Assembly (NCBI RefSeq): GCF_004151485.1
Contig: NZ_SBFF01000001.1
Location: 62,001-126,000, forward strand
Reading direction: 5' to 3'
Source: Sphingosinicella sp. CPCC 101087
GTDB taxonomy: Bacteria; Pseudomonadota; Alphaproteobacteria; Sphingomonadales; Sphingomonadaceae
DNA: 64,000 bases
Under the pieces are notes generated by a model that was not told the origin of the DNA, did not search any database, and saw only the letters and a program-made list of their open reading frames with translations. Below are positions 1 through 64,000 of this stretch, piece after piece (within the stretch, counting starts at the first letter, position 1; every line of letters begins with the position of its first letter). A program made the position numbers and the translations under genes.

Positions 1-114
1 GTCCCCGGCCGCGAGCAGCTTGCGATAAGCCTCAATCATCTCGGGCGGCGCGAACGCCTCCTCGGTCGCGATGCGAAGATAGCCCTGGCTGCCGCCGGTC
101 TTGAGTTCGGTCAT
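1..114 (-). CDS. LigW-like amidohydrolase / 5-carboxyvanillate decarboxylase, N-terminus only
   Basis: Only the first 38 residues lie in the window; the gene runs off the left edge. The start (MTELKTGGSQGY) is followed by LRIATEEAF, which closely matches the N-terminus of sphingomonad LigW. LigW is a metal-dependent amidohydrolase-superfamily enzyme that decarboxylates 5-carboxyvanillate to vanillate; the ATEEAF segment holds a metal ligand in that family. The gene lies 9 bp downstream of the aldehyde dehydrogenase on the same strand, so it is probably the distal part of the same operon. Related decarboxylases (gamma-resorcylate, o-pyrocatechuate) remain possible because only the N-terminus is visible. 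Confidence 0.72.
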   Translation of the reverse strand, partial: MTELKTGGSQGYLRIATEEAFAPPEMIEAYRKLLAAGD

Positions 115-123
115 TGTCTTTCC

Positions 124-1575
124 TCAGGCTTGGTGGATGGCTTTGGTGACGAGAAAGGCGGACAGGCCCTCGGGTCCGTCCTCGGAGCCGTGGCCGCTCT
201 CCTTGACCCCGCCGAACGGGGAATCGGGCGCGGCCATCATGACCGAATTGATCCCGACCATGCCGACCTCGAGCGCATCGGCGATGAGGTTGGCGGTCCG
301 GCCATTTTCGGTGAAAGCGTAGCCGGCAAGGCCGTAGGGCAGCCGGTTGGCCTGCTCCACCACCTCGTCGAGCGTGGAGAAGCGCTGGGTCGCGACGACG
401 GGGCCGAACGGCTCTTCGTTCATGATCCGCGCGGACAAGGGCACGTCGGTCAGCAGCGTCGGCCTGAAGAAAAAGCCCTCCTCGCCGTGCCGTTCGCCGC
501 CGCTGCGCAAGGTCGCCCCCTGCTCGACCGCGTCCCTGACGAAAGCCTCGACCGCCTCCGGCCGCCGGGGATTGGCCATCGGACCCATATGGGTCGTATC
601 GAGCAGGCCATCGCCCAGATTCATGCGCTCGAGGCGCTTCTGGAAGGCGTCGATGAAGCGGTCGTGAATCCCCTCCTGGACGTAGAAGCGGGTGGGCGAC
701 ACGCAGACCTGGCCGGCATTGCGGCACTTGGATATGGCCAGCAGCTCCACCGCCCGATCGAGGTCGCAATCGTCGAAGACGATGACGGGCGCGTGTCCGC
801 CCAGCTCCATCGTCGTCACCATCATCGTCTCGGCCGCGAGCTTCATCAGATGCTTGCCGACCGGAACCGAGCCGGTGAACGTGATCTTGCGGGTGACCGG
901 GCTGGCGAGCAGGCGGCGCGACACTTCGTCCGGCACGCCGAAGACGAGCTGGACGACGCCCGGCGGGATCCCCGCGTCGATCACCGCCTGGACGATCGCC
1001 ATCGCCGAGGCGGGGGCTTCCTCCGCCGGCTTCAAGATGACCGAGCAGCCCGCGGCGATCGCCGGAGCGATCTTGCGGGCCGGATTGTGGATCGGGAAGT
1101 TCCATGGCGCGAAGGCGGCGACCGGGCCGACCGGCTCCTTCATCACGAGCGAACGCGTCCCGGTCGGACGCATCAGAACGCGGCCGTAGATCCGCTTCGT
1201 CTCCTCACCCATCCATTCGAACAGGCCGGCGGCGCCCATCGTCTCGGCGCGCGTCTCGGGCAAGGTCTTGCCTTCCTCCATCGTGGCCAGGCGCGCGATC
1301 GTGTCCGCCCGCTCGCGGATCAGCCGGGCCGCACCCTTGAGCACCGCCGCCCGCTGGTCCGCGCTGGCCTTGCGCCATTCGCGAAAGCCGCGATCCGCGG
1401 CATCGAGTGCGCGATCGAGGTCGGCCGCGTCGGCCAGCGGGAGCTCGCCCAGCGGCTTCCCGGTGGCCGGATTGAGCACCGGCTGAGTGCGGCGCTGGTC
1501 GGCGCCGACCCACTCTCCATCGATGTGCAGGCCCAGCTTCGGATATTGGACGGTCGAGTTTTCCTGATCAGCCAT
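124..1575 (-). CDS. NAD(P)-dependent aldehyde dehydrogenase (succinate-semialdehyde dehydrogenase-like)
   Basis: Predicted 483-residue cytosolic ALDH-superfamily enzyme of normal length. Visible motifs are FAPWNFP near residue 155, the cofactor-loop glycine in FTGSVPVG near 235, the general-base glutamate in ELGGHAP (E257) and the catalytic cysteine in GQVCVSPTR (C291). The start at 1575 gives the usual N-terminus; the frame stays open further upstream but without family sequence. Sequence type is closest to SSADH-like enzymes, which are often assigned to aromatic aldehydes from context. It sits between a stilbene-cleaving oxygenase and a LigW-like decarboxylase, so a role oxidising a vanillin-type aldehyde is inferred, not shown. 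Confidence 0.88.
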   Translation of the reverse strand: MADQENSTVQYPKLGLHIDGEWVGADQRRTQPVLNPATGKPLGELPLADAADLDRALDAADRGFREWRKASADQRAAVLKGAARLIRERADTIARLATMEEGKTLPETRAETMGAAGLFEWMGEETKRIYGRVLMRPTGTRSLVMKEPVGPVAAFAPWNFPIHNPARKIAPAIAAGCSVILKPAEEAPASAMAIVQAVIDAGIPPGVVQLVFGVPDEVSRRLLASPVTRKITFTGSVPVGKHLMKLAAETMMVTTMELGGHAPVIVFDDCDLDRAVELLAISKCRNAGQVCVSPTRFYVQEGIHDRFIDAFQKRLERMNLGDGLLDTTHMGPMANPRRPEAVEAFVRDAVEQGATLRSGGERHGEEGFFFRPTLLTDVPLSARIMNEEPFGPVVATQRFSTLDEVVEQANRLPYGLAGYAFTENGRTANLIADALEVGMVGINSVMMAAPDSPFGGVKESGHGSEDGPEGLSAFLVTKAIHQA

Positions 1576-1612
1576 GAAGGATTCCTGTGTTGGGAAAGGG
1601 GGGAGTAGGGGG

Positions 1613-3082
1613 CTAGCCGGCAATCTGCGCGGCGGTCGCCCAATTGCCGTGAAGGCCGGGCCGGATCCGGAAGGGAATGCCGAGCGTCGCGATCGGACCC
1701 TTGGCGACGTGCCGCGCCTCGAAGAGGAGCAGGCGCGAGCTTTGGGTATCGAGGCGGTTCTCGATCGCGACGAGATAGCCGTCGCCTTCCTCGGTCGAGC
1801 CGGGCCGCGGGACGAAAGCGGGCTCCTGAAGCGAGGAGACCGGGCCGAGCCAGTAGGTGTCCTTCTCCCCCGTCTCGAGGTCGATATGGGCAAGCGTGTT
1901 CATCAGCATGCCCGAGGCGCTGCGGCCGCCGGGCAGGTCCACCGGCTTGCTGAAGTCCTGCACGAGCAGGAAGCCATGACGGTTCTTGAGGCCGGTGAAC
2001 CGGTCGTCGATCCGGGGAAATTCGCCGACGAGGTCGCTCAGCGGCTCCATCTGGATGTCCTCGCTGTTGGACCGAAGGTCGACCGTCCAGCGGGTCATGC
2101 GCGACGCCGCCTTCTGCGGATCGAACGGGTTGTCGTCGATGTCGGGAAAGAAGGGGAACATGTTCCCTTCCGCCATCGGCACGTCGAAATGGATCTTCGT
2201 GCCGTCATTATGGGCGTTCATGACGTGGCTGGCGAAGCAGACCGGCGCGGAGAACCACCTCAGATCCTCGGCCCCTCCCCCGCGCGGCAGGACGCCGAGA
2301 TAGACCGGCTTCTTGGTGTCGAAGCCGAAATGCGGCTTGCGCGCCGCGAGCCGTTCCCAATCCGAGGTGATCGGCACGACGTGGAAGACCGCATAATCCT
2401 CGGTCACGCCGAAATCGTGCATCATGCAATAATAGGGAATCTCGAACCAGACTTCCTTGACGATCTCCCCCTTCGTGTCGATCTCGTAATAGACCATGTC
2501 GCGGCCGAGCAGCCCCTTGGCGGCGTAGCCGAAGGCGAGCATGTGGCCGGTCTTCGGATCGAACTTCGGATGAGCGGTGAAGGTCTGGCTCTTCATCTTT
2601 CCGCCGAAAGTGTAGACCGGATCGATCGTATCCAGCGTCTCCGGATCCATCAGGGTCGGCGGGCTGTCTTCCTTGAGCGCGTAGAGCTTGCCGGCATGGA
2701 CGACGACATTGGTGTTGGCTGTCGAGCGGACGCGGCCCTTCGCCTCCTCGGTGTCGGTGAGCGGGTTGCGGTACATGCCGAACAAGGCGCGCCCGGCGGC
2801 ACGCTCCATGTTGAACTTCTCGGTGCGCGCCCACTTCTGGCGAAGCGACACGTTGCCCCCCTGGAAGCGGAAGCGGGTGATCATGCCGTCGCCGTTGAAC
2901 CAGATGTCGTCGCCGGAGAGGGGCGGGAATTGCGGGTCCGGGCACACACGGTAGAAAGCGCCGTCCAATTCCTCCGGCACCGCGCCGTCGATGACGGGGA
3001 GGCTGTTGACGTCCGCCTCCACGCCCGACGGCGCGAACATGCCGGTGAAGTTCGGGGTCTTGGGAAAGGTCATCGCGGTCAT
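1613..3082 (-). CDS. Carotenoid-cleavage-family oxygenase, lignostilbene dioxygenase type
   Basis: Predicted 489-residue seven-bladed propeller non-haem iron oxygenase. The four iron-binding histidines are visible: H171 (TAHPK), H222 (MMHDF), H286 (ASHVMNAH) and H478 (LHGNW). The residues that hold the 4-hydroxyl group in bacterial stilbene-cleaving members, a tyrosine and a lysine, are present as Y104 (GMYRNP) and K137 (ALKED, followed by E138). That pair separates lignostilbene/isoeugenol/resveratrol-cleaving enzymes from true carotenoid cleavers. The expected reaction is O2-dependent cleavage of a 4-hydroxystilbene double bond to two aromatic aldehydes. Its start overlaps the stop of the upstream CocE-like gene by 4 bp (ATGA), implying translational coupling. 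Confidence 0.88.
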   Translation of the reverse strand: MTAMTFPKTPNFTGMFAPSGVEADVNSLPVIDGAVPEELDGAFYRVCPDPQFPPLSGDDIWFNGDGMITRFRFQGGNVSLRQKWARTEKFNMERAAGRALFGMYRNPLTDTEEAKGRVRSTANTNVVVHAGKLYALKEDSPPTLMDPETLDTIDPVYTFGGKMKSQTFTAHPKFDPKTGHMLAFGYAAKGLLGRDMVYYEIDTKGEIVKEVWFEIPYYCMMHDFGVTEDYAVFHVVPITSDWERLAARKPHFGFDTKKPVYLGVLPRGGGAEDLRWFSAPVCFASHVMNAHNDGTKIHFDVPMAEGNMFPFFPDIDDNPFDPQKAASRMTRWTVDLRSNSEDIQMEPLSDLVGEFPRIDDRFTGLKNRHGFLLVQDFSKPVDLPGGRSASGMLMNTLAHIDLETGEKDTYWLGPVSSLQEPAFVPRPGSTEEGDGYLVAIENRLDTQSSRLLLFEARHVAKGPIATLGIPFRIRPGLHGNWATAAQIAG

Positions 3083-4779
3083 TGAGTCTGCTCCTCGCTG
3101 GGAATCACCGGGGCCAGCAGATGGGAATCCAAGCGGCCGCCGGTGCGGATGATGTGTCGGCCGACATTGCGCAGCTCTTCATGGCGCATCGACGACGGTC
3201 CGCCGGGAAGGTCGCCGTAGACATCCTGGCCCTGGACCTGGACGCGCAGCGACTCTCCCGCCCGGAACAGGGTGCTCGAGGGCCAGATCTCGATCTCGAC
3301 CGGAACCGTGACTCCGGGCTCGAGCGGATCCTCATGGGTGTGCGGGTGGATGGGCTGCCAGGGAGTCGACTTCTCCTCGTCGAGCGCGCGATGGCTGGCA
3401 CGCAGCCAGCCCAGCGCCGCCGGACCATCGTCGCAGATGGCGTAGAAGACGAAAGGCACGACGTTCCCGTCGCGGTCCAGCTTCTGGATCGCCACAAACA
3501 GGTCCATGTCGTTGCCGGCGTCCGTTTCCACCCACAGCTTGAGCTTCATGTGGCCGGTGAGCTCGGTGTCGTGCTCGAACTTCATGTCGAAGCAGGCGCG
3601 GCCGTCATCGGCATTGGGATCGTAGGACGCTTCGCCTTCCTCCCCGACCGGCGCCGGCGACAGGGCCAAGTCGCGCGCGTCGAGATGGAAAGGCGTGTAG
3701 ACGGTGCGGGCGAGCGGCCATTCCAGCTCGTCGCGCCAATGGCCGACATGCGCGCGCTCGCGCACCTCGATCCGGACCTTGGGCCAATCGTCCGACGCCT
3801 TGCCTTCACCGCGCAGATACTGGTCGAAGAAGGCTCGCAGCAGCTCGACGTTCGGCGGATCGTAATAATGCTTCCACTTCTTCTGCCCGTGGACGAGCAG
3901 GAATTTGTCGGGCGAGCGTGCCGCCTTGTAGGCTTCGAGCGTACCGCGGGTGTGGAAGCCCTGGTCCGACCAGCTCGCGACGAAGAAGGCCGGGCATTCG
4001 ATGCCGGCGAGATCCTGGACCTTGCTCTCCCAATATTCGTCCCAGAGCGGATGATCGATCATGCTCTGGATCGTGTCCTCGACCAAATTGGTGCCGTAGC
4101 GAAGGCCAAGGCCGGCGCGAGGGACGAAGCCGGTGTCGCGCATGCCGCCATGATAGCCGAACTCGCGATACCAGTCGGAGAAGGCCTCCCAGGGATTGAT
4201 GGCGGCAAGGTGCGGCGGGTGGAGCGGCGCGACCTGATATTGGGCCGCGGCGAGATAGGAGACGCCGCTCATCCCGACCTTGCCGTTGCACCAGGGCTGC
4301 ACGGCCAGCCATTCGATCAGATCGTAGACGTCGTCGCCTTCCTGCGCGCCCGCATGGTGGAAGTCGCCTTCCGAATACCAGGTGCCGCGAGGGTCCGGGA
4401 AGACGACGGCATAGCCGCGCGGACACCAATAGGACGGGTCGGGCGCCTCAAAGGCGGTATATTTGGAGATCCAGCCCGGCTGGACGTCGGCGGCGGGCCA
4501 CAGGCTGTCGGACAGGTTGTGCTTGCCGTACGGGCTCCAGCCGATGATCGCCGGCACCTTGTCGGCCTCCGACCGGTTGTCGGGCAGATAGAGGTCGATC
4601 AGGATCTTCACCCCGTCGCGCATCGGTACCGCGATGTTGCGCTCGATCCTGAGGCCTTCCTGGCGCAGCACCTCATGCTGCGTGCCGGGATGCGGCGGCT
4701 TGAACTTGGCGAGCTTCGGATCGGTCGCCGGGATCATCAGCGGCTGGAAGCGCGGTCGGCTCGGGGGTGTGTCGGGCAT
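3079..4779 (-). CDS. CocE/NonD-family alpha/beta hydrolase (X-Pro dipeptidyl-peptidase S15 fold)
   Basis: Predicted 566-residue hydrolase. The N-terminal alpha/beta-hydrolase part carries RDGVKILIDLYLP (residues 54-66) and the nucleophile motif GMSGVSYLAAAQ with S174, matching the GVSY serine of cocaine esterase. The C-terminal half is the jelly-roll domain of CocE/NonD proteins, with the WPSSTLFRAGESLRV stretch near its end. The last small residue of the nucleophile elbow is Ala where CocE has Gly. The likely reaction is hydrolysis of an ester or acyl group on an aromatic substrate, inferred from its place in the stilbene-oxygenase operon; peptidase activity is less likely. No signal peptide is evident. 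Confidence 0.82.
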   Translation of the reverse strand: MPDTPPSRPRFQPLMIPATDPKLAKFKPPHPGTQHEVLRQEGLRIERNIAVPMRDGVKILIDLYLPDNRSEADKVPAIIGWSPYGKHNLSDSLWPAADVQPGWISKYTAFEAPDPSYWCPRGYAVVFPDPRGTWYSEGDFHHAGAQEGDDVYDLIEWLAVQPWCNGKVGMSGVSYLAAAQYQVAPLHPPHLAAINPWEAFSDWYREFGYHGGMRDTGFVPRAGLGLRYGTNLVEDTIQSMIDHPLWDEYWESKVQDLAGIECPAFFVASWSDQGFHTRGTLEAYKAARSPDKFLLVHGQKKWKHYYDPPNVELLRAFFDQYLRGEGKASDDWPKVRIEVRERAHVGHWRDELEWPLARTVYTPFHLDARDLALSPAPVGEEGEASYDPNADDGRACFDMKFEHDTELTGHMKLKLWVETDAGNDMDLFVAIQKLDRDGNVVPFVFYAICDDGPAALGWLRASHRALDEEKSTPWQPIHPHTHEDPLEPGVTVPVEIEIWPSSTLFRAGESLRVQVQGQDVYGDLPGGPSSMRHEELRNVGRHIIRTGGRLDSHLLAPVIPSEEQTQ

Positions 4780-4791
4780 GGCGATCCTCCC

Positions 4792-5271
4792 TCAAAGCAC
4801 CTGGAAATAATGGATGCGATTGGCGCCGGGGACCTTCTCGGCGACTCCGACGAAGATGTGGCGATTGAGCCAGGCGTGGGGCCCGTCGGGCACGTCGAAC
4901 TTGGGCGAGACCCGCATATAATATTCATGGTCCGCGACGGGCTCGTTGCGGGACATCTTCGCCATCGCCTCCTCGGTCCCCCAGCGATAACCGCGGCTCT
5001 GGAGATAGACGTGGGTGCCGTCGTCGAGCTCGAACAGGTAGCGCGCGTCGAAATCGATCACGCCGTCGGCGCGCACCAGCGGAAAGTCGCCGCCGCTCAT
5101 CGGGAGGACGATTCCGTTGATCTTGCCTTCGACCTTGCCCTGTGCCGCCCAGACCGCAGCGCGGGTCATCCCCGTCGAGGACGGCTTCAGATACACCGCC
5201 TTGGTGAGGTCGATCGAGACGGTGAAGGCATGTTCCAGGCGCGGCTGAAAAGGATGGGGCTGGTCGGTCAT
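4792..5271 (-). CDS. DUF3237 family protein
   Basis: Predicted 159-residue protein starting MTDQPHPFQPRLEHAF. It has the features of the DUF3237 beta-barrel family: an N-terminal 'LEHAFTVSIDL' strand, a central GGDFPLVRADGVIDFDARY segment and a C-terminal YYMRVSPKFDV/WLNRHIFVG stretch. No catalytic role is established for the family, but it recurs in aromatic and xenobiotic catabolic clusters. It overlaps the upstream MFS gene by 4 bp and lies 12 bp before the CocE-like gene, so all three are probably cotranscribed. Confidence 0.8.
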   Translation of the reverse strand: MTDQPHPFQPRLEHAFTVSIDLTKAVYLKPSSTGMTRAAVWAAQGKVEGKINGIVLPMSGGDFPLVRADGVIDFDARYLFELDDGTHVYLQSRGYRWGTEEAMAKMSRNEPVADHEYYMRVSPKFDVPDGPHAWLNRHIFVGVAEKVPGANRIHYFQVL

Positions 5272-6677
5272 GCTGTCGCTTCCTGCATCGTTTGGGTGAG
5301 GTCCTGCTCGCCGAGATCGCGGCGCATCGTCCGGGTGGCGAGCAAGGCGTGGATGCCGCCCCAGACGAAGAAGAGCGCGCAGGCGACGAGCGCGTAGCGG
5401 AGGCCGTGCTCGGCGGCCGCGGCGCAGGCGGCGGCAAGGTCCGACCCGGCAGCGGCAGGCGCGACGCCACCCGGGCACATCGCCGCGAAATCGCCGGCAA
5501 AGGCGCGGCTCGCGAGCCAGTCGCTCACCTGTCCGGTGAAGACCGGGCCGAGCCCGCCGCCGACCATGTTCATCACGAACAGGAACAGGGCGGCCGCGGA
5601 AGCGCGCATCCGCGGATCCATCATGTTCTGGGTCGCGCCGACGGCCGGGCCGAGGAAGGCGAAGCCGATCGGCGAGGAGATCATGAGAAGAACCAGTGCG
5701 GCCCGGAAATCGTCCTGGAGCAGACCGGCGATGTAGACCGGCGCACCGAGGATCATCAGCAGACCGGGGCCCCATCCGTACCAGCGGCTGTCGCCCCGGG
5801 CGAGACGCGCGATCCCAAGGCCCAGCACGGTCGTGCCAAAGGCTGCGGCCAAGCCGGTGATCAGTCCGAAATAGGCGCCCGCCTCGCTGAAGCTGAGGCC
5901 GAAGGAGCGGACGAAGAAGGCCGGAATGAACAGGTTCAGCCCGAGATTGCAGAAGATCGCGAGCGCCGCCAGCATCGTCAGGTGCATGAATGCGGGCTTG
6001 CCCCCGATCCGCTTCAGCACCTCGAGAAGCGGCGGCACGTCCTCGCTGCGCCGCCCGGCCGGATCGAACGTGCCGCGCGGCGGCTCGCGCAGGCCGAGCA
6101 GGACGATCAGAGCGAGCACGAGGCCCGGCACGCCGGCGATGACGAAGGCCGCTTGCCAGCTCAGAACGTCCGAGGCCCAGCCGCCGAGGAAGGCCCCGGC
6201 GGCCGAGCCGATCGGGACGCCGAGGCCGAGGATGGCGACGGCCGACGCCCGCGCCCTGGGTGGATATTGATCGGAAAGGAGCGAGTAGCAGGTCGGGGCG
6301 CAGCCGGACTCGCCGAGACCGACCCCCATTCGCAGCAGCAGCAAATGGGCGAAGCTGGTGGCGAGCGCGCAAAGCGCGGTGAAGGCGGACCAGGTGGCGA
6401 GCGCGGCCGAGATGATCCAAACCCGATTGAACCGTTCCGCCAGCCGCGCGATCGGGATTCCGCCGGCGGTATAGACGAACATGAAGAGGATCCCGCCGAG
6501 CAGCCCGAATTGCGTATCGCTGATCAGCAAGTCGCGCTTCAGGGCCGGACCCAGGGCCGCGATGATCAGCCGGTCCAGCGAACTCGAAGCATAAATGGCG
6601 ACCAGCAGCGTGAGCATCCAGCCGCGGTAGGAACGCGTATAAAGGGGAGCCGTGGCCGTGGCGGCAGAGTCCGTCAT
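5268..6677 (-). CDS. MFS transporter, spinster-like
   Basis: Predicted 469-residue inner-membrane transporter with 12 hydrophobic segments. After the first helix (WMLTLLVAIYASSSLDRLII) comes a loop with RLAERFNRVW, and a later GLGESGCAPTCYSLLSDQYPP segment is typical of spinster-type MFS proteins. The start at 6677 (MTDSAATATAP) is preferred; a longer reading adds about 56 arginine-rich residues without family similarity. It overlaps the DUF3237 gene by 4 bp. The substrate is probably the aromatic compound or a product handled by this operon. It is clearly related to the second spinster-like MFS at 11322-12674. Confidence 0.85.
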   Translation of the reverse strand: MTDSAATATAPLYTRSYRGWMLTLLVAIYASSSLDRLIIAALGPALKRDLLISDTQFGLLGGILFMFVYTAGGIPIARLAERFNRVWIISAALATWSAFTALCALATSFAHLLLLRMGVGLGESGCAPTCYSLLSDQYPPRARASAVAILGLGVPIGSAAGAFLGGWASDVLSWQAAFVIAGVPGLVLALIVLLGLREPPRGTFDPAGRRSEDVPPLLEVLKRIGGKPAFMHLTMLAALAIFCNLGLNLFIPAFFVRSFGLSFSEAGAYFGLITGLAAAFGTTVLGLGIARLARGDSRWYGWGPGLLMILGAPVYIAGLLQDDFRAALVLLMISSPIGFAFLGPAVGATQNMMDPRMRASAAALFLFVMNMVGGGLGPVFTGQVSDWLASRAFAGDFAAMCPGGVAPAAAGSDLAAACAAAAEHGLRYALVACALFFVWGGIHALLATRTMRRDLGEQDLTQTMQEATA

Positions 6678-6864
6678 CGCGCGGCGAAGGCTCCGCCTTG
6701 GAATCCCGTTACCACCGTAAATCCGCCTGCCGGCGCGGTCGCGCCGGAGCAGGCGATTTGCGGCTGAACGGTCACTGGCACTGGCACTCCTCGCAACTCG
6801 ACACGGGCCCATCCCGGAAGGGGGCGGCAGCAGGCCCTCCCCCATCCGCCGTCAGCACAGCCGG

Positions 6865-6891
6865 GGTGCCGGCGCCGGCGATGCCGGCACC
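6865..6891 (-). terminator. GC-rich hairpin after the TonB receptor gene
   Basis: A perfect 9-bp inverted repeat (GGTGCCGGC ... GCCGGCACC, 9-base loop) lies 9 bases downstream of the receptor stop codon. There is no T-tract, so it would be a weak or factor-assisted terminator, or an mRNA 3'-end stabiliser. The rest of the 223-bp gap to the MFS start shows nothing recognisable. Confidence 0.35.
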
Positions 6892-6900
6892 GGCCCCGGA

Positions 6901-9888
6901 TCAAAGGGCGAAGCGGACACCCAGGCGATAGGAACGGCCAACCACGTCGTAGAGGACGTTGTTGGTCGGGCCAAAGCTGGACGGAAGATCCTTCGGCGGG
7001 TCCTGATTGAACAGGTTGTTGACCACGCCGAAGACCTCCACGCTCTGCTCGCCGCGCTCCCAGACGGTATATTGCGCATTGAGGTTCACGTAGGTCACGG
7101 CGCCGACCTTGTTGTCGCTGATGCTGTTCGGAAGCGACGGGTCATAGCCGTCCTGGTGCGGACCGATATTCAGGACGTTGTAGACCCCGCTCGAAATGTG
7201 CCGGATCTGGAGCTGCGCGGCGAACGGATCCCCCTGATAGGTGATGAAGCCGTTGATCGTATAATCGGGAACGCCCGACGGCTGCGAAACGCCCGAGCCG
7301 TTCTGGCCCGCACGGTCCACCGCGATGCCGGAGGTGTCGACGGTGATCAGGTCCTTCACGAAGGTCGCGAGCACGCGCAGGTTGAGCCGGTCGTCGCTCT
7401 CGATGCCGAGGCTGGTGAGCGGAAGGGTGTAGTCCGCCTCCACGTCCCAGCCGCGGGTGATGAGCGTGTTCAGGTTCAGCTGCGGATTGATGATCTGCGT
7501 GAGCTGACCGGCCTCGTTGCGGATGACGAACTCGCAAAGCGCCTGATCTCCGCCGACGCAGCGGTCGCGGATGATCTGCGCGCCGAGCGTGCTGATCGCG
7601 CCGTCCAGCGAAATGTCGAACCAGTCGACGGAGGCCCGGAAGTTCCCGGCCCCGCCGAGATTGGCGGTGACCACCGCTCCGGCCGTCCAGGTGTCCGCCA
7701 CCTCGGGCTGAAGCGCGGTGTTCCCGCTCAGCAGGGTCGGCACGAGCAACCGGCCCGCCGCGCCGTCGTCGACCGTCTGGAACGAGCTTTGCGGCGCGCC
7801 ATAGAGTTCGAACAGGTTCGGCGCACGAATGTCGCGCGACCGCGTGCCGCGGAACCGGATGAACTCCACAGGTTGCCAGTCGGCGCCGATCTTCCAGGTC
7901 TCGACGCGGCCGCTATTGCTGTAGTCGGTCACGCGAATCGCGCCGTTGAGCTCGGCGCTTCGGGCGAATGGGAGGTCGCGCGCGAGCGGCAGCGCCAGCT
8001 CGACGAAACCTTCCTTGACGTCGAGATCGGCCTCGCCGCCGGCGATGCCGCCGCCCGGGCTGGTGTGGAAGTCGTTCCTCGCCGAGATGGCGTCGGTGAC
8101 GCTGCTGACGCTGTCCTTGCGATACTCCAGGCCGCCGGCGAAAGAAAGCGGGCCTGCCCAGAGATCGACGATGTCGCCGCGCAACGTCAGCGCGACGACG
8201 TGCTGCTTGAGGGTCGTGTCCTGCTGCGCCGTCTCGGTGACATAGTCACGCGCCGCCGACGAGGAAGCGCCCTCGCCGAACGGATTCAGCGGCACGCATC
8301 CTGCCGCCGCCGGATTGAAACCCGGGCCGGGAAGCGTGGCACGGCAGACGATCTGGCCGGTGCCCGGGTCGCGAACCGCGTCGATCGCGAAAGCCATGCG
8401 CGAGTTGACTGTCGTGTTGTACCCGCGCTGGCGGTAGTCGGTCTGGCCGTACTGATAATAGCCGTCGAGGTTCCAGTTTCCGCCGAAGTCCCAGCTGAAC
8501 CCGCTTACGGCGCGGAACGTGTCGCGGGTGACGTCGCCGACCTGCGGGCCGAGATCGTTCCAGATCCGGCCGAACGGCAGGGTGGCGAGGTTGAGGTTCA
8601 CCATCTGCTCTCGGACCGAGTCGGGCAGGAAGGCATTGTCGCGACGGATCTGGTAGGATCCGGGCGGCGCCACGTCGCGGCGGCTGGCGCCGAGAATGGT
8701 CCCGTTCACATGACCGTAGGACACCTGCGCAAAGACGTTGATGTCGTCGGTGAGGTCGTAGTCCAGGTTGGAGAAGATGTTGATCCGCTCGCTCGGGGCG
8801 GATAGCGGGAAGAATTGGTAGAAGGGCAGGATGGGATCCCCGCCGCCGCTCTGGAAGAGACCGGAGCCGTAGACGCCGTAATCGTGCTGGAAGGTCGTGC
8901 CGTTCGGGTTGAACTCGGTTCCCCGCAGCGGGCCGCCGACGATCAGGCCGTTGAGCGAAGCGGTCGCCGTGCGCGCATTCGGCATGATGATGATGGCCGG
9001 CTGCCCGGCGATGACGCGCTCGGTCGTGCTTCCGGGGACGAACGGGTTGTTGACCGTGTTCCAGCTCTCCGCACACCAGTCGCGCGTATAGCAGTCGCCG
9101 GCCCCCTGATTGTTCACATATTCGGCACCGACGATGAAGCGCCACCGGTCGGAACCGAAGTCGGTGCCGTAGGCGAGCGACACGAGGAGCTCGTCATTGT
9201 CGCCCTCCTCCGACATGCCATATTGCACGGTGCTGCGGACCCCGCGCAGGTCGCGGTTGATGATGAGGTTTGTGACGCCGGCGACGGCGTCGGAACCGTA
9301 AGCCGCGGAAGCGCCGCCGGTGACCACCTCGACGCGCTGCAGCAGCGACGAAGGAACGAGGTTGAGGTCGACCGTATTCGCCGGAGTGAAGCCGCCGCCC
9401 GCAACGGCGGAAGCGACGACCCGCCGGCCGTCGATAAGGACCAGCGTCCGGTTGCCGCCGAGGCCGCGAAGGTCAGCCGTCGAGGCGCCGAGATTGCTGA
9501 CGAAGATGGCGGTCGTGGCGGGCGAGCTCTGCGCGCGAAAGGCGGGAATCTCGTTCAGCACCTGGGCAATATTGGACGCGCCCTGGCGCTGGATCTGCTC
9601 GTCTCCGACGACGGTGACCGGCGTCGGCGTCGTGAAGCCGGAGCGCGCGACCCGCGATCCGGTGACGACGATCGCCTCCTGCTCCTGGACGGGCGCCTCG
9701 GCCGACACAGGCGTGTCCTGGACCTGCTGCTCGACCGCTTGAGTCTCGGCGGAAGGATCGGCGAGGACCGATTCGTCCGTCTGGGCGAGAGCGGCCCCGG
9801 GAAAGGCCGCCAGGCCCGCGGCCACCGCCACCATGCTGACTCCGCGCGTGCAAACGACGCGAGACAGAACCTTGCCGAATCCTTGCAT
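6901..9888 (-). CDS. TonB-dependent outer-membrane receptor
   Basis: Predicted 995-residue receptor. The signal peptide runs to about residue 35 (GAALAQ). It is followed by an acidic linker and a TonB-box-like EAIVVTGSRVARSG near residue 72. The plug domain runs to about residue 190 and includes LRGLGGNRTLVLIDGRR and EVVTGGASAAYGSDAVAG. A beta-barrel follows, ending in an aromatic-rich strand (YRLGVRFAL). It should import a ligand across the outer membrane using TonB/ExbBD. It is divergent from a MarR gene, and a paired TTGA/TCAA operator lies 53-82 bp upstream of its start. By context the ligand is a lignin-derived aromatic, which is inference. Confidence 0.92.
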   Translation of the reverse strand: MQGFGKVLSRVVCTRGVSMVAVAAGLAAFPGAALAQTDESVLADPSAETQAVEQQVQDTPVSAEAPVQEQEAIVVTGSRVARSGFTTPTPVTVVGDEQIQRQGASNIAQVLNEIPAFRAQSSPATTAIFVSNLGASTADLRGLGGNRTLVLIDGRRVVASAVAGGGFTPANTVDLNLVPSSLLQRVEVVTGGASAAYGSDAVAGVTNLIINRDLRGVRSTVQYGMSEEGDNDELLVSLAYGTDFGSDRWRFIVGAEYVNNQGAGDCYTRDWCAESWNTVNNPFVPGSTTERVIAGQPAIIIMPNARTATASLNGLIVGGPLRGTEFNPNGTTFQHDYGVYGSGLFQSGGGDPILPFYQFFPLSAPSERINIFSNLDYDLTDDINVFAQVSYGHVNGTILGASRRDVAPPGSYQIRRDNAFLPDSVREQMVNLNLATLPFGRIWNDLGPQVGDVTRDTFRAVSGFSWDFGGNWNLDGYYQYGQTDYRQRGYNTTVNSRMAFAIDAVRDPGTGQIVCRATLPGPGFNPAAAGCVPLNPFGEGASSSAARDYVTETAQQDTTLKQHVVALTLRGDIVDLWAGPLSFAGGLEYRKDSVSSVTDAISARNDFHTSPGGGIAGGEADLDVKEGFVELALPLARDLPFARSAELNGAIRVTDYSNSGRVETWKIGADWQPVEFIRFRGTRSRDIRAPNLFELYGAPQSSFQTVDDGAAGRLLVPTLLSGNTALQPEVADTWTAGAVVTANLGGAGNFRASVDWFDISLDGAISTLGAQIIRDRCVGGDQALCEFVIRNEAGQLTQIINPQLNLNTLITRGWDVEADYTLPLTSLGIESDDRLNLRVLATFVKDLITVDTSGIAVDRAGQNGSGVSQPSGVPDYTINGFITYQGDPFAAQLQIRHISSGVYNVLNIGPHQDGYDPSLPNSISDNKVGAVTYVNLNAQYTVWERGEQSVEVFGVVNNLFNQDPPKDLPSSFGPTNNVLYDVVGRSYRLGVRFAL

Positions 9889-9940
9889 GCATCTCTCCCT
9901 TGCTGGGTGCCCTCCACCTTCTCGCGAGTGGATTTAGCCG

Positions 9941-9970
9941 TTGATCTCTCAACGAGCGTTGTTATCTCAA
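9941..9970. promoter_or_regulatory. Paired MarR-type operator upstream of the TonB receptor
   Basis: Two half-site pairs occur 18 bp apart: TTGATCTCTCAA (9941-9952, a TTGA-N4-TCAA inverted repeat) and TTGTTATCTCAA (9959-9970). The same arrangement, same spacing and same preceding GCCG recur at 12749-12778. The site lies between the divergent receptor (start 9888) and marR-like gene (start 10077). Binding by that MarR protein is inferred. Confidence 0.55.
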
Positions 9971-10076
9971 TGATGCGGGGCATACAAGAGGTGCTCCGCC
10001 AGATGTTTCATTCGCGAGACGGTCTGGAACGATAGGCAGAGAGCGCTATAGCGCCGCAGGGGGAGCGAGAACGGCA

Positions 10077-10607
10077 ATGACCGTCGATAAATCCGTTGAC
10101 CGAAAGAGCTCGAAGCGGCGGGAAGAGCCCCTGATCGCGCCCGACATTCCGGGCTGGCTGGCGCCGCAGCTCGATTCTCCGACCTTCCGGCTGATGATCG
10201 TCGCCAAGCTCATGGACCGGCTCACCAGCCGCCAGCTCGCCGAGTTCGACCTGACTTATGCGCAGTGGCGGCTGCTGAGCCGCCTCGCCATCCATGGCGA
10301 CCTGACCGTACGTCAGGTGGCCGACATCGCCTCAGTGGACCGCGCCGAAGTGAGCCGGGCCGCACCGGCGCTCGAAAAGAAGGGCCTGACCGACCGGCGC
10401 CCGAGCGCCACCGGCATCCCGGTCCTGTTCGCCACCCCCAAAGGCCGCAAGCAATTCGAATTGATTGCGCGCGCGCGCAACGCCTTCCACCGAACCCTGC
10501 TCGCCGATTTCGACGAGGAGGAGCGGCGGCAGTTCGACCGCTCCATCCACAAGGTCGCGGCGCGGCTGGTCGAGATGGGGCGGACCCGCGAGTTCAACCG
10601 CGACTGA
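10077..10607 (+). CDS. MarR-family transcriptional regulator
   Basis: Predicted 176-residue winged-helix regulator. The core DLTYAQWRLLSRLAIHGDLTVRQVADI is followed by a recognition-helix region (SVDRAEVSRAAPALEKKGL) and the wing (TDRRPSATGIPVLFATPKGR), the usual MarR order. There is an extra ~35-residue N-terminal arm before the first helix. A purine-rich GGGGGAGCGAG stretch precedes the ATG. MarR proteins usually repress divergent catabolic or transport genes and release on binding a phenolic ligand. Here the divergent gene is the TonB receptor, and operators are repeated before the MFS gene at 11322-12674. Confidence 0.88.
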   Translation: MTVDKSVDRKSSKRREEPLIAPDIPGWLAPQLDSPTFRLMIVAKLMDRLTSRQLAEFDLTYAQWRLLSRLAIHGDLTVRQVADIASVDRAEVSRAAPALEKKGLTDRRPSATGIPVLFATPKGRKQFELIARARNAFHRTLLADFDEEERRQFDRSIHKVAARLVEMGRTREFNRD

Positions 10608-10663
10608 GCGCGCCCGGGTGATCCCGCCGGCCAAACGCACCGGCTCCGCCCAAGGGTCTACGA

Positions 10664-11167
10664 TCAGAATTCGCCCGGCTCCTTGTAGGGATCGCTCGCT
10701 TTCACCAACCGGGCCTTCGGATCGCCGACCCAGGGCATCTCCTGGCGCAGCCAATGGCGTATTTCGAGCGATCGGAATCGCCATTCGCCGTCATGCCGGG
10801 CGCAGATCGCCTCCCAGTGGCCGTGCAGGAAGGCGTGGTAAGTGTTCGTCGTCTGCTCGAGCCGCGTCACCGACCAATAGACCTTGGCGGAGATGAACTC
10901 TCCCTCGCGCTCGATCAGGAAATTATGGGGATGATGCTGACGCCCCATGAAGGCGTAGGGCCGACCGTACCACAACCCTTCGACCATCGACCTGATCTCG
11001 TCGCGCCCCTGGTAGCGCTTCGGCGGGAAATGCTCGATCCAGCCGTCCGGCGTGAAGCGATCGAGAAAGGCGGCGAGATCGCCGGTATTGAGCGCCCAGC
11101 AATATTTCGCGAACAGCTCCTGGATGTCGAGCCGCTCCTCGACGGTGGGTTTCGACATGCGGGTCAT
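10664..11167 (-). CDS. SnoaL-like / NTF2-fold protein
   Basis: Predicted 167-residue NTF2-like cone-fold protein of the SnoaL_4 type found with aromatic dioxygenases and hydratases. Visible are the N-terminal helix EERLDIQELFAKYCWALNTGD, a DGWIEHF strand, and C-terminal strands HGHWEAICARHDGEWRFRSLEIRHW. The start at 11167 has AAGGAG 7 bases upstream; a second ATG nine bases further in is possible. It converges on the marR gene, with 56 bp between the stops. Whether it is a small isomerase/hydratase or a ligand-binding protein cannot be told from sequence. Confidence 0.78.
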   Translation of the reverse strand: MTRMSKPTVEERLDIQELFAKYCWALNTGDLAAFLDRFTPDGWIEHFPPKRYQGRDEIRSMVEGLWYGRPYAFMGRQHHPHNFLIEREGEFISAKVYWSVTRLEQTTNTYHAFLHGHWEAICARHDGEWRFRSLEIRHWLRQEMPWVGDPKARLVKASDPYKEPGEF

Positions 11168-11298
11168 TCAATTCTCCTTCCTCGGCCGACGGGCCGCGTT
11201 CGAACTTCAGCGGCCCACCCCAGGGGCCGCGGCCCCGTGCGCGACGAACAGATGGGCGGCGAGCGTGCGGGGCAGCCTGGCTTCAGCAGCCGGTCGGA

Positions 11299-11322
11299 AT
11301 CGCCGGCCGGCGTGCCGGCGAT
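11299..11322 (-). terminator. Hairpin directly after the MFS stop
   Basis: A perfect 9-bp inverted repeat (ATCGCCGGC ... GCCGGCGAT, 6-base loop) begins at the last base of the MFS gene on the minus strand. No T-tract follows. It shares the GCCGGCG core with the hairpin at 6865-6891. It may be a weak terminator. Confidence 0.3.
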
Positions 11323-12674
11323 CATGGCTGCGCCGCAGGCTGGACCGAGATCGAGCGCCGGATCGCCCGCGCCGCGAGATAATAATGGCCGGCTCCCCAG
11401 GCGTAGAGCGCCATGCTGCTCATCAGCGCATAGCGAATTCCCTGCGCGGAGGCGGACTGACAAGCCGGCAGCGAGGCCGCCGCATCACCGGAACAGACGG
11501 CGCCATGATCGCCGGGAAAGGCGGCCGAGGCGTAAAGATCGCTGACGAAACCGAGCAGAGGCGGTCCCAGCCCGACGCCGACCAAGGTCGAGATGAAGAA
11601 GAAGACGAAGGCGGCCGTGGCCCGCTCCCGCACGCCCACCATGTTCTGGAAGGCAACGAGGGTTGGAATGCTGTGGAAGAAGAGGAGGATGCCGCCGCAG
11701 ACCTGGAAGCCCAGGGCGATCCTCGAATCCCCGATCGAATAGCCGACCAGATAGAAAGGGACGGCCAGGGCCATGCCGAATGCGGGAACCAGCGCATAAT
11801 ATTGCGGCCCGCGCCGGGCGATGAAATCGATTCCGAAGCCCGCCGTGGAGAATCCGACAGTCGCGGCAACGCCGCTGAGGATGCTGAAATAGAAGCCGGC
11901 TTCCAGGATCGAAAGGCCGTGAACGCGCATGAAGAAAGGACTGGCGAAGGCGCCGCCGGCATAGAGGCCCATGGTCGCCAGCGCGAGCCCGGCAAGCATG
12001 TGCCGGAATTCCGGACGGCCGCCCATCGTCCGCAGCACGGCACCGAGCGGCGGCACGCCGTCCGCCGAAGGCCCCGGATCGGAGAGGCCGCGGGGCGGCT
12101 CGCGCAAGGTCAGCTTGATCAGCAAGGCGACGATCAGACCGGGGCCGGCGACGGCGATGACGGCGATCCGCCAGCCGAATTCGTGGGCGATCAGCCCGCC
12201 GGCAATCGCCCCGAACACGGACCCGACCGGCGCCCCAAGCTTCATCACCGTCATCGCCGCCCCGCGCTGCCGCGGCGGGAAATGGTCGGCGAGGAGCGAA
12301 ACGCTGGGGGCCTGGACGCCGGCTTCGCCGATGCCGACGCCGATCCGGTACAAGAAGAGGTGCCAGAAGCTCGCCGCCGTGCCGCACAGGACGGTCATTG
12401 CGGAGAAGAGTCCGACCGAGACCGAGATGATCGTGACGCGACTGCGCCGTTCGGCGAGCCTGGCGATGGGAAGCCCCAGGACCGAGTAGAGGATGGCGAA
12501 GCCCAGCCCCCCGAGCGCGCCGAGCTGGAAGTCGCTGAGGCCAAGATCCTCCTTGATCGCCTGGCCGAGCGTCTGGACGATGACTCGGTCGACATAGCCG
12601 AAGGCGGCGACGAGCAGGATCAGCGTCAGCAACCAGGCGCGATAGGCTCGACCATATTCGGGCTGATCACTCAC
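11322..12674 (-). CDS. MFS transporter, spinster-like
   Basis: Predicted 450-residue inner-membrane transporter. It carries LILLVAAFGYVDRVIVQTLGQAI in the first helix, RLAERRSRV in the following loop and GIGEAGVQAPSVSLLADHFPPRQRG in the fourth to fifth helix region, the spinster-type signature shared with the 5268-6677 transporter. The start is GTG, preceded by a GGAGGGG Shine-Dalgarno sequence. A paired MarR-type operator lies 75-104 bp upstream, so it is probably in the same regulon as the TonB receptor. It may import or export a related aromatic acid. Confidence 0.85.
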   Translation of the reverse strand: MSDQPEYGRAYRAWLLTLILLVAAFGYVDRVIVQTLGQAIKEDLGLSDFQLGALGGLGFAILYSVLGLPIARLAERRSRVTIISVSVGLFSAMTVLCGTAASFWHLFLYRIGVGIGEAGVQAPSVSLLADHFPPRQRGAAMTVMKLGAPVGSVFGAIAGGLIAHEFGWRIAVIAVAGPGLIVALLIKLTLREPPRGLSDPGPSADGVPPLGAVLRTMGGRPEFRHMLAGLALATMGLYAGGAFASPFFMRVHGLSILEAGFYFSILSGVAATVGFSTAGFGIDFIARRGPQYYALVPAFGMALAVPFYLVGYSIGDSRIALGFQVCGGILLFFHSIPTLVAFQNMVGVRERATAAFVFFFISTLVGVGLGPPLLGFVSDLYASAAFPGDHGAVCSGDAAASLPACQSASAQGIRYALMSSMALYAWGAGHYYLAARAIRRSISVQPAAQP

Positions 12675-12748
12675 GCGCGCTGGTCCCCTCCGAAGCTCGG
12701 CGGGGGCGCCCCGCCCTCTCCCGGTCCTGCCTTCTGCGGACAGAGCCG

Positions 12749-12778
12749 TTGATGACTCAATGGTCCTTGCTAACTCAA
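12749..12778. promoter_or_regulatory. Second paired MarR-type operator, upstream of the MFS gene
   Basis: TTGATGACTCAA (12749-12760) and TTGCTAACTCAA (12767-12778) are spaced 18 bp apart, as at 9941-9970. Both copies are preceded by GCCG. The site precedes the GTG-started MFS gene (start 12674). The shared motif in two otherwise unrelated intergenic regions points to one regulator, most simply the MarR at 10077-10607. Confidence 0.55.
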
Positions 12779-12848
12779 GGGATTGGCAGCGGCAACCCTG
12801 CGCCGCGGGCGCAAGACGGTCCCTGCCCCTTTTATCGAGGTCGGGCGA

Positions 12849-14222
12849 CTATTCGCCGCGCTGGCGCGGCAAAGCGAGCGCCGCGACGGCGACGATCAGC
12901 ATCGGCGCCGCGAAGACCAAAGCGATGGCCAGCTGGCTGAACTGCATGGCAAGCAATATCCCGCCGATCGCCGGCCCGGCGATCGCCACCAGGCGCCCGA
13001 AGCCGGCCGTCCAGCCGATGCCGGTGGCGCGCATTTCCGTCGGATAGGCGCTGGACGCGATCGCGTTTATTCCGCCCTGCGCGCCGACGACGAACGCCCC
13101 GAACAGGATGCTGATCGCCACGCCCACGGCGACGCTCAGCGGCGAGACCGCGAACAGCATCAGGCCGCCAGCCGCGATAAGCGAGCAGACGGCAACGGCG
13201 AGCGGGGCGCCGACCCGCTGGATGAGCAGGCTGAGGAGGATCGGGAGCAGGATCGCACCGATGACCGAAGTGGCGACGATTCGCGCCGCGACGACCATCG
13301 GGAAGCCGCCATAAATGTGCAGATAAGTGGGCAACCACGCCGCGACCATGTTGAGGACGAGCACGCTCATCGCGCTCATGCCGGCGATGAGGAAGGTCGT
13401 CCGCCTCCGCTCCGGCGCAAACAAGGCTGCGGCCGGCAGCTTCCCGGTGACCGGCTCGCTGAGCCGGAAGGTCGCGTCCGCTGGGAGCGGCTCGCCAAGC
13501 ACCTTTCCGATCACCCGTTTCGCCCGATCGCCGGCGGGATCCTTCAGCACCAGGAAACGCGGCGACTCGGGCAGGACCAGGAAGAGCAAAGGCAGGATGA
13601 GGAGCGGAATCGATCCGCCGAGGAGGAAGATGCCCGACCATCCGAAACGATCGGCCAGGGTCGGCGCGATGAAGCCGGCGGTCGCCGCGCCGATGGCGTA
13701 GAGCGCCGAGAGCAGGACGACCACGCGCTGGCGCTGCCCGAAGGACGAGATTTCGGTGACGAGCGCGATCACGTTCGGGATGACGCCGCCGAAGAAGATG
13801 AAGGCGGCCAGCCGCAGCAAAGCGAGCTGGCCGACGCTGTCGGCCGCCGCGGCTGCGAGCGTGAGCAGGCTGAACATGAGGATGCAGGCGAGGACGGTCG
13901 GACGCCGTCCGAACCGGTCTGCCAACGGCGAGACGATGGCGTAGCCGAGCGCCAGCCCGACCCCCTGGGCCGAGAAGATGAGGGCGATCATCGCAGGCTC
14001 GGTGCGGAAGGCCTGCGCCAGGGTCGGCACGATGTTGCCGACCATGTACATGTCGAAGCCCTCGATGATCATGACCAGGCCGCACAAAGCGAAAACCATC
14101 ATGCGATAGGCGCCGAACGGCCGGTCGAGCAGGCGCTCCACCGCCAGCGGCTCCGAGGCGCTTCCTGGGCCGAGATTCGGCTCCCCCCGCCCGGCCGCGG
14201 CTGGCCCGTCCGCGCGGTTCAT
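12849..14222 (-). CDS. MFS transporter, aromatic acid:H+ symporter (AAHS)-like
   Basis: Predicted 457-residue, 12-helix transporter. The N-terminus has the first helix followed by IIEGFDMYMVGNIVPTLAQ, where AAHS carriers (PcaK, BenK, VanK) have a conserved 'GYD/GFD' aspartate. SPLADRFGRRPTVL is the loop 2-3 motif, and there is a matching RERQR-type loop after the middle. The middle loop holds VLPESPRFLVLKD, typical of the sugar/AAHS branch. It starts within the stop of the ketopantoate-reductase-like gene (4-bp overlap), so the two are cotranscribed. Likely role is uptake of an aromatic acid. Confidence 0.82.
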   Translation of the reverse strand: MNRADGPAAAGRGEPNLGPGSASEPLAVERLLDRPFGAYRMMVFALCGLVMIIEGFDMYMVGNIVPTLAQAFRTEPAMIALIFSAQGVGLALGYAIVSPLADRFGRRPTVLACILMFSLLTLAAAAADSVGQLALLRLAAFIFFGGVIPNVIALVTEISSFGQRQRVVVLLSALYAIGAATAGFIAPTLADRFGWSGIFLLGGSIPLLILPLLFLVLPESPRFLVLKDPAGDRAKRVIGKVLGEPLPADATFRLSEPVTGKLPAAALFAPERRRTTFLIAGMSAMSVLVLNMVAAWLPTYLHIYGGFPMVVAARIVATSVIGAILLPILLSLLIQRVGAPLAVAVCSLIAAGGLMLFAVSPLSVAVGVAISILFGAFVVGAQGGINAIASSAYPTEMRATGIGWTAGFGRLVAIAGPAIGGILLAMQFSQLAIALVFAAPMLIVAVAALALPRQRGE

Positions 14223-15151
14223 GTGCGCCTCCCGTCGCTGATCTCGAGCAGGCGCACGAGATCGGCCAGGGTCGCCGTGACCGGCGTCGCCACGCCGCGG
14301 GCTTCGCCGAAGCGCGCCACGGCTCCGTTGATGGTCTCGATCTCCGTAGGGCGGCCGGCGAGCCGATCCTGAAGCATGGAGGCCTTGTGGCCGCGATGAT
14401 TCTTCATCGCGAAATCGACCTTCGCATCGATCGGCGCCCGATCGAGCTCGATGCCGTGGGCCGCCGCAACGGCAACCACCTCCCCGACGATCGCCCCGGC
14501 GATTCTGCGCCCCGGCGGCGCATCCATGCCGCCGACGGTAAGCCCGGTGACCGTCGCCATCGCATTGAGCGCGGCATTGAAGGCGACCTTTTCCCAGACA
14601 GCCGCCTGGACCTGCGGATCGACGTCAGTCTCGAGCCCGGACCGATTGAACAGTTCGGCAACCGGCGGTGCCGCCGCCTGTGCCTGCGGTACATGGCCAC
14701 CGAGCCGCACATGCCCCTTGCCGTGCGAGGCGATCCGGGTCGGCCCCTCCAGATCGGCCGGGAAGTCGGTGACCCCCATCAGGATGGACGCAGGGGCGAA
14801 AGTCTTCGCCAGTGCCTCCGCATTGCCGATCCCGTTCTGAAGCGTGAGTGCGGTCACCCCCGGACGGGCCAGATGCCCGACCGACGCCGCGGCGGCTTCG
14901 CTGTGCATGCTCTTGGTGAAGAGCATGACGAGATCTGCCGGTCCTTCGACCTGGGCGGCGGTCAGGGCCCGGACCGGCACTGTCCTTTCGCCCTCGTCGT
15001 CGCGCAGGGTGATTCCGTCACGACCGAGCGAATCGAGCCTCCCTCGATCCACGTCGACCAGGGTCACCGAGGCGCCGCACTCGGCGAGCTTCGCCGCGAA
15101 CAGGCACCCCATGGCGCCTGCGCCGACGATCACCACCTCGTTGATGTCCAA
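14219..15151 (-). CDS. Ketopantoate reductase (ApbA/PanE) family oxidoreductase
   Basis: Predicted 310-residue NADP-dependent dehydrogenase. The Rossmann motif VGAGAMGCLFAAKL starts near residue 9. Further family landmarks are LFTKS (K80), LQNGIGN (N106) and EKVAFNAALNAM (K188, N192), the catalytic lysine and asparagine region of 2-dehydropantoate 2-reductases. A TTG start at 15151 is chosen because it gives the family's usual short N-terminus and has GGGAG upstream; an ATG at 15202 would add 17 residues. Coupling to an AAHS transporter suggests a catabolic substrate instead of pantothenate synthesis, as seen for other PanE paralogues. That is inference. Confidence 0.78.
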   Translation of the reverse strand: MDINEVVIVGAGAMGCLFAAKLAECGASVTLVDVDRGRLDSLGRDGITLRDDEGERTVPVRALTAAQVEGPADLVMLFTKSMHSEAAAASVGHLARPGVTALTLQNGIGNAEALAKTFAPASILMGVTDFPADLEGPTRIASHGKGHVRLGGHVPQAQAAAPPVAELFNRSGLETDVDPQVQAAVWEKVAFNAALNAMATVTGLTVGGMDAPPGRRIAGAIVGEVVAVAAAHGIELDRAPIDAKVDFAMKNHRGHKASMLQDRLAGRPTEIETINGAVARFGEARGVATPVTATLADLVRLLEISDGRRT

Positions 15152-15359
15152 TTCTCCAAGCTCCCGATGACCGCAACGGGCCAGCCGGCCCTTCAGTGGC
15201 ATGCTGGATATTAGGACGATGACAGGAGGTCCAGCCGGGAACCATGGCCGCATCGGCACAAGCGTCGGCAAAGCGCGAGGACAAAAGAGAGCGCCTCAAT
15301 CGGGTGCCGACGTGTCCCTGCCAGACGATGCGCGCTGGACCACTGCCGAACCGGATCGA

Positions 15360-15950
15360 CTAACGTTCGGCAACTTCACCCTCATCCAGCCAGGGTGGGC
15401 TTGGTGCGGCGCGATCATCCCGACGGACCGAGCCCAACGCCGGATCATTCTGGCGCGGCGTGTCGTAGAGGCTCCGCTCGACCACCGATCGGTCGCGGCT
15501 TGAGATCACCCAGACCTGGTCAAAGGCATCTTCCGCAATTTCCGGTGCCGGCTTACCGCTGGCGCGGGCGATGATTTCCGCCGCAAAGTCCTTGCTGGCG
15601 ACGACGAGCACGGGGCCTTGTTCTCGCGCCAGCTCGCCCATGAGCGCGTCGAGTTTGTGCGGGTCGAACAGCTTTGGGTAGAGGCCCAGCTCGACGGCGA
15701 GCCAGGCCGACGAATCGAGCGAGACCTGCTCCGTGGCCGTGTAGATCGCCGCCGGCGGCGGCAAATTCCCGAACGCGTTTGCCAGCCGCCGCGCATTGTT
15801 CGCGCCGGCCTCGGACAGGCGGGCATGACTGCCCGTGCCGCGATATTCGAGATGGCGCATCACATAGAGATCCGGGAAGTGGGGAGCCGCCACCGCTGCG
15901 GGCCCGCTCGCCAGCAGGAGCAACGAGACCAGAATGCGAAGAATGATCAT
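15360..15950 (-). CDS. Exported histidine-phosphatase-like protein with degenerate active site
   Basis: Predicted 196-residue protein with an N-terminal signal peptide (cleavage near AVAAPHF, residue 22). LYVMRHLEY followed by RLSEAGANNARRLANAF matches the first catalytic block of histidine phosphatases (RHG motif, here RHL). The second block, normally VVGHS with the second catalytic histidine, reads VVASKD, so that histidine is missing. Activity is therefore doubtful. A GGGGAG sequence 8 bases before the ATG supports the start. It lies 21 bp downstream of a TonB receptor on the same strand and is probably at the end of that operon. Confidence 0.7.
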   Translation of the reverse strand: MIILRILVSLLLLASGPAAVAAPHFPDLYVMRHLEYRGTGSHARLSEAGANNARRLANAFGNLPPPAAIYTATEQVSLDSSAWLAVELGLYPKLFDPHKLDALMGELAREQGPVLVVASKDFAAEIIARASGKPAPEIAEDAFDQVWVISSRDRSVVERSLYDTPRQNDPALGSVRRDDRAAPSPPWLDEGEVAER

Positions 15951-15971
15951 GAGACGGCTCCCCGGCCAAAG

Positions 15972-18932
15972 TTAGAATCGAGCTCGTGCGCCGACGAAGA
16001 AACGCCGGCCGACGACATCCCACACCGTCGGATCGGAATTGTCGCTGGCAAGGGCGGAGCCGAGGATCGGCGGATCCTTGTCGAACAGGTTGTCGATGCC
16101 GCCGAAGAGCTCCAGCTGCTCGTTGACGCGCACGGCCCCGGAGACGTCGAACAGCCAATGGCGAGGCGCCCGTTCGACCGCGGCGGTGACACCCTCCTTC
16201 AGCTCGATGTCGTCGACCATCCGGCCCTGAAGGCGGAACGTGACCGGTCCGCTATTGTAGGTTGCGCTCAGATTTAGCTTGAAGTCGGGGATCAGCCAGA
16301 AGCCGCTGCCGCCGCCGCAGCCGCCCCCCATGTAACCGGCGCATTCGAGCGCGGGCTGCCCGGACACGACCTGGGTCGAGCGGCTGAACATCCAGGCGGC
16401 CACGGCCTGCAGGCTGAGCTCCGCCCCATCTCCTGACAGCGACACCGCGTCCGGCAGGCCCAAGCGATAGTCCGCCTGCACATCGAGACCCTCCGCCCTC
16501 AGCGAGCCGATATTGCTGAGGTTGGTGTTGACGAAATCGATCTGGCCATTGGCGAGGCGCGTGATCGCGCGACACGTTTCCGACTCGGGATCCAGGTTGG
16601 TGAAGCAGTCGTTGAGCGTCTGCGCGGCGTTGATGGTGGTGATCGCATCGTCGACCTTCACGTTGAAATAGTCGACGGTGATGTTGAGGCGTGGAACGAA
16701 GGGCGGCGAGATCACCGCACCGATCGTGTAGGTCTTGGACTTTTCTTCACGAAGGAGAGGATTTCCGCCGCTCCGCGCGCTGAGGCCGGTCGATTGCTGC
16801 GTGAAGGTCGGCAGGTCGGCGCGGTTGACGCCCTGCAGTACGCAGAGGTCCTGCTGCGCCGGGGTCGGCTGCCGCGCGGCGACGCACGGATCGACGCCGG
16901 TCGTGAAGCCGATCGTGATCGGCGAGAACAGCTCGTCGAGCGAGGGCGCGCGGATAGCGACGTTGTAGGCGCCGCGCAGCCGCACCCAATGGACCGGCGC
17001 CCATTCTCCGCCCGCCTTCCAGGTGAAGACGCTGCCGACGGTGGTGTAGTCGGAATAGCGCGCCGCCCCTTCGATCGCGAGCGTGTCGAAGAATGGCCGG
17101 TCGGACAGAATCGGAATGCGGAGCTCGCCGAAGACTTCCTTCAGGCTGTACTCGCCGGCGATCGGGCTCTGCGATCCGGTGCCATATTCACCGGCAACGT
17201 CCTGCGGGCTCGGGCGGAAGGAATATTGGTCTTTCCGATACTCGGCGCCCACCGCCATCGCCACCGGGCCGGCGGGCAGATCGAAGAGCTGGCCGCTCAG
17301 CGAGGCACCCGCGACGTTCCGGGTGAACCGGTCGTTCGAGACGCGCTCGGGCGTGAGAAAGGCGCTGGCCCTCGGATCGATGGTGTCGAGGCCGAATATC
17401 GAGACGGGGACGCAGCCGCGGGACGGATCGACGCAGACCACCTCGCCTTGCGCGTCGACGGTGGCGTTAAGGGCCTGGGAGAGACGCGTCTGCGAGATCA
17501 CGCCCTGGGCGCGTTCCGTGCCGGTGGTGCGCTGATATTGGTAGAAGACGTCCCAGCGCCACCTGTTGCCGCCAATATCGAAGTCGCCGCGAAGCCCGCC
17601 GGTCAGGTTGCGTGAGTGGCGCTCGAACGAATAATTGCGGAAGCCGAGCTCGTTGGCGCGGCGGCCGGCCCCCGAGACCGCGGCCGTCCCGTCGCCATCG
17701 GGATCGAACAGCGCGCTGTTGTCGACGAAGAACTGACGCACCGCGGGCAACAGGATCGGGTTGGTCGCATAGTTCGGCACCAGGAAGGTGGAAGCGCCCG
17801 CGCCCGGCGTGACCGGCGTGAACGAGTCCGACGCCTGCTGATACGAATTCTCGCTGTTGATGTAGTAGACCTCGCCATAGGCCTCGATCCGGTCGGTCAG
17901 CTCATAGCGGGCCATTCCCGAGACCTGCGTGCGCTGCAGCGGGCGCAGGTGATATTGGCCGATGGCGAAGTTGAACGTGTCTTCCGGCGCGCAATAAGGC
18001 AGCACGGCGCCGGCTTCGCCGAAGCGTATGCCGGTGAGGCTTGAGCAGGGGCCGCTCGGCGTGAGATCGACCCCGACGAGCTGCGCGCGCTGGGTGGTGC
18101 TGAGGCCGATTCGCGTGCCGGGAATGCTGCCCGAGCCGCCGGGGACCAGCATGCCGTTCACCGTGTCGAGCGGCCGCGCGGAGTGCCAGCGGTCCTCCTT
18201 GAAGATCGCGCCGCGGTCGGTGAAGCTCGCCGAGAGAGTGACGTTGCCCCGGTCGTCGGCGAAATTGGTGCCGACCGTGAGGTCGGCCTTGTGGGTCGCG
18301 CCATCGCCGCGGAAGGTGCCGCCATACTGATAGCTTCCTTCGACGCCTTCGAAGTCGCGCTTCAGGATGAAGTTGACCGCGCCGGCGACGGCGTCCGAGC
18401 CATAGACCGCCGAGGCGCCGCCGGTGATGACGTCGACCCTCTGGACGAGCGCGTCGGGAACGCTCGCAAGGTCGACCAGGCCGTCCGAATTGGCCGGAAT
18501 GAATCGGCGGCCGTTGACGAGCACCAGCGTACGCGCTGCGCCGAGGCCGCGCAGGTTAGCGGTCAGCACGCCCGAGCCGCCGCCGCCATTGACGTTCGAC
18601 GAGTTGCCGGCGGCGAGCTGCGGATATTCGTTGAGCGTGCTTTCGAGCGTCACATTGCCCGAAAGACGCAGGTCCTGCTCGCCGATCACGGTCGTTGGAC
18701 TGGGCGCCGCCAGGTCGTTGCGGATCAGGCGCGAGCCGGTGACGACGATCTCTTCGGAAGCCGTCGGCGCCGTGCCGGTCACGTCGGTCGGCGCCGTTTC
18801 TGCCGCGGGCGGCCGCGCGTCGGGCGATTGGGCGAACGCGGGATGGGCGAGCAGGCTGGCTCCGCCGAGCAGCGCGGCCACTGCAGCACGGCGCGGTGGA
18901 AAGAATCGGCTTCCGCTGACGGTCGTGGTCAT
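15972..18932 (-). CDS. TonB-dependent outer-membrane receptor of the GH31 locus
   Basis: Predicted 986-residue receptor. The start at 18932 (MTTTVSGSRFF) has GGGGAA upstream; the frame extends 23 codons further without a signal. The signal peptide ends near AFAQ (residue 34). Next come a linker, a TonB-box-like EEIVVTGSRLIRND, and a plug with LRGLGAARTLVLVNGRRF and DVITGGASAVYGSDAVAG. A long barrel follows, ending FFVGARARF. It starts 65 bp downstream of a Tat-exported GH31 gene, which suggests it imports the oligosaccharide or glycoside that the locus degrades. The class resembles sphingomonad carbohydrate-locus receptors, but the ligand cannot be read from sequence. Confidence 0.92.
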   Translation of the reverse strand: MTTTVSGSRFFPPRRAAVAALLGGASLLAHPAFAQSPDARPPAAETAPTDVTGTAPTASEEIVVTGSRLIRNDLAAPSPTTVIGEQDLRLSGNVTLESTLNEYPQLAAGNSSNVNGGGGSGVLTANLRGLGAARTLVLVNGRRFIPANSDGLVDLASVPDALVQRVDVITGGASAVYGSDAVAGAVNFILKRDFEGVEGSYQYGGTFRGDGATHKADLTVGTNFADDRGNVTLSASFTDRGAIFKEDRWHSARPLDTVNGMLVPGGSGSIPGTRIGLSTTQRAQLVGVDLTPSGPCSSLTGIRFGEAGAVLPYCAPEDTFNFAIGQYHLRPLQRTQVSGMARYELTDRIEAYGEVYYINSENSYQQASDSFTPVTPGAGASTFLVPNYATNPILLPAVRQFFVDNSALFDPDGDGTAAVSGAGRRANELGFRNYSFERHSRNLTGGLRGDFDIGGNRWRWDVFYQYQRTTGTERAQGVISQTRLSQALNATVDAQGEVVCVDPSRGCVPVSIFGLDTIDPRASAFLTPERVSNDRFTRNVAGASLSGQLFDLPAGPVAMAVGAEYRKDQYSFRPSPQDVAGEYGTGSQSPIAGEYSLKEVFGELRIPILSDRPFFDTLAIEGAARYSDYTTVGSVFTWKAGGEWAPVHWVRLRGAYNVAIRAPSLDELFSPITIGFTTGVDPCVAARQPTPAQQDLCVLQGVNRADLPTFTQQSTGLSARSGGNPLLREEKSKTYTIGAVISPPFVPRLNITVDYFNVKVDDAITTINAAQTLNDCFTNLDPESETCRAITRLANGQIDFVNTNLSNIGSLRAEGLDVQADYRLGLPDAVSLSGDGAELSLQAVAAWMFSRSTQVVSGQPALECAGYMGGGCGGGSGFWLIPDFKLNLSATYNSGPVTFRLQGRMVDDIELKEGVTAAVERAPRHWLFDVSGAVRVNEQLELFGGIDNLFDKDPPILGSALASDNSDPTVWDVVGRRFFVGARARF

Positions 18933-18997
18933 GGCATTCCCCTCTCTCTTTTTCGTTCTATGTTGCTTTTGCCGCCGAACGGGGTTCGCGCCCGCCC

Positions 18998-21223
18998 TCA
19001 CAGCCGGAGCGTCGCCTGGCCGTGTTCGAGTGTGAGCGGCACGGTCCTTTCCTCGCCCGCGACACGCACGGCGAAGGTGCGCGGCGAGGCAGGGCCGTGT
19101 GACTGGCGGACGTGGAGCGTGCGGCGCGCATCCGACCAGCGGAAGGCGAACCGGCTATAGTCGCCCCGCCGGTAGGCGAAGCTGTCGCCGTCGTCCTCGT
19201 AGAGATCCCCGCCGCCGTCGGCGCCCGGATGGACCAGAAGCGTGACGGGTTCGTCGCTCCTCTCGCCCGTATGCTGCTTGACGGGGCCGAGCGGCACGAC
19301 CGCGCCGGCGCGGACGTAGAGCGGCATCGTCGCCAGATCGACGGCGCGGTCGATCTCGCGGCCACCCTCGATCGGCTGGCCGGTCCAGAAGTCGATCCAG
19401 CGGCCCCGTGGAAGATAGAGGCGCCGCTGGGTGGCGCCCTTCTCGACGACGGGGGCGACGAGGATGTCCCGACCGAACAGATATTGGTCGCCGCGGCTCA
19501 CGGCCTCCGGCTCGTCATGATGGAACCACAGCGATCGGATGATCGGCATGCCGGTAGAGACGCACTCGTGGACTGCCGTGTAGAGATAGGGAAGGAGGCG
19601 GTAGCGGAGCTCCAGATACTGCCGGCAGATCGGCTCGACGCGGTCGTCCCTCAGGTCTGCGGGATCGGGATTCCATTGGGCGGTCTCCGGGAATCCGCGC
19701 TCCCCCTTCGTCCATCCCCAGGGCAGGTGCATCCGCCAGTCGCGACCGTGCGAGCGGAAGAGCGGCGTGAAGGCGGAGAATTGGAACCAGCGCGTGTAGA
19801 GCTCGCCGGTAAACTCGTCGCGCGACTGGAAGCCGCCGATGTCGGTGCCCCAATAGGGGATGCCGCTGATGGCCGTGTTGATCGCAATCGGAACATGCGT
19901 CGCCAGCGCCGCCCACCGTGACTCGACGTCGCCCGACCATAGGAACGCCGCGAAGCGCTGCATGCCTGCAAAGCCGTTGCGGTGGAGCGCGTAAGGGCGC
20001 TTGTCCGGACGGTAGAGCTGCGGCCCCTCGAAATACATTCGGTTGCGCGCGAGGCGCGACGGCGGATCGAGACCGTCGCCTTGGTCGGGCCACCAACCAT
20101 CGACCCCGATGTCGATCAGTGGCTTGTGGAAGGGCCAGTAGCAGCTGACCTGCCGGTCGGGCGGCCATCGGCCGTCGGGCAGGCGACCGCTGGGCAAAAG
20201 CGGGGCGGTGCAGGGATCGGAGACGCGGCCCATGAGGCGGCGCCCTTCCAGGACGACGTGGATGACGACCTTGAAGTTCTCGGCCTTCAGCGCCGCAAGC
20301 GACGCGGCGGGGTCCGGGAAGACCTTGGGGTTCCAATCGAACTCGCCATTGTAGCTGTTCCAGCCGGCGGGCGCGAAGCCGGTGCTGAGGTAGATCATCG
20401 CATCGCAGGGAAGCTTGCGCGCGCGGAACTCCTTCGCCTCCGCAATGATCTCTTCAGGCGTTCCCAAGGCGCGGTGCGACTGCTGGTAGCCGAGCGACCA
20501 GAGCGGCGGCATCTCGGGATAGCCGGTAATCTCGGCATAAGCGCGCATCAGCCCGGCAGGCTCGCGCGACGCGACCACGAAAAGGTCGAGCGGCCCGCCC
20601 GAGACCGTCGGCGTGAAGCGTCCGCGCATGCCTGTCATGTCGAACGATCCGACCGGCTGGTGGATGAACATCGCCCAGCCAGCGGTGCCGACCAGCCACT
20701 GGATCGGAACACGCGAGCCGTGCGTCGCGAGCCTGTAGCCGCCGGCGCCGCTCCTCATTTCATCGAGGGAACCGCGCCGATCGAACTGCGGCCCGCCCTG
20801 GCCCAGCCCCAGAAGCGGGCTGTCGCCGAGCTCGAAGGACAGCGAGCCGGCTTCCCAGGCGAACTCCTGCACCTTGCCGCCGGCCGCGTCGGTCACGACG
20901 ATCGAAAGCGGGTCGGATCCGACGCGAAAGGTGAGACCGCCGCAACGCAGGGTATGTGGCCTGCCGCCGATCCTCATGCGCGCGGCCGGCGCCGGCCACT
21001 CGCGCTCCGCCAGCGAGCCGCTTTCCTCAGGTTCGATCGCTACCCCGTCGACCAGGGGCAGCAGCGAGAGGCGCACGATGCCGCCACCGATGTCGGTGAG
21101 CCGCAGCTCCAGCGGAGGCTGGGTCGCCGCGCCGACCGCCGCGGCCGCGCGCGTGCCGAGCATTGCGAACGTGGCGGCGATCGCCTGCAGGCTGCCGCGG
21201 CGCGTCAGTCCGTGCTTCATCAT
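18998..21223 (-). CDS. Glycoside hydrolase family 31 (alpha-glucosidase/alpha-xylosidase-like), Tat-exported
   Basis: Predicted 741-residue enzyme. The N-terminus has a twin-arginine motif (TRRGSLQ) and a hydrophobic stretch ending near residue 29, so Tat export to the periplasm is likely. The GH31 order is complete: an N-terminal beta domain with GLGQGGPQFDRRG near 140, LWSLGYQQSH at 241-250, and a catalytic barrel. The likely nucleophile is D380 in GWWPDQGDG and the likely acid/base is D432 in LWSGDVES, followed by IPYWGTDIGGF and LFRSHGRDW. Retaining cleavage of terminal alpha-glycosides is expected; alpha-xylosidase, alpha-glucosidase and related specificities cannot be separated here. 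It overlaps the next upstream gene by 4 bp. Confidence 0.9.
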   Translation of the reverse strand: MMKHGLTRRGSLQAIAATFAMLGTRAAAAVGAATQPPLELRLTDIGGGIVRLSLLPLVDGVAIEPEESGSLAEREWPAPAARMRIGGRPHTLRCGGLTFRVGSDPLSIVVTDAAGGKVQEFAWEAGSLSFELGDSPLLGLGQGGPQFDRRGSLDEMRSGAGGYRLATHGSRVPIQWLVGTAGWAMFIHQPVGSFDMTGMRGRFTPTVSGGPLDLFVVASREPAGLMRAYAEITGYPEMPPLWSLGYQQSHRALGTPEEIIAEAKEFRARKLPCDAMIYLSTGFAPAGWNSYNGEFDWNPKVFPDPAASLAALKAENFKVVIHVVLEGRRLMGRVSDPCTAPLLPSGRLPDGRWPPDRQVSCYWPFHKPLIDIGVDGWWPDQGDGLDPPSRLARNRMYFEGPQLYRPDKRPYALHRNGFAGMQRFAAFLWSGDVESRWAALATHVPIAINTAISGIPYWGTDIGGFQSRDEFTGELYTRWFQFSAFTPLFRSHGRDWRMHLPWGWTKGERGFPETAQWNPDPADLRDDRVEPICRQYLELRYRLLPYLYTAVHECVSTGMPIIRSLWFHHDEPEAVSRGDQYLFGRDILVAPVVEKGATQRRLYLPRGRWIDFWTGQPIEGGREIDRAVDLATMPLYVRAGAVVPLGPVKQHTGERSDEPVTLLVHPGADGGGDLYEDDGDSFAYRRGDYSRFAFRWSDARRTLHVRQSHGPASPRTFAVRVAGEERTVPLTLEHGQATLRL

Positions 21224-22119
21224 GCCTTCCCTTCGTTCGATGCTGCGGCACGGATCGGCTCGACGATCGATGCGATGTCGAACTGTTCGAATCCCGCTTC
21301 GCCCGCGGCGAGATAGCGGTCGCGAGCGGCTCGCGCCGAAGCAAGGTCGATGCCCGCCGCGCCGAAGGCCGCGGCGGCATAGGTGAGATCCTTCGCCATC
21401 AGCGGGACCAGGAAATGCGGCGCGTAGCTGCGGTCGAGCATCCGCTGACCGACGGCGCGAACGAGGGGGCTGCCCGGCGCCCCGGCGCCGAGCAGCGCCA
21501 GCGACCGGGCGGGATCGAGGCCGCTGCGCTCGATCATCGCGACGGCCTCGGCGAGCGAGGCGGCCTGCACCCCGCACAGGAAGTTGTTGACGAGCTTCAG
21601 CGTCGCTCCGCTGCCGACGGGCCCGAGATGCTCGATCTCGGTGCCGAGCGCGTCGAGGACCGGACGCGCGCGCGACAGCACCCTCGCATCGCCGCCGACG
21701 AGGAACTTGAGCGCACCGCTGGCCGCCTGATCCCGGCTCCCGGTGACGGGGGCATCGAGGAAATCGACGCCGCGCGACGCCATCTCCGCGGCAAGTGCGC
21801 GCACCCAGTCGACGGTCAGCGTGCTCGACTCGACGGCGACGGCGCCGCCTTTCATCGCCGAAAGCGCGCCGTCGCTCCCCAGCCAGACGGAGCGAGAGGC
21901 TTCGTCGGTCGCAAGCATCGCGATGACCAACGAGGCGTCGCGCACCGCGTCGGCGGGCGTCTCCGCCACGCGCGCGCCTTCCAGCCCCGGGGCGCGGGTG
22001 CGCTCCGGGGTGCGGTTCCAAATGCTGACGGGAAAGCCGCGCGCGACGAGCTGGCGCGCCATGCCGCCCCCCATCAGGCCGAGGCCGAGGACAGCGACGG
22101 GAAAAGATTGGTCGGTCAT
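21220..22119 (-). CDS. 3-hydroxyisobutyrate dehydrogenase-family NAD(P)-dependent oxidoreductase
   Basis: Predicted 299-residue cytosolic enzyme. The nucleotide-binding motif VLGLGLMGGGMARQL is at 10-24, and the catalytic lysine lies in LKLVNNF (K175 with N179). The substrate-loop motif, usually DAPVSGG, reads DAPVTGS, and the C-terminal helical domain has MAKDLTYA. Members include GarR/GlxR tartronate-semialdehyde reductases and L-threonate-type dehydrogenases. Overlaps of 4 bp on both sides tie it to the GH31 gene and the RhmD-like dehydratase. A role in a sugar-acid pathway is inferred from these neighbours. Confidence 0.87.
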   Translation of the reverse strand: MTDQSFPVAVLGLGLMGGGMARQLVARGFPVSIWNRTPERTRAPGLEGARVAETPADAVRDASLVIAMLATDEASRSVWLGSDGALSAMKGGAVAVESSTLTVDWVRALAAEMASRGVDFLDAPVTGSRDQAASGALKFLVGGDARVLSRARPVLDALGTEIEHLGPVGSGATLKLVNNFLCGVQAASLAEAVAMIERSGLDPARSLALLGAGAPGSPLVRAVGQRMLDRSYAPHFLVPLMAKDLTYAAAAFGAAGIDLASARAARDRYLAAGEAGFEQFDIASIVEPIRAAASNEGKA

Positions 22120-23294
22120 TGGGTCACCTCGAAGCGAGCGAGCGCCTGTTCGTCGATCTCAAGGCCCAGGCCGGGGACGTCGTCGTCGAGCTCGACGAAG
22201 CCATCCTTCGCCATCGGCTCGCCCTTGAAGATCAGCCAGAAAAGTTCGTTGCCGACCTCGACGTCGACCGGCGGAAAGAATTCGGCGATCGGCGAGTTCA
22301 AGCTCGCCATGACCACATGGTAATTGTGCATCTGCCCTGCGTGCGGAACGACGGGGATCGAATGCGCTTCGGCCAAGGCCGCGATCTTGCGCGCGGCCGT
22401 GAGGCCGCCGACGCGATTCGTGTCGAACTGGATGTAGTCGACCGCTTTCGCCTCGATCAGCTGACGGAAGCCGTAAAGCGTGGACTCATGCTCGCCGGCG
22501 GCGATCGGGGTCGTCCCGAAGCGCCGCAGCTCGGCATAGCCGTGCACGTCGTCCGGAATGATCGCCTCTTCGAGCCAGCGCAGGTTGAACGGCTCCAGCA
22601 GCCGCATCATCCGCTTCGCATAATCGAGGCTCCAGCCCATGTAGGCGTCAGCCATGATGTCGACGCCGTCGCCGACCGTCTCGCGGACCGTCCGCACGAG
22701 ATCGAGATTGCGTTGCATGCCGTCCGCGCCGTCCACCGGGCCCCAGCCGAAGCGCAGCTTCATCGCCTTATAGCCATCCGCCTTGTAGCGGGCGGCCTCG
22801 GCGGCAAGCTCGTCGAGCGGGGTCGAGTAGAGGCGGCTGGCGTAAACCGGGATGCTGGACTTGGTCCGGCCGCCCATCAGGCGGTAGCAGGGCTGGCGGG
22901 CGGATTTGCCCATGAGATCCCACAGCGCGATGTCGATCGCGCTGATCGCCACCACGGCCACGCCCTTGCGCCCGTACGCCATCGTGCGGCGATACATGTG
23001 CTGCCACAGAAACTCGGTGTCCCACGGGTTTTCCCCGATCAGAAGCGGGGCGAGATGGCGGTCGATCAGCGCCTTGGTGACATGCGGCGACAAAGCGGCA
23101 TTGCCGATGCCGACGTGCCCCTCATTGGTGAAGATCTCCACGATCAGCCAGTCGTGGAAGGTGAACGCGCCCATCGTTTCCGGCGAGAGAAGCGGCGAGA
23201 CGAGATCCATCGGGTTCGTGCAGAAATGTGGCGGCAGCGGCGCCGTCCCGCCCGCCCATCTGACGACGCGTGTGCGGATTTCCGTAATCTTCAA
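22116..23294 (-). CDS. Enolase-superfamily sugar-acid dehydratase, L-rhamnonate dehydratase-like
   Basis: Predicted 392-residue mandelate-racemase-group enzyme. A TTG start at 23294 is inferred because it yields MKITEIRTR and its TTGA overlaps the stop of the upstream MFS gene. Visible magnesium ligands are D216 (MADAYMGW), E242 (RWLEEAI) and E268 (AAGEHES). The catalytic histidine H318 lies in VVPHAGQMHNYH, and an N-terminal active-site histidine is plausible at H23 (PPHFCTNPMD). This set and spacing follow the RhmD subgroup and not the Lys/Lys subgroups. It should dehydrate an aldonic or uronic-derived acid to a 2-keto-3-deoxy acid; the exact sugar is uncertain. Confidence 0.85.
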   Translation of the reverse strand: MKITEIRTRVVRWAGGTAPLPPHFCTNPMDLVSPLLSPETMGAFTFHDWLIVEIFTNEGHVGIGNAALSPHVTKALIDRHLAPLLIGENPWDTEFLWQHMYRRTMAYGRKGVAVVAISAIDIALWDLMGKSARQPCYRLMGGRTKSSIPVYASRLYSTPLDELAAEAARYKADGYKAMKLRFGWGPVDGADGMQRNLDLVRTVRETVGDGVDIMADAYMGWSLDYAKRMMRLLEPFNLRWLEEAIIPDDVHGYAELRRFGTTPIAAGEHESTLYGFRQLIEAKAVDYIQFDTNRVGGLTAARKIAALAEAHSIPVVPHAGQMHNYHVVMASLNSPIAEFFPPVDVEVGNELFWLIFKGEPMAKDGFVELDDDVPGLGLEIDEQALARFEVTQ

Positions 23295-24560
23295 GTGAAG
23301 GCCTTTCGTGAGAAATCCAGGGGACCGATTCGCGGAATCGCGATGCAGACGAGCACGAAGGCGATCACGTGGAGCGAAGCGGCGACGGTCAGCACCGGGC
23401 CGTAGCCAAGCCCGGCGTCGAGCATCCATCCGGCCGCCTGCCCCATGGCGATGCCACCGAAGGCGCCGCCAAGCCCGACGAGCCCGGCGAGCCTGCCAAG
23501 CGCGCCGCGCGGCACGAGGTCGGTCGGAAGCGTCATGACGAGCGTGGACCAGCTCTGCTGGCCGAAGAAGGCGAGGCTGAAGATGAAGATCACCAATCCG
23601 ACCGACGCGGCGAACGGCACCAGCATGACGAACGGCATCAGGGCGACGCTGATGCCCATGGCGATCTTGCGCGCCGCGTTGACGGACAGGCCGCTGCGCA
23701 GCAGCCGGCTGGAAAGATAGCCGCCGGCCAAACTGCCGACGCCCGAAGCCGCATAGGGGATCCAGCCGATCGATGCCGCCTGCTTCAGATCGAAGGCATG
23801 CGCCTCGAACAGATATTTGGGCAGCCAGAAGAGATAGAAATACCAGGCAGCGTCGCTGAGGAACTTGGCCCCCACGATGCCCGCCACCTCCCGCCGCGCC
23901 AGGAGCGCTCGGAGCGAAGGCACGGCCTCGACGGGAACGTGCTCCGCCTTTTGGTCGAACGACACGTCAGGGGTGCGATAGCTCCACCACCAGCCCGCCA
24001 CCCAGACGATGCCGATCGCACCGGTGATGAAGAACACCCAACGCCAGCTGCTGAGGCCCATCCAGTGGCCGTGCGTGAGGATCAGAGCGATCAGCGGCGG
24101 CGCGATCACCGCGCCGACCGCCGTGCCGGCGTTGATGATACCCATCGCGGTCGCCCGGTCGCGTACCGGAAACCATTCGGCGACCGCGCGCGTGGCGGCG
24201 GGGAAACCGCCGCCTTCGCCGAACCCGAGGAGCAGGCGGCTGGCGGCGAGCGCGAGAACGCCGCCGGCCAGCCCGTGACTGGCGCAGGCGAGCGACCAGA
24301 AGATCATGATGACGATGAAGCCGCGCCGGGTGCCGATGCGATCGAGCAGCCAGCCCCCGCCGAGATACATCAAGCCGTAGGTGGCAAGGAATGCCGAATC
24401 GAGCGCGGCCTTGACCTGATTGCTGATCGGAATGTCGGCTTCGATTGATCGCCCAAGGCAGCGTCTGACGATCGAGATAGGAGATCGCAATGGCGGCGGC
24501 GACGAGCAGCGCGATCATCCATCGCCCTCGCAGCACTTCGCCTGGCGTCTCGCGGCCCAT
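23291..24560 (-). pseudogene. MFS transporter of the hexuronate (ACS) type, frameshifted near 24447
   Basis: The N-terminal part (MGRETPGEVLRGRWM, first helix, then SYLDRQTLPWAI) begins at 24560. Its continuation (IEADIPISNQ, then LATYGLMYLGGGWLLDRIGTRRG and ten further helices) is in another frame, with the switch near 24445-24450. Intact ACS-family carriers usually have about two residues between 'AI' and 'IE'; here only one base remains, so a small deletion or a sequence error has broken the frame. The rest of the protein is intact to its stop at 23291, which overlaps the downstream dehydratase start. It could be a true pseudogene, a base-calling error, or translated from an internal start without the first helix. 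Confidence 0.72.
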
Positions 24561-24644
24561 ACTAGCGGCACCCGTCCGGGCAGGTGCATGCAGCCACTCG
24601 CACAGCCGTTTCCGGCGCTCCGTCCTTCATCGACCCGCCTCCTG

Positions 24645-24657
24645 CTGGTCCGACCAG
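24645..24657. promoter_or_regulatory. GntR/FadR-type operator 1
   Basis: A perfect palindrome around a 3-base centre, C-TGGT-CCG-ACCA-G, matches the TNGT-N3-ACNA operator of FadR-subfamily GntR regulators. It overlaps a minus-strand TATACT (24656-24661) that could be the -10 element of the MFS-dehydratase-GH31 operon, so binding there would block transcription. The regulator gene is divergent, starting at 24778. Confidence 0.65.
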
Positions 24658-24709
24658 TATAGCGAGTCCGTCACCTTTGCAAGATCGTATACTTTCGATT
24701 TGTCACAAT

Positions 24710-24722
24710 CTGGTCCTACCAG
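24710..24722. promoter_or_regulatory. GntR/FadR-type operator 2
   Basis: A second near-identical palindrome, C-TGGT-CCT-ACCA-G, is centred 65 bp from operator 1 and 62 bp before the gntR-type start codon. Its position between the start and operator 1 fits autoregulation, possibly with looping between the two sites. Binding is inferred from the family consensus. Confidence 0.65.
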
Positions 24723-24777
24723 TTGGCCCCCTCGAAGCGTGGCGCTTGACGACCCAGACGGACGACGCCACCACAGA

Positions 24778-25533
24778 ATGATGGACGACATGCCTCGCGA
24801 CCTGACGGGCAAGCCGGGCGAGCGGCCCAAGCAGATCCACGACGCGATCGCGCACGATCTCGGCGTGGCGATCGTGAGCGGCGTCTACACGCCCGGACAG
24901 ATGCTTCCCGGGGAAGCGAAGTTCAGTTCCGGACTCAAGGTTTCGCGAGGGGCATATCGCGAAGCCATTCGCATTCTGGCGGCGAAGGGATTGGTGAAGA
25001 GCCGGACCAAGAGCGGCACGCGTGTCAGCGAGCGCCGGCGTTGGAACATCCTCGATATCGACGTCCTCGCCTGGATGTTCGAGGTCGAGCCGAGCGAGAC
25101 CTTCATCCGGGACATTTTCGAGCTACGACTGATCGTCGAACCGGCGGCGGCGGCACTTGCCGCCACCCGGCGCACAAGTCGCGAACTCGGCCGCATGGGA
25201 CATGCGCTGGAGGAGATGGAACGGTTCGGCCTGCTCAGCGAGCATGGGCGCGCCGCCGATCAGGCGTTCCACAACATGATCCTGGAATCGACCCGCAACG
25301 AGGCGGTGATATCGCTTTCCAGCACGATATCGGCGGCGGTGGGATGGACGACGGTGTTTGCGCGGCGCGAGCGGGCCGCCGTGCGAGACCCGATGCCCGA
25401 CCATTACCGGCTGTTCGACGCGCTGGCCCAAGGCGATCCGCACCAGGCGCGAACATGCATGATCACGCTCATCGACCATGCCTTGCAGGACACCGGGATA
25501 GGATCGGTCCGGGATCCGGCGCTGTCCGTCTAG
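24778..25533 (+). CDS. GntR-family regulator, FadR subfamily (FCD domain)
   Basis: Predicted 251-residue regulator. An N-terminal winged helix covers about residues 18-85 (HDAIAHDLGVAIVSGVYTPGQMLPGE, then SRGAYREAIRILAAKGLVKSR). It is followed by an all-helical FCD ligand domain with FELRLIVEPAAAALAA, the metal-ligand region DQAFHNMIL and a late HYRLFDAL histidine. Tandem ATG codons at 24778 and 24781 and another at 24790 make the exact start uncertain. FCD regulators usually sense sugar acids. The divergent operon encodes a sugar-acid dehydratase, and two TGGT-N3-ACCA sites lie between. Confidence 0.9.
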   Translation: MMDDMPRDLTGKPGERPKQIHDAIAHDLGVAIVSGVYTPGQMLPGEAKFSSGLKVSRGAYREAIRILAAKGLVKSRTKSGTRVSERRRWNILDIDVLAWMFEVEPSETFIRDIFELRLIVEPAAAALAATRRTSRELGRMGHALEEMERFGLLSEHGRAADQAFHNMILESTRNEAVISLSSTISAAVGWTTVFARRERAAVRDPMPDHYRLFDALAQGDPHQARTCMITLIDHALQDTGIGSVRDPALSV

Positions 25534-25762
25534 TAATGGTGCCTGCTCAGCATCGAGGCGATCTGCAGGAGCGGGACCATTCCAGCACTTCGGCGCGATC
25601 GGACAGCCGCCCTTCGCCCGTCCACATTCTTGCGAAGCGACCCGATTCCTCGCGCGAGCGGGCGGGAACCGAATCCTCTCGTAGCGCTTCTGGCCACGCA
25701 AGCTTCGAGGAACGATCAATGCCGGGCGCGCGCATCCTCATCTCGAACTGGGCGGGACGGGC

Positions 25763-26866
25763 GTGAGCGCGCTGTTCGCGCCGCTACGCATCCGCGGCCT
25801 CGAGCTTGCGAACCGGATCGTGATCGCGCCCATGTGCCAATATTCGGCAGTGGACGGGTGCATGACGGACTGGCACCTCATCCATCTCGGCCACCTCGCG
25901 CTCTCGGGTGCGGCGCTCCTGACGATAGAGGCGACCGCGGTCCTGCCCGAGGGCCGCATCTCCTATGCCGATGTCGGCCTGTGGGACGACCAAAGCGAGG
26001 CCGCGATGGGACGCGTTCTCGAAAGCGTCCGGCGCTGGTCCGACATGCCGATCGCGCTTCAGATCGCGCACGCCGGTCGCAAGGCCTCGACCGACCTGCC
26101 CTGGAAGGGCGGCGCGCAGATCCCTCCGGGCAAGAAGAACGGCTGGACCACCTTCGCCCCCTCCCCCATCGCCTATGGCGAGGATGAAGATCCGCCCGAG
26201 GCGCTCGATCGCGACGGCCTCGCCCGCGTGCGGGACGCCTTCGCCGAAGCGGCGCGGCGCGCGGCGCGGCTCGGAGTCGACGCCGTCCAGATCCACGCGG
26301 CGCACGGATATCTGCTGCACCAATTTCTGTCGCCGCTGTCGAACCGACGCGAGGACGACTATGGCGGCCGCCTCGAGAATCGCATTCGGTTCCCGCTCGA
26401 GGTGTTCGACGCCGTGCGGGCGGCCTTTCCCGCGGACAAGGCGGTGACGGTGCGGGTTTCCGGCTCCGACTGGGTCGACGGCGGCTGGGATGCCGAGCAG
26501 ACGGTCGCCTTCGCGGCGGCGCTCGAGGCACGGGGATGCGATGCGATCCATGTCTCGAGCGGCGGACTTCACCCGGGGCAACGGATTCCGGTCGGGCCAA
26601 GCTATCAGGTGCCGCTCGCGCGGGCCGTGAAAATGGCGACGCGGATGCCGGTCGTGGCCGTCGGCCACATCACGGAGTTCGACCAGGCGGAGGCGATCGT
26701 GGGCACCGGCGATGCGGACCTGGTGGCACTCGCCCGCGCCATGCTGTTCAATCCCCGTTGGCCCTGGCACGCTGCCGCTCATCTCGGGGCTCGCGTCAAG
26801 GCGCCGGACCAGTACCTCCGTTCACAGCCTCGCCAGAATCGCGACCTCTTCGACTTCGGCCAGTGA
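25763..26866 (+). CDS. Old Yellow Enzyme-family NADH:flavin oxidoreductase, YqjM/NamA type
   Basis: Predicted 367-residue FMN-dependent TIM-barrel ene-reductase with a GTG start. The redox-tuning cysteine and active-site tyrosine of the thermophilic-like (YqjM) class are visible as C25 and Y27 in APMCQYS. The substrate-binding histidine pair lies in QIHAAHGYLLHQFLSPLSNRR, with the conserved DDYGGRLENR just after. LQIAHAGRK supplies flavin contacts. It should reduce activated C=C bonds of enones or nitro compounds. It stands alone: 229 bp from the gntR gene with no other feature seen, and 274 bp before the ArsR gene. Confidence 0.92.
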   Translation: MSALFAPLRIRGLELANRIVIAPMCQYSAVDGCMTDWHLIHLGHLALSGAALLTIEATAVLPEGRISYADVGLWDDQSEAAMGRVLESVRRWSDMPIALQIAHAGRKASTDLPWKGGAQIPPGKKNGWTTFAPSPIAYGEDEDPPEALDRDGLARVRDAFAEAARRAARLGVDAVQIHAAHGYLLHQFLSPLSNRREDDYGGRLENRIRFPLEVFDAVRAAFPADKAVTVRVSGSDWVDGGWDAEQTVAFAAALEARGCDAIHVSSGGLHPGQRIPVGPSYQVPLARAVKMATRMPVVAVGHITEFDQAEAIVGTGDADLVALARAMLFNPRWPWHAAAHLGARVKAPDQYLRSQPRQNRDLFDFGQ

Positions 26867-27105
26867 GAGCCTGAGGACATCCCGTCTCCGCGCCAAAGCC
26901 TGTGTTGGAGGCTGGTCGTGAGCCAAAGCGGGATCACGGGGGCTTCACACCCAAGCGCGGTTCGGCCGAGCGCTCGTGGGGGGTTCCCAGCTTCATTCGT
27001 CGAAAGTGATGGCGGGGCGGCCGCGGCGTCGCTTGCGAGCCGTTGTGGCAATCAAGGCCGCCGATGCGAGGCTGGCCCGGCCGCAACGAGACGGACGGAC
27101 CGATA

Positions 27106-27125
27106 TTGACAAAAATTTCTGTCAA
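27106..27125. promoter_or_regulatory. Inverted repeat, likely ArsR-type operator overlapping a -35 element
   Basis: TTGACA and TGTCAA are separated by 8 AT-rich bases, ending 15 bp before the ATG of the ArsR-like gene. The left arm is also a consensus -35 hexamer. Autoregulation by the downstream protein is inferred. The rest of the 274-bp gap before it shows no gene. Confidence 0.5.
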
Positions 27126-27140
27126 TGCGATCTCGCTCCC

Positions 27141-27731
27141 ATGGACGACCTTGCCGTCATCGACACCGCCGCCGTCGCGACCGTCGCGCTGGATCCCGTA
27201 AAGACCCGTCTGCTCGCCCAACTCTCCGCACCGGCCTCCGCCGCATCGCTGGCCGGGCGAGTGGGCCTCACACGCCAAAAGGTGAACTATCACCTGCGCG
27301 CCCTGGAGGATCACGGGCTGGTCGAGGCGGCCGAGGAACGCCGCTGGGGTGGCCTGACCGAGCGGTTGGTGGTCGCGACCGCGTCGTCCTACGTCATTTC
27401 GCCGTCGGCGCTCGGCTCAATCGGCGCCGATCCTTCCCGCAATAGCGACCGCCTATCAGCCAGCTATCTCATAGCCCTGGCCGCTCGCGTCGTCCGTGAG
27501 GTCGGCGATCTGTGGCGCAACGCCCGGCAGAGCGAGAAGCGTCTTGCTACGCTGTCGATCGACACCGTCATCCGCTTCCGGTCGCCCGCCGACCGCGCCG
27601 CCTTCACGGCCGATCTCGCCAGCGCCGTCGCGACGCTTGCGGCGCGCTATCATGACGAACGTGCGCCGGGCGGGCGGCCGCACCGGCTGGTGGTCGCGTC
27701 TTATCCGGCGCCTTCCGAGGCCCACTGCTGA
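27141..27731 (+). CDS. ArsR-family helix-turn-helix regulator
   Basis: Predicted 196-residue protein. The N-terminal winged helix (DPVKTRLLAQLSAPASAASLAGRVGLTRQKVNYHLRALEDHGLVEAAEERRWGG in pieces) has the KVNYHLRALEDHGLV recognition-helix core of ArsR proteins. The C-terminal extension has no cysteine metal-binding set, so metal sensing is unlikely. The ATG at 27141 follows the inverted repeat at 27106-27125. It lies 12 bp before an SRPBCC-domain gene. ArsR plus SRPBCC (AHSA1-like) pairs are a common two-gene arrangement of unknown ligand. Confidence 0.82.
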   Translation: MDDLAVIDTAAVATVALDPVKTRLLAQLSAPASAASLAGRVGLTRQKVNYHLRALEDHGLVEAAEERRWGGLTERLVVATASSYVISPSALGSIGADPSRNSDRLSASYLIALAARVVREVGDLWRNARQSEKRLATLSIDTVIRFRSPADRAAFTADLASAVATLAARYHDERAPGGRPHRLVVASYPAPSEAHC

Positions 27732-27743
27732 AAGGATAGCTTC

Positions 27744-28544
27744 ATGCCCATCAAGAAGGACGAAAACGGCACGCGCTGGGTCGAGATGAACCTGATTGTG
27801 CCCGGCACGCCCGAGCAGGTGTGGCAGGCGATCGCAACCGGGCCAGGCTATGCGGCCTGGTTCACGCCGGCGACGATCGAGGAGCGCGTCGGTGGAGCGA
27901 TCCGCTTCGACATGGGCGAGAATGGCGAATCCCGGGGCGAGGTGACCGCCTGGGAGCCGCCCCTGCGGTTCGGCTATGTGGAGCGCGATTGGGCCGAGGG
28001 CGCGCCCCCTCTCGCCACCGAAATCACGGTGACGGCCAAGTCGGGAGGCCGCTGCCTGGTCCGCATGGTCCACTCGCTATTCGCCTCGACGGACGAGTGG
28101 GACGACCAGATGGAAGGATTTGAAGGCGGCTGGCCCGCCTTCTTCGAGGTGCTGCGCCTTTATCTCTCGCATTTCGCCGGCATGGAAGCGGCCGTTGCTT
28201 CCGCCATGACGCGCTTCGAAGCGCCGCAGCTCGAAGTCTGGAAGAGGATGACCGAACGGCTGGGGCTTGCCGGAGTCGATGCCGGCGAGAGAAGGACGAC
28301 CCCGCAAACACCGGAGAGGCTGTCGGCGATCGTCGAGCGCATGGAGCAGGACAACAGGCAGCGCTATGTTCTGCTGCGGCTGACCGAACCTACCCCGGGC
28401 ATCGCGCTGTTAGGGACTTACGGCGTCGACAATGCCGTCAATGCCAGCCTGGCCTTCTATCTGTATGGCGAGGAGGCTGGAGCGCGCGCGGCGGCGAGCG
28501 AACCGGCATGGCGCGACTGGCTCGCGAAACTCGTGACGCCTTGA
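27744..28544 (+). CDS. SRPBCC / AHSA1-like domain protein
   Basis: Predicted 266-residue protein. The N-terminal half is a START-like hydrophobic-pocket fold with IVPGTPEQVWQAIATGPGYAAWF, GGAIRFDMG and a late helix (GWPAFFEVLRLYLSHF). The C-terminal ~100 residues are less familiar and may be a second, divergent SRPBCC-like domain. It follows the ArsR regulator by 12 bp with an AAAGG ribosome site in the gap. Function is probably binding or modifying a small hydrophobic molecule; nothing more can be read. Confidence 0.75.
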   Translation: MPIKKDENGTRWVEMNLIVPGTPEQVWQAIATGPGYAAWFTPATIEERVGGAIRFDMGENGESRGEVTAWEPPLRFGYVERDWAEGAPPLATEITVTAKSGGRCLVRMVHSLFASTDEWDDQMEGFEGGWPAFFEVLRLYLSHFAGMEAAVASAMTRFEAPQLEVWKRMTERLGLAGVDAGERRTTPQTPERLSAIVERMEQDNRQRYVLLRLTEPTPGIALLGTYGVDNAVNASLAFYLYGEEAGARAAASEPAWRDWLAKLVTP

Positions 28545-28624
28545 GCGGTTGAGAACCAGAACGTGCGGGACGGCAATGGAGCCGCCCCATGCACCCGCCG
28601 TCCATGCGAAGCTTCTCAGTGGAA

Positions 28625-28700
28625 TGGTGGAGCCGAGGGGGATCGAACCCCTGACCTTCGCAATGCCATTGCGACGCTCTCCCAGCTGAGCTACGGCCCC
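28625..28700 (-). tRNA. tRNA-Ala (anticodon GGC)
   Basis: A complete 76-nt cloverleaf including encoded CCA. The acceptor stem is GGGGCCG with CGGCTCC, the anticodon stem is TCGCA/TGCGA with loop ATGGCAT, and the T arm carries GGTTCGATCC. The loop anticodon GGC reads the GCC codon, a major alanine codon in this GC-rich genome. Confidence 0.96.
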
Positions 28701-28875
28701 GAACCTTTTCGCCATCGCGTTGGGCCGCGATGGAATGAGCGGGAGCCGTGCCGAAGCACCGCGTCCCGCTCTGGTGATGCGCCGCATTTAGGGGACCCGG
28801 CGCTGGTCCGCAAGTAGCCCGATCAGAGGTCGGAGCAGATTGCCATCGGAGCCGTCCCGCGGCTCGCCGGACGGC

Positions 28876-29202
28876 TCAAACCTCCTCGTCGTCGTCGCCC
28901 GTCTTGGCGACCCCGATATCGTCGTCCCCGCCGAGATCGACCTCGTCGTCGGGATTTTCCTCGGCGTCGGTGTCGACGTCGATGTCGAGATCGTCGGCCG
29001 CGAGATCCGTATCCTCCTTCTCCACCTCCGCTTCGGGCTTGGCCGCCTCGAACGGCATCGGCTGCTTGGACTTGAGGACCGGTTCGGGATACCAGGAAAC
29101 GCCGCAATTAAGGCAGTTTACCGGATCGTCCTTGCCGAGATCATAAAAGCGGGTCGCGCATTTCGGGCAGGTCCGCTTGGTGCCCCATTCAGGCTTCACC
29201 AT
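28876..29202 (-). CDS. TIGR02300 family protein (FYDL zinc-ribbon plus acidic tail)
   Basis: Predicted 108-residue protein. The N-terminal zinc ribbon has two CxxC pairs (TCPKCATRFYDLGKDD and NCLNCGVSWYP). The C-terminal half is very acidic, dominated by Asp and Glu, and ends GDDDEEV. This pattern is the alphaproteobacterial TIGR02300 family, of unknown function. In related genomes it lies near aroA-cmk-rpsA; here it is divergent from cmk with 217 bp between and no aroA. Confidence 0.88.
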   Translation of the reverse strand: MVKPEWGTKRTCPKCATRFYDLGKDDPVNCLNCGVSWYPEPVLKSKQPMPFEAAKPEAEVEKEDTDLAADDLDIDVDTDAEENPDDEVDLGGDDDIGVAKTGDDDEEV

Positions 29203-29419
29203 GGGTGAAAGAACTCCGTTCTCGAACTGTTTGAAATGGGCGCCGCGACGACACGGGCCCGGTTGGCGCGCGCCTTGCCACATGGGTGTCGCGCTGTCAA
29301 AGCCGCGGGAAAGCGGGCCTGGCGCACCGGGAAAGCCGTTGCCCCTGACCGCCACAAGCCGATAGAGGCCGATCGATGAGACCATCGCCCGAAGCGGCGC
29401 CCGAGAGGCGGGCGCGCGC

Positions 29420-30058
29420 ATGATCATCGCCGTCGACGGGCCCGCCGCGAGCGGCAAGGGAACGATTGCGCGCGCCCTGGCCGAGCATTTTTCCCTGCCG
29501 CACATGGACACCGGCCTCCTCTACCGGGCCGCCGCCCTGAACCTGCTGGGCATGGGCGGCGATCCCGAGAGCGAATTTGCGGCGGCGCGAGCCTGCGACC
29601 TTTCGCAGATCGACCTGGCCGACCCCGAACTCAGGAGCGAGACGGTGGGCGGGATCGCTTCTCGAATCTCCGCTTATCCACTCGTGCGCGAAGCTTTGCT
29701 CGAGCGGCAGCGCCGCTTCGCCGCCCAGCCGGGCGGGGCGGTGCTCGACGGCCGCGACATCGGCACGATCGTCGTGCCCCAGGCCGACGTGAAGCTGTTC
29801 GTCACCGCAAGCCCCGAAGTTCGGGCCCAGCGCCGTTTTGCCGAGCTCAAGCGCATCGGCCTCGACGTCCACCAGGCCGACGTCCTCGCCGACATTCGCG
29901 CCCGGGACGAGCGGGACGAGGGCCGCAGCGCGGCGCCGCTCCGAATGGCCGGGGATGCCTGTCTTATCGACACCAGCGCCATGGAGGTGGCGGCCGCCGT
30001 CGAAGCGGCGATCGCGGCCGTCGAGCGCGCGCGCGCGGGCCGCCGCCGCGACGACTGA
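29420..30058 (+). CDS. cmk: Cytidylate kinase
   Basis: Predicted 212-residue cytosolic kinase phosphorylating CMP and dCMP. The P-loop GPAASGKGTIA is at residues 6-16, followed by the family's MDTGLLYRAAAL block. The VLDGRDIGTIV CMP-binding segment and a late RDERDEGRSAAPL lid complete it. Length is normal. It is followed by rpsA in the usual order. The 217 bp upstream hold no aroA, which often precedes cmk in alphaproteobacteria. Confidence 0.95.
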   Translation: MIIAVDGPAASGKGTIARALAEHFSLPHMDTGLLYRAAALNLLGMGGDPESEFAAARACDLSQIDLADPELRSETVGGIASRISAYPLVREALLERQRRFAAQPGGAVLDGRDIGTIVVPQADVKLFVTASPEVRAQRRFAELKRIGLDVHQADVLADIRARDERDEGRSAAPLRMAGDACLIDTSAMEVAAAVEAAIAAVERARAGRRRDD

Positions 30059-30096
30059 GCCACTGGCCGCCCCCCCGGGCGGCAGGCCGGCGCGCC

Positions 30097-30353
30097 TTGC
30101 TCCTTGTGCCACTCTTGTCTATATGCCGGCGCGTCCAACGGGCGGTGACGCGCGTGGAAAGCCGAATCGGCATAGCGCGTAAGGGGCGGCGGCGCCGCCT
30201 CTTGACGCGCCTTTTTGCTTGAAGCCGGCCTCCAGGCGCCGCCTCGCGGACGCCGCACCGGTGCGAGGCCGTTGCGGCAACATCACTCTGGCCCGGCCCG
30301 CGCGCTTTCATGAAGATCACGCGGTGCGGACCGGTATTATGAAGGTATTGCAC
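30097..30353 (+). promoter_or_regulatory. Putative rpsA promoter and structured leader
   Basis: A TTGCTC/TATATG pair with a 17-bp spacer (30097-30102 and 30120-30125) could start transcription near 30132, leaving a leader of about 220 nt before rpsA. The leader contains inverted repeats, ACGCGC (30148-30153) with GCGCGT (30175-30180), and GGCGGC with GCCGCC around 30185-30199. S1 autoregulation through its leader is known in other bacteria; here it is only suggested. Confidence 0.35.
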
Positions 30354-32057
<1,704 letters not shown>

Positions 32058-32067
32058 GAACAAGCCG

Positions 32068-32103
32068 GCGGGCGGTCTTCGAGGCCGCCCGCCGCGCTTT
32101 CAT
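32068..32103 (+). terminator. rpsA terminator
   Basis: A perfect 9-bp stem, GGCGGGCGG with CCGCCCGCC around a 9-base loop, begins 11 bases after the rpsA stop and is followed by GCGCTTTC. The T-run is short, so termination may be partial. Confidence 0.5.
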
Positions 32104-32273
32104 CAAGCCAATCTCTAGCGCCTTTGAATTGCACGGATTTTCGATCGCCAGCGATATTGCATTTTGCACATTTCGGTGCGACTGTCCGCCTCGGCCGCTT
32201 CGGTTGCATGGGGACGCTGCGATTCCGACGGGGCCCCACGACAGAGGATTTTCGCTTTGAACAGGGGGGAGCC

Positions 32274-32552
32274 GTGATTCGGTCCGAACTCGTCCAGAAG
32301 CTTTGTGATGACCATCCCGATCTGACGCTCAAAGAGGTCGAGCGGGTCGTGTCTGCATTCTTCGATTCGATCATAGAGCAGCTGCAGAATGAAGGACGCG
32401 TCGAGCTTCGCGGCTTCGGCGCCTTCTCGACCCGCGGCCGCGACGCCCGCAAGGGCCGCAATCCACGCACCGGGGAGCCGGTCGACGTCTCCGCCAAGCG
32501 CGTGCCCTATTTCAAGCCGGGCAAAGAAATGCGCGAGCGCCTGAACGTCTGA
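32274..32552 (+). CDS. ihfB: Integration host factor subunit beta
   Basis: Predicted 92-residue DNA-bending protein. The GTG start at 32274 follows AGGGGGGAG and gives the family start (M)IRSELVQKL. The HU/IHF signature [22 protein letters not shown] is complete in two halves, with the intercalating proline in RNPRTG and the C-terminal [14 protein letters not shown]. It pairs with IhfA, not in this window, to bend DNA in recombination and promoters. Its position after rpsA is the usual one. Confidence 0.94.
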
Positions 32553-32638
32553 GGGGCGCCGGGCCGCGCGGCACCACGCGCGCCTCATCCTTCCGTGATC
32601 CGTCGAGCGTCGCCTTGACGAATGCGTCGCCCCAGGGC

Positions 32639-32663
32639 GGCGGCTCCGATCGTCGGAGCCGCC
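32639..32663. repeat. Perfect 11-bp inverted repeat in the ihfB-trnL gap
   Basis: GGCGGCTCCGA and its complement flank a 3-base loop, 86 bases after ihfB. No T-tract follows, so it may be a weak or bidirectional terminator. The 365-bp stretch 32553-32917 otherwise shows no gene with family features. Confidence 0.4.
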
Positions 32664-32917
32664 ACGGGCGCCCAGCCGAAGGGCGGCGCCGGGCGGATGC
32701 GGCGAGACGCTAACGGCTCGACGCTCGAAAATGCCTGCCCTGCCCGTTGGCCGCATTCCTCCGGAGGCCAAGAATGGCGGACCTCCGCCGTTCGCCGGAA
32801 CGCTCGCCGCGCGGAAAGCGGAACCCCTGCCGCCCGACGGCGCGGCGGGAGCGAACCAGCCGGATCGGGATTTGCTCGCCTTCCGCGGTTCGCTGTGGCA
32901 GTGGCGGAGGCCCACGT

Positions 32918-33233
32918 GCGGACGTGGCGAAATGGTAGACGCTGCAGACTTCAATTGGAGTGCCCGGCCGGAAACGACCGGAGTAGAACCGCTCAAAGTC
33001 GGGGAACGCTAACAGGCTCGCGCCTCAGGCCAATCCCGAGCCAAGCCCCTCCCCTCCCGGGAAGCGGAAGGTGTAGAGACTGGACGGGCGGCGCCTAAGG
33101 CCGAAAGGCTAAGGCGAAGGGACAGTCCGGACCACGAACGCCCGGGCACTGCCGGGCGGCGGCGAAAGCCGAAGTGGGGTGAAAATCTGCTACCCGACAG
33201 GGTGTGCGGGTTCGAGTCCCGCCGTCCGCACCA
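32918..33233 (+). tRNA. tRNA-Leu (anticodon UAA) interrupted by a group I intron
   Basis: The 5' exon (32918-32951, 34 nt) carries the acceptor strand GCGGACG, a D arm and the anticodon stem strand GCAGA with loop bases CTT. The 3' exon (33182-33233, 52 nt) carries AAAA, TCTGC, a class-II variable arm (ACCC/GGGT), the T arm GCGGGTTCGAGTCCCGC, CGTCCGC, A and encoded CCA. Joining them gives a normal 86-nt tRNA-Leu with loop CTTAAAA, so the anticodon is UAA. The break falls directly after U34. Both exon halves pair perfectly in the acceptor and anticodon stems, so the gene looks functional once spliced. Confidence 0.93.
32952..33181 (+). ncRNA. Group I self-splicing intron in tRNA-Leu(UAA)
   Basis: The intron is 230 nt and has no open reading frame. 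Exon bases ACUU can pair with GAGU at about 32958-32961, giving P1 with the required U-G wobble at the 5' splice site. GGCCAATCCCGAGCCAAG at 33028-33045 resembles the conserved P3-P4 block of trnL(UAA) introns (GGCAATCCTGAGCCAA). P7 is seen as GACTG (33078-33082) with CAGTC (33123-33127), enclosing a P8-like hairpin with a GAAA loop. The intron ends in G (33181), the usual omega-G. Splicing needs only a guanosine cofactor in this class. Boundaries follow from the exon pairing. Confidence 0.9.
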
Positions 33234-33519
33234 AGACTCACGTCGAACGGTCAGCCAAAGCCGGTTCAGGACGGCGTTGCATCCAGGCCGGCGGGCGAGG
33301 CCCCGGGCCGGCGCGCACGAAGGTCGTCCGAGCCGACCCTCAACGGACCGCCCCTTGCGCAAGTGGCCCTCCATCACCATCTCGGTTGCATCGAGTTTCG
33401 GCCGAACGACATGGCCTCGCCGCTCAACAGCGTGCCTGACTAGCTACTTCTCTCCAGATCTCGACTTCACCGCCGCGCCACGGGCGCGGCTCGACGCACG
33501 CATGTTGAAAGGAATTCCC

Positions 33520-33729
33520 ATGACCATAGGCACCGTAAAATGGTTCGACAGCCAGAAGGGCTTCGGCTTCATCCAGCCTGAAGACGACAGCAAGGACGTC
33601 TTCGTTCACATCAGCGCGGTAGAACGCGCAGGCATGACCGGCCTGAATGAGGGCCAGAAGCTCTCCTTCGAAATCGTAGCGGACGGCCGCAGTGGCAAGT
33701 CCGCCGCGGAGGAGCTCAGCGCAGCCTAA
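33520..33729 (+). CDS. Cold-shock protein, CspA family
   Basis: Predicted 69-residue single cold-shock domain. Both RNA-binding motifs are present: KGFGFIQ (RNP1, residues 15-21) and VFVHIS (RNP2, residues 30-35). AAAGGAA sits about 6 bases before the ATG. These proteins bind single-stranded RNA and DNA as chaperones; several paralogues per genome are usual, so cold induction is not certain. The 286-bp gap upstream, after trnL, may hold a long 5' leader as in other csp genes. A strong hairpin follows at 33789. Confidence 0.93.
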
Positions 33730-33788
33730 GCGGCGCCAAGCCCCTTGATCGGCCTGACCACGGATGTACTGGCAGGGCGATGACTTCG

Positions 33789-33822
33789 GCCCCGTGCCTG
33801 GCTCGCCAGGTGCGGGGCTTTT
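33789..33822 (+). terminator. Rho-independent terminator after the cold-shock gene
   Basis: GCCCCG-TG-CCTGG pairs with CCAGG-TG-CGGGGC around a CTCG loop, followed by TTTT. It lies 60 bp after the csp stop and ends only 17 bp before the desaturase ATG, so readthrough would decide coexpression of the two genes. Confidence 0.85.
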
Positions 33823-33838
33823 ACAGACCTGGATATCC

Positions 33839-35005
33839 ATGACTCCCGAACCGAATATCGCTTCACGCGGCGATCATGAGGACATCCTCTACCCGTCCGC
33901 CATCCCTTTCCTGCTGGTCCATCTCGGCTGCCTGGCTGCCTTCTGGACCGGGATCAGCTGGCCGGCGGTCGCCCTCTGCGTGACGCTTTACTGGCTCAGG
34001 ATGTTCGCGGTCACTGCGGGCTATCACCGCTTTTTCTCGCACCGATCGTTCGCGACGGGGCGCCTGTTCCAGTTCATCCTGGCCCTTCTCGCCCAGAGCA
34101 CGGCGCAGAAAAGCGTCTTGTGGTGGGCAGCCAAGCATCGGCACCACCACCTTCACTCCGATACGCCGCGCGACGTCCATTCGCCGCGGCATACCGGCTT
34201 TCTCTACAGCCATGTCGGATGGATCTTCTCGCGGCGGCATGACACCGCCGATCTCGGCCAGGTTCCCGATCTCGCGCGCTATCCCGAGCTTCGCTGGCTG
34301 CACAAGTTCGAGATCGCGCCCGCTCTCCTCCTCGCCGGCCTCTGCTTCCTGATCGCAGGATGGTCCGGCCTGGTGGTCGGGTTCCTGTGGAGCACGGTGC
34401 TCGTCTACCACGCCACCTTCTGCATCAACTCGCTCGCCCACGTGCGCGGCCGCAAGCGCTATGTGACCGGCGACGATTCCCGCAACAATCTGCTGCTGGC
34501 GCTGATGACCATGGGCGAAGGCTGGCACAACAATCATCACGCTTATCCGAGCAGCGTCCGCCAGGGCTTCCGCTGGTGGGAGATTGACGTCACCTGGTAC
34601 GTCCTGAAGATGCTCGCCGGACTCGGAATCGTGTGGGACCTGAAATCGCCGCCCCGACGCGTGCTGCGCAACGAGCATCGACTCGGCACGCGCACCATCC
34701 AGCGAACGGCCGAGCAACTCGCCATGCGCTTCGACCCCGAGCGCATCGCCCAGTCGATCGCCTCGACGCTTCACCCGCCCGAGCTGTCCGCGCTGCGGCA
34801 CGCGCTCGCCCATGCCCGCGATCGCGCCGGCGAGACGCTGGCCGGCCTGCATGCGCCGCACGTGCCCAGCCGCGCCGAACTCACGGCCCAGGCGAAGGCG
34901 ATGTTCGCGAGGACCCCATCGCTCGACGATATCGTCGAGCGCGGCCACGAGCTGCTCCTGGCGGCGATCGGCAGCCACCTCATGGCTTCGCCCGTCAAGG
35001 CCTGA
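33839..35005 (+). CDS. Membrane fatty-acid (acyl-CoA) delta-9-type desaturase
   Basis: Predicted 388-residue integral membrane di-iron desaturase. The three histidine boxes are complete: HRFFSH at 63-68, HRHHH at 100-104 and HNNHH at 230-234. Four hydrophobic segments are spaced as expected. The C-terminal ~100 residues form a hydrophilic extension rich in Ala, Arg and Glu, longer than in minimal desaturases. It should introduce a cis double bond into a saturated acyl chain and so adjust membrane fluidity. The ATG lies 17 bp after a strong terminator, with only a weak ribosome site. Confidence 0.92.
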   Translation: MTPEPNIASRGDHEDILYPSAIPFLLVHLGCLAAFWTGISWPAVALCVTLYWLRMFAVTAGYHRFFSHRSFATGRLFQFILALLAQSTAQKSVLWWAAKHRHHHLHSDTPRDVHSPRHTGFLYSHVGWIFSRRHDTADLGQVPDLARYPELRWLHKFEIAPALLLAGLCFLIAGWSGLVVGFLWSTVLVYHATFCINSLAHVRGRKRYVTGDDSRNNLLLALMTMGEGWHNNHHAYPSSVRQGFRWWEIDVTWYVLKMLAGLGIVWDLKSPPRRVLRNEHRLGTRTIQRTAEQLAMRFDPERIAQSIASTLHPPELSALRHALAHARDRAGETLAGLHAPHVPSRAELTAQAKAMFARTPSLDDIVERGHELLLAAIGSHLMASPVKA

Positions 35006-35052
35006 GGGTTCAACTCCGCCGCGACGCGCGTCATGGCGCGAACGGAGATGCC

Positions 35053-35670
35053 TTAGCGGCCGCCCTCCCGGTCCATGCCCTCGATCAGCGCGCGGGCCAT
35101 TGCGGATAGGAGTCTGGCCGGCTTTTCCTCTTCCTGAAACTGCCCGCTGACGAAGGCGCCGTTGATCACGAGCGCGAGCTGTGCGGCAAGCGCGTCGGGA
35201 CGGGCCGCGCCCATCCTTTCCAAAATCCTCTTCACGCGTTGCCGCAGCTCGGCCTTGTGGGCGGCCGCAACGGCGCGAGCAGGATGGCGGCGATCCGAAA
35301 ATTCGGCCGCGACGTTCAGCTGCGGGCAGCCGCGATAGTTCGGCCGTCGGATCCGTTCTTCGATCCATTCGAGATGAGCCTCGAGCTCGGCAGCGGGATC
35401 GCCTTGGTGAGCGGCCGCCACGCTGTCCCAGTGGCGCCAGAAGTCCTCGTCCTCGCGCCTCAGGAATGCCTCGACCAGATCGTCCTTGGAGGCGAAGTAA
35501 CGATAGAGGCTGGTCTTGGCGACGCCGGCCCGCGCCACGATCAGATCGACTCCGACCGCCCGGACGCCTTCACGGTAAAATAGGTTCGCCGCCGTCTCGA
35601 GAATATGGTCCCGAAGCTCGGCGCCTTTTGCGGGCCGGCCAGGAGCATCGGGACCTGATGTCTTTGTCAT
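35053..35670 (-). CDS. TetR-family regulator (operator ACAGAC-N2-GTCTGT)
   Basis: Predicted 205-residue repressor. The N-terminal helix-turn-helix covers roughly residues 19-65 (LRDHILETAANLFYREGVRAVGVDLIV, then AGVAKTSLYRYFASKDDLVEAFL). The C-terminal ligand domain has GCPQLNVAAEF, a motif with a cysteine seen in TetR_C proteins that react with electrophiles. An ACAGACAAGTCTGT palindrome lies 31 bp upstream of its start, and two more lie before the saccharopine-dehydrogenase-like gene at 36623-37666. Autorepression plus repression of that gene is inferred. Confidence 0.88.
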   Translation of the reverse strand: MTKTSGPDAPGRPAKGAELRDHILETAANLFYREGVRAVGVDLIVARAGVAKTSLYRYFASKDDLVEAFLRREDEDFWRHWDSVAAAHQGDPAAELEAHLEWIEERIRRPNYRGCPQLNVAAEFSDRRHPARAVAAAHKAELRQRVKRILERMGAARPDALAAQLALVINGAFVSGQFQEEEKPARLLSAMARALIEGMDREGGR

Positions 35671-35700
35671 CGAGCCCCCGAGTTATGGTGCGCACCTGAT

Positions 35701-35714
35701 ACAGACAAGTCTGT
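35701..35714. promoter_or_regulatory. TetR operator, autoregulatory site
   Basis: ACAGAC-AA-GTCTGT is a perfect 6-bp inverted repeat, 31 bp before the tetR-like start. The same half-sites occur twice at 37683-37719. Confidence 0.65.
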
Positions 35715-35877
35715 TGCTGCTCGTCCAGAATTTTCAACGCCGATCACGAAGCTCCTGGACGGGTGCGCCGGCGGTAGCCGCGTTCAGGATCATGCCGGAG
35801 CCGGCGACGACGCCAACGTCTCCGCCACCCGGGAAAATCTCGTTCCGGACGCCGCATCGGAAGAGAGGTGCCGGACT

Positions 35878-36417
35878 TTATCTGGATGGGGCGGCCACCA
35901 TGGAGGCGGAGGGGTCCGCCTGTCGTTCGAACAGCAGATCGTTCGCGTCGGCCGCTTCCGCCCGCGAGCGTCGCCGAAAGCCCTGCCTCTCGAGGAGCGC
36001 GATCGAGGCCTTGTTGTCCGGATGCACGGTGGCCCTGAGCGGATCGATGCCGCGTTCGGTCGCGAAATCGACCAGAGCGGCGAGAAGCTCGCGCCCGAGC
36101 CCCCGGTTCCAGAACGGTCGGGCCAAGCCGTAAATGAGCTCTTCGCCGCCTTCGTCCGGGCGGGCCATCCCGGCCCAACCTATCAGCCTGCCCGAAGGCC
36201 GTTCCACCACGGCGCCGGTCCCGTAGCCGTGGAGCCGGAGATTGCGCCGCGAATTGCGGACCCAGAGCGCCGCATCGGCGCGGCTGAGCGCACGTCCGTC
36301 GTCGACATAGCGGCGCACGTCGGGATCGGCGAACAGGTCCACGAGAGCGTCCACGTCCTCATCCTCGAACGGGCGGACGAAGAGCCTCGCCGTCTCGAGC
36401 TGCGCATCCTGTATCAT
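35878..36417 (-). CDS. GNAT-family N-acetyltransferase (RimJ/RimL-like)
   Basis: Predicted 179-residue acetyltransferase. LETARLFVRPFEDEDVDALVDLFADPDVRRYV is the usual RimJ-like opening. The acetyl-CoA loop is in FWNRGLGRELLAALVDFATERG, and ATVHPDNKASIALLERQGF is the conserved late segment. The start at 36417 follows GGGAGG by a few bases; an upstream extension lacks family sequence. It should move an acetyl group onto a protein N-terminus or a small amine. It is flanked by non-coding gaps of about 205 bp and is not obviously in an operon. Confidence 0.87.
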   Translation of the reverse strand: MIQDAQLETARLFVRPFEDEDVDALVDLFADPDVRRYVDDGRALSRADAALWVRNSRRNLRLHGYGTGAVVERPSGRLIGWAGMARPDEGGEELIYGLARPFWNRGLGRELLAALVDFATERGIDPLRATVHPDNKASIALLERQGFRRRSRAEAADANDLLFERQADPSASMVAAPSR

Positions 36418-36622
36418 GTGGTCCTCCCATCCGGCGCAGCGGCCCGATCCGCCGGCTGCGGCGCGGGAGAAGGCCGCGGCGACGCCGGCCACGAGCCCCC
36501 CGATGCTCCCAATCGATGCCGGTGGCCGAAGTCGCTCCCGGACTGTTCCTATGGTCGGCCTGCGGATTGCAGCGCAAGTCGTGACGCGCCGCTTGTCCCA
36601 CGCGGACATTCGAGTGGAGCCC

Positions 36623-37666
36623 TCAGGCGGCGGCGAGATCCAGCGTCAGGAGATCCGGAGCCAGCGCCTCGAGAAAGGCCCGCGCTTCGAAGGCGGCGCC
36701 CGGCGCAAGTGCGCCCGACGCCTTCGACTCGCCGCGGAGGATGCGCTCGACGGCTTCGCAGACCAAGGGCGCCGAGAAGGCGTAGATATCCTGGCCCGAC
36801 GCGGCGAGGCGCCGCTCCCGGCCCGAGCGGCGGACAATCGCCTCGACGAGGAAGCGCTGCGCCGAACGGCCGGTTTCGTCGGCTGGCTCCGGAGGCGGCG
36901 TGGCGGGATCGCGGACGTCGCGAAGGGCGGTACCATTGAGATAGGTGTGAAGCTCGGCGGTCCGAACGTGCTGCGAGATCAGGACGATCTCCGAGAAGGG
37001 AAGTTCGATCATCCCCTGCCGATGGAATGGTGGCGGGAATTCCCAGTCCATCTCGGCGGGAGGCGAAGGCAGCGGTTCGAGCCGGCCATCGGCAACGACC
37101 AGGCGCCGCGCCGTGTTTCGCTCGCCGGTGATTCGCGTTCCCTTCGTGGGGTGCCAGCTGTCCAGCGCGATGCCGATCCGGATCTCGTCGGCACCCTCCC
37201 ATTCGTCGAGGGCCGCCGTCACAAGCAGGTCGGCTAATCCGCCGTAGAAGCCCATCGCCGGCATCACGACCAGACCGGCGTCCCGCGCAGGTGCGTCAAA
37301 CCGCTCGAAGATCGCGCGGGCGCTCGGCTGCTCCGCCGTGACGTCCAGATAATGCGCCCCGGCGCGAAGCGCCGCGGCGGCCACCGCGTCGGCCGTCTCC
37401 AGGAAGGGCCCGGCGCAATTCACCACCGCTGCGACGCCTGCGAAGGCGCGGTCGAGCGAGGCCGGATCGTCGAGCGAAGCTTCGTGGATCGCCATTCCCC
37501 GCCGGGCAAAGCCGAGCCCCTCAAGCTTCGCTGAACTCCGCCCGACCGCGACCGGCGTCAGCCCGCGCCGCTCCAGCTCCGACACCAGGAAGCGGCCGGT
37601 ATGTCCGTTGGCGCCGAAGATGGCGACTCGCCCTTGCTCGGACGACTTGCGGGTCAGAAGATCCAC
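36623..37666 (-). CDS. Saccharopine dehydrogenase-like NAD(P)-binding protein
   Basis: Predicted 347-residue protein of the saccharopine-dehydrogenase NADP-binding (trans-acting enoyl reductase-like) group. The Rossmann motif IFGANGHTGRFLVSELERRG lies near residues 14-33. VVNCAGPFLETADAVAAAALRAGAHYLDVTAEQ, read in parts, is the family hallmark at 80-115. A GTG start at 37666 is chosen because AAGGAG lies 7-8 bases upstream. Two ACAGAC-N2-GTCTGT operators lie 17-53 bp before it, so it is the main target of the TetR at 35053-35670. The substrate is unknown. Confidence 0.82.
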   Translation of the reverse strand: MDLLTRKSSEQGRVAIFGANGHTGRFLVSELERRGLTPVAVGRSSAKLEGLGFARRGMAIHEASLDDPASLDRAFAGVAAVVNCAGPFLETADAVAAAALRAGAHYLDVTAEQPSARAIFERFDAPARDAGLVVMPAMGFYGGLADLLVTAALDEWEGADEIRIGIALDSWHPTKGTRITGERNTARRLVVADGRLEPLPSPPAEMDWEFPPPFHRQGMIELPFSEIVLISQHVRTAELHTYLNGTALRDVRDPATPPPEPADETGRSAQRFLVEAIVRRSGRERRLAASGQDIYAFSAPLVCEAVERILRGESKASGALAPGAAFEARAFLEALAPDLLTLDLAAA

Positions 37667-37682
37667 CTCATTCTCCTTCGAT

Positions 37683-37719
37683 ACAGACCTGTCTGTTCTG
37701 TAGATACAGACAGGTCTGT
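37683..37719. promoter_or_regulatory. Double TetR operator
   Basis: ACAGAC-CT-GTCTGT (37683-37696) and ACAGAC-AG-GTCTGT (37706-37719) are 23 bp apart centre to centre, about two helical turns. They lie just upstream of the GTG start at 37666 and match the single site at 35701-35714. Confidence 0.7.
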
Positions 37720-37834
37720 ATCGCGTCAACAGGAGCGATTGCGCGAGGAGCCAGAAAAGGACCGCGCACAACGTGGACTTCGGCTCGGCCCGGCCGCTCA
37801 CGCTCGCGAGCGCTTCAGCACCCTTTCGCGTCGG

Positions 37835-39049
37835 CTATGCGCCGATCTGCGCGCAACGGGCCGCCTGAGCGGGAGCATCGCGGCGGGCGCCGGCCAGCCG
37901 GGCCGTAACGAGAGCGAGCCCGCCAGCGACGAGCGCCAAGCCGGCAGTGGCCCAGCCGGTGGAGCCAAGCCCCCATCGATGCACCACCATCCCCCCGGCC
38001 AACGCGCCGAGCGCGATTCCGAGATTGGCGGAGGCAATGTTCATGGCCATGGCAAAGGCCGGCGCCCGGCCTCCAGCCAGAGTCACCCGGACCTGGCAGA
38101 GCGCCACACCCGCCGTGTGAGCGGCTCCCCAGGGCACCAGAAGCGCAAGAACCACGCCCGGCCCTGCCCCGCTTCGAGTGGCGGCGAGAACCGAAGCGGC
38201 AAGCAGTGCGAGGCAGGCGACCGTCGCGCCGAGCGGAGCGCGGTCCGCGATTCGAGCCACATAGGCGTTGCCGATGAGCCCGACGCCGCCGAACGCCGTC
38301 AAAGCGAGGGCGAGCGAGAGACCTTCGAGCCCGGCGAGCGCCCCAAGCAGGGCAGCGATATAGGTGTAGGCGGCAAACATGGCGGCGAAGACCGCGACGG
38401 AGAGCAGGAGGTGGCTGACGAACAGGGGCCGCGCGAGGAGGCCGAGCTGCTCCCGGATCGATGGTGCCGACGACCGGCCGACCGCAGGGAAACCGACGAC
38501 GACCAATCCCGCCGTCGCCAAAGCAAGCAGGGCCAGCACGGCGAAAGCGGGAGCCCATGCGCCGCTGCCGACCAGCGCGACTCCGGCCGGCATCGCCAGG
38601 ACGAGGCCGATGGCGAAGCCGAGATTGGCGAGCGCGAGCGCGCGGCCGCTTCGCCCGGGCGGCGCGAGCGCCGTCACGACCCTGGCTCCTGCACCGAGGA
38701 ATACGGGGAGGGCAGCGCCCTGAACGATGCGTATCGCGATCAGCACCATGAAGTCGGGAACGAGGATCGAGGCGATATTGCCGGCGGCAAACAGGAGCAG
38801 GGTCCCGGCCAGGAGCCGGCGCGGCGGCTGACCGGCGAGCGCAAGCATGCACAGCGGACCGGCCACTGCCGCCGATAAAGCGAAGGCGCCGACCAGATGC
38901 GCGGTCTCCGCAAGCTCCAAGCCGAGGTCGCGAGAGAGGATCGGGAGCAAGCCGACGACGATGAACTCCGTCGCGACGATGACCGCGCCTCCGATTGCCA
39001 GGAGCCACAATGCGCGGCCCAGCGCGGCTGCGCGGGCCGCCTCGGTCAT
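37835..39049 (-). CDS. MFS drug/arabinose efflux-type transporter (DHA1)
   Basis: Predicted 404-residue, 12-helix transporter of the AraJ/CmlA-like efflux group. VATEFIVVGLLPILSRDLGLE is typical of the first helix, and IRIVQGAALPVFLGAGARVV covers the motif C-like fourth to fifth helices. Its start overlaps the SDR stop by 4 bp, so the two form one transcript. That transcript is controlled from the divergent TetR at 39898. Likely role is export of a small toxic compound; substrate unknown. Confidence 0.87.
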   Translation of the reverse strand: MTEAARAAALGRALWLLAIGGAVIVATEFIVVGLLPILSRDLGLELAETAHLVGAFALSAAVAGPLCMLALAGQPPRRLLAGTLLLFAAGNIASILVPDFMVLIAIRIVQGAALPVFLGAGARVVTALAPPGRSGRALALANLGFAIGLVLAMPAGVALVGSGAWAPAFAVLALLALATAGLVVVGFPAVGRSSAPSIREQLGLLARPLFVSHLLLSVAVFAAMFAAYTYIAALLGALAGLEGLSLALALTAFGGVGLIGNAYVARIADRAPLGATVACLALLAASVLAATRSGAGPGVVLALLVPWGAAHTAGVALCQVRVTLAGGRAPAFAMAMNIASANLGIALGALAGGMVVHRWGLGSTGWATAGLALVAGGLALVTARLAGARRDAPAQAARCAQIGA

Positions 39050-39795
39050 GCGTTGGCTCCTCCGTCGATCGTCAAGCCGGCGCCGTTGATCGAGCGCCCT
39101 TCCGGCCCGACGACGAACGCCACCAGTGCGGCGATGTCGTCGGCGCTTCCGTAGCGCGGGATCGCCATGCGGGCGCGCTGCGCCTCGGCGCCCGGGCCCT
39201 CGGCGGGGTTCATGTCCGTGTCGGTCGAGCCCGGATGGACGAGATTGACGGTAATGCCCCGCGGACCGAGATCGCGTGCCAGTCCCTTCGTCCAGCCGAT
39301 CAGCGCCGCCTTGCTCAGCGCGTAGAGGCTTACGTCCGGCTCGGTGACGCGTTCGGCCAGGTTGCTGCCGATCGAGACGATCCGCCCCCCTTCGCCCATG
39401 TGCGCAGCCGCGGCCTGGCTGGCAATCACGACCGCCCTGACGTTGACCGCCAAAGTGGCATCGATGTCCTCGAGGCTGAGCTCGGCAAGCGGCCCGCCGC
39501 GGAAGATGCCGGCATTGTTGACCAGAATGTCGAGCCCGCCAAACGCCCCCGCCGCATCGTTCACCGCACGGCGTATGGCCGCAGGATCGCCGGCGTCCGA
39601 CTGGAGGACGAGCGCGCGCCGGCCGGCCGCCTCGATGTCCCTCCCGACCGCCTCGCCGCGGTCGGCGGACCGCTCGTAGGTGATGGCGACGTCGGCGCCG
39701 TCACGCGCGAGCCGGCGCGCTATCGCGGCGCCGATTCCGCGGCTGGCGCCGGTGACGAGCGCACGTTTTCCGAGCAGAGGAAGGCGGTCGGTCAT
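39046..39795 (-). CDS. Short-chain dehydrogenase/reductase
   Basis: Predicted 249-residue classical SDR. The cofactor motif TGASRGIG is at 15-22, NNAG at 93-96, a catalytic serine is in SIGSN near 141, and Y158/K162 are in YALSK. The C-terminus ends NGAGLTIDGGANA, as is typical. Specific activity cannot be set; FabG-like quinone or ketone reductases are closest. It is coupled to an efflux-type MFS gene and is divergent from a TetR gene with shared operators. Confidence 0.9.
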   Translation of the reverse strand: MTDRLPLLGKRALVTGASRGIGAAIARRLARDGADVAITYERSADRGEAVGRDIEAAGRRALVLQSDAGDPAAIRRAVNDAAGAFGGLDILVNNAGIFRGGPLAELSLEDIDATLAVNVRAVVIASQAAAAHMGEGGRIVSIGSNLAERVTEPDVSLYALSKAALIGWTKGLARDLGPRGITVNLVHPGSTDTDMNPAEGPGAEAQRARMAIPRYGSADDIAALVAFVVGPEGRSINGAGLTIDGGANA

Positions 39796-39812
39796 CGTGG
39801 AAGATCCTTTTC

Positions 39813-39884
39813 TGTAGTGATCGATACAGATCACGTGCCAAGGTTGCCCCGGCCCGTCAAGTGAATTATGTATCAACCGATACA
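39813..39884. promoter_or_regulatory. Two TetR operators in the SDR/tetR divergent promoter
   Basis: A perfect TGTATC-AACC-GATACA repeat lies at 39869-39884, and an imperfect copy, TGTAGT-GATC-GATACA, lies at 39813-39828, 17 bp before the SDR start. This places one site at each promoter of the divergent pair. Confidence 0.62.
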
Positions 39885-39897
39885 GATTGGATGGCAG

Positions 39898-40521
39898 ATG
39901 GCGGAACGCGGGCGACGACGCAGCTTCGACAAGGACGTGGCGCTGGCCCGCGCGATGGAGCTGTTCTGGGACAAGGGCTATGAAGGGGCGTCGATCAGCG
40001 ATCTGACCCAGGCGATGGGGATCGCTCCGCCGAGCCTCTATGCCGCCTTCGGCAGCAAGGAGGCGCTGTTCCGCGAGGCGCTCAATCTCTACGGCACAAC
40101 CGAAGGCGTCGAGATCTGGGCCGCGGTCCACGCCGCCCCCACGGCTTACGAGGCCGTCGCGGGATTTCTTCTGGAGACGGCGCGCGTCTTCACCCGGCCG
40201 GGCAAGCCGCCGGGCTGCCTCGTCGTCCTTTCGGCGCTTCACGCCACCGAAAGCTGCGAGACGGTGCGCAGCGAGCTCGTGCGACTGCGTCGGGAAGCGA
40301 TCGACGACATGGCCAATCGCCTCCGCGACGGCATCAGCGCGGGAGAGCTCCCGCAAGACAGTGACGTCCAGGCTCTGGCGAGCTTCTACGTGACGGTGCA
40401 GCAGGGCATGTCCATCCAGGCGCGCGACGGGGCTTCGGAAGCCGAGCTGCGCGCGATCGCGCACGCCGCTCTCGCGGCCTGGCCGGGGCGCCGCGACGAG
40501 CGATCGGGGCCCGATCGGTAG
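39898..40521 (+). CDS. TetR-family regulator (operator TGTATC-N4-GATACA)
   Basis: Predicted 207-residue regulator. The N-terminus GRRRSFDKDVALARAMELFWDKGYEGASISDLTQAMG (in parts) and PPSLYAAFGSKEALFREAL is typical of the TetR subgroup often divergent from SDR or glyoxalase genes. The ATG at 39898 is preferred because an earlier ATG at 39868 sits against the operator. The C-terminal domain has GCLVVLSALHA, with a conserved GCL cysteine. It probably represses the SDR-MFS operon and itself. Confidence 0.88.
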   Translation: MAERGRRRSFDKDVALARAMELFWDKGYEGASISDLTQAMGIAPPSLYAAFGSKEALFREALNLYGTTEGVEIWAAVHAAPTAYEAVAGFLLETARVFTRPGKPPGCLVVLSALHATESCETVRSELVRLRREAIDDMANRLRDGISAGELPQDSDVQALASFYVTVQQGMSIQARDGASEAELRAIAHAALAAWPGRRDERSGPDR

Positions 40522-40568
40522 AAGCTCGGCCGCCGGTGACTCGGCGGCGCGCGGCCGAGGAACCCCGG

Positions 40569-41189
40569 CTAATCCTGCGTGTCGCCCGAGAGCGGCGTTG
40601 CGCGCATCGAAGGCCGGGCGGCGAAGCGATCGAGCCAGCCGCTCAGCCGCGGCCGGCCGTCTCGGAAGTCCGGCAGATCGCGAAACGCAATCCAGCTCAG
40701 GGCCGTGGCCACGGCGACATGGCCGACATGAAGCGGCGCCTCGGGATCCAGCTCGCGCTCCAGCCAATCGTAGCTCGCCACGAGCTTCTCGGCATAACCG
40801 TCGCCAAGCGGCGGGTAGCGAAGCGGCTCGGGGCGACGGACGGTCTCCCACCGGAGCGCGATTCCGGCCTCGCACACACCCTGGGCCACTGCCTGCATGG
40901 TCAAGGCCTGCCATCGCCGCGCGCCCGTCTCCGGGATCAGCTTCCTTCCCTCGTTCAGGCTGTCGAAAAAGGCGCAGATCACATCCGAATCGAAGATCGG
41001 AGCCTGTCCGGGGCGCACCAGCACCGGCACCTTCCCCAGCGGATTGTGGGCGAAGACGGCCTCGTTGCGGTTGGTCGGGCTGGTCTCCTGGTGGACCACC
41101 TCGAGCCTGTCGGCGAGGCCCACCTCGTGGGCGAAGACCAAGGCCTTTCGGGCATAAGGGGAGTGGGTCTGGTAGAGAAGCTTCATCAT
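40569..41189 (-). CDS. Glutathione S-transferase family protein
   Basis: Predicted 206-residue GST. The N-terminal thioredoxin-like domain starts MMKLLYQTHSPYARKALVFAHE, with S10 in the usual catalytic serine position of the bacterial 'SPYxRK' group. NPLGKVPVL carries the cis-proline and FDSDVICAFFD contacts glutathione. The C-terminal helical domain follows to ATPLSGD. It lies 5 bp from the M20 peptidase gene upstream and is likely cotranscribed. The substrate is unknown. Confidence 0.88.
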   Translation of the reverse strand: MMKLLYQTHSPYARKALVFAHEVGLADRLEVVHQETSPTNRNEAVFAHNPLGKVPVLVRPGQAPIFDSDVICAFFDSLNEGRKLIPETGARRWQALTMQAVAQGVCEAGIALRWETVRRPEPLRYPPLGDGYAEKLVASYDWLERELDPEAPLHVGHVAVATALSWIAFRDLPDFRDGRPRLSGWLDRFAARPSMRATPLSGDTQD

Positions 41190-41194
41190 GGGTC

Positions 41195-42601
41195 TCACTG
41201 GCTGTCGTGAAGGAGGTGCGCGAGCGCGGAGACGAGCCGCCGTGCGGTCGGGAGGTGAAGGAATTCGTTGGGTCCGTGAGCGTTGGACTGCGGGCCAAGC
41301 ACGCCGGTGACGACGAACTGGGTCGCTGGATAGAGCGAGCCCAACATGGACAGGAACGGGATTCCCCCGCCTCCGCCCATGAAGGCGCAGGACCGGCCGA
41401 ATGCTCCGATCGAGGCGGCCTCCAGGCTCGTCCGGAGCCATTGAGCGAGCGGCGGCGCGTGCCAGCCGGGGGAGACGAGCTCGGCGCGAAATTCGACCCG
41501 TGCCCCATAGGGAGGTTGTGCCTCGAGCAGCGCCTTCACTTTCTCCGCCGCCGCTTGCGCGTCCAGCGTCGGCGGAAGCCTGAGACTCACCTTGAGGGCA
41601 AGCCACGGGTGCATGACGGCCGCGGCATCGGCGATCGACGGCAGGCCGTCCATTCCGGTGATCGCGAGTTGGGGCCGCCAGGCGCGGTTGAGCGCGAGCT
41701 CCGCAGCATCGTCGGCGACCGGCCGAACGCCGTCCAGGAACGGCAACGGCCTGTAGAGCATGGACCCGAGCAGGAGGCCGGCGCCACGCGCCTGCTCGCG
41801 CCGCTCGGCCGGGATCTCGACCTGAAGGTCCGCGAGGCGGACTTCACCCGTGCCCGGGTCCTCCAGCCGCGAAAGCAGGGTCCTGGCGATCCGGAACGGC
41901 GATGCGACCAGGCCGGAGGCGTCGCCCGAATGGACGCCTTCGGCGAGCACTTCCACCGTCAGTGTGCCGGCCACCTGGCCGCGCAGCGAGGTCGTCGACC
42001 AGAGCCGCTCGTAATCCCCACATCCGGCGTCGAGCGCAACAACGAGGCCAGGATTTCCGATTCGCTCCTCGAGCTGGTCTATATAGTGGGGAAGATCGCC
42101 GCTGCCGGACTCCTCGCAGGCCTCGATGAGGATACGGCAGGGCGGATGCGCCAGGCCTTGCTCGCGCAAGGCCAGGAGCGCGAGGATCGCGCCGAACAAG
42201 GCATAACCGTCATCGGCGCCTCCGCGGCCGTAGAGCCTCTCACCCTCGATCACGGGCGCCCAGGCGCTTCGCCCAGGGGCCCAGCCGTCCAGCGCCGGCT
42301 GCTTGTCCAGATGACCGTAGATCAGCACCGGCGCGCGGGCGTCGCCGGGCACGTCGATGAAAAGGACCGGCGTACGGCCGGGAAGCCGCACGACCTCGAC
42401 GCGCGCCTCCGGTACCCGGGCGAGACGGCTTCGCGCCCAGCCGGCCATGAGGTCCACGGCACGCTGGATATGACCGCTGGTCTCCCAGCCCGGATCGAAG
42501 GCCGGGGACTCGCAGGGTATCGCCATATAGGCCAGGAGCGCCGGCATGACCTCGGCGTCCCAGGACCGGCTTACGAAGGCCTTCAGCTTTTCGACGTCCA
42601 T
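41195..42601 (-). CDS. M20-family metallopeptidase (dipeptidase/carnosinase-like)
   Basis: Predicted 468-residue cytosolic zinc peptidase. Metal ligands are visible as H97 (YGHLDKQP), D130 (GRGGADDG) and E163/E164 (EACEESGS). A late histidine lies in SNAHGPNEF. The dimerisation or lid domain lies between about residues 210 and 400. The start at 42601 follows GGTGGGAAC. This subgroup cleaves dipeptides or N-acyl amino acids. The gene is divergent from an Lrp-type regulator, and an amino-acid PLP enzyme lies just beyond, which suggests an amino-acid or dipeptide catabolic unit. Confidence 0.88.
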   Translation of the reverse strand: MDVEKLKAFVSRSWDAEVMPALLAYMAIPCESPAFDPGWETSGHIQRAVDLMAGWARSRLARVPEARVEVVRLPGRTPVLFIDVPGDARAPVLIYGHLDKQPALDGWAPGRSAWAPVIEGERLYGRGGADDGYALFGAILALLALREQGLAHPPCRILIEACEESGSGDLPHYIDQLEERIGNPGLVVALDAGCGDYERLWSTTSLRGQVAGTLTVEVLAEGVHSGDASGLVASPFRIARTLLSRLEDPGTGEVRLADLQVEIPAERREQARGAGLLLGSMLYRPLPFLDGVRPVADDAAELALNRAWRPQLAITGMDGLPSIADAAAVMHPWLALKVSLRLPPTLDAQAAAEKVKALLEAQPPYGARVEFRAELVSPGWHAPPLAQWLRTSLEAASIGAFGRSCAFMGGGGGIPFLSMLGSLYPATQFVVTGVLGPQSNAHGPNEFLHLPTARRLVSALAHLLHDSQ

Positions 42602-42720
42602 GTTCCCACCTCGACTTGACGAGGCGCAGACTAGACGCGCAAGCGTACGTTCCTTCTGCAAGCTTTGCGGGTTTTGCGCCGAAATTCCGCGATTGCACGG
42701 CCCATCACGAGGATCTTCGC

Positions 42721-43200
42721 ATGCAACTCGACCGCTTCGACCGCGAGCTGCTCAATCTGGTGCAGGACGATGCCGGGCAGACCGCGGAGCGCCTGGCGCA
42801 AGACGTGAACCTTTCTCCCTCTGCGATCCAGAGACGGCTGAAGCGCCTGCGGGAAGAAGGCGTGATCCAGCGCCAGTGCGCCGTGCTGGACCCGCGCAAG
42901 GTCGGCCGGCCGACCTTCTTCGTCGTCTCTCTCCAGGTGGAGCGCGAACGACCCGAGCTGCTGATCGAGCTTCGCCGATGGCTGTCGCGCGAGCCCCATG
43001 TGCAGCAGGCCTTCTACGTGACGGGAGAGGCCGATTTCGTCATCATCGTGACCGTCCCGGACACCGAAGCCTATGACGCGCTGATGTCGCGCCTGGTCAG
43101 CGACAATCCGAACGTGAAGAGGTTCACGACCAATGTCGCGCTGGGGGTGGTGAAGCGCGGTCTGTCGATACCCTTGCCGGTGGAGGACGACCGAGGCTAG
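42721..43200 (+). CDS. Lrp/AsnC-family transcriptional regulator
   Basis: Predicted 159-residue regulator. The N-terminal helix-turn-helix is LDRFDRELLNLVQDDAGQTAERLAQDVNLSPSAIQRRLKRLREEGVI, read in parts, and RAM-domain features (GEADFVIIV, DTEAYDALMSRLV) fill the C-terminal half. It is divergent from the M20 peptidase with 119 bp between and precedes the PLP enzyme by about 166 bp. Control of both in response to an amino acid is inferred. Confidence 0.9.
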   Translation: MQLDRFDRELLNLVQDDAGQTAERLAQDVNLSPSAIQRRLKRLREEGVIQRQCAVLDPRKVGRPTFFVVSLQVERERPELLIELRRWLSREPHVQQAFYVTGEADFVIIVTVPDTEAYDALMSRLVSDNPNVKRFTTNVALGVVKRGLSIPLPVEDDRG

Positions 43201-43366
43201 CCGCTCACGAAAGGCGGACCCGGTGCCGAGATGGCCGGCCAGCGGCAGTCCCGCACGCCGACCGGGACATTGGGCGCCTCGTGGAACGGCTTTTCACCGC
43301 GGCAGGGGACTCCACCGCGCAATCCCCGCAACCGCTCGGCATAATTTGCGGCCCGGCGGCGGGACG

Positions 43367-44347
43367 ATGATGCAGAATGGGCGCATGGACGAATTGAACG
43401 AACTCGAATTCGCCGCGAGCCCGCTCCTCGACCTGCCGCGGCTGGCGCGGCAAGCCCAGGTCGAGCGCGTCTTCGTCAAGGATGAGGGCACGCGCCCACT
43501 CGGCAACTTCAAGGTGCTCGGCGGGATGCTGGCGGGGCTAAGGGCGCTCGCCCGGGCGGGCGGCGATCGTTCGGTCTTGATCTGCGCGAGCGACGGAAAT
43601 CACGGGCTCGCCGTGGCGGCCGCGGCACAGCGTGCCGGCGCCAACGCCCGCATCTATCTTCCGCGACACGCCTCGGTGCAGCGCGCGACCCGTATCGAAG
43701 CCATAGGCGGCGAGGTCGTCTGGATCGAAGGCAGCTACGACGATGCGGTGGACATGGCGGCGGCCGCGGCGGAGGCCGGCGAAGGGCTCCTGGTGCCGGA
43801 CACGACCAGCCGGGCCTACGAACCGGCGGTCGCGGAGGTGATGGAGGGCTATGGCCGGATCTGCATGGAGCTGTCGGACCAGCTTCCCCTGCCGCCGACC
43901 CACCTCTTCGTCCAGGCCGGCGTCGGCGGGCTGGCGGCAGCCATGGCGGAGGGCCTGCGCGGACAAATGGCCGCACCGGGCAAAATCATCGTCGTCGAGC
44001 CGGAGAACGCCGCCTGTGTGGCCGCGGGCCTCGCCACGGGCAAGCCCGTCCGTATCGGCGGAGACCTCCTCAGCTGCGCGGAGATGCTGTCCTGCGGCCT
44101 TGCCTCGGCGCCCGCGCTGGAGATCCTGCTGCGCCACGCCGTCGATTCGATCTGTGTGGGAGAACCGGCGCTTCAAAGTGCGGTCGGCACCTTGCTGGCG
44201 GGTGGAGGCCCCCTCACCTCCCCTTCGGGCGCAGCCGGCCTCGCGGGGCTCGCCATGGTCGCGCATAGCCCCCGGCTGCGTAACGCGTTCGAGCTGGCGA
44301 ACGATAGCCGTGTGCTCATCGTCGCGACGGAAGGCGCGCCGGCCTGA
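43367..44347 (+). CDS. Fold-type-II PLP enzyme, diaminopropionate ammonia-lyase/threonine dehydratase-like
   Basis: Predicted 326-residue cytosolic enzyme. The PLP lysine is K49 in LGNFKVLGG, preceded by VKDEGTR, an arrangement typical of diaminopropionate ammonia-lyase. SDGNHG (75-80) and a VGGLAAAMAEG phosphate-binding glycine loop near 190-200 complete the site. At ~326 residues it is shorter than DpaL (~400), so the substrate may differ. Tandem ATGs at 43367 and 43370, and another at 43385, leave the start uncertain. It should eliminate ammonia from an amino acid; the adjacent Lrp and M20 genes support amino-acid catabolism. Confidence 0.82.
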   Translation: MMQNGRMDELNELEFAASPLLDLPRLARQAQVERVFVKDEGTRPLGNFKVLGGMLAGLRALARAGGDRSVLICASDGNHGLAVAAAAQRAGANARIYLPRHASVQRATRIEAIGGEVVWIEGSYDDAVDMAAAAAEAGEGLLVPDTTSRAYEPAVAEVMEGYGRICMELSDQLPLPPTHLFVQAGVGGLAAAMAEGLRGQMAAPGKIIVVEPENAACVAAGLATGKPVRIGGDLLSCAEMLSCGLASAPALEILLRHAVDSICVGEPALQSAVGTLLAGGGPLTSPSGAAGLAGLAMVAHSPRLRNAFELANDSRVLIVATEGAPA

Positions 44348-44494
44348 AGCCGTTCGGCAGGAGGGCGCGGCCAAAGCCGGCGGCGCGAGGCTGCTCCAGG
44401 AGCGCGAGCTGGTCGCCCGACCCCGGCGACCTAGAGCGGAACAAGGAGCGAACGGCCCTGCGGCTTCTCCAGCGAAGCCGTGGCAAAGCGCCGC

Positions 44495-44848
44495 TCAGGA
44501 GCCGGCGATTGGCGGGTCCGCCCTGGTTGCCGTCCATTCGCAGCTCTCGAGGCTGATCGGATCGAGGAACATGCCCCCCATCGTCAATCCGATCTGCCAA
44601 CGAACCTGGGCATGGACGGGGCCGATCCCCGGGACGTCCAGGGTGACGTAGCTGCCGATCCGCACCGGAACGGCACATTCGGCCATGAAACCGCAGGTGG
44701 AGACATTCCGCACGCGCACCTCGACATCGTAGCGGTCGCCGGAGCGTAGCACGGCGTTCCCCGCGACAGGCGTGCGTGGCGAGCGCCGCGACTTGTACGC
44801 GGGGTCCCGGTCGGGCGCATCGGGCCTAGACGGCGGGTTCCAGTCCAT
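44495..44848 (-). CDS. PilZ-domain protein
   Basis: Predicted 117-residue protein that is essentially one PilZ domain. A basic RRSPRTPV stretch lies before the barrel. NVSTCGFMAEC is the usual D/NxSxxG-type motif, and VPGIGPVHAQVRW continues it. Binding of cyclic di-GMP is possible, but the canonical RxxxR is only partly clear, so ligand binding is not certain. Sphingomonads carry many such single-domain PilZ proteins. Confidence 0.8.
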   Translation of the reverse strand: MDWNPPSRPDAPDRDPAYKSRRSPRTPVAGNAVLRSGDRYDVEVRVRNVSTCGFMAECAVPVRIGSYVTLDVPGIGPVHAQVRWQIGLTMGGMFLDPISLESCEWTATRADPPIAGS

Positions 44849-44961
44849 TGCGGACTTTTACGCGCGAACTGGTGAAGGAGCCGTAAAACGCCCGGTCGGT
44901 TCGGGCGTGGCGTCGAATATCTCCGCACCGGGTCGAAATCGCGAGACAGGCCCTCTATTGA

Positions 44962-46413
44962 ATGACCATGCCGTTCCGATGCCTGGTCCCCTTCGCCCTT
45001 TTCGCCTCGGCCTTCGCGCTTTCCGGGTGCGAGGAAAGGGCGACTGGACCATTGCGGGTGAGCGCCATCGGAGCGCCGCCCGAAATGGTCAATCCGAACC
45101 TGCAGCCGATGGACGCCGCATCGGCTTTCCTCCTCGAAGCGACGGCCCAAGGCCTGGTGCGCCTCGATGCCTCGGGCGAAGTCGAGCCGGCGCTGGCGCA
45201 GAGCTGGATCGTCTCGGACGACGGGCTACGCTACACGTTCAGAATCCGACAGGCCACGTGGGCAGACGGGAGCCGGGTGACCGCGGAGCAGGTTACGGCA
45301 CGGCTGCTTGCGGCGGCGAGCCGTGCCAGCCGCAACCCGCTCAAGCCGGTGCTCGGCGCCATCGCCGAAGTCGAGGCGATGACCGACCAGGTGCTCGAGA
45401 TCAGTCTGCAGGGGCCGCGGCCCAACCTGCTGCACCTGCTCGCGCAGCCCGAATTCGCGATCATGGTCGATGGCGGCGGCACCGGTCCCTACAGGGTCGC
45501 CGAAGCGGAGGACGGCGTGGTGCGCCTCGTTGCGATCCAGGGCGAGGAGGAGGAAGAGACGGTCCGACTTTCGGAAATCCTGCTGCGCGGCGAGGCGGCT
45601 GCCACGGCCGTTGCGCGCTTCGTCCAAGGCGAAGCCGACCTGGTAACCGGCGGCACGATCGGAACGCTCCCTCTTCCCCGCGCCGCAGGCGCCGACGGCG
45701 GACAGCTCCAGTTCGATCCGGCGGCCGGCCTGCTCGGGCTGGAGTTCCGATCTGCCGAGGGGCCACTCGCCGATCCGGCCGTTCGTGCCGCGATGAGCAT
45801 GGCGGTCGATCGCGAGTCGCTGGTCTCGGCCCTCGCGGTGCCGACGCTCCAGCCGATCACATCGATCCTTCCGCCGATCACCGGAGACGCGCCGCGGCCG
45901 GTCCTGCCGGTCTGGGCGCTGTCGTCCATGCCGATGCGTCGCGAACTCGCCGCACGCACCATAGCCGCTCTCGAAGCCCGACCCAGGATACGCGTCGCGA
46001 TGCCCGACGAGCCGGGCTACCGGCTCCTGTTCGCGCACTTGCGGCGGGACTGGCGGCTGATCGGGATCGAGGCGGAACGCGTGGGTCCCGACGAGACGGC
46101 GGAGCTGAGGCTGGTAGACGCCGTAGCGCCCGCGCGGCTCTCCAGCTGGTATTTCCGACGCTTCACCTGCGAGGCAGGGCCGGTCTGCGATGCCGAGGCC
46201 GACGCGGCGCTCGAAGCGGCACGGATGGCGCCGACCACCGCGCAGCGGCGCATGCAGCTCAACCTTGCCGAGCGAGTCCTGACCGGACTCACCCCCTACA
46301 TTCCGCTCACGACGCCGGTCCGCTGGTCGCTCGTCGCGCCCCGGCTGACCGGATTCAGGCCCAATCCGTTCGCGCACCACCCCGCCGGCACACTGATCGC
46401 ACAGGAGTTCTGA
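44962..46413 (+). CDS. ABC transporter substrate-binding lipoprotein, family 5 (peptide/nickel type)
   Basis: Predicted 483-residue periplasmic lipoprotein. The signal peptide ends in the lipobox ALSGC (C23). The mature part has the family-5 features: ALAQSWIVSDDGLRYTFRIR near residue 75, WADGSRVTAEQV, and DPAVRAAMSMAVDRESLV near 275. No ABC permease or ATPase gene lies nearby; the next gene is DUF4112, 2 bp after the stop. It may serve a remote transporter or have another role. The 113-bp gap before it shows no gene. Confidence 0.84.
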   Translation: MTMPFRCLVPFALFASAFALSGCEERATGPLRVSAIGAPPEMVNPNLQPMDAASAFLLEATAQGLVRLDASGEVEPALAQSWIVSDDGLRYTFRIRQATWADGSRVTAEQVTARLLAAASRASRNPLKPVLGAIAEVEAMTDQVLEISLQGPRPNLLHLLAQPEFAIMVDGGGTGPYRVAEAEDGVVRLVAIQGEEEEETVRLSEILLRGEAAATAVARFVQGEADLVTGGTIGTLPLPRAAGADGGQLQFDPAAGLLGLEFRSAEGPLADPAVRAAMSMAVDRESLVSALAVPTLQPITSILPPITGDAPRPVLPVWALSSMPMRRELAARTIAALEARPRIRVAMPDEPGYRLLFAHLRRDWRLIGIEAERVGPDETAELRLVDAVAPARLSSWYFRRFTCEAGPVCDAEADAALEAARMAPTTAQRRMQLNLAERVLTGLTPYIPLTTPVRWSLVAPRLTGFRPNPFAHHPAGTLIAQEF

Positions 46414-46415
46414 CC

Positions 46416-46859
46416 ATGGCGATCAGTCCCAAGGATTTCGAGCGTGTCGCAAGGGACCTGCCGATCGGGCGGGACCCGGCGTCGGTGCGGCGCCGTATCG
46501 TGGCGGTCGAGGCCCTCCTCGAGCGCGCCTTCGCGGTGCCCGGAACCAGCCGCCGGATCGGCCTGGATGCCATCCTAGGCCTGGTCCCGGTGATCGGCGA
46601 CCTGATCGCGGCAGCGCTGGGCGCCTGGATGATCTGGGAAGCCCGCAACCTCGGGATGTCCAAATTCCATATCGCGCGGATGACCGGCAACATCGCCTTC
46701 GATACCGTGGTCGGAGCGGTGCCGCTGCTCGGCGACGCCTTCGACGTACTGTTCAGGTCGAACACGCGCAACGTCCGCATCGTCAAGCGCTGGCTCGACA
46801 AGCACCATCCCGAGGCGCCCACCATCGAAGGCGAGGTGCTCGAGCGTCGGGAGGTCTGA
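46416..46859 (+). CDS. DUF4112 membrane protein
   Basis: Predicted 147-residue protein with two hydrophobic segments, DAILGLVPVIGDLIAAALGA and AFDTVVGAVPLLGDAFDVLF. The repeated 'G-L/AVP-L/VIGD' pattern is the DUF4112 signature. Function is unknown. It starts 2 bp after the solute-binding protein stop and is surely cotranscribed with it. Confidence 0.85.
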   Translation: MAISPKDFERVARDLPIGRDPASVRRRIVAVEALLERAFAVPGTSRRIGLDAILGLVPVIGDLIAAALGAWMIWEARNLGMSKFHIARMTGNIAFDTVVGAVPLLGDAFDVLFRSNTRNVRIVKRWLDKHHPEAPTIEGEVLERREV

Positions 46860-46928
46860 CGGGGCCTGGATCCGAGGCTTCAATTCCGGCATTTCAGTTG
46901 CGGAATATCAAGCGCGAAGCCGCCGCGT

Positions 46929-47774
46929 TCACACCGCTGCGAGATCCAGCCCGATGTCGACGGCGGGCGCGGACTGGGTGATCCGACCGACAGACACGTA
47001 AGTGACTCCGGTCGCCGCCGTCTCGCGGATCGTTTCGAGAGTCACGCCGCCGCTCGCTTCCGTGGGCACCCGTCCGGCGACCATCGCCACCGCCTCGCGC
47101 AAGGCGGCCACGCCCATATTGTCGAGCAGCAAATGGGTCGCGCCGGCGGCGATGGCCGGCTCGATCTGGTCGATGCGGTCGACCTCGACGATGATCCGAG
47201 CGATCCCAGCCTCGACCGCCCGGGATACCGCCTCGGCGACGCCGCCGGCCACCGCGACATGATTGTCCTTGATCATCGCGGCGTCGTCGAGCCTCATTCG
47301 GTGGTTCTGCGCGCCACCCATCCGGGTGGCATATTTTTCCAGTAGACGAAGACCGGGAATGGTCTTGCGCGTGTCGAGCAGCACGGCGCCGGTGCCGGCG
47401 ATCGCCTCGACATAGCCGCGCGTCGAGGTGGCGACCCCGGATAGATGCTGGAGCGTGTTCAGCGCCGAGCGCTCCGCGGTGAGCAATGCGCGGGCCCGGC
47501 CCTCCACCCGGAGCAGGACGTCGCCCATCTCCGCCGTCGCTCCGTCCTCGACCCGGCGCTCGATGAACGCTTCGGGATCCAGCGCCCGGAAGAATCCCTC
47601 GGCGACGGGCAGGCCGGCCACAACGATCGGCTCCCGGCTGCGCATGACTCCCGAGAAACGCGCTTCGGCCGGAATCACGGCGGAAGAAGTGATGTCGCCA
47701 TGATCGCCGAGATCTTCGGCAAGCGTGTCGGCGACGAATCGGTCGAGATCGAAGCGGTCGAGGCGGAAGGTCAC
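46929..47774 (-). CDS. nadC: Nicotinate-nucleotide pyrophosphorylase (carboxylating)
   Basis: Predicted 281-residue quinolinate phosphoribosyltransferase. It converts quinolinate and PRPP to nicotinate mononucleotide, CO2 and pyrophosphate in NAD synthesis. Landmarks are NTLQHLSGVAT near 105, DTRKTIPGLR (K136/R/K set), NHRMRLDDAAMIKDNH, and a C-terminal EASGGVTLETI phosphate loop. Length is normal. Its partner nadA lies at 49354-50373 on the same strand, separated by three small genes. nadB is not in the window. Confidence 0.94.
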   Translation of the reverse strand: MTFRLDRFDLDRFVADTLAEDLGDHGDITSSAVIPAEARFSGVMRSREPIVVAGLPVAEGFFRALDPEAFIERRVEDGATAEMGDVLLRVEGRARALLTAERSALNTLQHLSGVATSTRGYVEAIAGTGAVLLDTRKTIPGLRLLEKYATRMGGAQNHRMRLDDAAMIKDNHVAVAGGVAEAVSRAVEAGIARIIVEVDRIDQIEPAIAAGATHLLLDNMGVAALREAVAMVAGRVPTEASGGVTLETIRETAATGVTYVSVGRITQSAPAVDIGLDLAAV

Positions 47775-47856
47775 GCTTGAGCGCTTAGTGCCTGATCACG
47801 GGTGGTGGAAGCGCCTCTCGCTTGCCCGCTCGGCTCAAAGGCTGCCGTGGCCAGGC

Positions 47857-48111
47857 TCAGGCCGCAACCGCCGACGCGGCGACCTGGACCGGCCGGAAAT
47901 CCGGCTTTGCCTGACGCACCGGCTGCAGACGCGGTGGAAAAGGCGGCGGAGGAGCGGCGGCTTCCGGATTGTGCGCCAGGTCGAGATAATAGCCGGCCAT
48001 CATATAATGGGCCCGCGCCGCCTCGGGGTGGCTGGCGGCTTGGGCGGCCCTGATCTCCTGCTCGGCGCGAATCCTAAAATAGGATCGCTCGTCGTCCAAC
48101 ACCTTCCGCAC
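47857..48111 (-). CDS. Small conserved-looking hypothetical protein
   Basis: Predicted 84-residue protein. The N-terminal half is a helix-rich segment (DDERSYFRIRAEQEIRAAQ, HPEAARAHYMMAGYYLD) typical of small sphingomonad proteins, and the C-terminus is proline-rich. The start is a GTG; 48111 is preferred because AAGG lies 6 bases upstream, with 48117 also possible. No function is known. The coding bias and composition match neighbours. Confidence 0.6.
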   Translation of the reverse strand: MRKVLDDERSYFRIRAEQEIRAAQAASHPEAARAHYMMAGYYLDLAHNPEAAAPPPPFPPRLQPVRQAKPDFRPVQVAASAVAA

Positions 48112-48295
48112 GCACACCCTTTCGAGACCTTAACGTTCGTTGGAACGCGCCCTTTGAAGGGCGGTTCCGGCGTTTCGACCGGGCAGAAACTCGTCCAGCC
48201 GCATGGCCCTCCAGATCGAGATTGGCACGTGGGCAACCGGAACGGCGCCGGTTCGTTTCGGAGCGCGAACGTAGCGACCGTTCTGGAGACGCGAC

Positions 48296-48736
48296 ATGAA
48301 GAGATACGCCTATCTGTGGATAACCCTTACCTTTTTCCTGGTGTCGATCGGCCTGCATTGGCTGTTCGGCTGGTACGCCTATCTCGACGAGGCCTCGCAG
48401 CATGGCCAGTCGCCCGAAATGACCTCCTATCTCGTCGAGATGGGGCGGGACACGTTCGAGAACTGGCAGTCCGAGTTCCTCCAGCTGATCTGGCAGGTCG
48501 TCGGCCTGGCTTATTTCCTCTATGTGGGCTCGCCCTCGTCGAAGGAGAATGACGACCGGCTGGAGGCCAAGGTGGACGCCCTGCTTCGGATCAATGGCGG
48601 CGCCGATGCGCAGGCGCTGATCGAACGCATCGACCGCCATTACATGCGGACCGGCGGACATGCGCACCCGCACGGGCACGACAGCGACGTGGCGAGCAAG
48701 AGCGGAAGCGACGTGAAGCACGTCGCCGCCGGATAG
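48296..48736 (+). CDS. Small membrane protein, DUF6766-like
   Basis: Predicted 146-residue protein. One clear hydrophobic segment (LWITLTFFLVSIGLHWLFGW) is near the start and a second (LIWQVVGLAYFLYVG) near residue 65. ENWQSEFLQL between them is a recognisable motif of this small family. The C-terminus is hydrophilic and histidine-rich (HAHPHGHD). The function is unknown. It faces the DUF1003 gene tail to tail. Confidence 0.7.
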   Translation: MKRYAYLWITLTFFLVSIGLHWLFGWYAYLDEASQHGQSPEMTSYLVEMGRDTFENWQSEFLQLIWQVVGLAYFLYVGSPSSKENDDRLEAKVDALLRINGGADAQALIERIDRHYMRTGGHAHPHGHDSDVASKSGSDVKHVAAG

Positions 48737-48744
48737 GAAGCGGT

Positions 48745-49329
48745 TCACGGGGAAGTGGATCCCCCCGTCTCGTCGATGACGTCGAGGACCGCCTCGGGCG
48801 CGACGTCCCGCTCGAGCTCCGTCACCTCCTCGTCGGCGGCATCCTTGATTCCGAGCCGCTCGCCGATCGCATGGACCATGCGAACCAGCCTCGTCACTTC
48901 ATGCTCGGCCAGGAGGTTGATCTGGAGATCGAGATCGTCGCGGCGGTCGGCGGCTGCCATCATCCGGTTCTGGCTTATCAAGACGAAGGTGGACAGGAAG
49001 ATCGCCTCGACGGAGGCGACCATGGCGAGCATTACGAAAGTGGGATCCCATGGCGAGAGGCCCGGCACCCAGCCCAGGTTGGCGAGGATCCAGACGCCGT
49101 AGACCACCAGGTGCAGGTAAACGAAGCGCATGCTCCCGGTGAATCGGGTGATGGCGCCGGCCAGCCTCTCCTCGAGCGGGGCCCTTGCCTGCTCGGCGCG
49201 CCGACGGTCGCGCATCGCACCGATGTTGCGAAGCAGCGCCCGGTTCAGGCTTTCCGGGCCCGGCGAAGGGAGCGTCGGCCCTCCATCGGCCGGGGGGTCG
49301 GATCGGAACGGCTGGAAGTCGGCCGGCAT
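48745..49329 (-). CDS. DUF1003 membrane protein
   Basis: Predicted 194-residue protein with two transmembrane segments (FVYLHLVVYGVWILANLG and FVMLAMVASVEAIFLSTFVL), the order and sequence typical of DUF1003. After the second helix comes SQNRMMAAADRRDDLDLQINLLAEHEV (in parts), the conserved cytoplasmic helix. The C-terminus is acidic. Function is unknown; some members are linked to metal or membrane stress. Confidence 0.86.
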   Translation of the reverse strand: MPADFQPFRSDPPADGGPTLPSPGPESLNRALLRNIGAMRDRRRAEQARAPLEERLAGAITRFTGSMRFVYLHLVVYGVWILANLGWVPGLSPWDPTFVMLAMVASVEAIFLSTFVLISQNRMMAAADRRDDLDLQINLLAEHEVTRLVRMVHAIGERLGIKDAADEEVTELERDVAPEAVLDVIDETGGSTSP

Positions 49330-49353
49330 TCTCCGGCAACGCTGGGACGGTCC

Positions 49354-50373
49354 TTATGTTGCCGCGGCAGCATGATCCCCGGCGAACACCGGACGTCCGA
49401 CATCACCCTTTCCAACCGTATGGGCGGCCATTTCGAGCATCCGGTCGAGCGACGTCTTCGCGGCGAGACGGAGCCCCTCCTCTATCTCGATGCGGGGCTG
49501 GAGGTCGCGCAGGGCGACGTAGAGCTTCTCCAGAGTGTTGAGCGCCATGTAGGGGCACATGTTGCAGTTGCAGTTGCCGTCGGCTCCGGGGGCGCCGATG
49601 AACGTCTTCCCGGGCGCCGCTTTCTCCATCTGGTGGATGATGTGCGGCTCGGTCGCGACGATCTGCACCGGCGACGGCGAGGCAAGCGCGAAGCTGAGGA
49701 TGCTCGACGTCGATCCGACATGGTCGGCATGGTCGAGAATGTGCGCCGGGCATTCGGGATGAGCGAGCACAGGCGCGCCGGGATGCTGCGCCTTGAGCTT
49801 GAGCAGCTCGGTCTCCGAAAAGGCCTCGTGGACGATGCAGACGCCCGGCCAGAGCAGCATGTCGCGGCCGGTCTTGCGAGCGAGCCAGCCGCCGAGATGC
49901 TTGTCGGGACCGAAGATGATCTTCTGGTCCTTCGGGATCTGGCTGAGGATCGTCTCCGCGGACGAGCTGGTGACGATGATGTCGGAGAGCGCTTTCACCT
50001 CGGCCGAGCTGTTGATGTAGGTGAGCGCGATATGGTCCGGATGGGCTTCCCGGAACGCCTTGAACTGATCGGGCGGGCAGCTGTCCTCCAGGCTGCAGCC
50101 GGCGTCCATGTCGGGCAGGACGACGATCTTGTCCGGCGACAGGATCTTGGCGGTCTCGGCCATGAAGCGCACTCCGCAGAAGGCGATCACGTCGGCATCG
50201 GTCGCCTGCGCCTTGCGTGCCAGATCGAGGCTGTCGCCGACGAAGTCGGACAGATCCTGGATCTCCGGCGTCTGATAATAATGGCCGAGAATGACCGCGT
50301 TGCGCTCCTTGCGAAGCCGGTCGATCTCCGCGCGGAGATCAAGGCCCTTGAGGGTGAGATTGGGTGCGTTCAT
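49354..50373 (-). CDS. nadA: Quinolinate synthase A
   Basis: Predicted 339-residue [4Fe-4S] enzyme that condenses iminoaspartate with dihydroxyacetone phosphate to quinolinate. The three cluster cysteines are visible as C93 (GCSLEDSC), C208 (HPEC) and C273 (NMCPYMALN). ILGHYYQTPEIQD at the N-terminus and GVRFMAETAKIL near 67 match the family. It is preceded by the DUF4230 gene with one base between stop and start, so they are coupled. Confidence 0.95.
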   Translation of the reverse strand: MNAPNLTLKGLDLRAEIDRLRKERNAVILGHYYQTPEIQDLSDFVGDSLDLARKAQATDADVIAFCGVRFMAETAKILSPDKIVVLPDMDAGCSLEDSCPPDQFKAFREAHPDHIALTYINSSAEVKALSDIIVTSSSAETILSQIPKDQKIIFGPDKHLGGWLARKTGRDMLLWPGVCIVHEAFSETELLKLKAQHPGAPVLAHPECPAHILDHADHVGSTSSILSFALASPSPVQIVATEPHIIHQMEKAAPGKTFIGAPGADGNCNCNMCPYMALNTLEKLYVALRDLQPRIEIEEGLRLAAKTSLDRMLEMAAHTVGKGDVGRPVFAGDHAAAAT

Positions 50374-50374
50374 G

Positions 50375-51121
50375 TCAATTCCCCGTTCGCAGCGCGGGCC
50401 GGCCGCCCGCCTGCCTGTCCCGCACGGCCTCGTCGACGCGCCGCGGCCTATCGAGGAAGACGCCTACCTCTTGCCCTGCCGGGTCTACGAACCGTACTGC
50501 CACGCTGGCGTCAATCCCCGCAGTGCGAAGCGGAATGGCGAAACTCCTCGCCACGACCCGCATCGCCGTTTCTCGCGCCAGCTCCATCGGCGTCCGTTCA
50601 CGGGCCTGGCGCATCAACTCTTCCCGGGCGCTCCGGCGGTTGGCCTGATCGAGCGTCCGTTCGGCATCGGTGAGCGCCAAGACGATGCCGCCTTCCGAAT
50701 ATTCCCGAACTCGACCGAAATCGATGTCCGGCCCCGAAATTTCAAGAGGGGGCAGGGTCACGGTGAGTGTCCGCGTAGCCGAGTCCCAAGCCAGGTTTTC
50801 GCGGCGCAGGCGCGCCAGGTCGACGCCGTAGCGGACGGTCCCAGGCATGATCAGGGTCTTGCGGGCGGTGAGGCCGAGCCGGGTCTCACGGGCGGTAACC
50901 ACCGCGACGAAGCGGCCGACGAAGGTCGTGAGTCGGCCCTGATCCCTTACCGAGAGCAAGGCGACGTCAGCGATTGCGGCCGCGTCGGGCACCGCCGCCG
51001 TCATAGGCACCTCGGCCGGAGGCTCTTCGCGCGGACGCAGAGCGAAGCCGATGAGGGCGCCGAGCAGCAAGGCAAGGAGCGGCGGAACGAGGAGCAGCAA
51101 CCTCAGCCGGCGAGCGCCCAT
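50375..51121 (-). CDS. DUF4230 family membrane-anchored protein
   Basis: Predicted 248-residue protein. One N-terminal membrane anchor (LLLLVPPLLALLLGALIGFAL) is followed by a periplasmic DUF4230 domain with DLARLRRENLAWDSATRTLTVTLPPLEI (in parts) in its centre. A helical C-terminus follows. Function is unknown. It overlaps the upstream metallo-beta-lactamase-fold gene by 19 bp and abuts nadA. Confidence 0.82.
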   Translation of the reverse strand: MGARRLRLLLLVPPLLALLLGALIGFALRPREEPPAEVPMTAAVPDAAAIADVALLSVRDQGRLTTFVGRFVAVVTARETRLGLTARKTLIMPGTVRYGVDLARLRRENLAWDSATRTLTVTLPPLEISGPDIDFGRVREYSEGGIVLALTDAERTLDQANRRSAREELMRQARERTPMELARETAMRVVARSFAIPLRTAGIDASVAVRFVDPAGQEVGVFLDRPRRVDEAVRDRQAGGRPALRTGN

Positions 51122-51960
51122 TCCTCACCCTCCGAGCGCACCAGGCCGCGCCGCTCCAGGTCGATGAGATGGGCGAGCACCGATCGCGCCGCTGCCGGAT
51201 GCAGTCGCGGGTCGACCTCGCGATACATCGCCTCGACCATTGCGGAGATCCGGCCCTCCCCCGCCTCCAGCCGGGCGATGATCTGCTTCTCGCGCATCCG
51301 GCGATGGCCCACCAGCGCGCGGACATGGGCCTGCGGATTGTCGACGGCGGGTCCGTGGGCGGGAAGATAGAGCCGGTCGTCGCGGACGCGCAGCCGATCG
51401 AGGCTCTCCATATACAGGGTCATGTCTCCATCGGGCGGCGATACGACCGTCGTCGACCAGCCCATCACATGATCGCCGGTGAAGAGGATTCCCGTTCCGG
51501 CAAGTGCGAAGCAGAGATGGTTGGAAGTATGGCCCGGCGTCGCCACGGCATCGAGCGCCCATCCCTCCCCTTCCAGCCTTTCGCCCTCGCCGAGGACTCG
51601 ATCGGGCCGATAATCGAAGTCGAAGGCCGCATCGGCGCGCGGCCCTTCATCGTCGATCGCCAGCGGCGCGCAACCGACGATCGGCGCGCCGGTCGCGGCG
51701 GCGAGCGGCCGGCTGGCCGGACTATGGTCGCGATGGGTGTGGGTGCACAGTATCGCCGCGATCCGTCGCCCGCGTGTGGCGGCTAGAATTGCCTCGACAT
51801 GCGCCTCGAGATCCGGTCCCGGATCGATCACTGCTACCTCGCGGGTGCCGATCAGATAGGTCTGGGTACCGGTGAAGGTGAAAGGCGACGGATTGTCGGC
51901 GAGCAGCCGGGCTACGCCCGGCGCGACCTCTTCGGCGCGATCATGAGGGGCAGCGTCCAT
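51103..51960 (-). CDS. Metallo-beta-lactamase-fold hydrolase with C-terminal winged helix (LACTB2-like)
   Basis: Predicted 285-residue cytosolic metallo-hydrolase. The metal motif HTHRDH (H74, H76, D78, H79) is followed by ATPGHTSNHLCF near 155 and TGDHVMGW near 180. A C-terminal winged-helix-like domain (about residues 225-285) is as in LACTB2 and related RNA-acting or thioester hydrolases. Substrate is uncertain. It is first in a run with DUF4230 and nadA. Confidence 0.85.
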   Translation of the reverse strand: MDAAPHDRAEEVAPGVARLLADNPSPFTFTGTQTYLIGTREVAVIDPGPDLEAHVEAILAATRGRRIAAILCTHTHRDHSPASRPLAAATGAPIVGCAPLAIDDEGPRADAAFDFDYRPDRVLGEGERLEGEGWALDAVATPGHTSNHLCFALAGTGILFTGDHVMGWSTTVVSPPDGDMTLYMESLDRLRVRDDRLYLPAHGPAVDNPQAHVRALVGHRRMREKQIIARLEAGEGRISAMVEAMYREVDPRLHPAAARSVLAHLIDLERRGLVRSEGEEWALAG

Positions 51961-52120
51961 CGCGCGAGCGATGCGCCGCCGTCGCCGCCCCGGTCAAGGG
52001 CAGCGATCCGCCCGCCCCGATTCGGCGCCGCGCCTGAACGCGCGCCGGGTGTCGGCATCTCTTACACCACCGGCAAAGGTAAATTCACGTTCACCTTGAA
52101 AAGCAGCGGTTTTCTGCGAC

Positions 52121-52224
52121 TTGCATTGACTGGCACGGAGCGTGTAAGATTGTCCGCGTCCACAGTTCCACTCATTGGGCGGGCTAGCGCACTTTCCGGT
52201 CGCGCGGCCCGCCCTTAATTTTTT
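52121..52224 (+). ncRNA. Candidate small RNA with its own promoter and terminator
   Basis: A TTGCAT/TAAGAT pair with an 18-bp spacer (52121-52126 and 52145-52150) would start transcription near 52157. A perfect 8-bp stem with a T-run ends it at 52224, giving an RNA of about 68 nt. No reading frame with family features lies on the plus strand here. The surrounding 373-bp gap (51961-52333) is otherwise empty. Confidence 0.4.
52177..52224 (+). terminator. Plus-strand intrinsic terminator
   Basis: GGGCGGGC (52177-52184) pairs perfectly with GCCCGCCC (52207-52214), followed by TTAATTTTTT. No upstream plus-strand gene explains it. The minus strand lacks a T-run after the stem, so it is not the grxD terminator. 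Confidence 0.6.
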
Positions 52225-52333
52225 CAGCTGAGATGCCCTTCCAGATAAAGCGTGGGCGCCGAAGCTCCGCCGCGGCCGGCCTTGGTCGGGAGGACGAACG
52301 GCGCAGGCTGCCGTGACACAGGCGGCCGGGCGG

Positions 52334-52660
52334 TCAGGCCTTGGCGATCTGCTTCTCGTCGATGAGCTGCTGCAGTTCGCCTGCCTCGAACATCTCCATC
52401 ATGATGTCCGAACCGCCGACGAACTCGCCCTTCACGTAGAGCTGGGGAATGGTCGGCCAGTCCGAATAGGCCTTGATGCCTTGTCGGATCTCCGGATCCT
52501 GGAGCACGTCCACCGTTTCGAACGGCACGCCGAGATGGTCCAGGATCGCGATGGCGCGGCTCGAAAAGCCGCATTGCGGAAACAAGGCCGTTCCCTTCAT
52601 GAACAGAACGACGTCGTTATTCTTTACAATCTCGTCAATGCGCTGGCTTGCGTCGGTCAT
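52334..52660 (-). CDS. grxD: Monothiol glutaredoxin, Grx4 family
   Basis: Predicted 108-residue class-II glutaredoxin. The active site is CGFS with C30 in FPQCGFSS, and the glutathione/[2Fe-2S] binding segments [19 protein letters not shown] are complete. The start at 52660 has GGAG 9 bases upstream. These proteins carry iron-sulfur clusters and work with BolA, whose gene is 14 bp upstream. The pair is expected to handle iron sensing or cluster delivery. Confidence 0.95.
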
Positions 52661-52674
52661 TTCCGAATACTCCT

Positions 52675-52908
52675 TCATTCCGGCACGGCGGTGGTGAGCT
52701 TCAGCGCATGAAGCTCGGTGCCCATCCGGCCGCCCAGCGCCTCGTAGACACGCTGGTGCTGCCTGACGCGCGGCAGCCCCCTGAAGCTTTCGGCGACCAC
52801 GCGCGCTTCATAATGGTCGCCGTCGCCGGCCAGGTCGACGATCTCGACCCTCGCATCGGGAATGCCCTGGCGGATCAGGGTCTCTATCTCGTCGGCCGGC
52901 ATCGGCAT
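52675..52908 (-). CDS. BolA-family protein
   Basis: Predicted 77-residue protein. The BolA fold is seen from [21 protein letters not shown] through [19 protein letters not shown] to HALKLTT, with the conserved histidine of the 'VRQHQ' segment. It binds the Grx4-type [2Fe-2S] protein encoded next. ATGs at 52908 and 52902 are both possible. It is 7 bp from the DUF1476 gene upstream. Confidence 0.93.
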
Positions 52909-52915
52909 GTTCGTC

Positions 52916-53242
52916 TCAGCTCTGCACTTCGATGAAGTGGCGCCGCGCCTCCACCGTCTTATGCTCGAGCGCCTGGCGGATCGCCGCTTCATCGACCTCC
53001 ACTCCGGCCGAAGTCAGGTCGCCGAGCAGCTTGCGGATCACGTCCTCGTCGCCGGCCTCCTCAAAATCCGCGCGGATGACGTCGCGGGCATAAGCGTCGG
53101 CTTCCGCCTCGGTCAGCCCCATCTTCTTCGCGGCCCACTGGCCAAGCAGCCGGTTACGGCGCGCAATAACCTTGAACTGCATTTCCTGATCGCGGGCATA
53201 TTTGCTCTCGAATGCCCTCTCGCGGTCGTCGAACGTGGTCAT
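52916..53242 (-). CDS. DUF1476 protein, F1Fo-ATPase inhibitor zeta subunit-like
   Basis: Predicted 108-residue helical protein starting MTTFDDRERAFESKYA, the hallmark N-terminus of DUF1476. RRNRLLGQWAAKKMGL and a helical C-terminus complete it. In Paracoccus the family member is the zeta subunit that inhibits ATP hydrolysis by F1. Function here is assumed by family. It heads the zeta-bolA-grxD set. Confidence 0.92.
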   Translation of the reverse strand: MTTFDDRERAFESKYARDQEMQFKVIARRNRLLGQWAAKKMGLTEAEADAYARDVIRADFEEAGDEDVIRKLLGDLTSAGVEVDEAAIRQALEHKTVEARRHFIEVQS

Positions 53243-53334
53243 GGCGGTCCTTTGCTGATGTGTTGCTGAGATAGGCGGAGGGACCCGCGCGTGCAACGGG
53301 CCTCTGTCGCCTCCGAAGCGTTGGGAGCCGAGGG

Positions 53335-54330
53335 TCACACGGTGACGACGAGCTTTCCTACCGCCTTGCGGGAAGCCATGTGGGCGATCGCCTCGGCACC
53401 GCGCTCCAGCGGCCAGGTGCGACTGACACGGGGCGCGATCCGCCCTTCCGCCCAGAGCCGGAACAAAGTCCTGACATGTTCGGCATTCGCCTGCGGATCA
53501 CGGGCAGCGAAAGCGCCCCAGAAGACGCCGCGCAGGTCGCAGCTCTTCAGCAGCACGAGATTGAGCGGCAACCTAGGAATTCCGGCGGGGAAGCCGATCA
53601 CGAGCAGGCGCCCCTCCCAACCGAGCGCTCGAACCGCCGCCTCGCTATAGTCGCCGCCGACCGGATCGTAGACGAGGTCGGCGCCGTTCGGCCCGACCGC
53701 TTCCTTGAAGGCAGCAGCCAAGGCCTTGGCGCCTTCCTTGTCGAAGGGCCCGCGCGGATAGACGAGGGTTTGGTCCGCACCGGCTTCGCGCGCCGCCTGC
53801 GCCTTCTCCTCGGACGAGACGGCGGCGATCACCCGTGCGCCGAAAGCCTTGCCAAGCTCGACCGCAGCGAGCCCGACCCCGCCCGCAGCGCCGAGCACGA
53901 GCAGGGTCTCCCCTTCCTCGAGCCGCCCGCGGTCGAGCAAAGCGTGAATCGTCGTCGCGTAGGTCAGGATCAACGCGGATCCTTCCTCAAAGCCGCGGTC
54001 GGGCGGCAGCGCAAGGGCCGAGGCAGCGGGCACCAGCACCTTCTCGGCAAGCCCGCCATGGCCGATCATCGCGATCAGCCGGTCGCCCTCGGCCCAGCCC
54101 GTCACGCCTTCCCCGACCGTCTCGATCTCGCCGGCAACCTCCCCGCCCGGCGCGAACGGCCGCGGCGGCCTCGACTGATATTTGTCCTCGATGATCAGCA
54201 CGTCGGGATAATTGATCGCGCAGGCGCGCGCCCGGACGAGGAGCTGCCCCGGACCGGGCACCGGATCCTCGACCTCGCTGAACTCGAGCGTGTCGGGACC
54301 GCCGGCACTGCGCGACAGCAGGGCTTTCAT
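53335..54330 (-). CDS. NADPH:quinone oxidoreductase-like medium-chain dehydrogenase/reductase
   Basis: Predicted 331-residue cytosolic enzyme of the zinc-free quinone-reductase branch. The catalytic-domain opening (EVEDPVPGPGQLLVRARACAINYPD in parts) and the Rossmann motif LGAAGGVGLAAVELGK near residue 145 are clear. No structural zinc cysteine cluster is seen. It should reduce quinones or enones or act on acyl-CoA-like enoyl groups. Its start overlaps the stop of the secreted lactonase-like gene by 4 bp. Confidence 0.9.
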   Translation of the reverse strand: MKALLSRSAGGPDTLEFSEVEDPVPGPGQLLVRARACAINYPDVLIIEDKYQSRPPRPFAPGGEVAGEIETVGEGVTGWAEGDRLIAMIGHGGLAEKVLVPAASALALPPDRGFEEGSALILTYATTIHALLDRGRLEEGETLLVLGAAGGVGLAAVELGKAFGARVIAAVSSEEKAQAAREAGADQTLVYPRGPFDKEGAKALAAAFKEAVGPNGADLVYDPVGGDYSEAAVRALGWEGRLLVIGFPAGIPRLPLNLVLLKSCDLRGVFWGAFAARDPQANAEHVRTLFRLWAEGRIAPRVSRTWPLERGAEAIAHMASRKAVGKLVVTV

Positions 54331-55175
54331 CGCGCCGCTTCCGGGAACGGCGGCAACTTGGCGACGTCTGCGGCTTCGTGCTGGATGATGACCCGCGCGC
54401 CGAGATTGCGAGCGATTCGATCGAACCGGTCCATGCTTGCGAGCGAATCCGCGCGATCGTGATTGAACGGCGGTACTCCGCGATTCTCGACCTGTTCGGT
54501 GAAATGATAGATGTCGCCGGTGAGCAGGACGGGTCCGGAGGCGAGCCGGACGAGAAGTGCATTGTGCCCGGGCGTGTGGCCCGGCGTCTTCAGCAACATG
54601 ACGCGGCCATCCCCGAACACGTCGTGATCGGCGGTCAGCGCCTGGACCTTACCGTCGCCGGTCAGCCAATGGGCGAGCGCCTCCGCCGAATCCGCATCGG
54701 GCGGACTGGGCAGCCGTAGCAGCTCGAGATCGCCGGCCCCCATCAGCAACCGCGCCTGAGGGAAATGCCGCGCCTGGCCGGTATGGTCGAAGTGCCAGTG
54801 ACTGATTCCTATAATCTCGATCTGCTCGGGCCGAACCCCGATCTCACGCAGCTGGTCCACGAGACTCCGGCGCAGGCTCAGTGTCTGTTGCGCGTTGCTG
54901 AACCCGCCGCCGATCAGCGCATCGGTGAGGCCGGTGTCCCACAGCATGTAACGATCGCCGTGGCGGATGAGATAGCAGCTGCCGACGACAGTCTTCGGGC
55001 CGGCCGGATATTGGTACGTATCGGAGAAGAAGGCGCCATATTGGTTGATGACGATCTCGCCGCAGTCGAGCCTCCACAGCGCAAGCTCAGGCGGCGTCGC
55101 CTGCTGCGCCGAAGCGGGTCCCGTGTTCGCCAGAGCCAGCAGCGCCAGCATCACCATCCTACCCAACAGGCGCAT
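54327..55175 (-). CDS. Exported metallo-beta-lactamase-fold hydrolase, N-acyl homoserine lactonase-like
   Basis: Predicted 282-residue protein with a signal peptide (cleavage after ASA, residue 23). The metal motif HWHFDH (H126, H128, D130, H131) is followed by TPGHTPGHNALLV, a TGDIYHF aspartate and a late IIQHEAADV histidine. The layout is close to AHL lactonases of the AttM/AiiA-like branch. Those are usually cytosolic, so an exported form may act on other lactones or esters in the periplasm. It is coupled to the quinone-reductase-like gene. Confidence 0.83.
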   Translation of the reverse strand: MRLLGRMVMLALLALANTGPASAQQATPPELALWRLDCGEIVINQYGAFFSDTYQYPAGPKTVVGSCYLIRHGDRYMLWDTGLTDALIGGGFSNAQQTLSLRRSLVDQLREIGVRPEQIEIIGISHWHFDHTGQARHFPQARLLMGAGDLELLRLPSPPDADSAEALAHWLTGDGKVQALTADHDVFGDGRVMLLKTPGHTPGHNALLVRLASGPVLLTGDIYHFTEQVENRGVPPFNHDRADSLASMDRFDRIARNLGARVIIQHEAADVAKLPPFPEAAR

Positions 55176-55213
55176 CTTCACCCCCTTTTGCTTCCGCGGA
55201 GCGGTTTGCCCGA

Positions 55214-56206
55214 TCATGCCCTCTGCGCATCCTCGCATGCAAGGACTCGTTCCTTCGGCGAGACATAGCCGGGGTCGTGGACGAAAGGCAGATCGCGGCC
55301 GCCATCGAGCGCCTCCAGCACCGCAGCGAAATCGGTGCGGCAGCGGAAGCCGAGCTCCCTCTCCGCGCGTGCGGGGTCGTAGACCCGGTCGATATGGGCG
55401 GGCAGCGACCAGCCGGCGCGCGCATAGAGCTCCGCCGCCTGCGGGAAGTGACGGGCGATGACTGCGGGCGCGTCCTCGATCAGCGCCTCCACCTCGTCGG
55501 GCGAGAAGGGCGTCGGCGCGGAAACGACGAAGGTGCCGAACCCGATCCGCGGCGCCCCCGCAAGCGCCGCGAGATGCGCCTCGGCAGCATCCTCGACGGT
55601 GAGGCGGCGGTTCAGGAATTCGTTCGCCTTGATGTTGGAACCGTCAAGGTGACGATGGGTGTCGTCCTCCTCGGGGAAGAACCGAGCGGTGCGGAGCACG
55701 ACCACGGCCAGTCCGTCCTGCCGGTGCGCGAGCCGGCACAGATGTTCAGCGGCCAGCTTGGTGATTCCATAGATGTTGCGCGGCTCGAGCGGACCGAAAT
55801 TCTCGTCCATCCAGGCGGCGCGCCGGGCGCCGCCGCCCTTGCCGTCCCGCACCGCGCGCGAGACCATCAGGGACGTGGTCGACGTGAAGACGAACCGGTC
55901 ATTGCCTGCGGCCGCGGCCGCCTCGAGCAGGTTGAGCGTGCCGGTGACGTTCACGTCGACGAAGGCGCGCGCCGGATAGCGGGCGATGTCCGGCTTGTGC
56001 AGCGCGCCGGCATGGATGACCGCATCGATGCCCCGCTCGGCGAAGATCCGGTCGATCAGCGGCCGGTCGGCGACCGACCCGAGGATATGGGTGTCAAGAC
56101 CGGGAGCGACGTCGAGGCCGACCAGGTCATGCCCTTCCTCGCGCAGCCTCGGGGCCAGGAAACGGCCGAGCCAGCCGGACGAGCCGGTCAGGAGAATGCG
56201 CATCAT
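55214..56206 (-). CDS. NAD-dependent epimerase/dehydratase (extended SDR)
   Basis: Predicted 330-residue protein. The cofactor motif LTGSSGWLGRFLAPRL is near residue 5. A catalytic YGITKLAAEHL (Tyr/Lys) follows near 160-170 and VLRTARFFPE near 190. Tandem ATGs at 56206 and 56203 follow GGGAGG. The substrate could be a nucleotide sugar or a small aldehyde/ketone. It is separated by 38 bp from the lactonase-like gene downstream. Confidence 0.86.
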   Translation of the reverse strand: MMRILLTGSSGWLGRFLAPRLREEGHDLVGLDVAPGLDTHILGSVADRPLIDRIFAERGIDAVIHAGALHKPDIARYPARAFVDVNVTGTLNLLEAAAAAGNDRFVFTSTTSLMVSRAVRDGKGGGARRAAWMDENFGPLEPRNIYGITKLAAEHLCRLAHRQDGLAVVVLRTARFFPEEDDTHRHLDGSNIKANEFLNRRLTVEDAAEAHLAALAGAPRIGFGTFVVSAPTPFSPDEVEALIEDAPAVIARHFPQAAELYARAGWSLPAHIDRVYDPARAERELGFRCRTDFAAVLEALDGGRDLPFVHDPGYVSPKERVLACEDAQRA

Positions 56207-56246
56207 CGCCTCCCGCGGAGGGCCGGGGAGAAGGCACCCCCGATCA

Positions 56247-56903
56247 TCAGACCCGGACGGGGGTAGCCAGCCCTTCGTAGCGGGCTGTCGTCTTCGCCGC
56301 CACTTCCTCCTCGGTGACTTCGGGCGCCAGCTCCACGAGCCGGAACGGGCTGTCATGGTCGGGGCGCTGGAACACGCACAAATCGGTGACGATCATGTCG
56401 ACCACGTTCTTGCCGGTGAGCGGCAGCGTGCATTGCGGGATGAACTTGGGATCGCCGTTCTTCGAGACATGCTCCATGACGACGATGATCTTCTTGACGC
56501 CGGCGACGAGATCCATCGCGCCGCCCATTCCCTTCACCATTTTTCCGGGAATCATCCAATTGGCGATATCGCCGCCTTCGGAAACCTCCATCGCGCCGAG
56601 CACGGTGAGGTCGATATGGCCGCCACGGATCATCGCGAAGCTGGCGGCGGAATCGAAATAGCTGGACGAGGGCAGCTCGCTGATCGTCTGCTTGCCGGCA
56701 TTGATGAGGTCCGGATCGACCTCGTCGTCATAGGGGAAGGGCCCGATGCCGAGCATTCCGTTCTCCGACTGGAGCGTCACCTCCATGCCCGCCGGAATAT
56801 TGTTGGCGACCAGCGTCGGAATGCCGATGCCGAGATTGACATAATAGCCGTCGCGAAGCTCCTTGGCCGCGCGGGCGGCCATCTGGTTGCGGTCCCAGGG
56901 CAT
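56247..56903 (-). CDS. scoB: 3-oxoacid CoA-transferase subunit B
   Basis: Predicted 218-residue beta subunit. The catalytic glutamate is E47 in QSENGMLG, and [13 protein letters not shown] and [13 protein letters not shown] are family landmarks. With subunit A (58475-59182) it transfers CoA between succinate and a 3-oxo acid such as acetoacetate. The two subunits are normally adjacent; here two exported-protein genes lie between them on the same strand with tiny gaps. It starts 2 bp after the stop of the gene upstream. Confidence 0.94.
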
Positions 56904-56905
56904 GT

Positions 56906-57541
56906 TCAGTCTCCTTGTCTCCGGTTGAAGCGGTCGAACGCCCGCTTCGACGATTCGAAGGCTTCTGGCGACACGTCTTCCGAAATTGGCATGAGATCGC
57001 AGGCTGTCTCGATCGCCGAGCGGCGTTCGAGCTGCCAATCCGAAAAAGGTCCTGCTGCGAGATGCTGCGGGACGGTGGGCGCTGTCGCCAGACTGTTCGC
57101 TAGCGTGATGCGAGTTTCTCGGATGGAATCCTCGTAGACGGCCATCCCCGTTCTTTGGATTTCTCGGGTGATGCGAGTTCGATAGGGTCCGTCGAGGGTG
57201 ATTGGAGTCGACCGCCCATGCAGGAGTTCCCTCGGCACGATGGCGCGCATCGCTGACACCAGATGCTGACGAAATGCCGGCCAATAGCGGTCAATGGCTC
57301 CTCGGCGGGCATCGCGGACCAGGAGACAGCCACGCTCCAGGCCGACTCGCATGAGCTCCTGACGCATGGCATCGTCACCGAAGATCGCGTCGGTGATCGC
57401 CCGCCTGAGGAGGAATTCGTCGCCACCCATTCTGGCGACCTCATCATCGGTGGGAGCTCGGATCTGCCACGCCATAGCGGCGAAAGGCGAGGTCAAGGTC
57501 AGTATGACTGCGGCAGCGACTATGATTCGCCGGAAGCGCAT
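56906..57541 (-). CDS. Exported hypothetical protein inside the sco operon
   Basis: Predicted 211-residue protein with a signal peptide ([21 protein letters not shown], cleavage near residue 24). No known domain is recognised; the mature part is mostly helical with two cysteines (CLLV near 90 and a late AC near 180). GGGAG precedes the ATG. It is 1 bp from the acid-phosphatase gene and 2 bp from scoB, so it is cotranscribed with CoA-transferase genes. Its role is unknown. Confidence 0.7.
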
Positions 57542-57542
57542 C

Positions 57543-58478
57543 TCACTCCCTCTCGCCAGGATCCGACCACCGCCGGTCCTGCGGGAAAATGTCGTCGAAG
57601 CCGCCACGCAGGCCGGGGCCGTAGACCGGATTGGACAGCATGAACCAGCCATTCCCCCACAGGCCGGCGAACGGCCCCTCGACGGCGGCGCGGCGCCGCT
57701 CGCCTACCGGCAGCGTGCGGGCGTTGAAGAGGTCGGAAAAATCGCCGAGTTGGTCGCCCGCCATGGCGATCACGCACCAGCGTCCCGCGACCGCAGCTCG
57801 GCGCGGGTCCTTGCCCGATCCCGGCGCGATGTCGCCCTGCAGGAACAAGGTCTCGCCGTGGCGGGCCGGGCCGAGGCCGGCGAAGTCAAGCGCCGCCTCG
57901 GTGTGCGCCGCGTTGGCGGCCTGGCGGTTGCTGTTGAAGATCACCTCGATACCGGCGGCGCGGATGGCCCGCAGCGCTTCGACCGCACCCGGCATCGGCG
58001 CGACCGACCGTTCGCCGGTCCGTTCCCACCGATTCCAGGCAGCGGAATCGAAGCTGCGGCCGCGCACCGCCTCGTCATATTCATAGCCCAGATTCTGGAT
58101 CGCCGTCTCGTCGACGTCGAGCATCACAGCGAGCGGCTTTCGGGCGCACGGCACGAAGCGCGGGCTCGCCAAGGTCGAGCCCTCGGCAAGAACCACGCTG
58201 TCCGCCGGGCGCGCCCGGGCCGAACGGAGGACATGGTCGCGCAGGGCACGATAGGCCTGGAGGCTCGCCGTCCCGCCTTCGCCCGATCCAAAGAGCCACT
58301 GCATGGCCGGCGGAACCGTCGTCGCGGCGGCGGTGGCCGGCGCAGCGCGAGGCGTGGAAGCCGGAACCGTCGCGCAGCCGGAAAGCGTAAGCAGCGCCAA
58401 TATTCCGGCGAAGGCGGGGGACCGGTTTCCGAGTCGCACTGGGCGCCGACTTTCGCCGGAGCACGGCTTGCCGTTCAC
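57543..58478 (-). CDS. Acid phosphatase lipoprotein, 5'-nucleotidase e(P4)/class C HAD type
   Basis: Predicted 311-residue outer-membrane-type lipoprotein. The lipobox is LTLSGC (C35). The HAD catalytic motif is [11 protein letters not shown] (D121, D123), typical of class C acid phosphatases, and FNSNRQ is motif II. The K and later DxxxD motifs fit the family (GDQLGDFSD). A GTG start at 58478 with GGGAGG upstream overlaps the scoA stop (GTGA). The expected reaction is phosphate removal from nucleotides or other phosphomonoesters in the periplasm. Confidence 0.86.
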
Positions 58479-59182
58479 GCCGCCTCCCGCTGCCGGGTCG
58501 TGCGGAACTCGATCTTCTTGTCGTAAGGCGCGCCGAGAATCAGCCTTTTCGCATAGATGCTCGGCAAATGGATGCAGTCCGGGTCGAGCGTTCCGACAGG
58601 GACGATCTCCTCGACCTCGGCGACGCACAGCTTGCCCGACGTCGCCATCGGCAGGTTGAAGTTGCGCGTCGTCTTGCGGAACTGGAGATTGCCGGCCTCG
58701 TCGGCACGCCAACCCTTCACGATGGACAGGTCGGCCCGGATTCCCCGCTCCAAAATGTAGGTCTCGCCGTCAAAATCCTTATGCTCCTTGCCTTCGGCCA
58801 CGATCGTGCCGACTCCCGTCTTCGTGTAGAAGCCGGGAATGCCGGCCCCGCCGGCACGGCAGCGTTCTGCGAGCGTTCCCTGAGGGCAGAACTCGACCTC
58901 GAGCTCGCCGGCCAGATATTGCCGCTCGAACTCCTTATTCTCGCCGACGTAGGAGGAGATCATCTTGCGGATCTGGCGGGTCCGCAGCAGCTTTCCCAAG
59001 CCCTCATTGTCGATCCCCGCATTGTTGGAGACGACCGTCAGGTCCTTGACCCCGCTGTCACGAATCGCGTCGATCAGCCGTTCCGGGATCCCGCACAGGC
59101 CGAATCCACCCGCGCAGATGGTCATTCCGTCGAACAGGAGGCCGTCGAGCGCCGCTGCAGCGTCGGGATAGATCTTCTTCAT
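58475..59182 (-). CDS. scoA: 3-oxoacid CoA-transferase subunit A
   Basis: Predicted 235-residue alpha subunit. [16 protein letters not shown] near residue 25, [14 protein letters not shown] near 55 and the C-terminal [19 protein letters not shown] are typical of SCOT-type alpha subunits. It partners with scoB at 56247-56903 in ketone-body or 3-oxoacid use. It overlaps the downstream lipoprotein gene by 4 bp. The 94-bp gap upstream leads to an SCP2 gene. Confidence 0.94.
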
Positions 59183-59276
59183 GAACCGCTCCCTTGGATA
59201 GGGAGCCGATAGTCAAGCGAGGCGGGTGCGGTCAAGCGAACCTGAATCAAGTTTCAACTTCGCTCGACCGGCCCGG

Positions 59277-59582
59277 TCAGCCCTGCAGCTTCGCAAGCAC
59301 GCCCTGCAGCTGCATCGCGTTCGACATGTCGCCTTCGACCTTGAGCTTGCCCTGCATGAAGGCGGTCATCGCATCCAGCTTGCCGTCCTTGATGTCCGAC
59401 CAATCGGCCCATTCCACCTTGATGGCGGTGTCGGCCGGGCCGTCTTCCTCGGTGACCTGCTGGGCAGCGCCGTCGAGCATGATCACGCCCGCGCTGCCGA
59501 AGTCGAGCTTCACGCGCTTTCCGGGCACGAAGGCATTGGCCTCGTTGAGCTTGGCCGCCATCTCGCTCTTTTCCATTTTCAT
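59277..59582 (-). CDS. SCP2 sterol-binding domain protein
   Basis: Predicted 101-residue protein that is one SCP2 lipid-binding domain: RVKLDFGSAGVIMLDG, then KVEWADWSDIKDGKLDAMTAFMQGKLKVEGD in parts, which is the family's ligand-tunnel signature. ATGs at 59582 and 59576 are possible; the second has the better ribosome site spacing. It likely binds an acyl chain or acyl-CoA, in keeping with the neighbouring CoA-transferase genes. Confidence 0.9.
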   Translation of the reverse strand: MKMEKSEMAAKLNEANAFVPGKRVKLDFGSAGVIMLDGAAQQVTEEDGPADTAIKVEWADWSDIKDGKLDAMTAFMQGKLKVEGDMSNAMQLQGVLAKLQG

Positions 59583-59712
59583 TCTCTCCCAACTGAGGTC
59601 CCCTCCCACTGGCCTCCCTCGCAGCTCCCGGTCAAGCGCGAACAGCGGAGCCTCGATCCCGCGGGATACGAACCCTATTGGATTCCCCGCGCGGAGGTGC
59701 TTAGGGCTTGCC

Positions 59713-61371
59713 ATGGCGGACAAGCGAAGCGGCGGGCGGATCCTGGTCGACAACCTGGTCGCACAGGGGTGCGACCGCATCTTCACGGTGCCCGGCGAGA
59801 GCTTCCTTGCCGTCCTCGATGCCCTGCACGACACGCCGGCGATCGACCTCGTCGTGTGCCGGCAGGAAGGCGGCGTCGCCTATATGGCCGAGGCCGACGG
59901 CAAGCTGACGGGGCGGCCCGGAATCGCCTTCGTGACGCGCGGCCCCGGCGCGACCAACGCGGCGATCGGAGTCCATGTCGCCTTCCAGGATTCGACGCCG
60001 ATGATCCTGTTCGTCGGCGACGTGGCCCGCGGCGACCGCGACCGGGAGGGATTCCAGGAGGTCGACTTCGCCGCCTTCTTCGCGCCTCTGGCCAAATGGG
60101 TCGGGCGGATCGACGATGCCCGGCGGATCCCCGAATTTGTCGCCAGGGCTTGGTCGACGGCGATGTCCGGCCGACCGGGGCCGGTCGTGCTGGCGCTTCC
60201 GGAAGACATGCTCAGGGACGAAGTGGAGACGGTCGACCGGCCCCGCGTGCCGCGCTTCTGCCAGGCCGCCGATCCGATGGCGGTCGGGGCGCTAATGGAC
60301 CTGCTCAAGGATGCGGTGGCGCCGGTCGCGATCGTCGGGGGCGCCGGCTGGTGCGCCGGGGCATCCAACCACTTCCGGGAGTTCGCCGAACGGATCGGCA
60401 TTCCGGTCGCCGTCGCCTTCCGGCGTCAGGATGCCATCGCGAACGACAGCCCGGTCTATGCGGGCAATCTCGGCTACGGGCCGAACCCGAAGCTGGTCGA
60501 TCGGATCAAGGCGGCCGACCTCCTGCTCGTTGCCGGTCCGCGGCTCGGCGAGGCGACGACCGACGGCTACACATTGATCACGCCTGACCATCCCGACCAG
60601 CTGCTCGTCCACGTCCATCCCGATCCGGAAGAGCTGGGACGCGTCTACCGCACCGATCTGCCTATCTGCGCCGACATGTTCGAATTCTCCGAGCTTTGCA
60701 GCGACTGGGAAGAGGAAGTCATCGACTTTTCGAACGGGATCGAAGCGCATCGCGACTGGCTCGACTGGAGCACGCCCAAGCCGAGCGGGGCCCGGCTCGA
60801 CCTCGCCTCGGCCGTCGCCGCGATGCGCGAACGGCTGCCCGCCGACACGATCATCTGCAACGGCGCCGGCAATTTTTCAGGCTGGTGGCATCGCTTCTGG
60901 CATTATGGCCCCTGCCCCAGCCAGCTGGCGCCGACCAACGGGTCGATGGGCTATGGGCCACCCGCGGCGGTGGCCGCGGCCCTCCGCTGCCCGCAGCGCC
61001 AGGTGGTGGCGGTGGCCGGAGACGGCGATTTCCTGATGAACGGGCAGGAGATGGCGACCGCCGTCCGATACGGCGCCAATCTGCTCATCCTGGTCATAGA
61101 CAATGGCAGCTACGGAACGATCCGGATGCACCAGGAGCGCGAATATCCCGAGCGGGTGGTCGGAACCGACCTGGCCAACCCGGACTTCGCGGCCCTGGCT
61201 CGCGCCTATGGCGCGTGGGCCGAAACGGTCGAGCGGACCGAGGATTTCGCGCCCGCGCTCGACCGGGCCCTTCAGGAACAGGGAGTAAAGCTCCTCCACC
61301 TCAAGACGGAAGTCGAGCAGATCACCGCTGCCACGACGATCGCGAAGATCCGGGAGAAAGCGCGCCGCTGA
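59713..61371 (+). CDS. Thiamine-pyrophosphate enzyme, acetolactate synthase-like
   Basis: Predicted 552-residue TPP enzyme with the three-domain order of acetolactate synthase. The cofactor-activating glutamate is E52 in CRQEGGVAYMAE, FTVPGESFLAVLD opens the PYR domain, and the magnesium/TPP motif GDGDFLMNGQEMATAVRYGANLLILVIDNGSYG is near 436-470 (read in parts). No regulatory subunit gene is adjacent, so biosynthetic IlvB is unlikely; benzoylformate or other 2-keto-acid decarboxylase, or a carboligase, are possible. The start at 59713 gives the normal N-terminus. Confidence 0.88.
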   Translation: MADKRSGGRILVDNLVAQGCDRIFTVPGESFLAVLDALHDTPAIDLVVCRQEGGVAYMAEADGKLTGRPGIAFVTRGPGATNAAIGVHVAFQDSTPMILFVGDVARGDRDREGFQEVDFAAFFAPLAKWVGRIDDARRIPEFVARAWSTAMSGRPGPVVLALPEDMLRDEVETVDRPRVPRFCQAADPMAVGALMDLLKDAVAPVAIVGGAGWCAGASNHFREFAERIGIPVAVAFRRQDAIANDSPVYAGNLGYGPNPKLVDRIKAADLLLVAGPRLGEATTDGYTLITPDHPDQLLVHVHPDPEELGRVYRTDLPICADMFEFSELCSDWEEEVIDFSNGIEAHRDWLDWSTPKPSGARLDLASAVAAMRERLPADTIICNGAGNFSGWWHRFWHYGPCPSQLAPTNGSMGYGPPAAVAAALRCPQRQVVAVAGDGDFLMNGQEMATAVRYGANLLILVIDNGSYGTIRMHQEREYPERVVGTDLANPDFAALARAYGAWAETVERTEDFAPALDRALQEQGVKLLHLKTEVEQITAATTIAKIREKARR

Positions 61372-61387
61372 CCGAAGGAGAGATGAT

Positions 61388-61783
61388 GTGGCAAGGACCG
61401 AGTTTCGATCCGTGGACGACTATCTCGCCGCCCAGCCGGAACAAGCGCAGTCGATTCTCCAGCAGGTGCGAGAGGTCATTCGCAAGGCGCTGCCCGAAGC
61501 GGAGGAGCGAATCGCCTATCAGATCCCGTCCTACCGCCAGCATGGCACCACATTGATCTTCTTCGCGGGCTGGAAGGCGCATTACTCGATCTATCCGGCC
61601 TCCAGCGGGCTGGTCGAAGCCTTCGCCGAGGCGCTTTCGCCTTATGTGATCAGCAAGGGGACGATCCGCTTTCCCTACGACGCACCGATTCCCGAGGATC
61701 TGATCGGACGCCTCGCCGCCTTCCGCGCCGAGGAGGTGGCCGCGGTCGCACAGGCGAAGCCGTCGGCGCGAAGCAGAGCGTAG
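61388..61783 (+). CDS. DUF1801 (YdhG/YjbR-like) protein
   Basis: Predicted 131-residue protein. EFRSVDDYLAAQPEQAQSILQQVREVIRKALPEAEERIAYQIPSY (in parts) and FFAGWKAHYSIYP match the DUF1801 fold, with a late KGTIRFPYDAPIP. The GTG start at 61388 follows AAGGAG. Function is unknown; it lies 16 bp after the TPP-enzyme gene and may be cotranscribed. Confidence 0.87.
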   Translation: MARTEFRSVDDYLAAQPEQAQSILQQVREVIRKALPEAEERIAYQIPSYRQHGTTLIFFAGWKAHYSIYPASSGLVEAFAEALSPYVISKGTIRFPYDAPIPEDLIGRLAAFRAEEVAAVAQAKPSARSRA

Positions 61784-61909
61784 CGAGCGCGGCGCTGTAA
61801 CGCTCGACACAATTTTGCGGTCTGCGCGGCATCGTCCCGACACCTGGCACGACGAAGGAAGGCGCTCCGTGCGGCCCCGGCCGCTCACGCTTTTCAGGGA
61901 GAAGCTTTC

Positions 61910-62848
61910 GTGGACCAGGACCGTCTCGTCTGGCCGCGCAAGACGCGCGAACTGTTCAACCACCACATGGACTCGACGGCGTGGAACGATTTCCGCTTCC
62001 GCGACGACGACGTCATCGTTGCCACCTACGCCAAGTCGGGGACTACCTGGACCCAGCAGATCGTGAGCCAACTCATCTTTGCGGGCGCCGAGGGCGTTCC
62101 GGTTCACGAAATCTCACCCTGGCTCGACCTCAGGATCATGCCGCCCGACACCAAGGCGACGCTCGAGGCGCAGCAGCATCGGCGGGTCATCAAGACGCAT
62201 CTGCCGCTCGATGCCCTCACCTTCTCGCCGCGCGCCAAATATCTCTACATCGCCCGGGACGGCCGCGACGTGGTGTGGAGTTTCTATAATCACCACAGCA
62301 ACGCCAATCCGCTCTTCTACGAGCTGATCAACAACACGCCCGGCCGGGTCGGGCCGCCAATCGAGCGGCCGGACCCCGACATCAGGCGCTATTTCCGCAC
62401 CTGGCTCGAGAGAGACGGTTACCCCTTCTGGTCCTATTGGGAGAATATCGCGACCTGGTGGGCGGCACGCGAGGTCCCGAACATCCTGCTGATCCACTTC
62501 AACGACCTCAAGACCGACCTGGAAGGCGAGATGCGGCGGATCGCGCGCTTCCTCGGCTGCGACATCGCCGAAGAGCGTTGGCCAACGATCCTCCACCATT
62601 GCTCCTTCGACTATATGAAGAGCCATGCCGCCAGCGTCGCTCCGCTCGGCGGCGCGATCTTCGAGGAGGGCGCCGGCACGTTCATCAACAAGGGCGTGAA
62701 CGGCCGCTGGCGCGACGTGCTTTCGGCCGAGGAGATCGCTTCCTATGAGCGCATGGCGGTCCGCAAGCTCGGCCCCGAATGCGCCGAGTGGCTCGCCCGC
62801 GGCACCCGCGCCGCTCCGGATGCGCCGTCGCGGGATCTCGCCGCCTGA
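61910..62848 (+). CDS. PAPS-dependent sulfotransferase (SULT-like)
   Basis: Predicted 312-residue cytosolic sulfotransferase. The 5'-phosphosulfate loop is YAKSGTTWTQQI (K42), the catalytic histidine is H97 in IKTHLP, the 3'-phosphate contacts are R116 and S124 in ARDGRDVVWSFYNH, and KGVNGRWRDVLS is the late nucleotide loop. The set is complete. A GTG start follows GGGAGAAG. It should move sulfate from PAPS to a hydroxyl or amine of a small molecule; the acceptor is unknown and no PAPS-synthesis genes are nearby. Confidence 0.93.
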   Translation: MDQDRLVWPRKTRELFNHHMDSTAWNDFRFRDDDVIVATYAKSGTTWTQQIVSQLIFAGAEGVPVHEISPWLDLRIMPPDTKATLEAQQHRRVIKTHLPLDALTFSPRAKYLYIARDGRDVVWSFYNHHSNANPLFYELINNTPGRVGPPIERPDPDIRRYFRTWLERDGYPFWSYWENIATWWAAREVPNILLIHFNDLKTDLEGEMRRIARFLGCDIAEERWPTILHHCSFDYMKSHAASVAPLGGAIFEEGAGTFINKGVNGRWRDVLSAEEIASYERMAVRKLGPECAEWLARGTRAAPDAPSRDLAA

Positions 62849-62858
62849 GTGGGGCCGG

Positions 62859-64000
62859 TCAGAGTCCGAACGGGTAGGTCTCGTCTTCGCCTGGGCGCTG
62901 CTCGACCGGCAGCGGCGTCACAGCCTCGGTCTCGTCGAACCAGACCCAGGCGTCGAATTGCATCGGCAGAATCGCCTCGGCATAATGGCTCCAGCGTTCC
63001 GTCTCCGGGCGGTAGATGACGCCGATGAAGCGCTCGAGTCGCGGCTCCATCAGCGCCTCGCGCAGCTCGCCTGGCCCGCGCAGGTCGAGCAGAAAGCGCG
63101 GAACGCCGCTGTCGTGGCTCAGCCGCTCATAGCTGCCCGGAAGCGCTGGCCGGACCGCCTTGATCTCCATCGGGCGGTCCCAATCGGTGGCGGCGGCAAC
63201 GGTGCCGCTATGGGTGCCGAACCCGACCAGGCGGGCTTGCTCTCCGAAGCGCTCCTTCACCAGCTGCCCGATATTCAGTTCCTCGCGGACCTGACCCATT
63301 TCCGTATAGGCGGCGTTGCCGATATGGCTGTTGTGGGCCCACACCACGGCCTTCGCTCCCGGGCCCTTCGCCTCAAGCAGCTGGGAGAGGGTTTCGAACA
63401 TGTGGGTATCGCGCAGGTTCCAGCTCTCCGCCGCGCCCCGGTACATGGCGCGGTAATAGCCCTCCGCATTCTTGACCAACCGCGCATTGGCGGCGGCGTC
63501 CAGCCATTCCTCGCCGTCGAGGGCGGCATATTCCAGGCGCTTGCGCTGGAGCTCGCGCAGCATCTCGACGACACCATCCTCGCAGCGGGCATAGCCCTCG
63601 CTGATCGCAAGCTGGCCATAGAGCGCCGGATTGCGGCTCCAGGGCTGAAGGCACCCGTAGCGCTCGCGCGCCAGCGCGGCCGCGTCGGGATCCACGTCGT
63701 CGAGATAGTCGATCACGGCGCGGATCGAGCCACCGAGATTGTAGAGGTCGAGCCCGTAGAAGCCGACCATCTCTTCCGCATAGCGCCCCTCATTGCAGGA
63801 ACGCAGCCGGCGAATGAAGGCGTCCACGTCGGTGTTGCGCCACATCCACGTCGGGAAGCGCTGAAACGGCGCATCCTCAGCGGACGCGCCCTCCTCCTCC
63901 CTCGCTTCCCGATGGCGGATGTAGCGATCGACAAAGGCCGCGTCGGGCCAGTCGGCCTCGACCGCGACAATGTTGAAGCCATGGTGGCGCACCAGTCGCT
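62859..64000 (-). CDS. Erythromycin esterase-like protein, N-terminus outside the window
   Basis: The visible 380 residues form the body and C-terminus of an erythromycin-esterase-superfamily protein. VAVEADWPDA near the visible start and VWAHNSHIGNA with its histidine are family motifs, as are VDAFIRRL and NLRDTHMFETL. The frame is open to the window edge, so the true start lies beyond position 64000. Most family members are not macrolide esterases; some act in succinoglycan-type or other lactone chemistry. Substrate is unknown. Confidence 0.85.
   Translation of the reverse strand, partial: RLVRHHGFNIVAVEADWPDAAFVDRYIRHREAREEEGASAEDAPFQRFPTWMWRNTDVDAFIRRLRSCNEGRYAEEMVGFYGLDLYNLGGSIRAVIDYLDDVDPDAAALARERYGCLQPWSRNPALYGQLAISEGYARCEDGVVEMLRELQRKRLEYAALDGEEWLDAAANARLVKNAEGYYRAMYRGAAESWNLRDTHMFETLSQLLEAKGPGAKAVVWAHNSHIGNAAYTEMGQVREELNIGQLVKERFGEQARLVGFGTHSGTVAAATDWDRPMEIKAVRPALPGSYERLSHDSGVPRFLLDLRGPGELREALMEPRLERFIGVIYRPETERWSHYAEAILPMQFDAWVWFDETEAVTPLPVEQRPGEDETYPFGL

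Follow-up and report, generated by a model that had tools for sequence, protein, structure and literature searches.

A predicted self-splicing group I intron in the only detected tRNA-Leu(UAA) gene of a Sphingosinicella genome, and its likely arrival on a host-gene-splitting integrative element

The window, a 64,000-nucleotide stretch of contig NZ_SBFF01000001.1 from Sphingosinicella sp. CPCC 101087, contains a tRNA-Leu(UAA) gene interrupted by a group I intron, for which self-splicing is predicted. This is the only tRNA-Leu(UAA) gene detected in the genome, and the intron is likely to have arrived inside a replacement tRNA gene on an integrative element, of a kind that appears to split the host gene. 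For the window intron itself, we infer both the splicing and the arrival by this route. Although small group I introns of tRNA genes, this one included, lack an endonuclease gene, their patchy distribution among bacteria looks like that of sequences moving laterally; a replacement tRNA on an integrative element would offer them a concrete vehicle that is visible in DNA. Among the papers listed in the literature searches, which covered mostly work outside subscription journals, we found none that links group I introns with tRNA-replacing elements.

When the two exons of the window gene were joined, ARAGORN returned a complete 86-nt class II tRNA-Leu(taa) cloverleaf with an encoded CCA. The insertion lies between U34 and A35, which we take to be the insertion site of the cyanobacterial trnL(UAA) introns. 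An earlier note, made from the sequence alone, had placed a 230-nt insert directly after U34 and had joined the halves to an 86-nt tRNA-Leu with CCA; its exon and intron bounds were borne out, and the cloverleaf agrees. Plain ARAGORN, with no introns allowed, did not call the window gene. With introns allowed it returned the same gene bounds, but put the splice site 2 bases early and named the tRNA Phe. This mode misnames many interrupted genes, and splice sites were re-derived by rule (U before, G at the end, P1, a 7-nt loop and likeness to the tRNAs of the window genome). In practical terms, the plain tRNA finder used here overlooks such an interrupted gene.

Table 1 Coordinates of the interrupted gene, its predicted intron helices and the two genes upstream (window numbering).
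Feature	Coordinates	Strand	Remark
rpsA-like gene	30219-32057	+	S1 domains; upstream of trnL
HU/IHF-family gene	32124-32552	+	upstream of trnL
tRNA-Leu(UAA) gene, interrupted, whole	32918-33233	+	exons and intron
5' exon	32918-32951	+	34 nt; ends at U34
P1	32948-32961	+	exon ACTT 32948-32951 / GAGT 32958-32961; U.G at 5' splice site
Group I intron	32952-33181	+	230 nt
P2	32964-32981	+	hairpin, GAAA loop; one C.A mismatch in window copy; 85.7% of cells paired
P3	32989-32994 / 33086-33091	+	4 of 6 pairs with both-side changes; all cells paired
P4	32999-33003 / 33035-33039	+	invariant
P5	33008-33009 / 33029-33030	+	one pair with both-side changes
P6	33040-33042 / 33070-33072	+	invariant
P6a	33046-33047 / 33066-33067	+	invariant
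P7	33078-33082 / 33123-33127	+	GACTG / CAGTC
P8	33092-33116	+	GAAA cap in window copy
P9	33139-33142 / 33155-33158	+	
Second P9-region hairpin	33160-33163 / 33168-33171	+	GAAA loop
Terminal G of intron	33181	+	
3' exon	33182-33233	+	52 nt; A35 to encoded CCA

On sequence grounds the insert is confirmed as a group I intron, with a predicted fold that is supported by covarying helices. It has the P3-P8 and P4-P6 domains with P7, which is presumably the guanosine-binding helix; the U at the exon end pairs with a G in P1, and the intron ends in G. The P1 U.G, the P3-P4 block, the P7 strands, the capped P8 and the terminal G had all been noticed earlier and were found as described. Covariation was assessed on 22 sequences (the window intron with 18 Leu and 3 Lys relatives), using a structure drawn by hand from P1 to P9 with the crossing of P3 and P7 included. 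Over 49 pairs, 96.8% of the 1078 cells pair, a share favoured by the structure having been built on the window's row; the 20 pairs in which both sides change carry more weight. None of 500 shuffled controls reached any of the five measures, and sliding the structure left 28-44% of cells paired. All cells are paired in P3, P4, P5, P6, P7 and P8. Both-side changes occur in P3, P5, P7 and P8, while P4 and P6 are invariant and hence uninformative. Four pairs of P3 are rebuilt in the tRNA-Lys copies, and one P7 pair switches among A-U, G-C and U-A. All 20 aligned rows with a splice site after U34 have the U.G of P1, the P1 aligned columns of the two Lys rows spliced after U35 being one off.

The Rfam group I model RF00028, a check proposed in the earlier note, supported the identification in part. 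The window insert was the sole match reported at E ≤ 10 in the 4.70-Mb genome (E 0.007, after a loose first look), but its 21.2 bits lie under the gathering score of 50, so that no match is obtained at that score, which is a score threshold and not a structural feature. The same cut-off was passed by 4 of 12 loci from relatives, with the window's own, the 13th tested, below it. Our own model R1, made from 22 sequences over 243 positions, scores the window intron at 200.9 bits. By its size and host tRNA, the intron is a candidate member of subgroup IC3. Its longest stop-free frame is at most 56 codons on either strand, and there is therefore no room for an endonuclease.

The window gene lies at its native place. 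Its rpsA-like and HU/IHF upstream neighbours are common to the window and the congeners G053, G186 and G129, all of which have the order cytidylate-kinase-like gene (judged by eye), rpsA, HU/IHF and trnL; in G053 and G186 trnL is uninterrupted. No tRNA half was found in the window or its genome, including any CTTAAAAT-type 3' half, and no integrase of the element family was found in this genome at the cut-offs used, so that neither fragment nor integrase lies beside the window copy. Downstream, about 11 kb (33234-44490) separate the window trnL from the next stretch shared with G186. This interval was considered as an element and rejected, as it showed no integrase and a displaced 3' half was not found. 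Five ORFs scanned within it are metabolic or regulatory (a desaturase, a saccharopine-dehydrogenase-like protein, an M20 peptidase, a PLP enzyme and an Lrp-like protein).

The proposed carrier is seen in the congener G129. There, a tRNA-Leu(UAA) of the native type is broken at CTTAAAA, with its halves 81 kb apart on the same strand of one contig. The rpsA and HU/IHF genes precede the 5' half, and what follows the 3' half matches the downstream sequence of the intact G053 gene. The interrupted copy begins 230 nt downstream of the 5'-half start, and a tyrosine integrase (Pfam, 74 bits) is found next to the 3' half. Between the halves are a type II/IV secretion ATPase and further ORFs judged by eye to be conjugation-like. 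The interrupted copy of G129 is a complete tRNA in its own right and no restored form of the native gene. When 12 genomes were searched by pattern, displaced 3' halves appeared in G129, G104, G215, G279, G350 and G370 and an intact gene in G053, with no displaced 3' half in the window's genome (G000), G012, G226, G071 or G139. In G129, G104, G215, G350 and G370, relatives of the window genome, the native tRNA is split with both fragments present; by eye, the 3' half fits the 5' half in the acceptor strand and the anticodon stem, with one G.U in G215. The halves of G104 are about 27 kb apart on one contig, and those of G215, G350 and G370 are on different contigs.

Native halves were sought up to 3.9 kb upstream of interrupted genes, with distances taken from start to start. 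In the family, 6 of 39 interrupted genes had a Leu(UAA) 5' half upstream (7 of 40 with G129, which lies outside that set), as did 13 of 47 interrupted named-genome genes among the matches listed. With three loci left out (L154 and L204, whose halves are doubtful, and L411, whose half breaks beyond the loop), this amounts to 17 of 87 loci, the named-genome part again being from the matches listed. The family set comprises the 39 readable loci of 40, L444 being out, and the two sets may overlap in genomes. By comparison, none of 20 uninterrupted tRNA-Leu(UAA) genes had an upstream half within 3.9 kb; one of them has another tRNA-like match 3.1 kb downstream. No scar was seen beside 33 of the 39 family loci (upstream sequence below 1.6 kb in 2 of them) or 34 of the 47 named-genome loci listed (below 1.6 kb in 9). 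Among scarless cases, the interrupted genes of G071 and G139 directly follow an IHF-like gene, as judged by eye.

At the 17 loci the native half is broken in the anticodon loop at CTTAAAA. Two layouts were observed. In the short layout (G129, L097, L151 and L205) the half is followed after 196-231 nt by the interrupted gene; L102 has the same layout with a degraded half and was not counted. In the long layout one tyrosine-integrase-like ORF of 387-468 codons lies between half and interrupted gene, as in all 13 intervals of 1.38-1.54 kb (L410, L411, L421, L423, L427, L431, L088, L104, L132, L174, L176, L184 and L196). The long-layout ORF is also present at L204, where the upstream tRNA looks whole, and at L131 the half is 2.2 kb away and the largest ORF of the interval is not integrase-like. 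Fourteen interval ORFs align with one another and have invariant Arg, His and Tyr positions of the kind found in tyrosine recombinases. Pfam was run on two of these ORFs: one gave two integrase SAM-like domains above the cut-off and the other a single such domain below it, with no match to the integrase catalytic-domain family in either.

Using proteins from two intron-bearing loci as queries, integrase searches returned 14 places in 13 of 199 genomes of the family (E ≤ 1e-60) and 15 places in 13 of 385 genomes of the class (E ≤ 1e-50). Six of these 29 places adjoin tRNA-Leu(UAA), and all six genes are interrupted by the intron (L446, L448, L515, L516, L518 and L523, with L446 and L448 known from the first set). 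The half is seen in five, and the contig of L523 ends inside the intron. Ten places (L445, L447, L449, L451, L452 and L454-L458) have a complete tRNA-Leu(CAA), uninterrupted in every case. In seven of them (L445, L447, L449, L451, L452, L454 and L455) a Leu(CAA) half is also seen, and the integrase ORF lies between the broken tRNA-Leu(CAA) 5' half and the complete tRNA-Leu(CAA). Sister elements at tRNA-Leu(CAA) bring uninterrupted replacements; replacement and broken gene differ at position 32 (C against T) in 7 of 7 readable cases. L453 has a Leu(CAA) 5' part only, and the remaining twelve places adjoin other tRNAs or none that was recognised. Relatives of the integrase family were also observed beside tRNA-Met(CAU) (L528, L520, L521 and L524-L526), that of L528 between two such genes. 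In G226 (L427), two tandem tRNA-Leu(UAA) 5' halves 234 nt apart are followed by an integrase-like ORF and the interrupted tRNA-Leu; this double half likely reflects two successive integrations.

Introns of this kind are common in the class, and the window intron adds to a known kind. The hint of rarity in the earlier note did not hold: R1 found introns scoring at least 148 bits in 48 of the 397 genomes searched in the window's family (its own included; 51 places, the next match having 34 bits), and 40 of 289 class genomes had matches at E ≤ 1e-10. Within the genus, the intron is present in 2 of the 11 searched genomes. A core-pattern scan of named genomes gave at least 119 core matches at no fewer than 118 loci. 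Among the 119 matches listed, a rule-based assignment placed 47 in tRNA-Leu(UAA) after U34 and 22 in tRNA-Arg(CCU); tRNA-Lys(UUU), Phe and Thr had 4 each, Met had 6, and a few other tRNAs had one each. A further 23 could not be classified, and the scores of 4 were too low. Among these matches, the Leu copies have hosts that include Caulobacter, Phenylobacterium, Rhodovulum, Mesorhizobium, Bradyrhizobium and Sphingobium, as well as Acidobacteria, one Bacteroidota and two gammaproteobacterial genomes. Members of this intron family also occupy the tRNA-Lys(UUU) of six genomes of the window's family, after U34 or U35 (L076, L077, L078, L380, L381 and L383). Three of these Lys cases, when joined, were called as tRNA-Lys(ttt) by ARAGORN, and G156 and G206 have both Leu and Lys copies. 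At L380 (the same locus as L090) there is an identical Lys 3' half of 48 nt in inverted orientation at a distance of 267 nt, which suggests that Lys copies too may ride elements.

The core motif was also observed further afield. At least 120 viral contigs carry it (L206-L325; at least 122 matches); among the viral matches listed, nine and a further three weak ones were assigned to a tRNA, and the remaining hosts are perhaps phage protein genes. In L122, L128, L162 and L163 (Parcubacteria, Patescibacteria or Harrisonbacteria) the motif lies in tRNA-Phe(GAA), with the intron after position 33.

The intron tree covers 112 of 130 rows, after 18 that were long or odd had been dropped (Phe, Met, Thr(GGU) and Asn copies among them), and its bootstrap was still unsettled. 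In this tree the window intron and the G129 intron are sisters (support 100/96; 86% identical). Both fall in an 18-row clade (97/93) together with the introns of G071 and G139 and 14 named-genome introns, which come from Rhodobacterales, Rhizobiales, Caulobacteraceae, one Acetobacteraceae, one Novosphingobium MAG and two unplaced genomes. Thirteen of these 14 are from outside Sphingomonadaceae or without family placement, and the other 34 family Leu introns (of 37 besides the window's) fall outside the clade. On transfer, which the earlier note had raised, the tree groups the window intron mostly with introns of other alphaproteobacterial families. A single clade for all 38 family Leu introns was rejected (p-AU 0.0024), the tested group having been named after an earlier tree. 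The Arg(CCU) introns form a clade of their own (99/99), as do the six family Lys introns (100/99), and host-tRNA change therefore looks rare.

These results bear on two other accounts of how the intron came to the window gene. It might be an old resident of trnL(UAA), inherited vertically and lost many times, with elements having taken up interrupted genes secondarily. An identical site in all Leu copies examined would fit this, as would the lack of a scar beside most interrupted genes, the window's too, and the placing of the window gene where congeners have trnL. We nevertheless regard it as quite unlikely, being strained by the tree: the family Leu introns do not form one clade, and the window intron groups largely with named-genome introns that are unplaced or not from Sphingomonadaceae. 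Its sparse presence in the genus and the uninterrupted trnL of G053 and G186 at the equivalent place also speak against long residence. The intron could instead have spread by reverse splicing into tRNA anticodon loops offering CUU, followed by reverse transcription and recombination, which we consider unlikely. The Lys(UUU) copies and those in other tRNAs after a U are in keeping with it, although the search itself required the U; however, the separate Lys and Arg(CCU) clades make jumps between tRNAs look rare, and split host genes would be left unexplained. Direct experimental evidence for reverse splicing is described as lacking in the portion of PMC3984707 available to us.

It might also be that the window gene is a dead insertion which yields a tRNA no longer. 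The earlier note had pointed to another intact tRNA-Leu(UAA) as what would reveal this; none was found in the window genome by a search with the joined tRNA or by a pattern search, which returned the two exons and other tRNAs, the next best match being another leucine tRNA. The genome has an intact tRNA-Leu(CAA), which an Rfam tRNA search of the genome overlooked; that search was not taken as proof of absence. The low Rfam score, the one mismatch in P2 and the rarity of UUA (4 in 3796 codons of ten ORFs) could be read as signs of decay. However, the core helices are intact and covarying, the exons give a complete tRNA, and the genome in which no other Leu(UAA) gene was found is rated 99.96% complete, which makes a dead insertion very improbable. 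With no intact tRNA-Leu(UAA) found, and UUA codons few but present, the cell likely depends on the predicted self-splicing of the intron.

Arrival on an element, the reading we prefer, would proceed as follows. The element would enter, and its integrase would recombine at the anticodon-loop core; the host tRNA-Leu(UAA) would be parted, and the element would supply a complete, intron-bearing replacement that could sustain UUA decoding once the intron is spliced. Group I splicing is a two-step transesterification started by guanosine. As the cell would live on the replacement tRNA, the intron would have to splice, and it would move between species while itself encoding nothing for mobility. At the window gene, which stands at the native place, the element may have been lost or may never have been present. 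The window route is drawn from the sister case G129, because the window gene stands without element remains. One guess is that recombination between the similar 5' exons could remove the short spacer, with the interrupted gene staying where it is. Against this carrier, the window itself shows no element and most interrupted genes are scarless; either elements decay fast or many copies therefore spread otherwise. As the Leu(CAA)-type elements are without an intron, it is not needed for such a way of life.

More tentatively, and with some doubt, the intron may act as a shield. It parts CTT from AAAA in DNA, so that the replacement would be without the attachment core and should escape the same integrase; split in DNA, the core would be rejoined only in RNA and could not be re-cut. 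Leu(CAA) elements would reach the same end through the changed base at position 32, and in G226 an unshielded replacement would have been hit by a second element with a shielded one. In favour of this are the core broken in DNA, the intron at each of the six UAA-type places and the altered core of seven CAA-type replacements; the double half of G226, which has the look of a second element having entered an uninterrupted replacement, is also suggestive. Against it, the intron is clearly not the sole way, and the majority of interrupted genes are scarless. A protective role has been proposed for archaeal disrupted tRNA genes by Randau and Soll, as cited in an extract of PMC4390854. Hiding the attachment site would be a testable reason for an anticodon-loop intron to pay.

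The cyanobacterial and plastid trnL(UAA) introns occupy the same host tRNA as the window intron in a different host group. They are small, lie within the anticodon, have no ORF and, by description, have a similar core. A group I intron in the tRNA-Leu(UAA) of a gammaproteobacterium, one isolate, was reportedly described by Vepritskiy et al. in 2002, and it would share both the tRNA and a proteobacterial host. The tRNA-Arg(CCU) introns of Agrobacterium and Bartonella are alike in class, size and core motif and form the nearest clade at another tRNA in a quick tree, but sit after position 36 of that tRNA. The introns of four other Bartonella genomes among the matches listed share the core pattern, in tRNA-Arg(CCU). 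No clear native half was found beside tRNA-Arg(CCU) introns at 23 loci; one locus of this set, L091, has two short 5' pieces. The Bartonella bacilliformis tRNA-Arg(CCU) intron splices in vivo and in vitro (PMC7717549, in the part accessible), and the introns of tmRNA are confined to four sites within a single loop (PMC11915505, likewise in part). The closest likeness to the relatives' elements on the integration side is provided by the Islander islands, which, as far as the available sections of PMC4383910 describe them, have a tyrosine integrase, a split tRNA gene, an end-marking fragment and known anticodon-loop sites. Genomic islands in tRNA genes usually restore their target from a fragment (the same sections of PMC4383910). 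In contrast to the Islander islands, whose fragment restores the host gene, the relatives' elements described here leave both host halves broken and bring a complete tRNA, which in the UAA type carries the intron.
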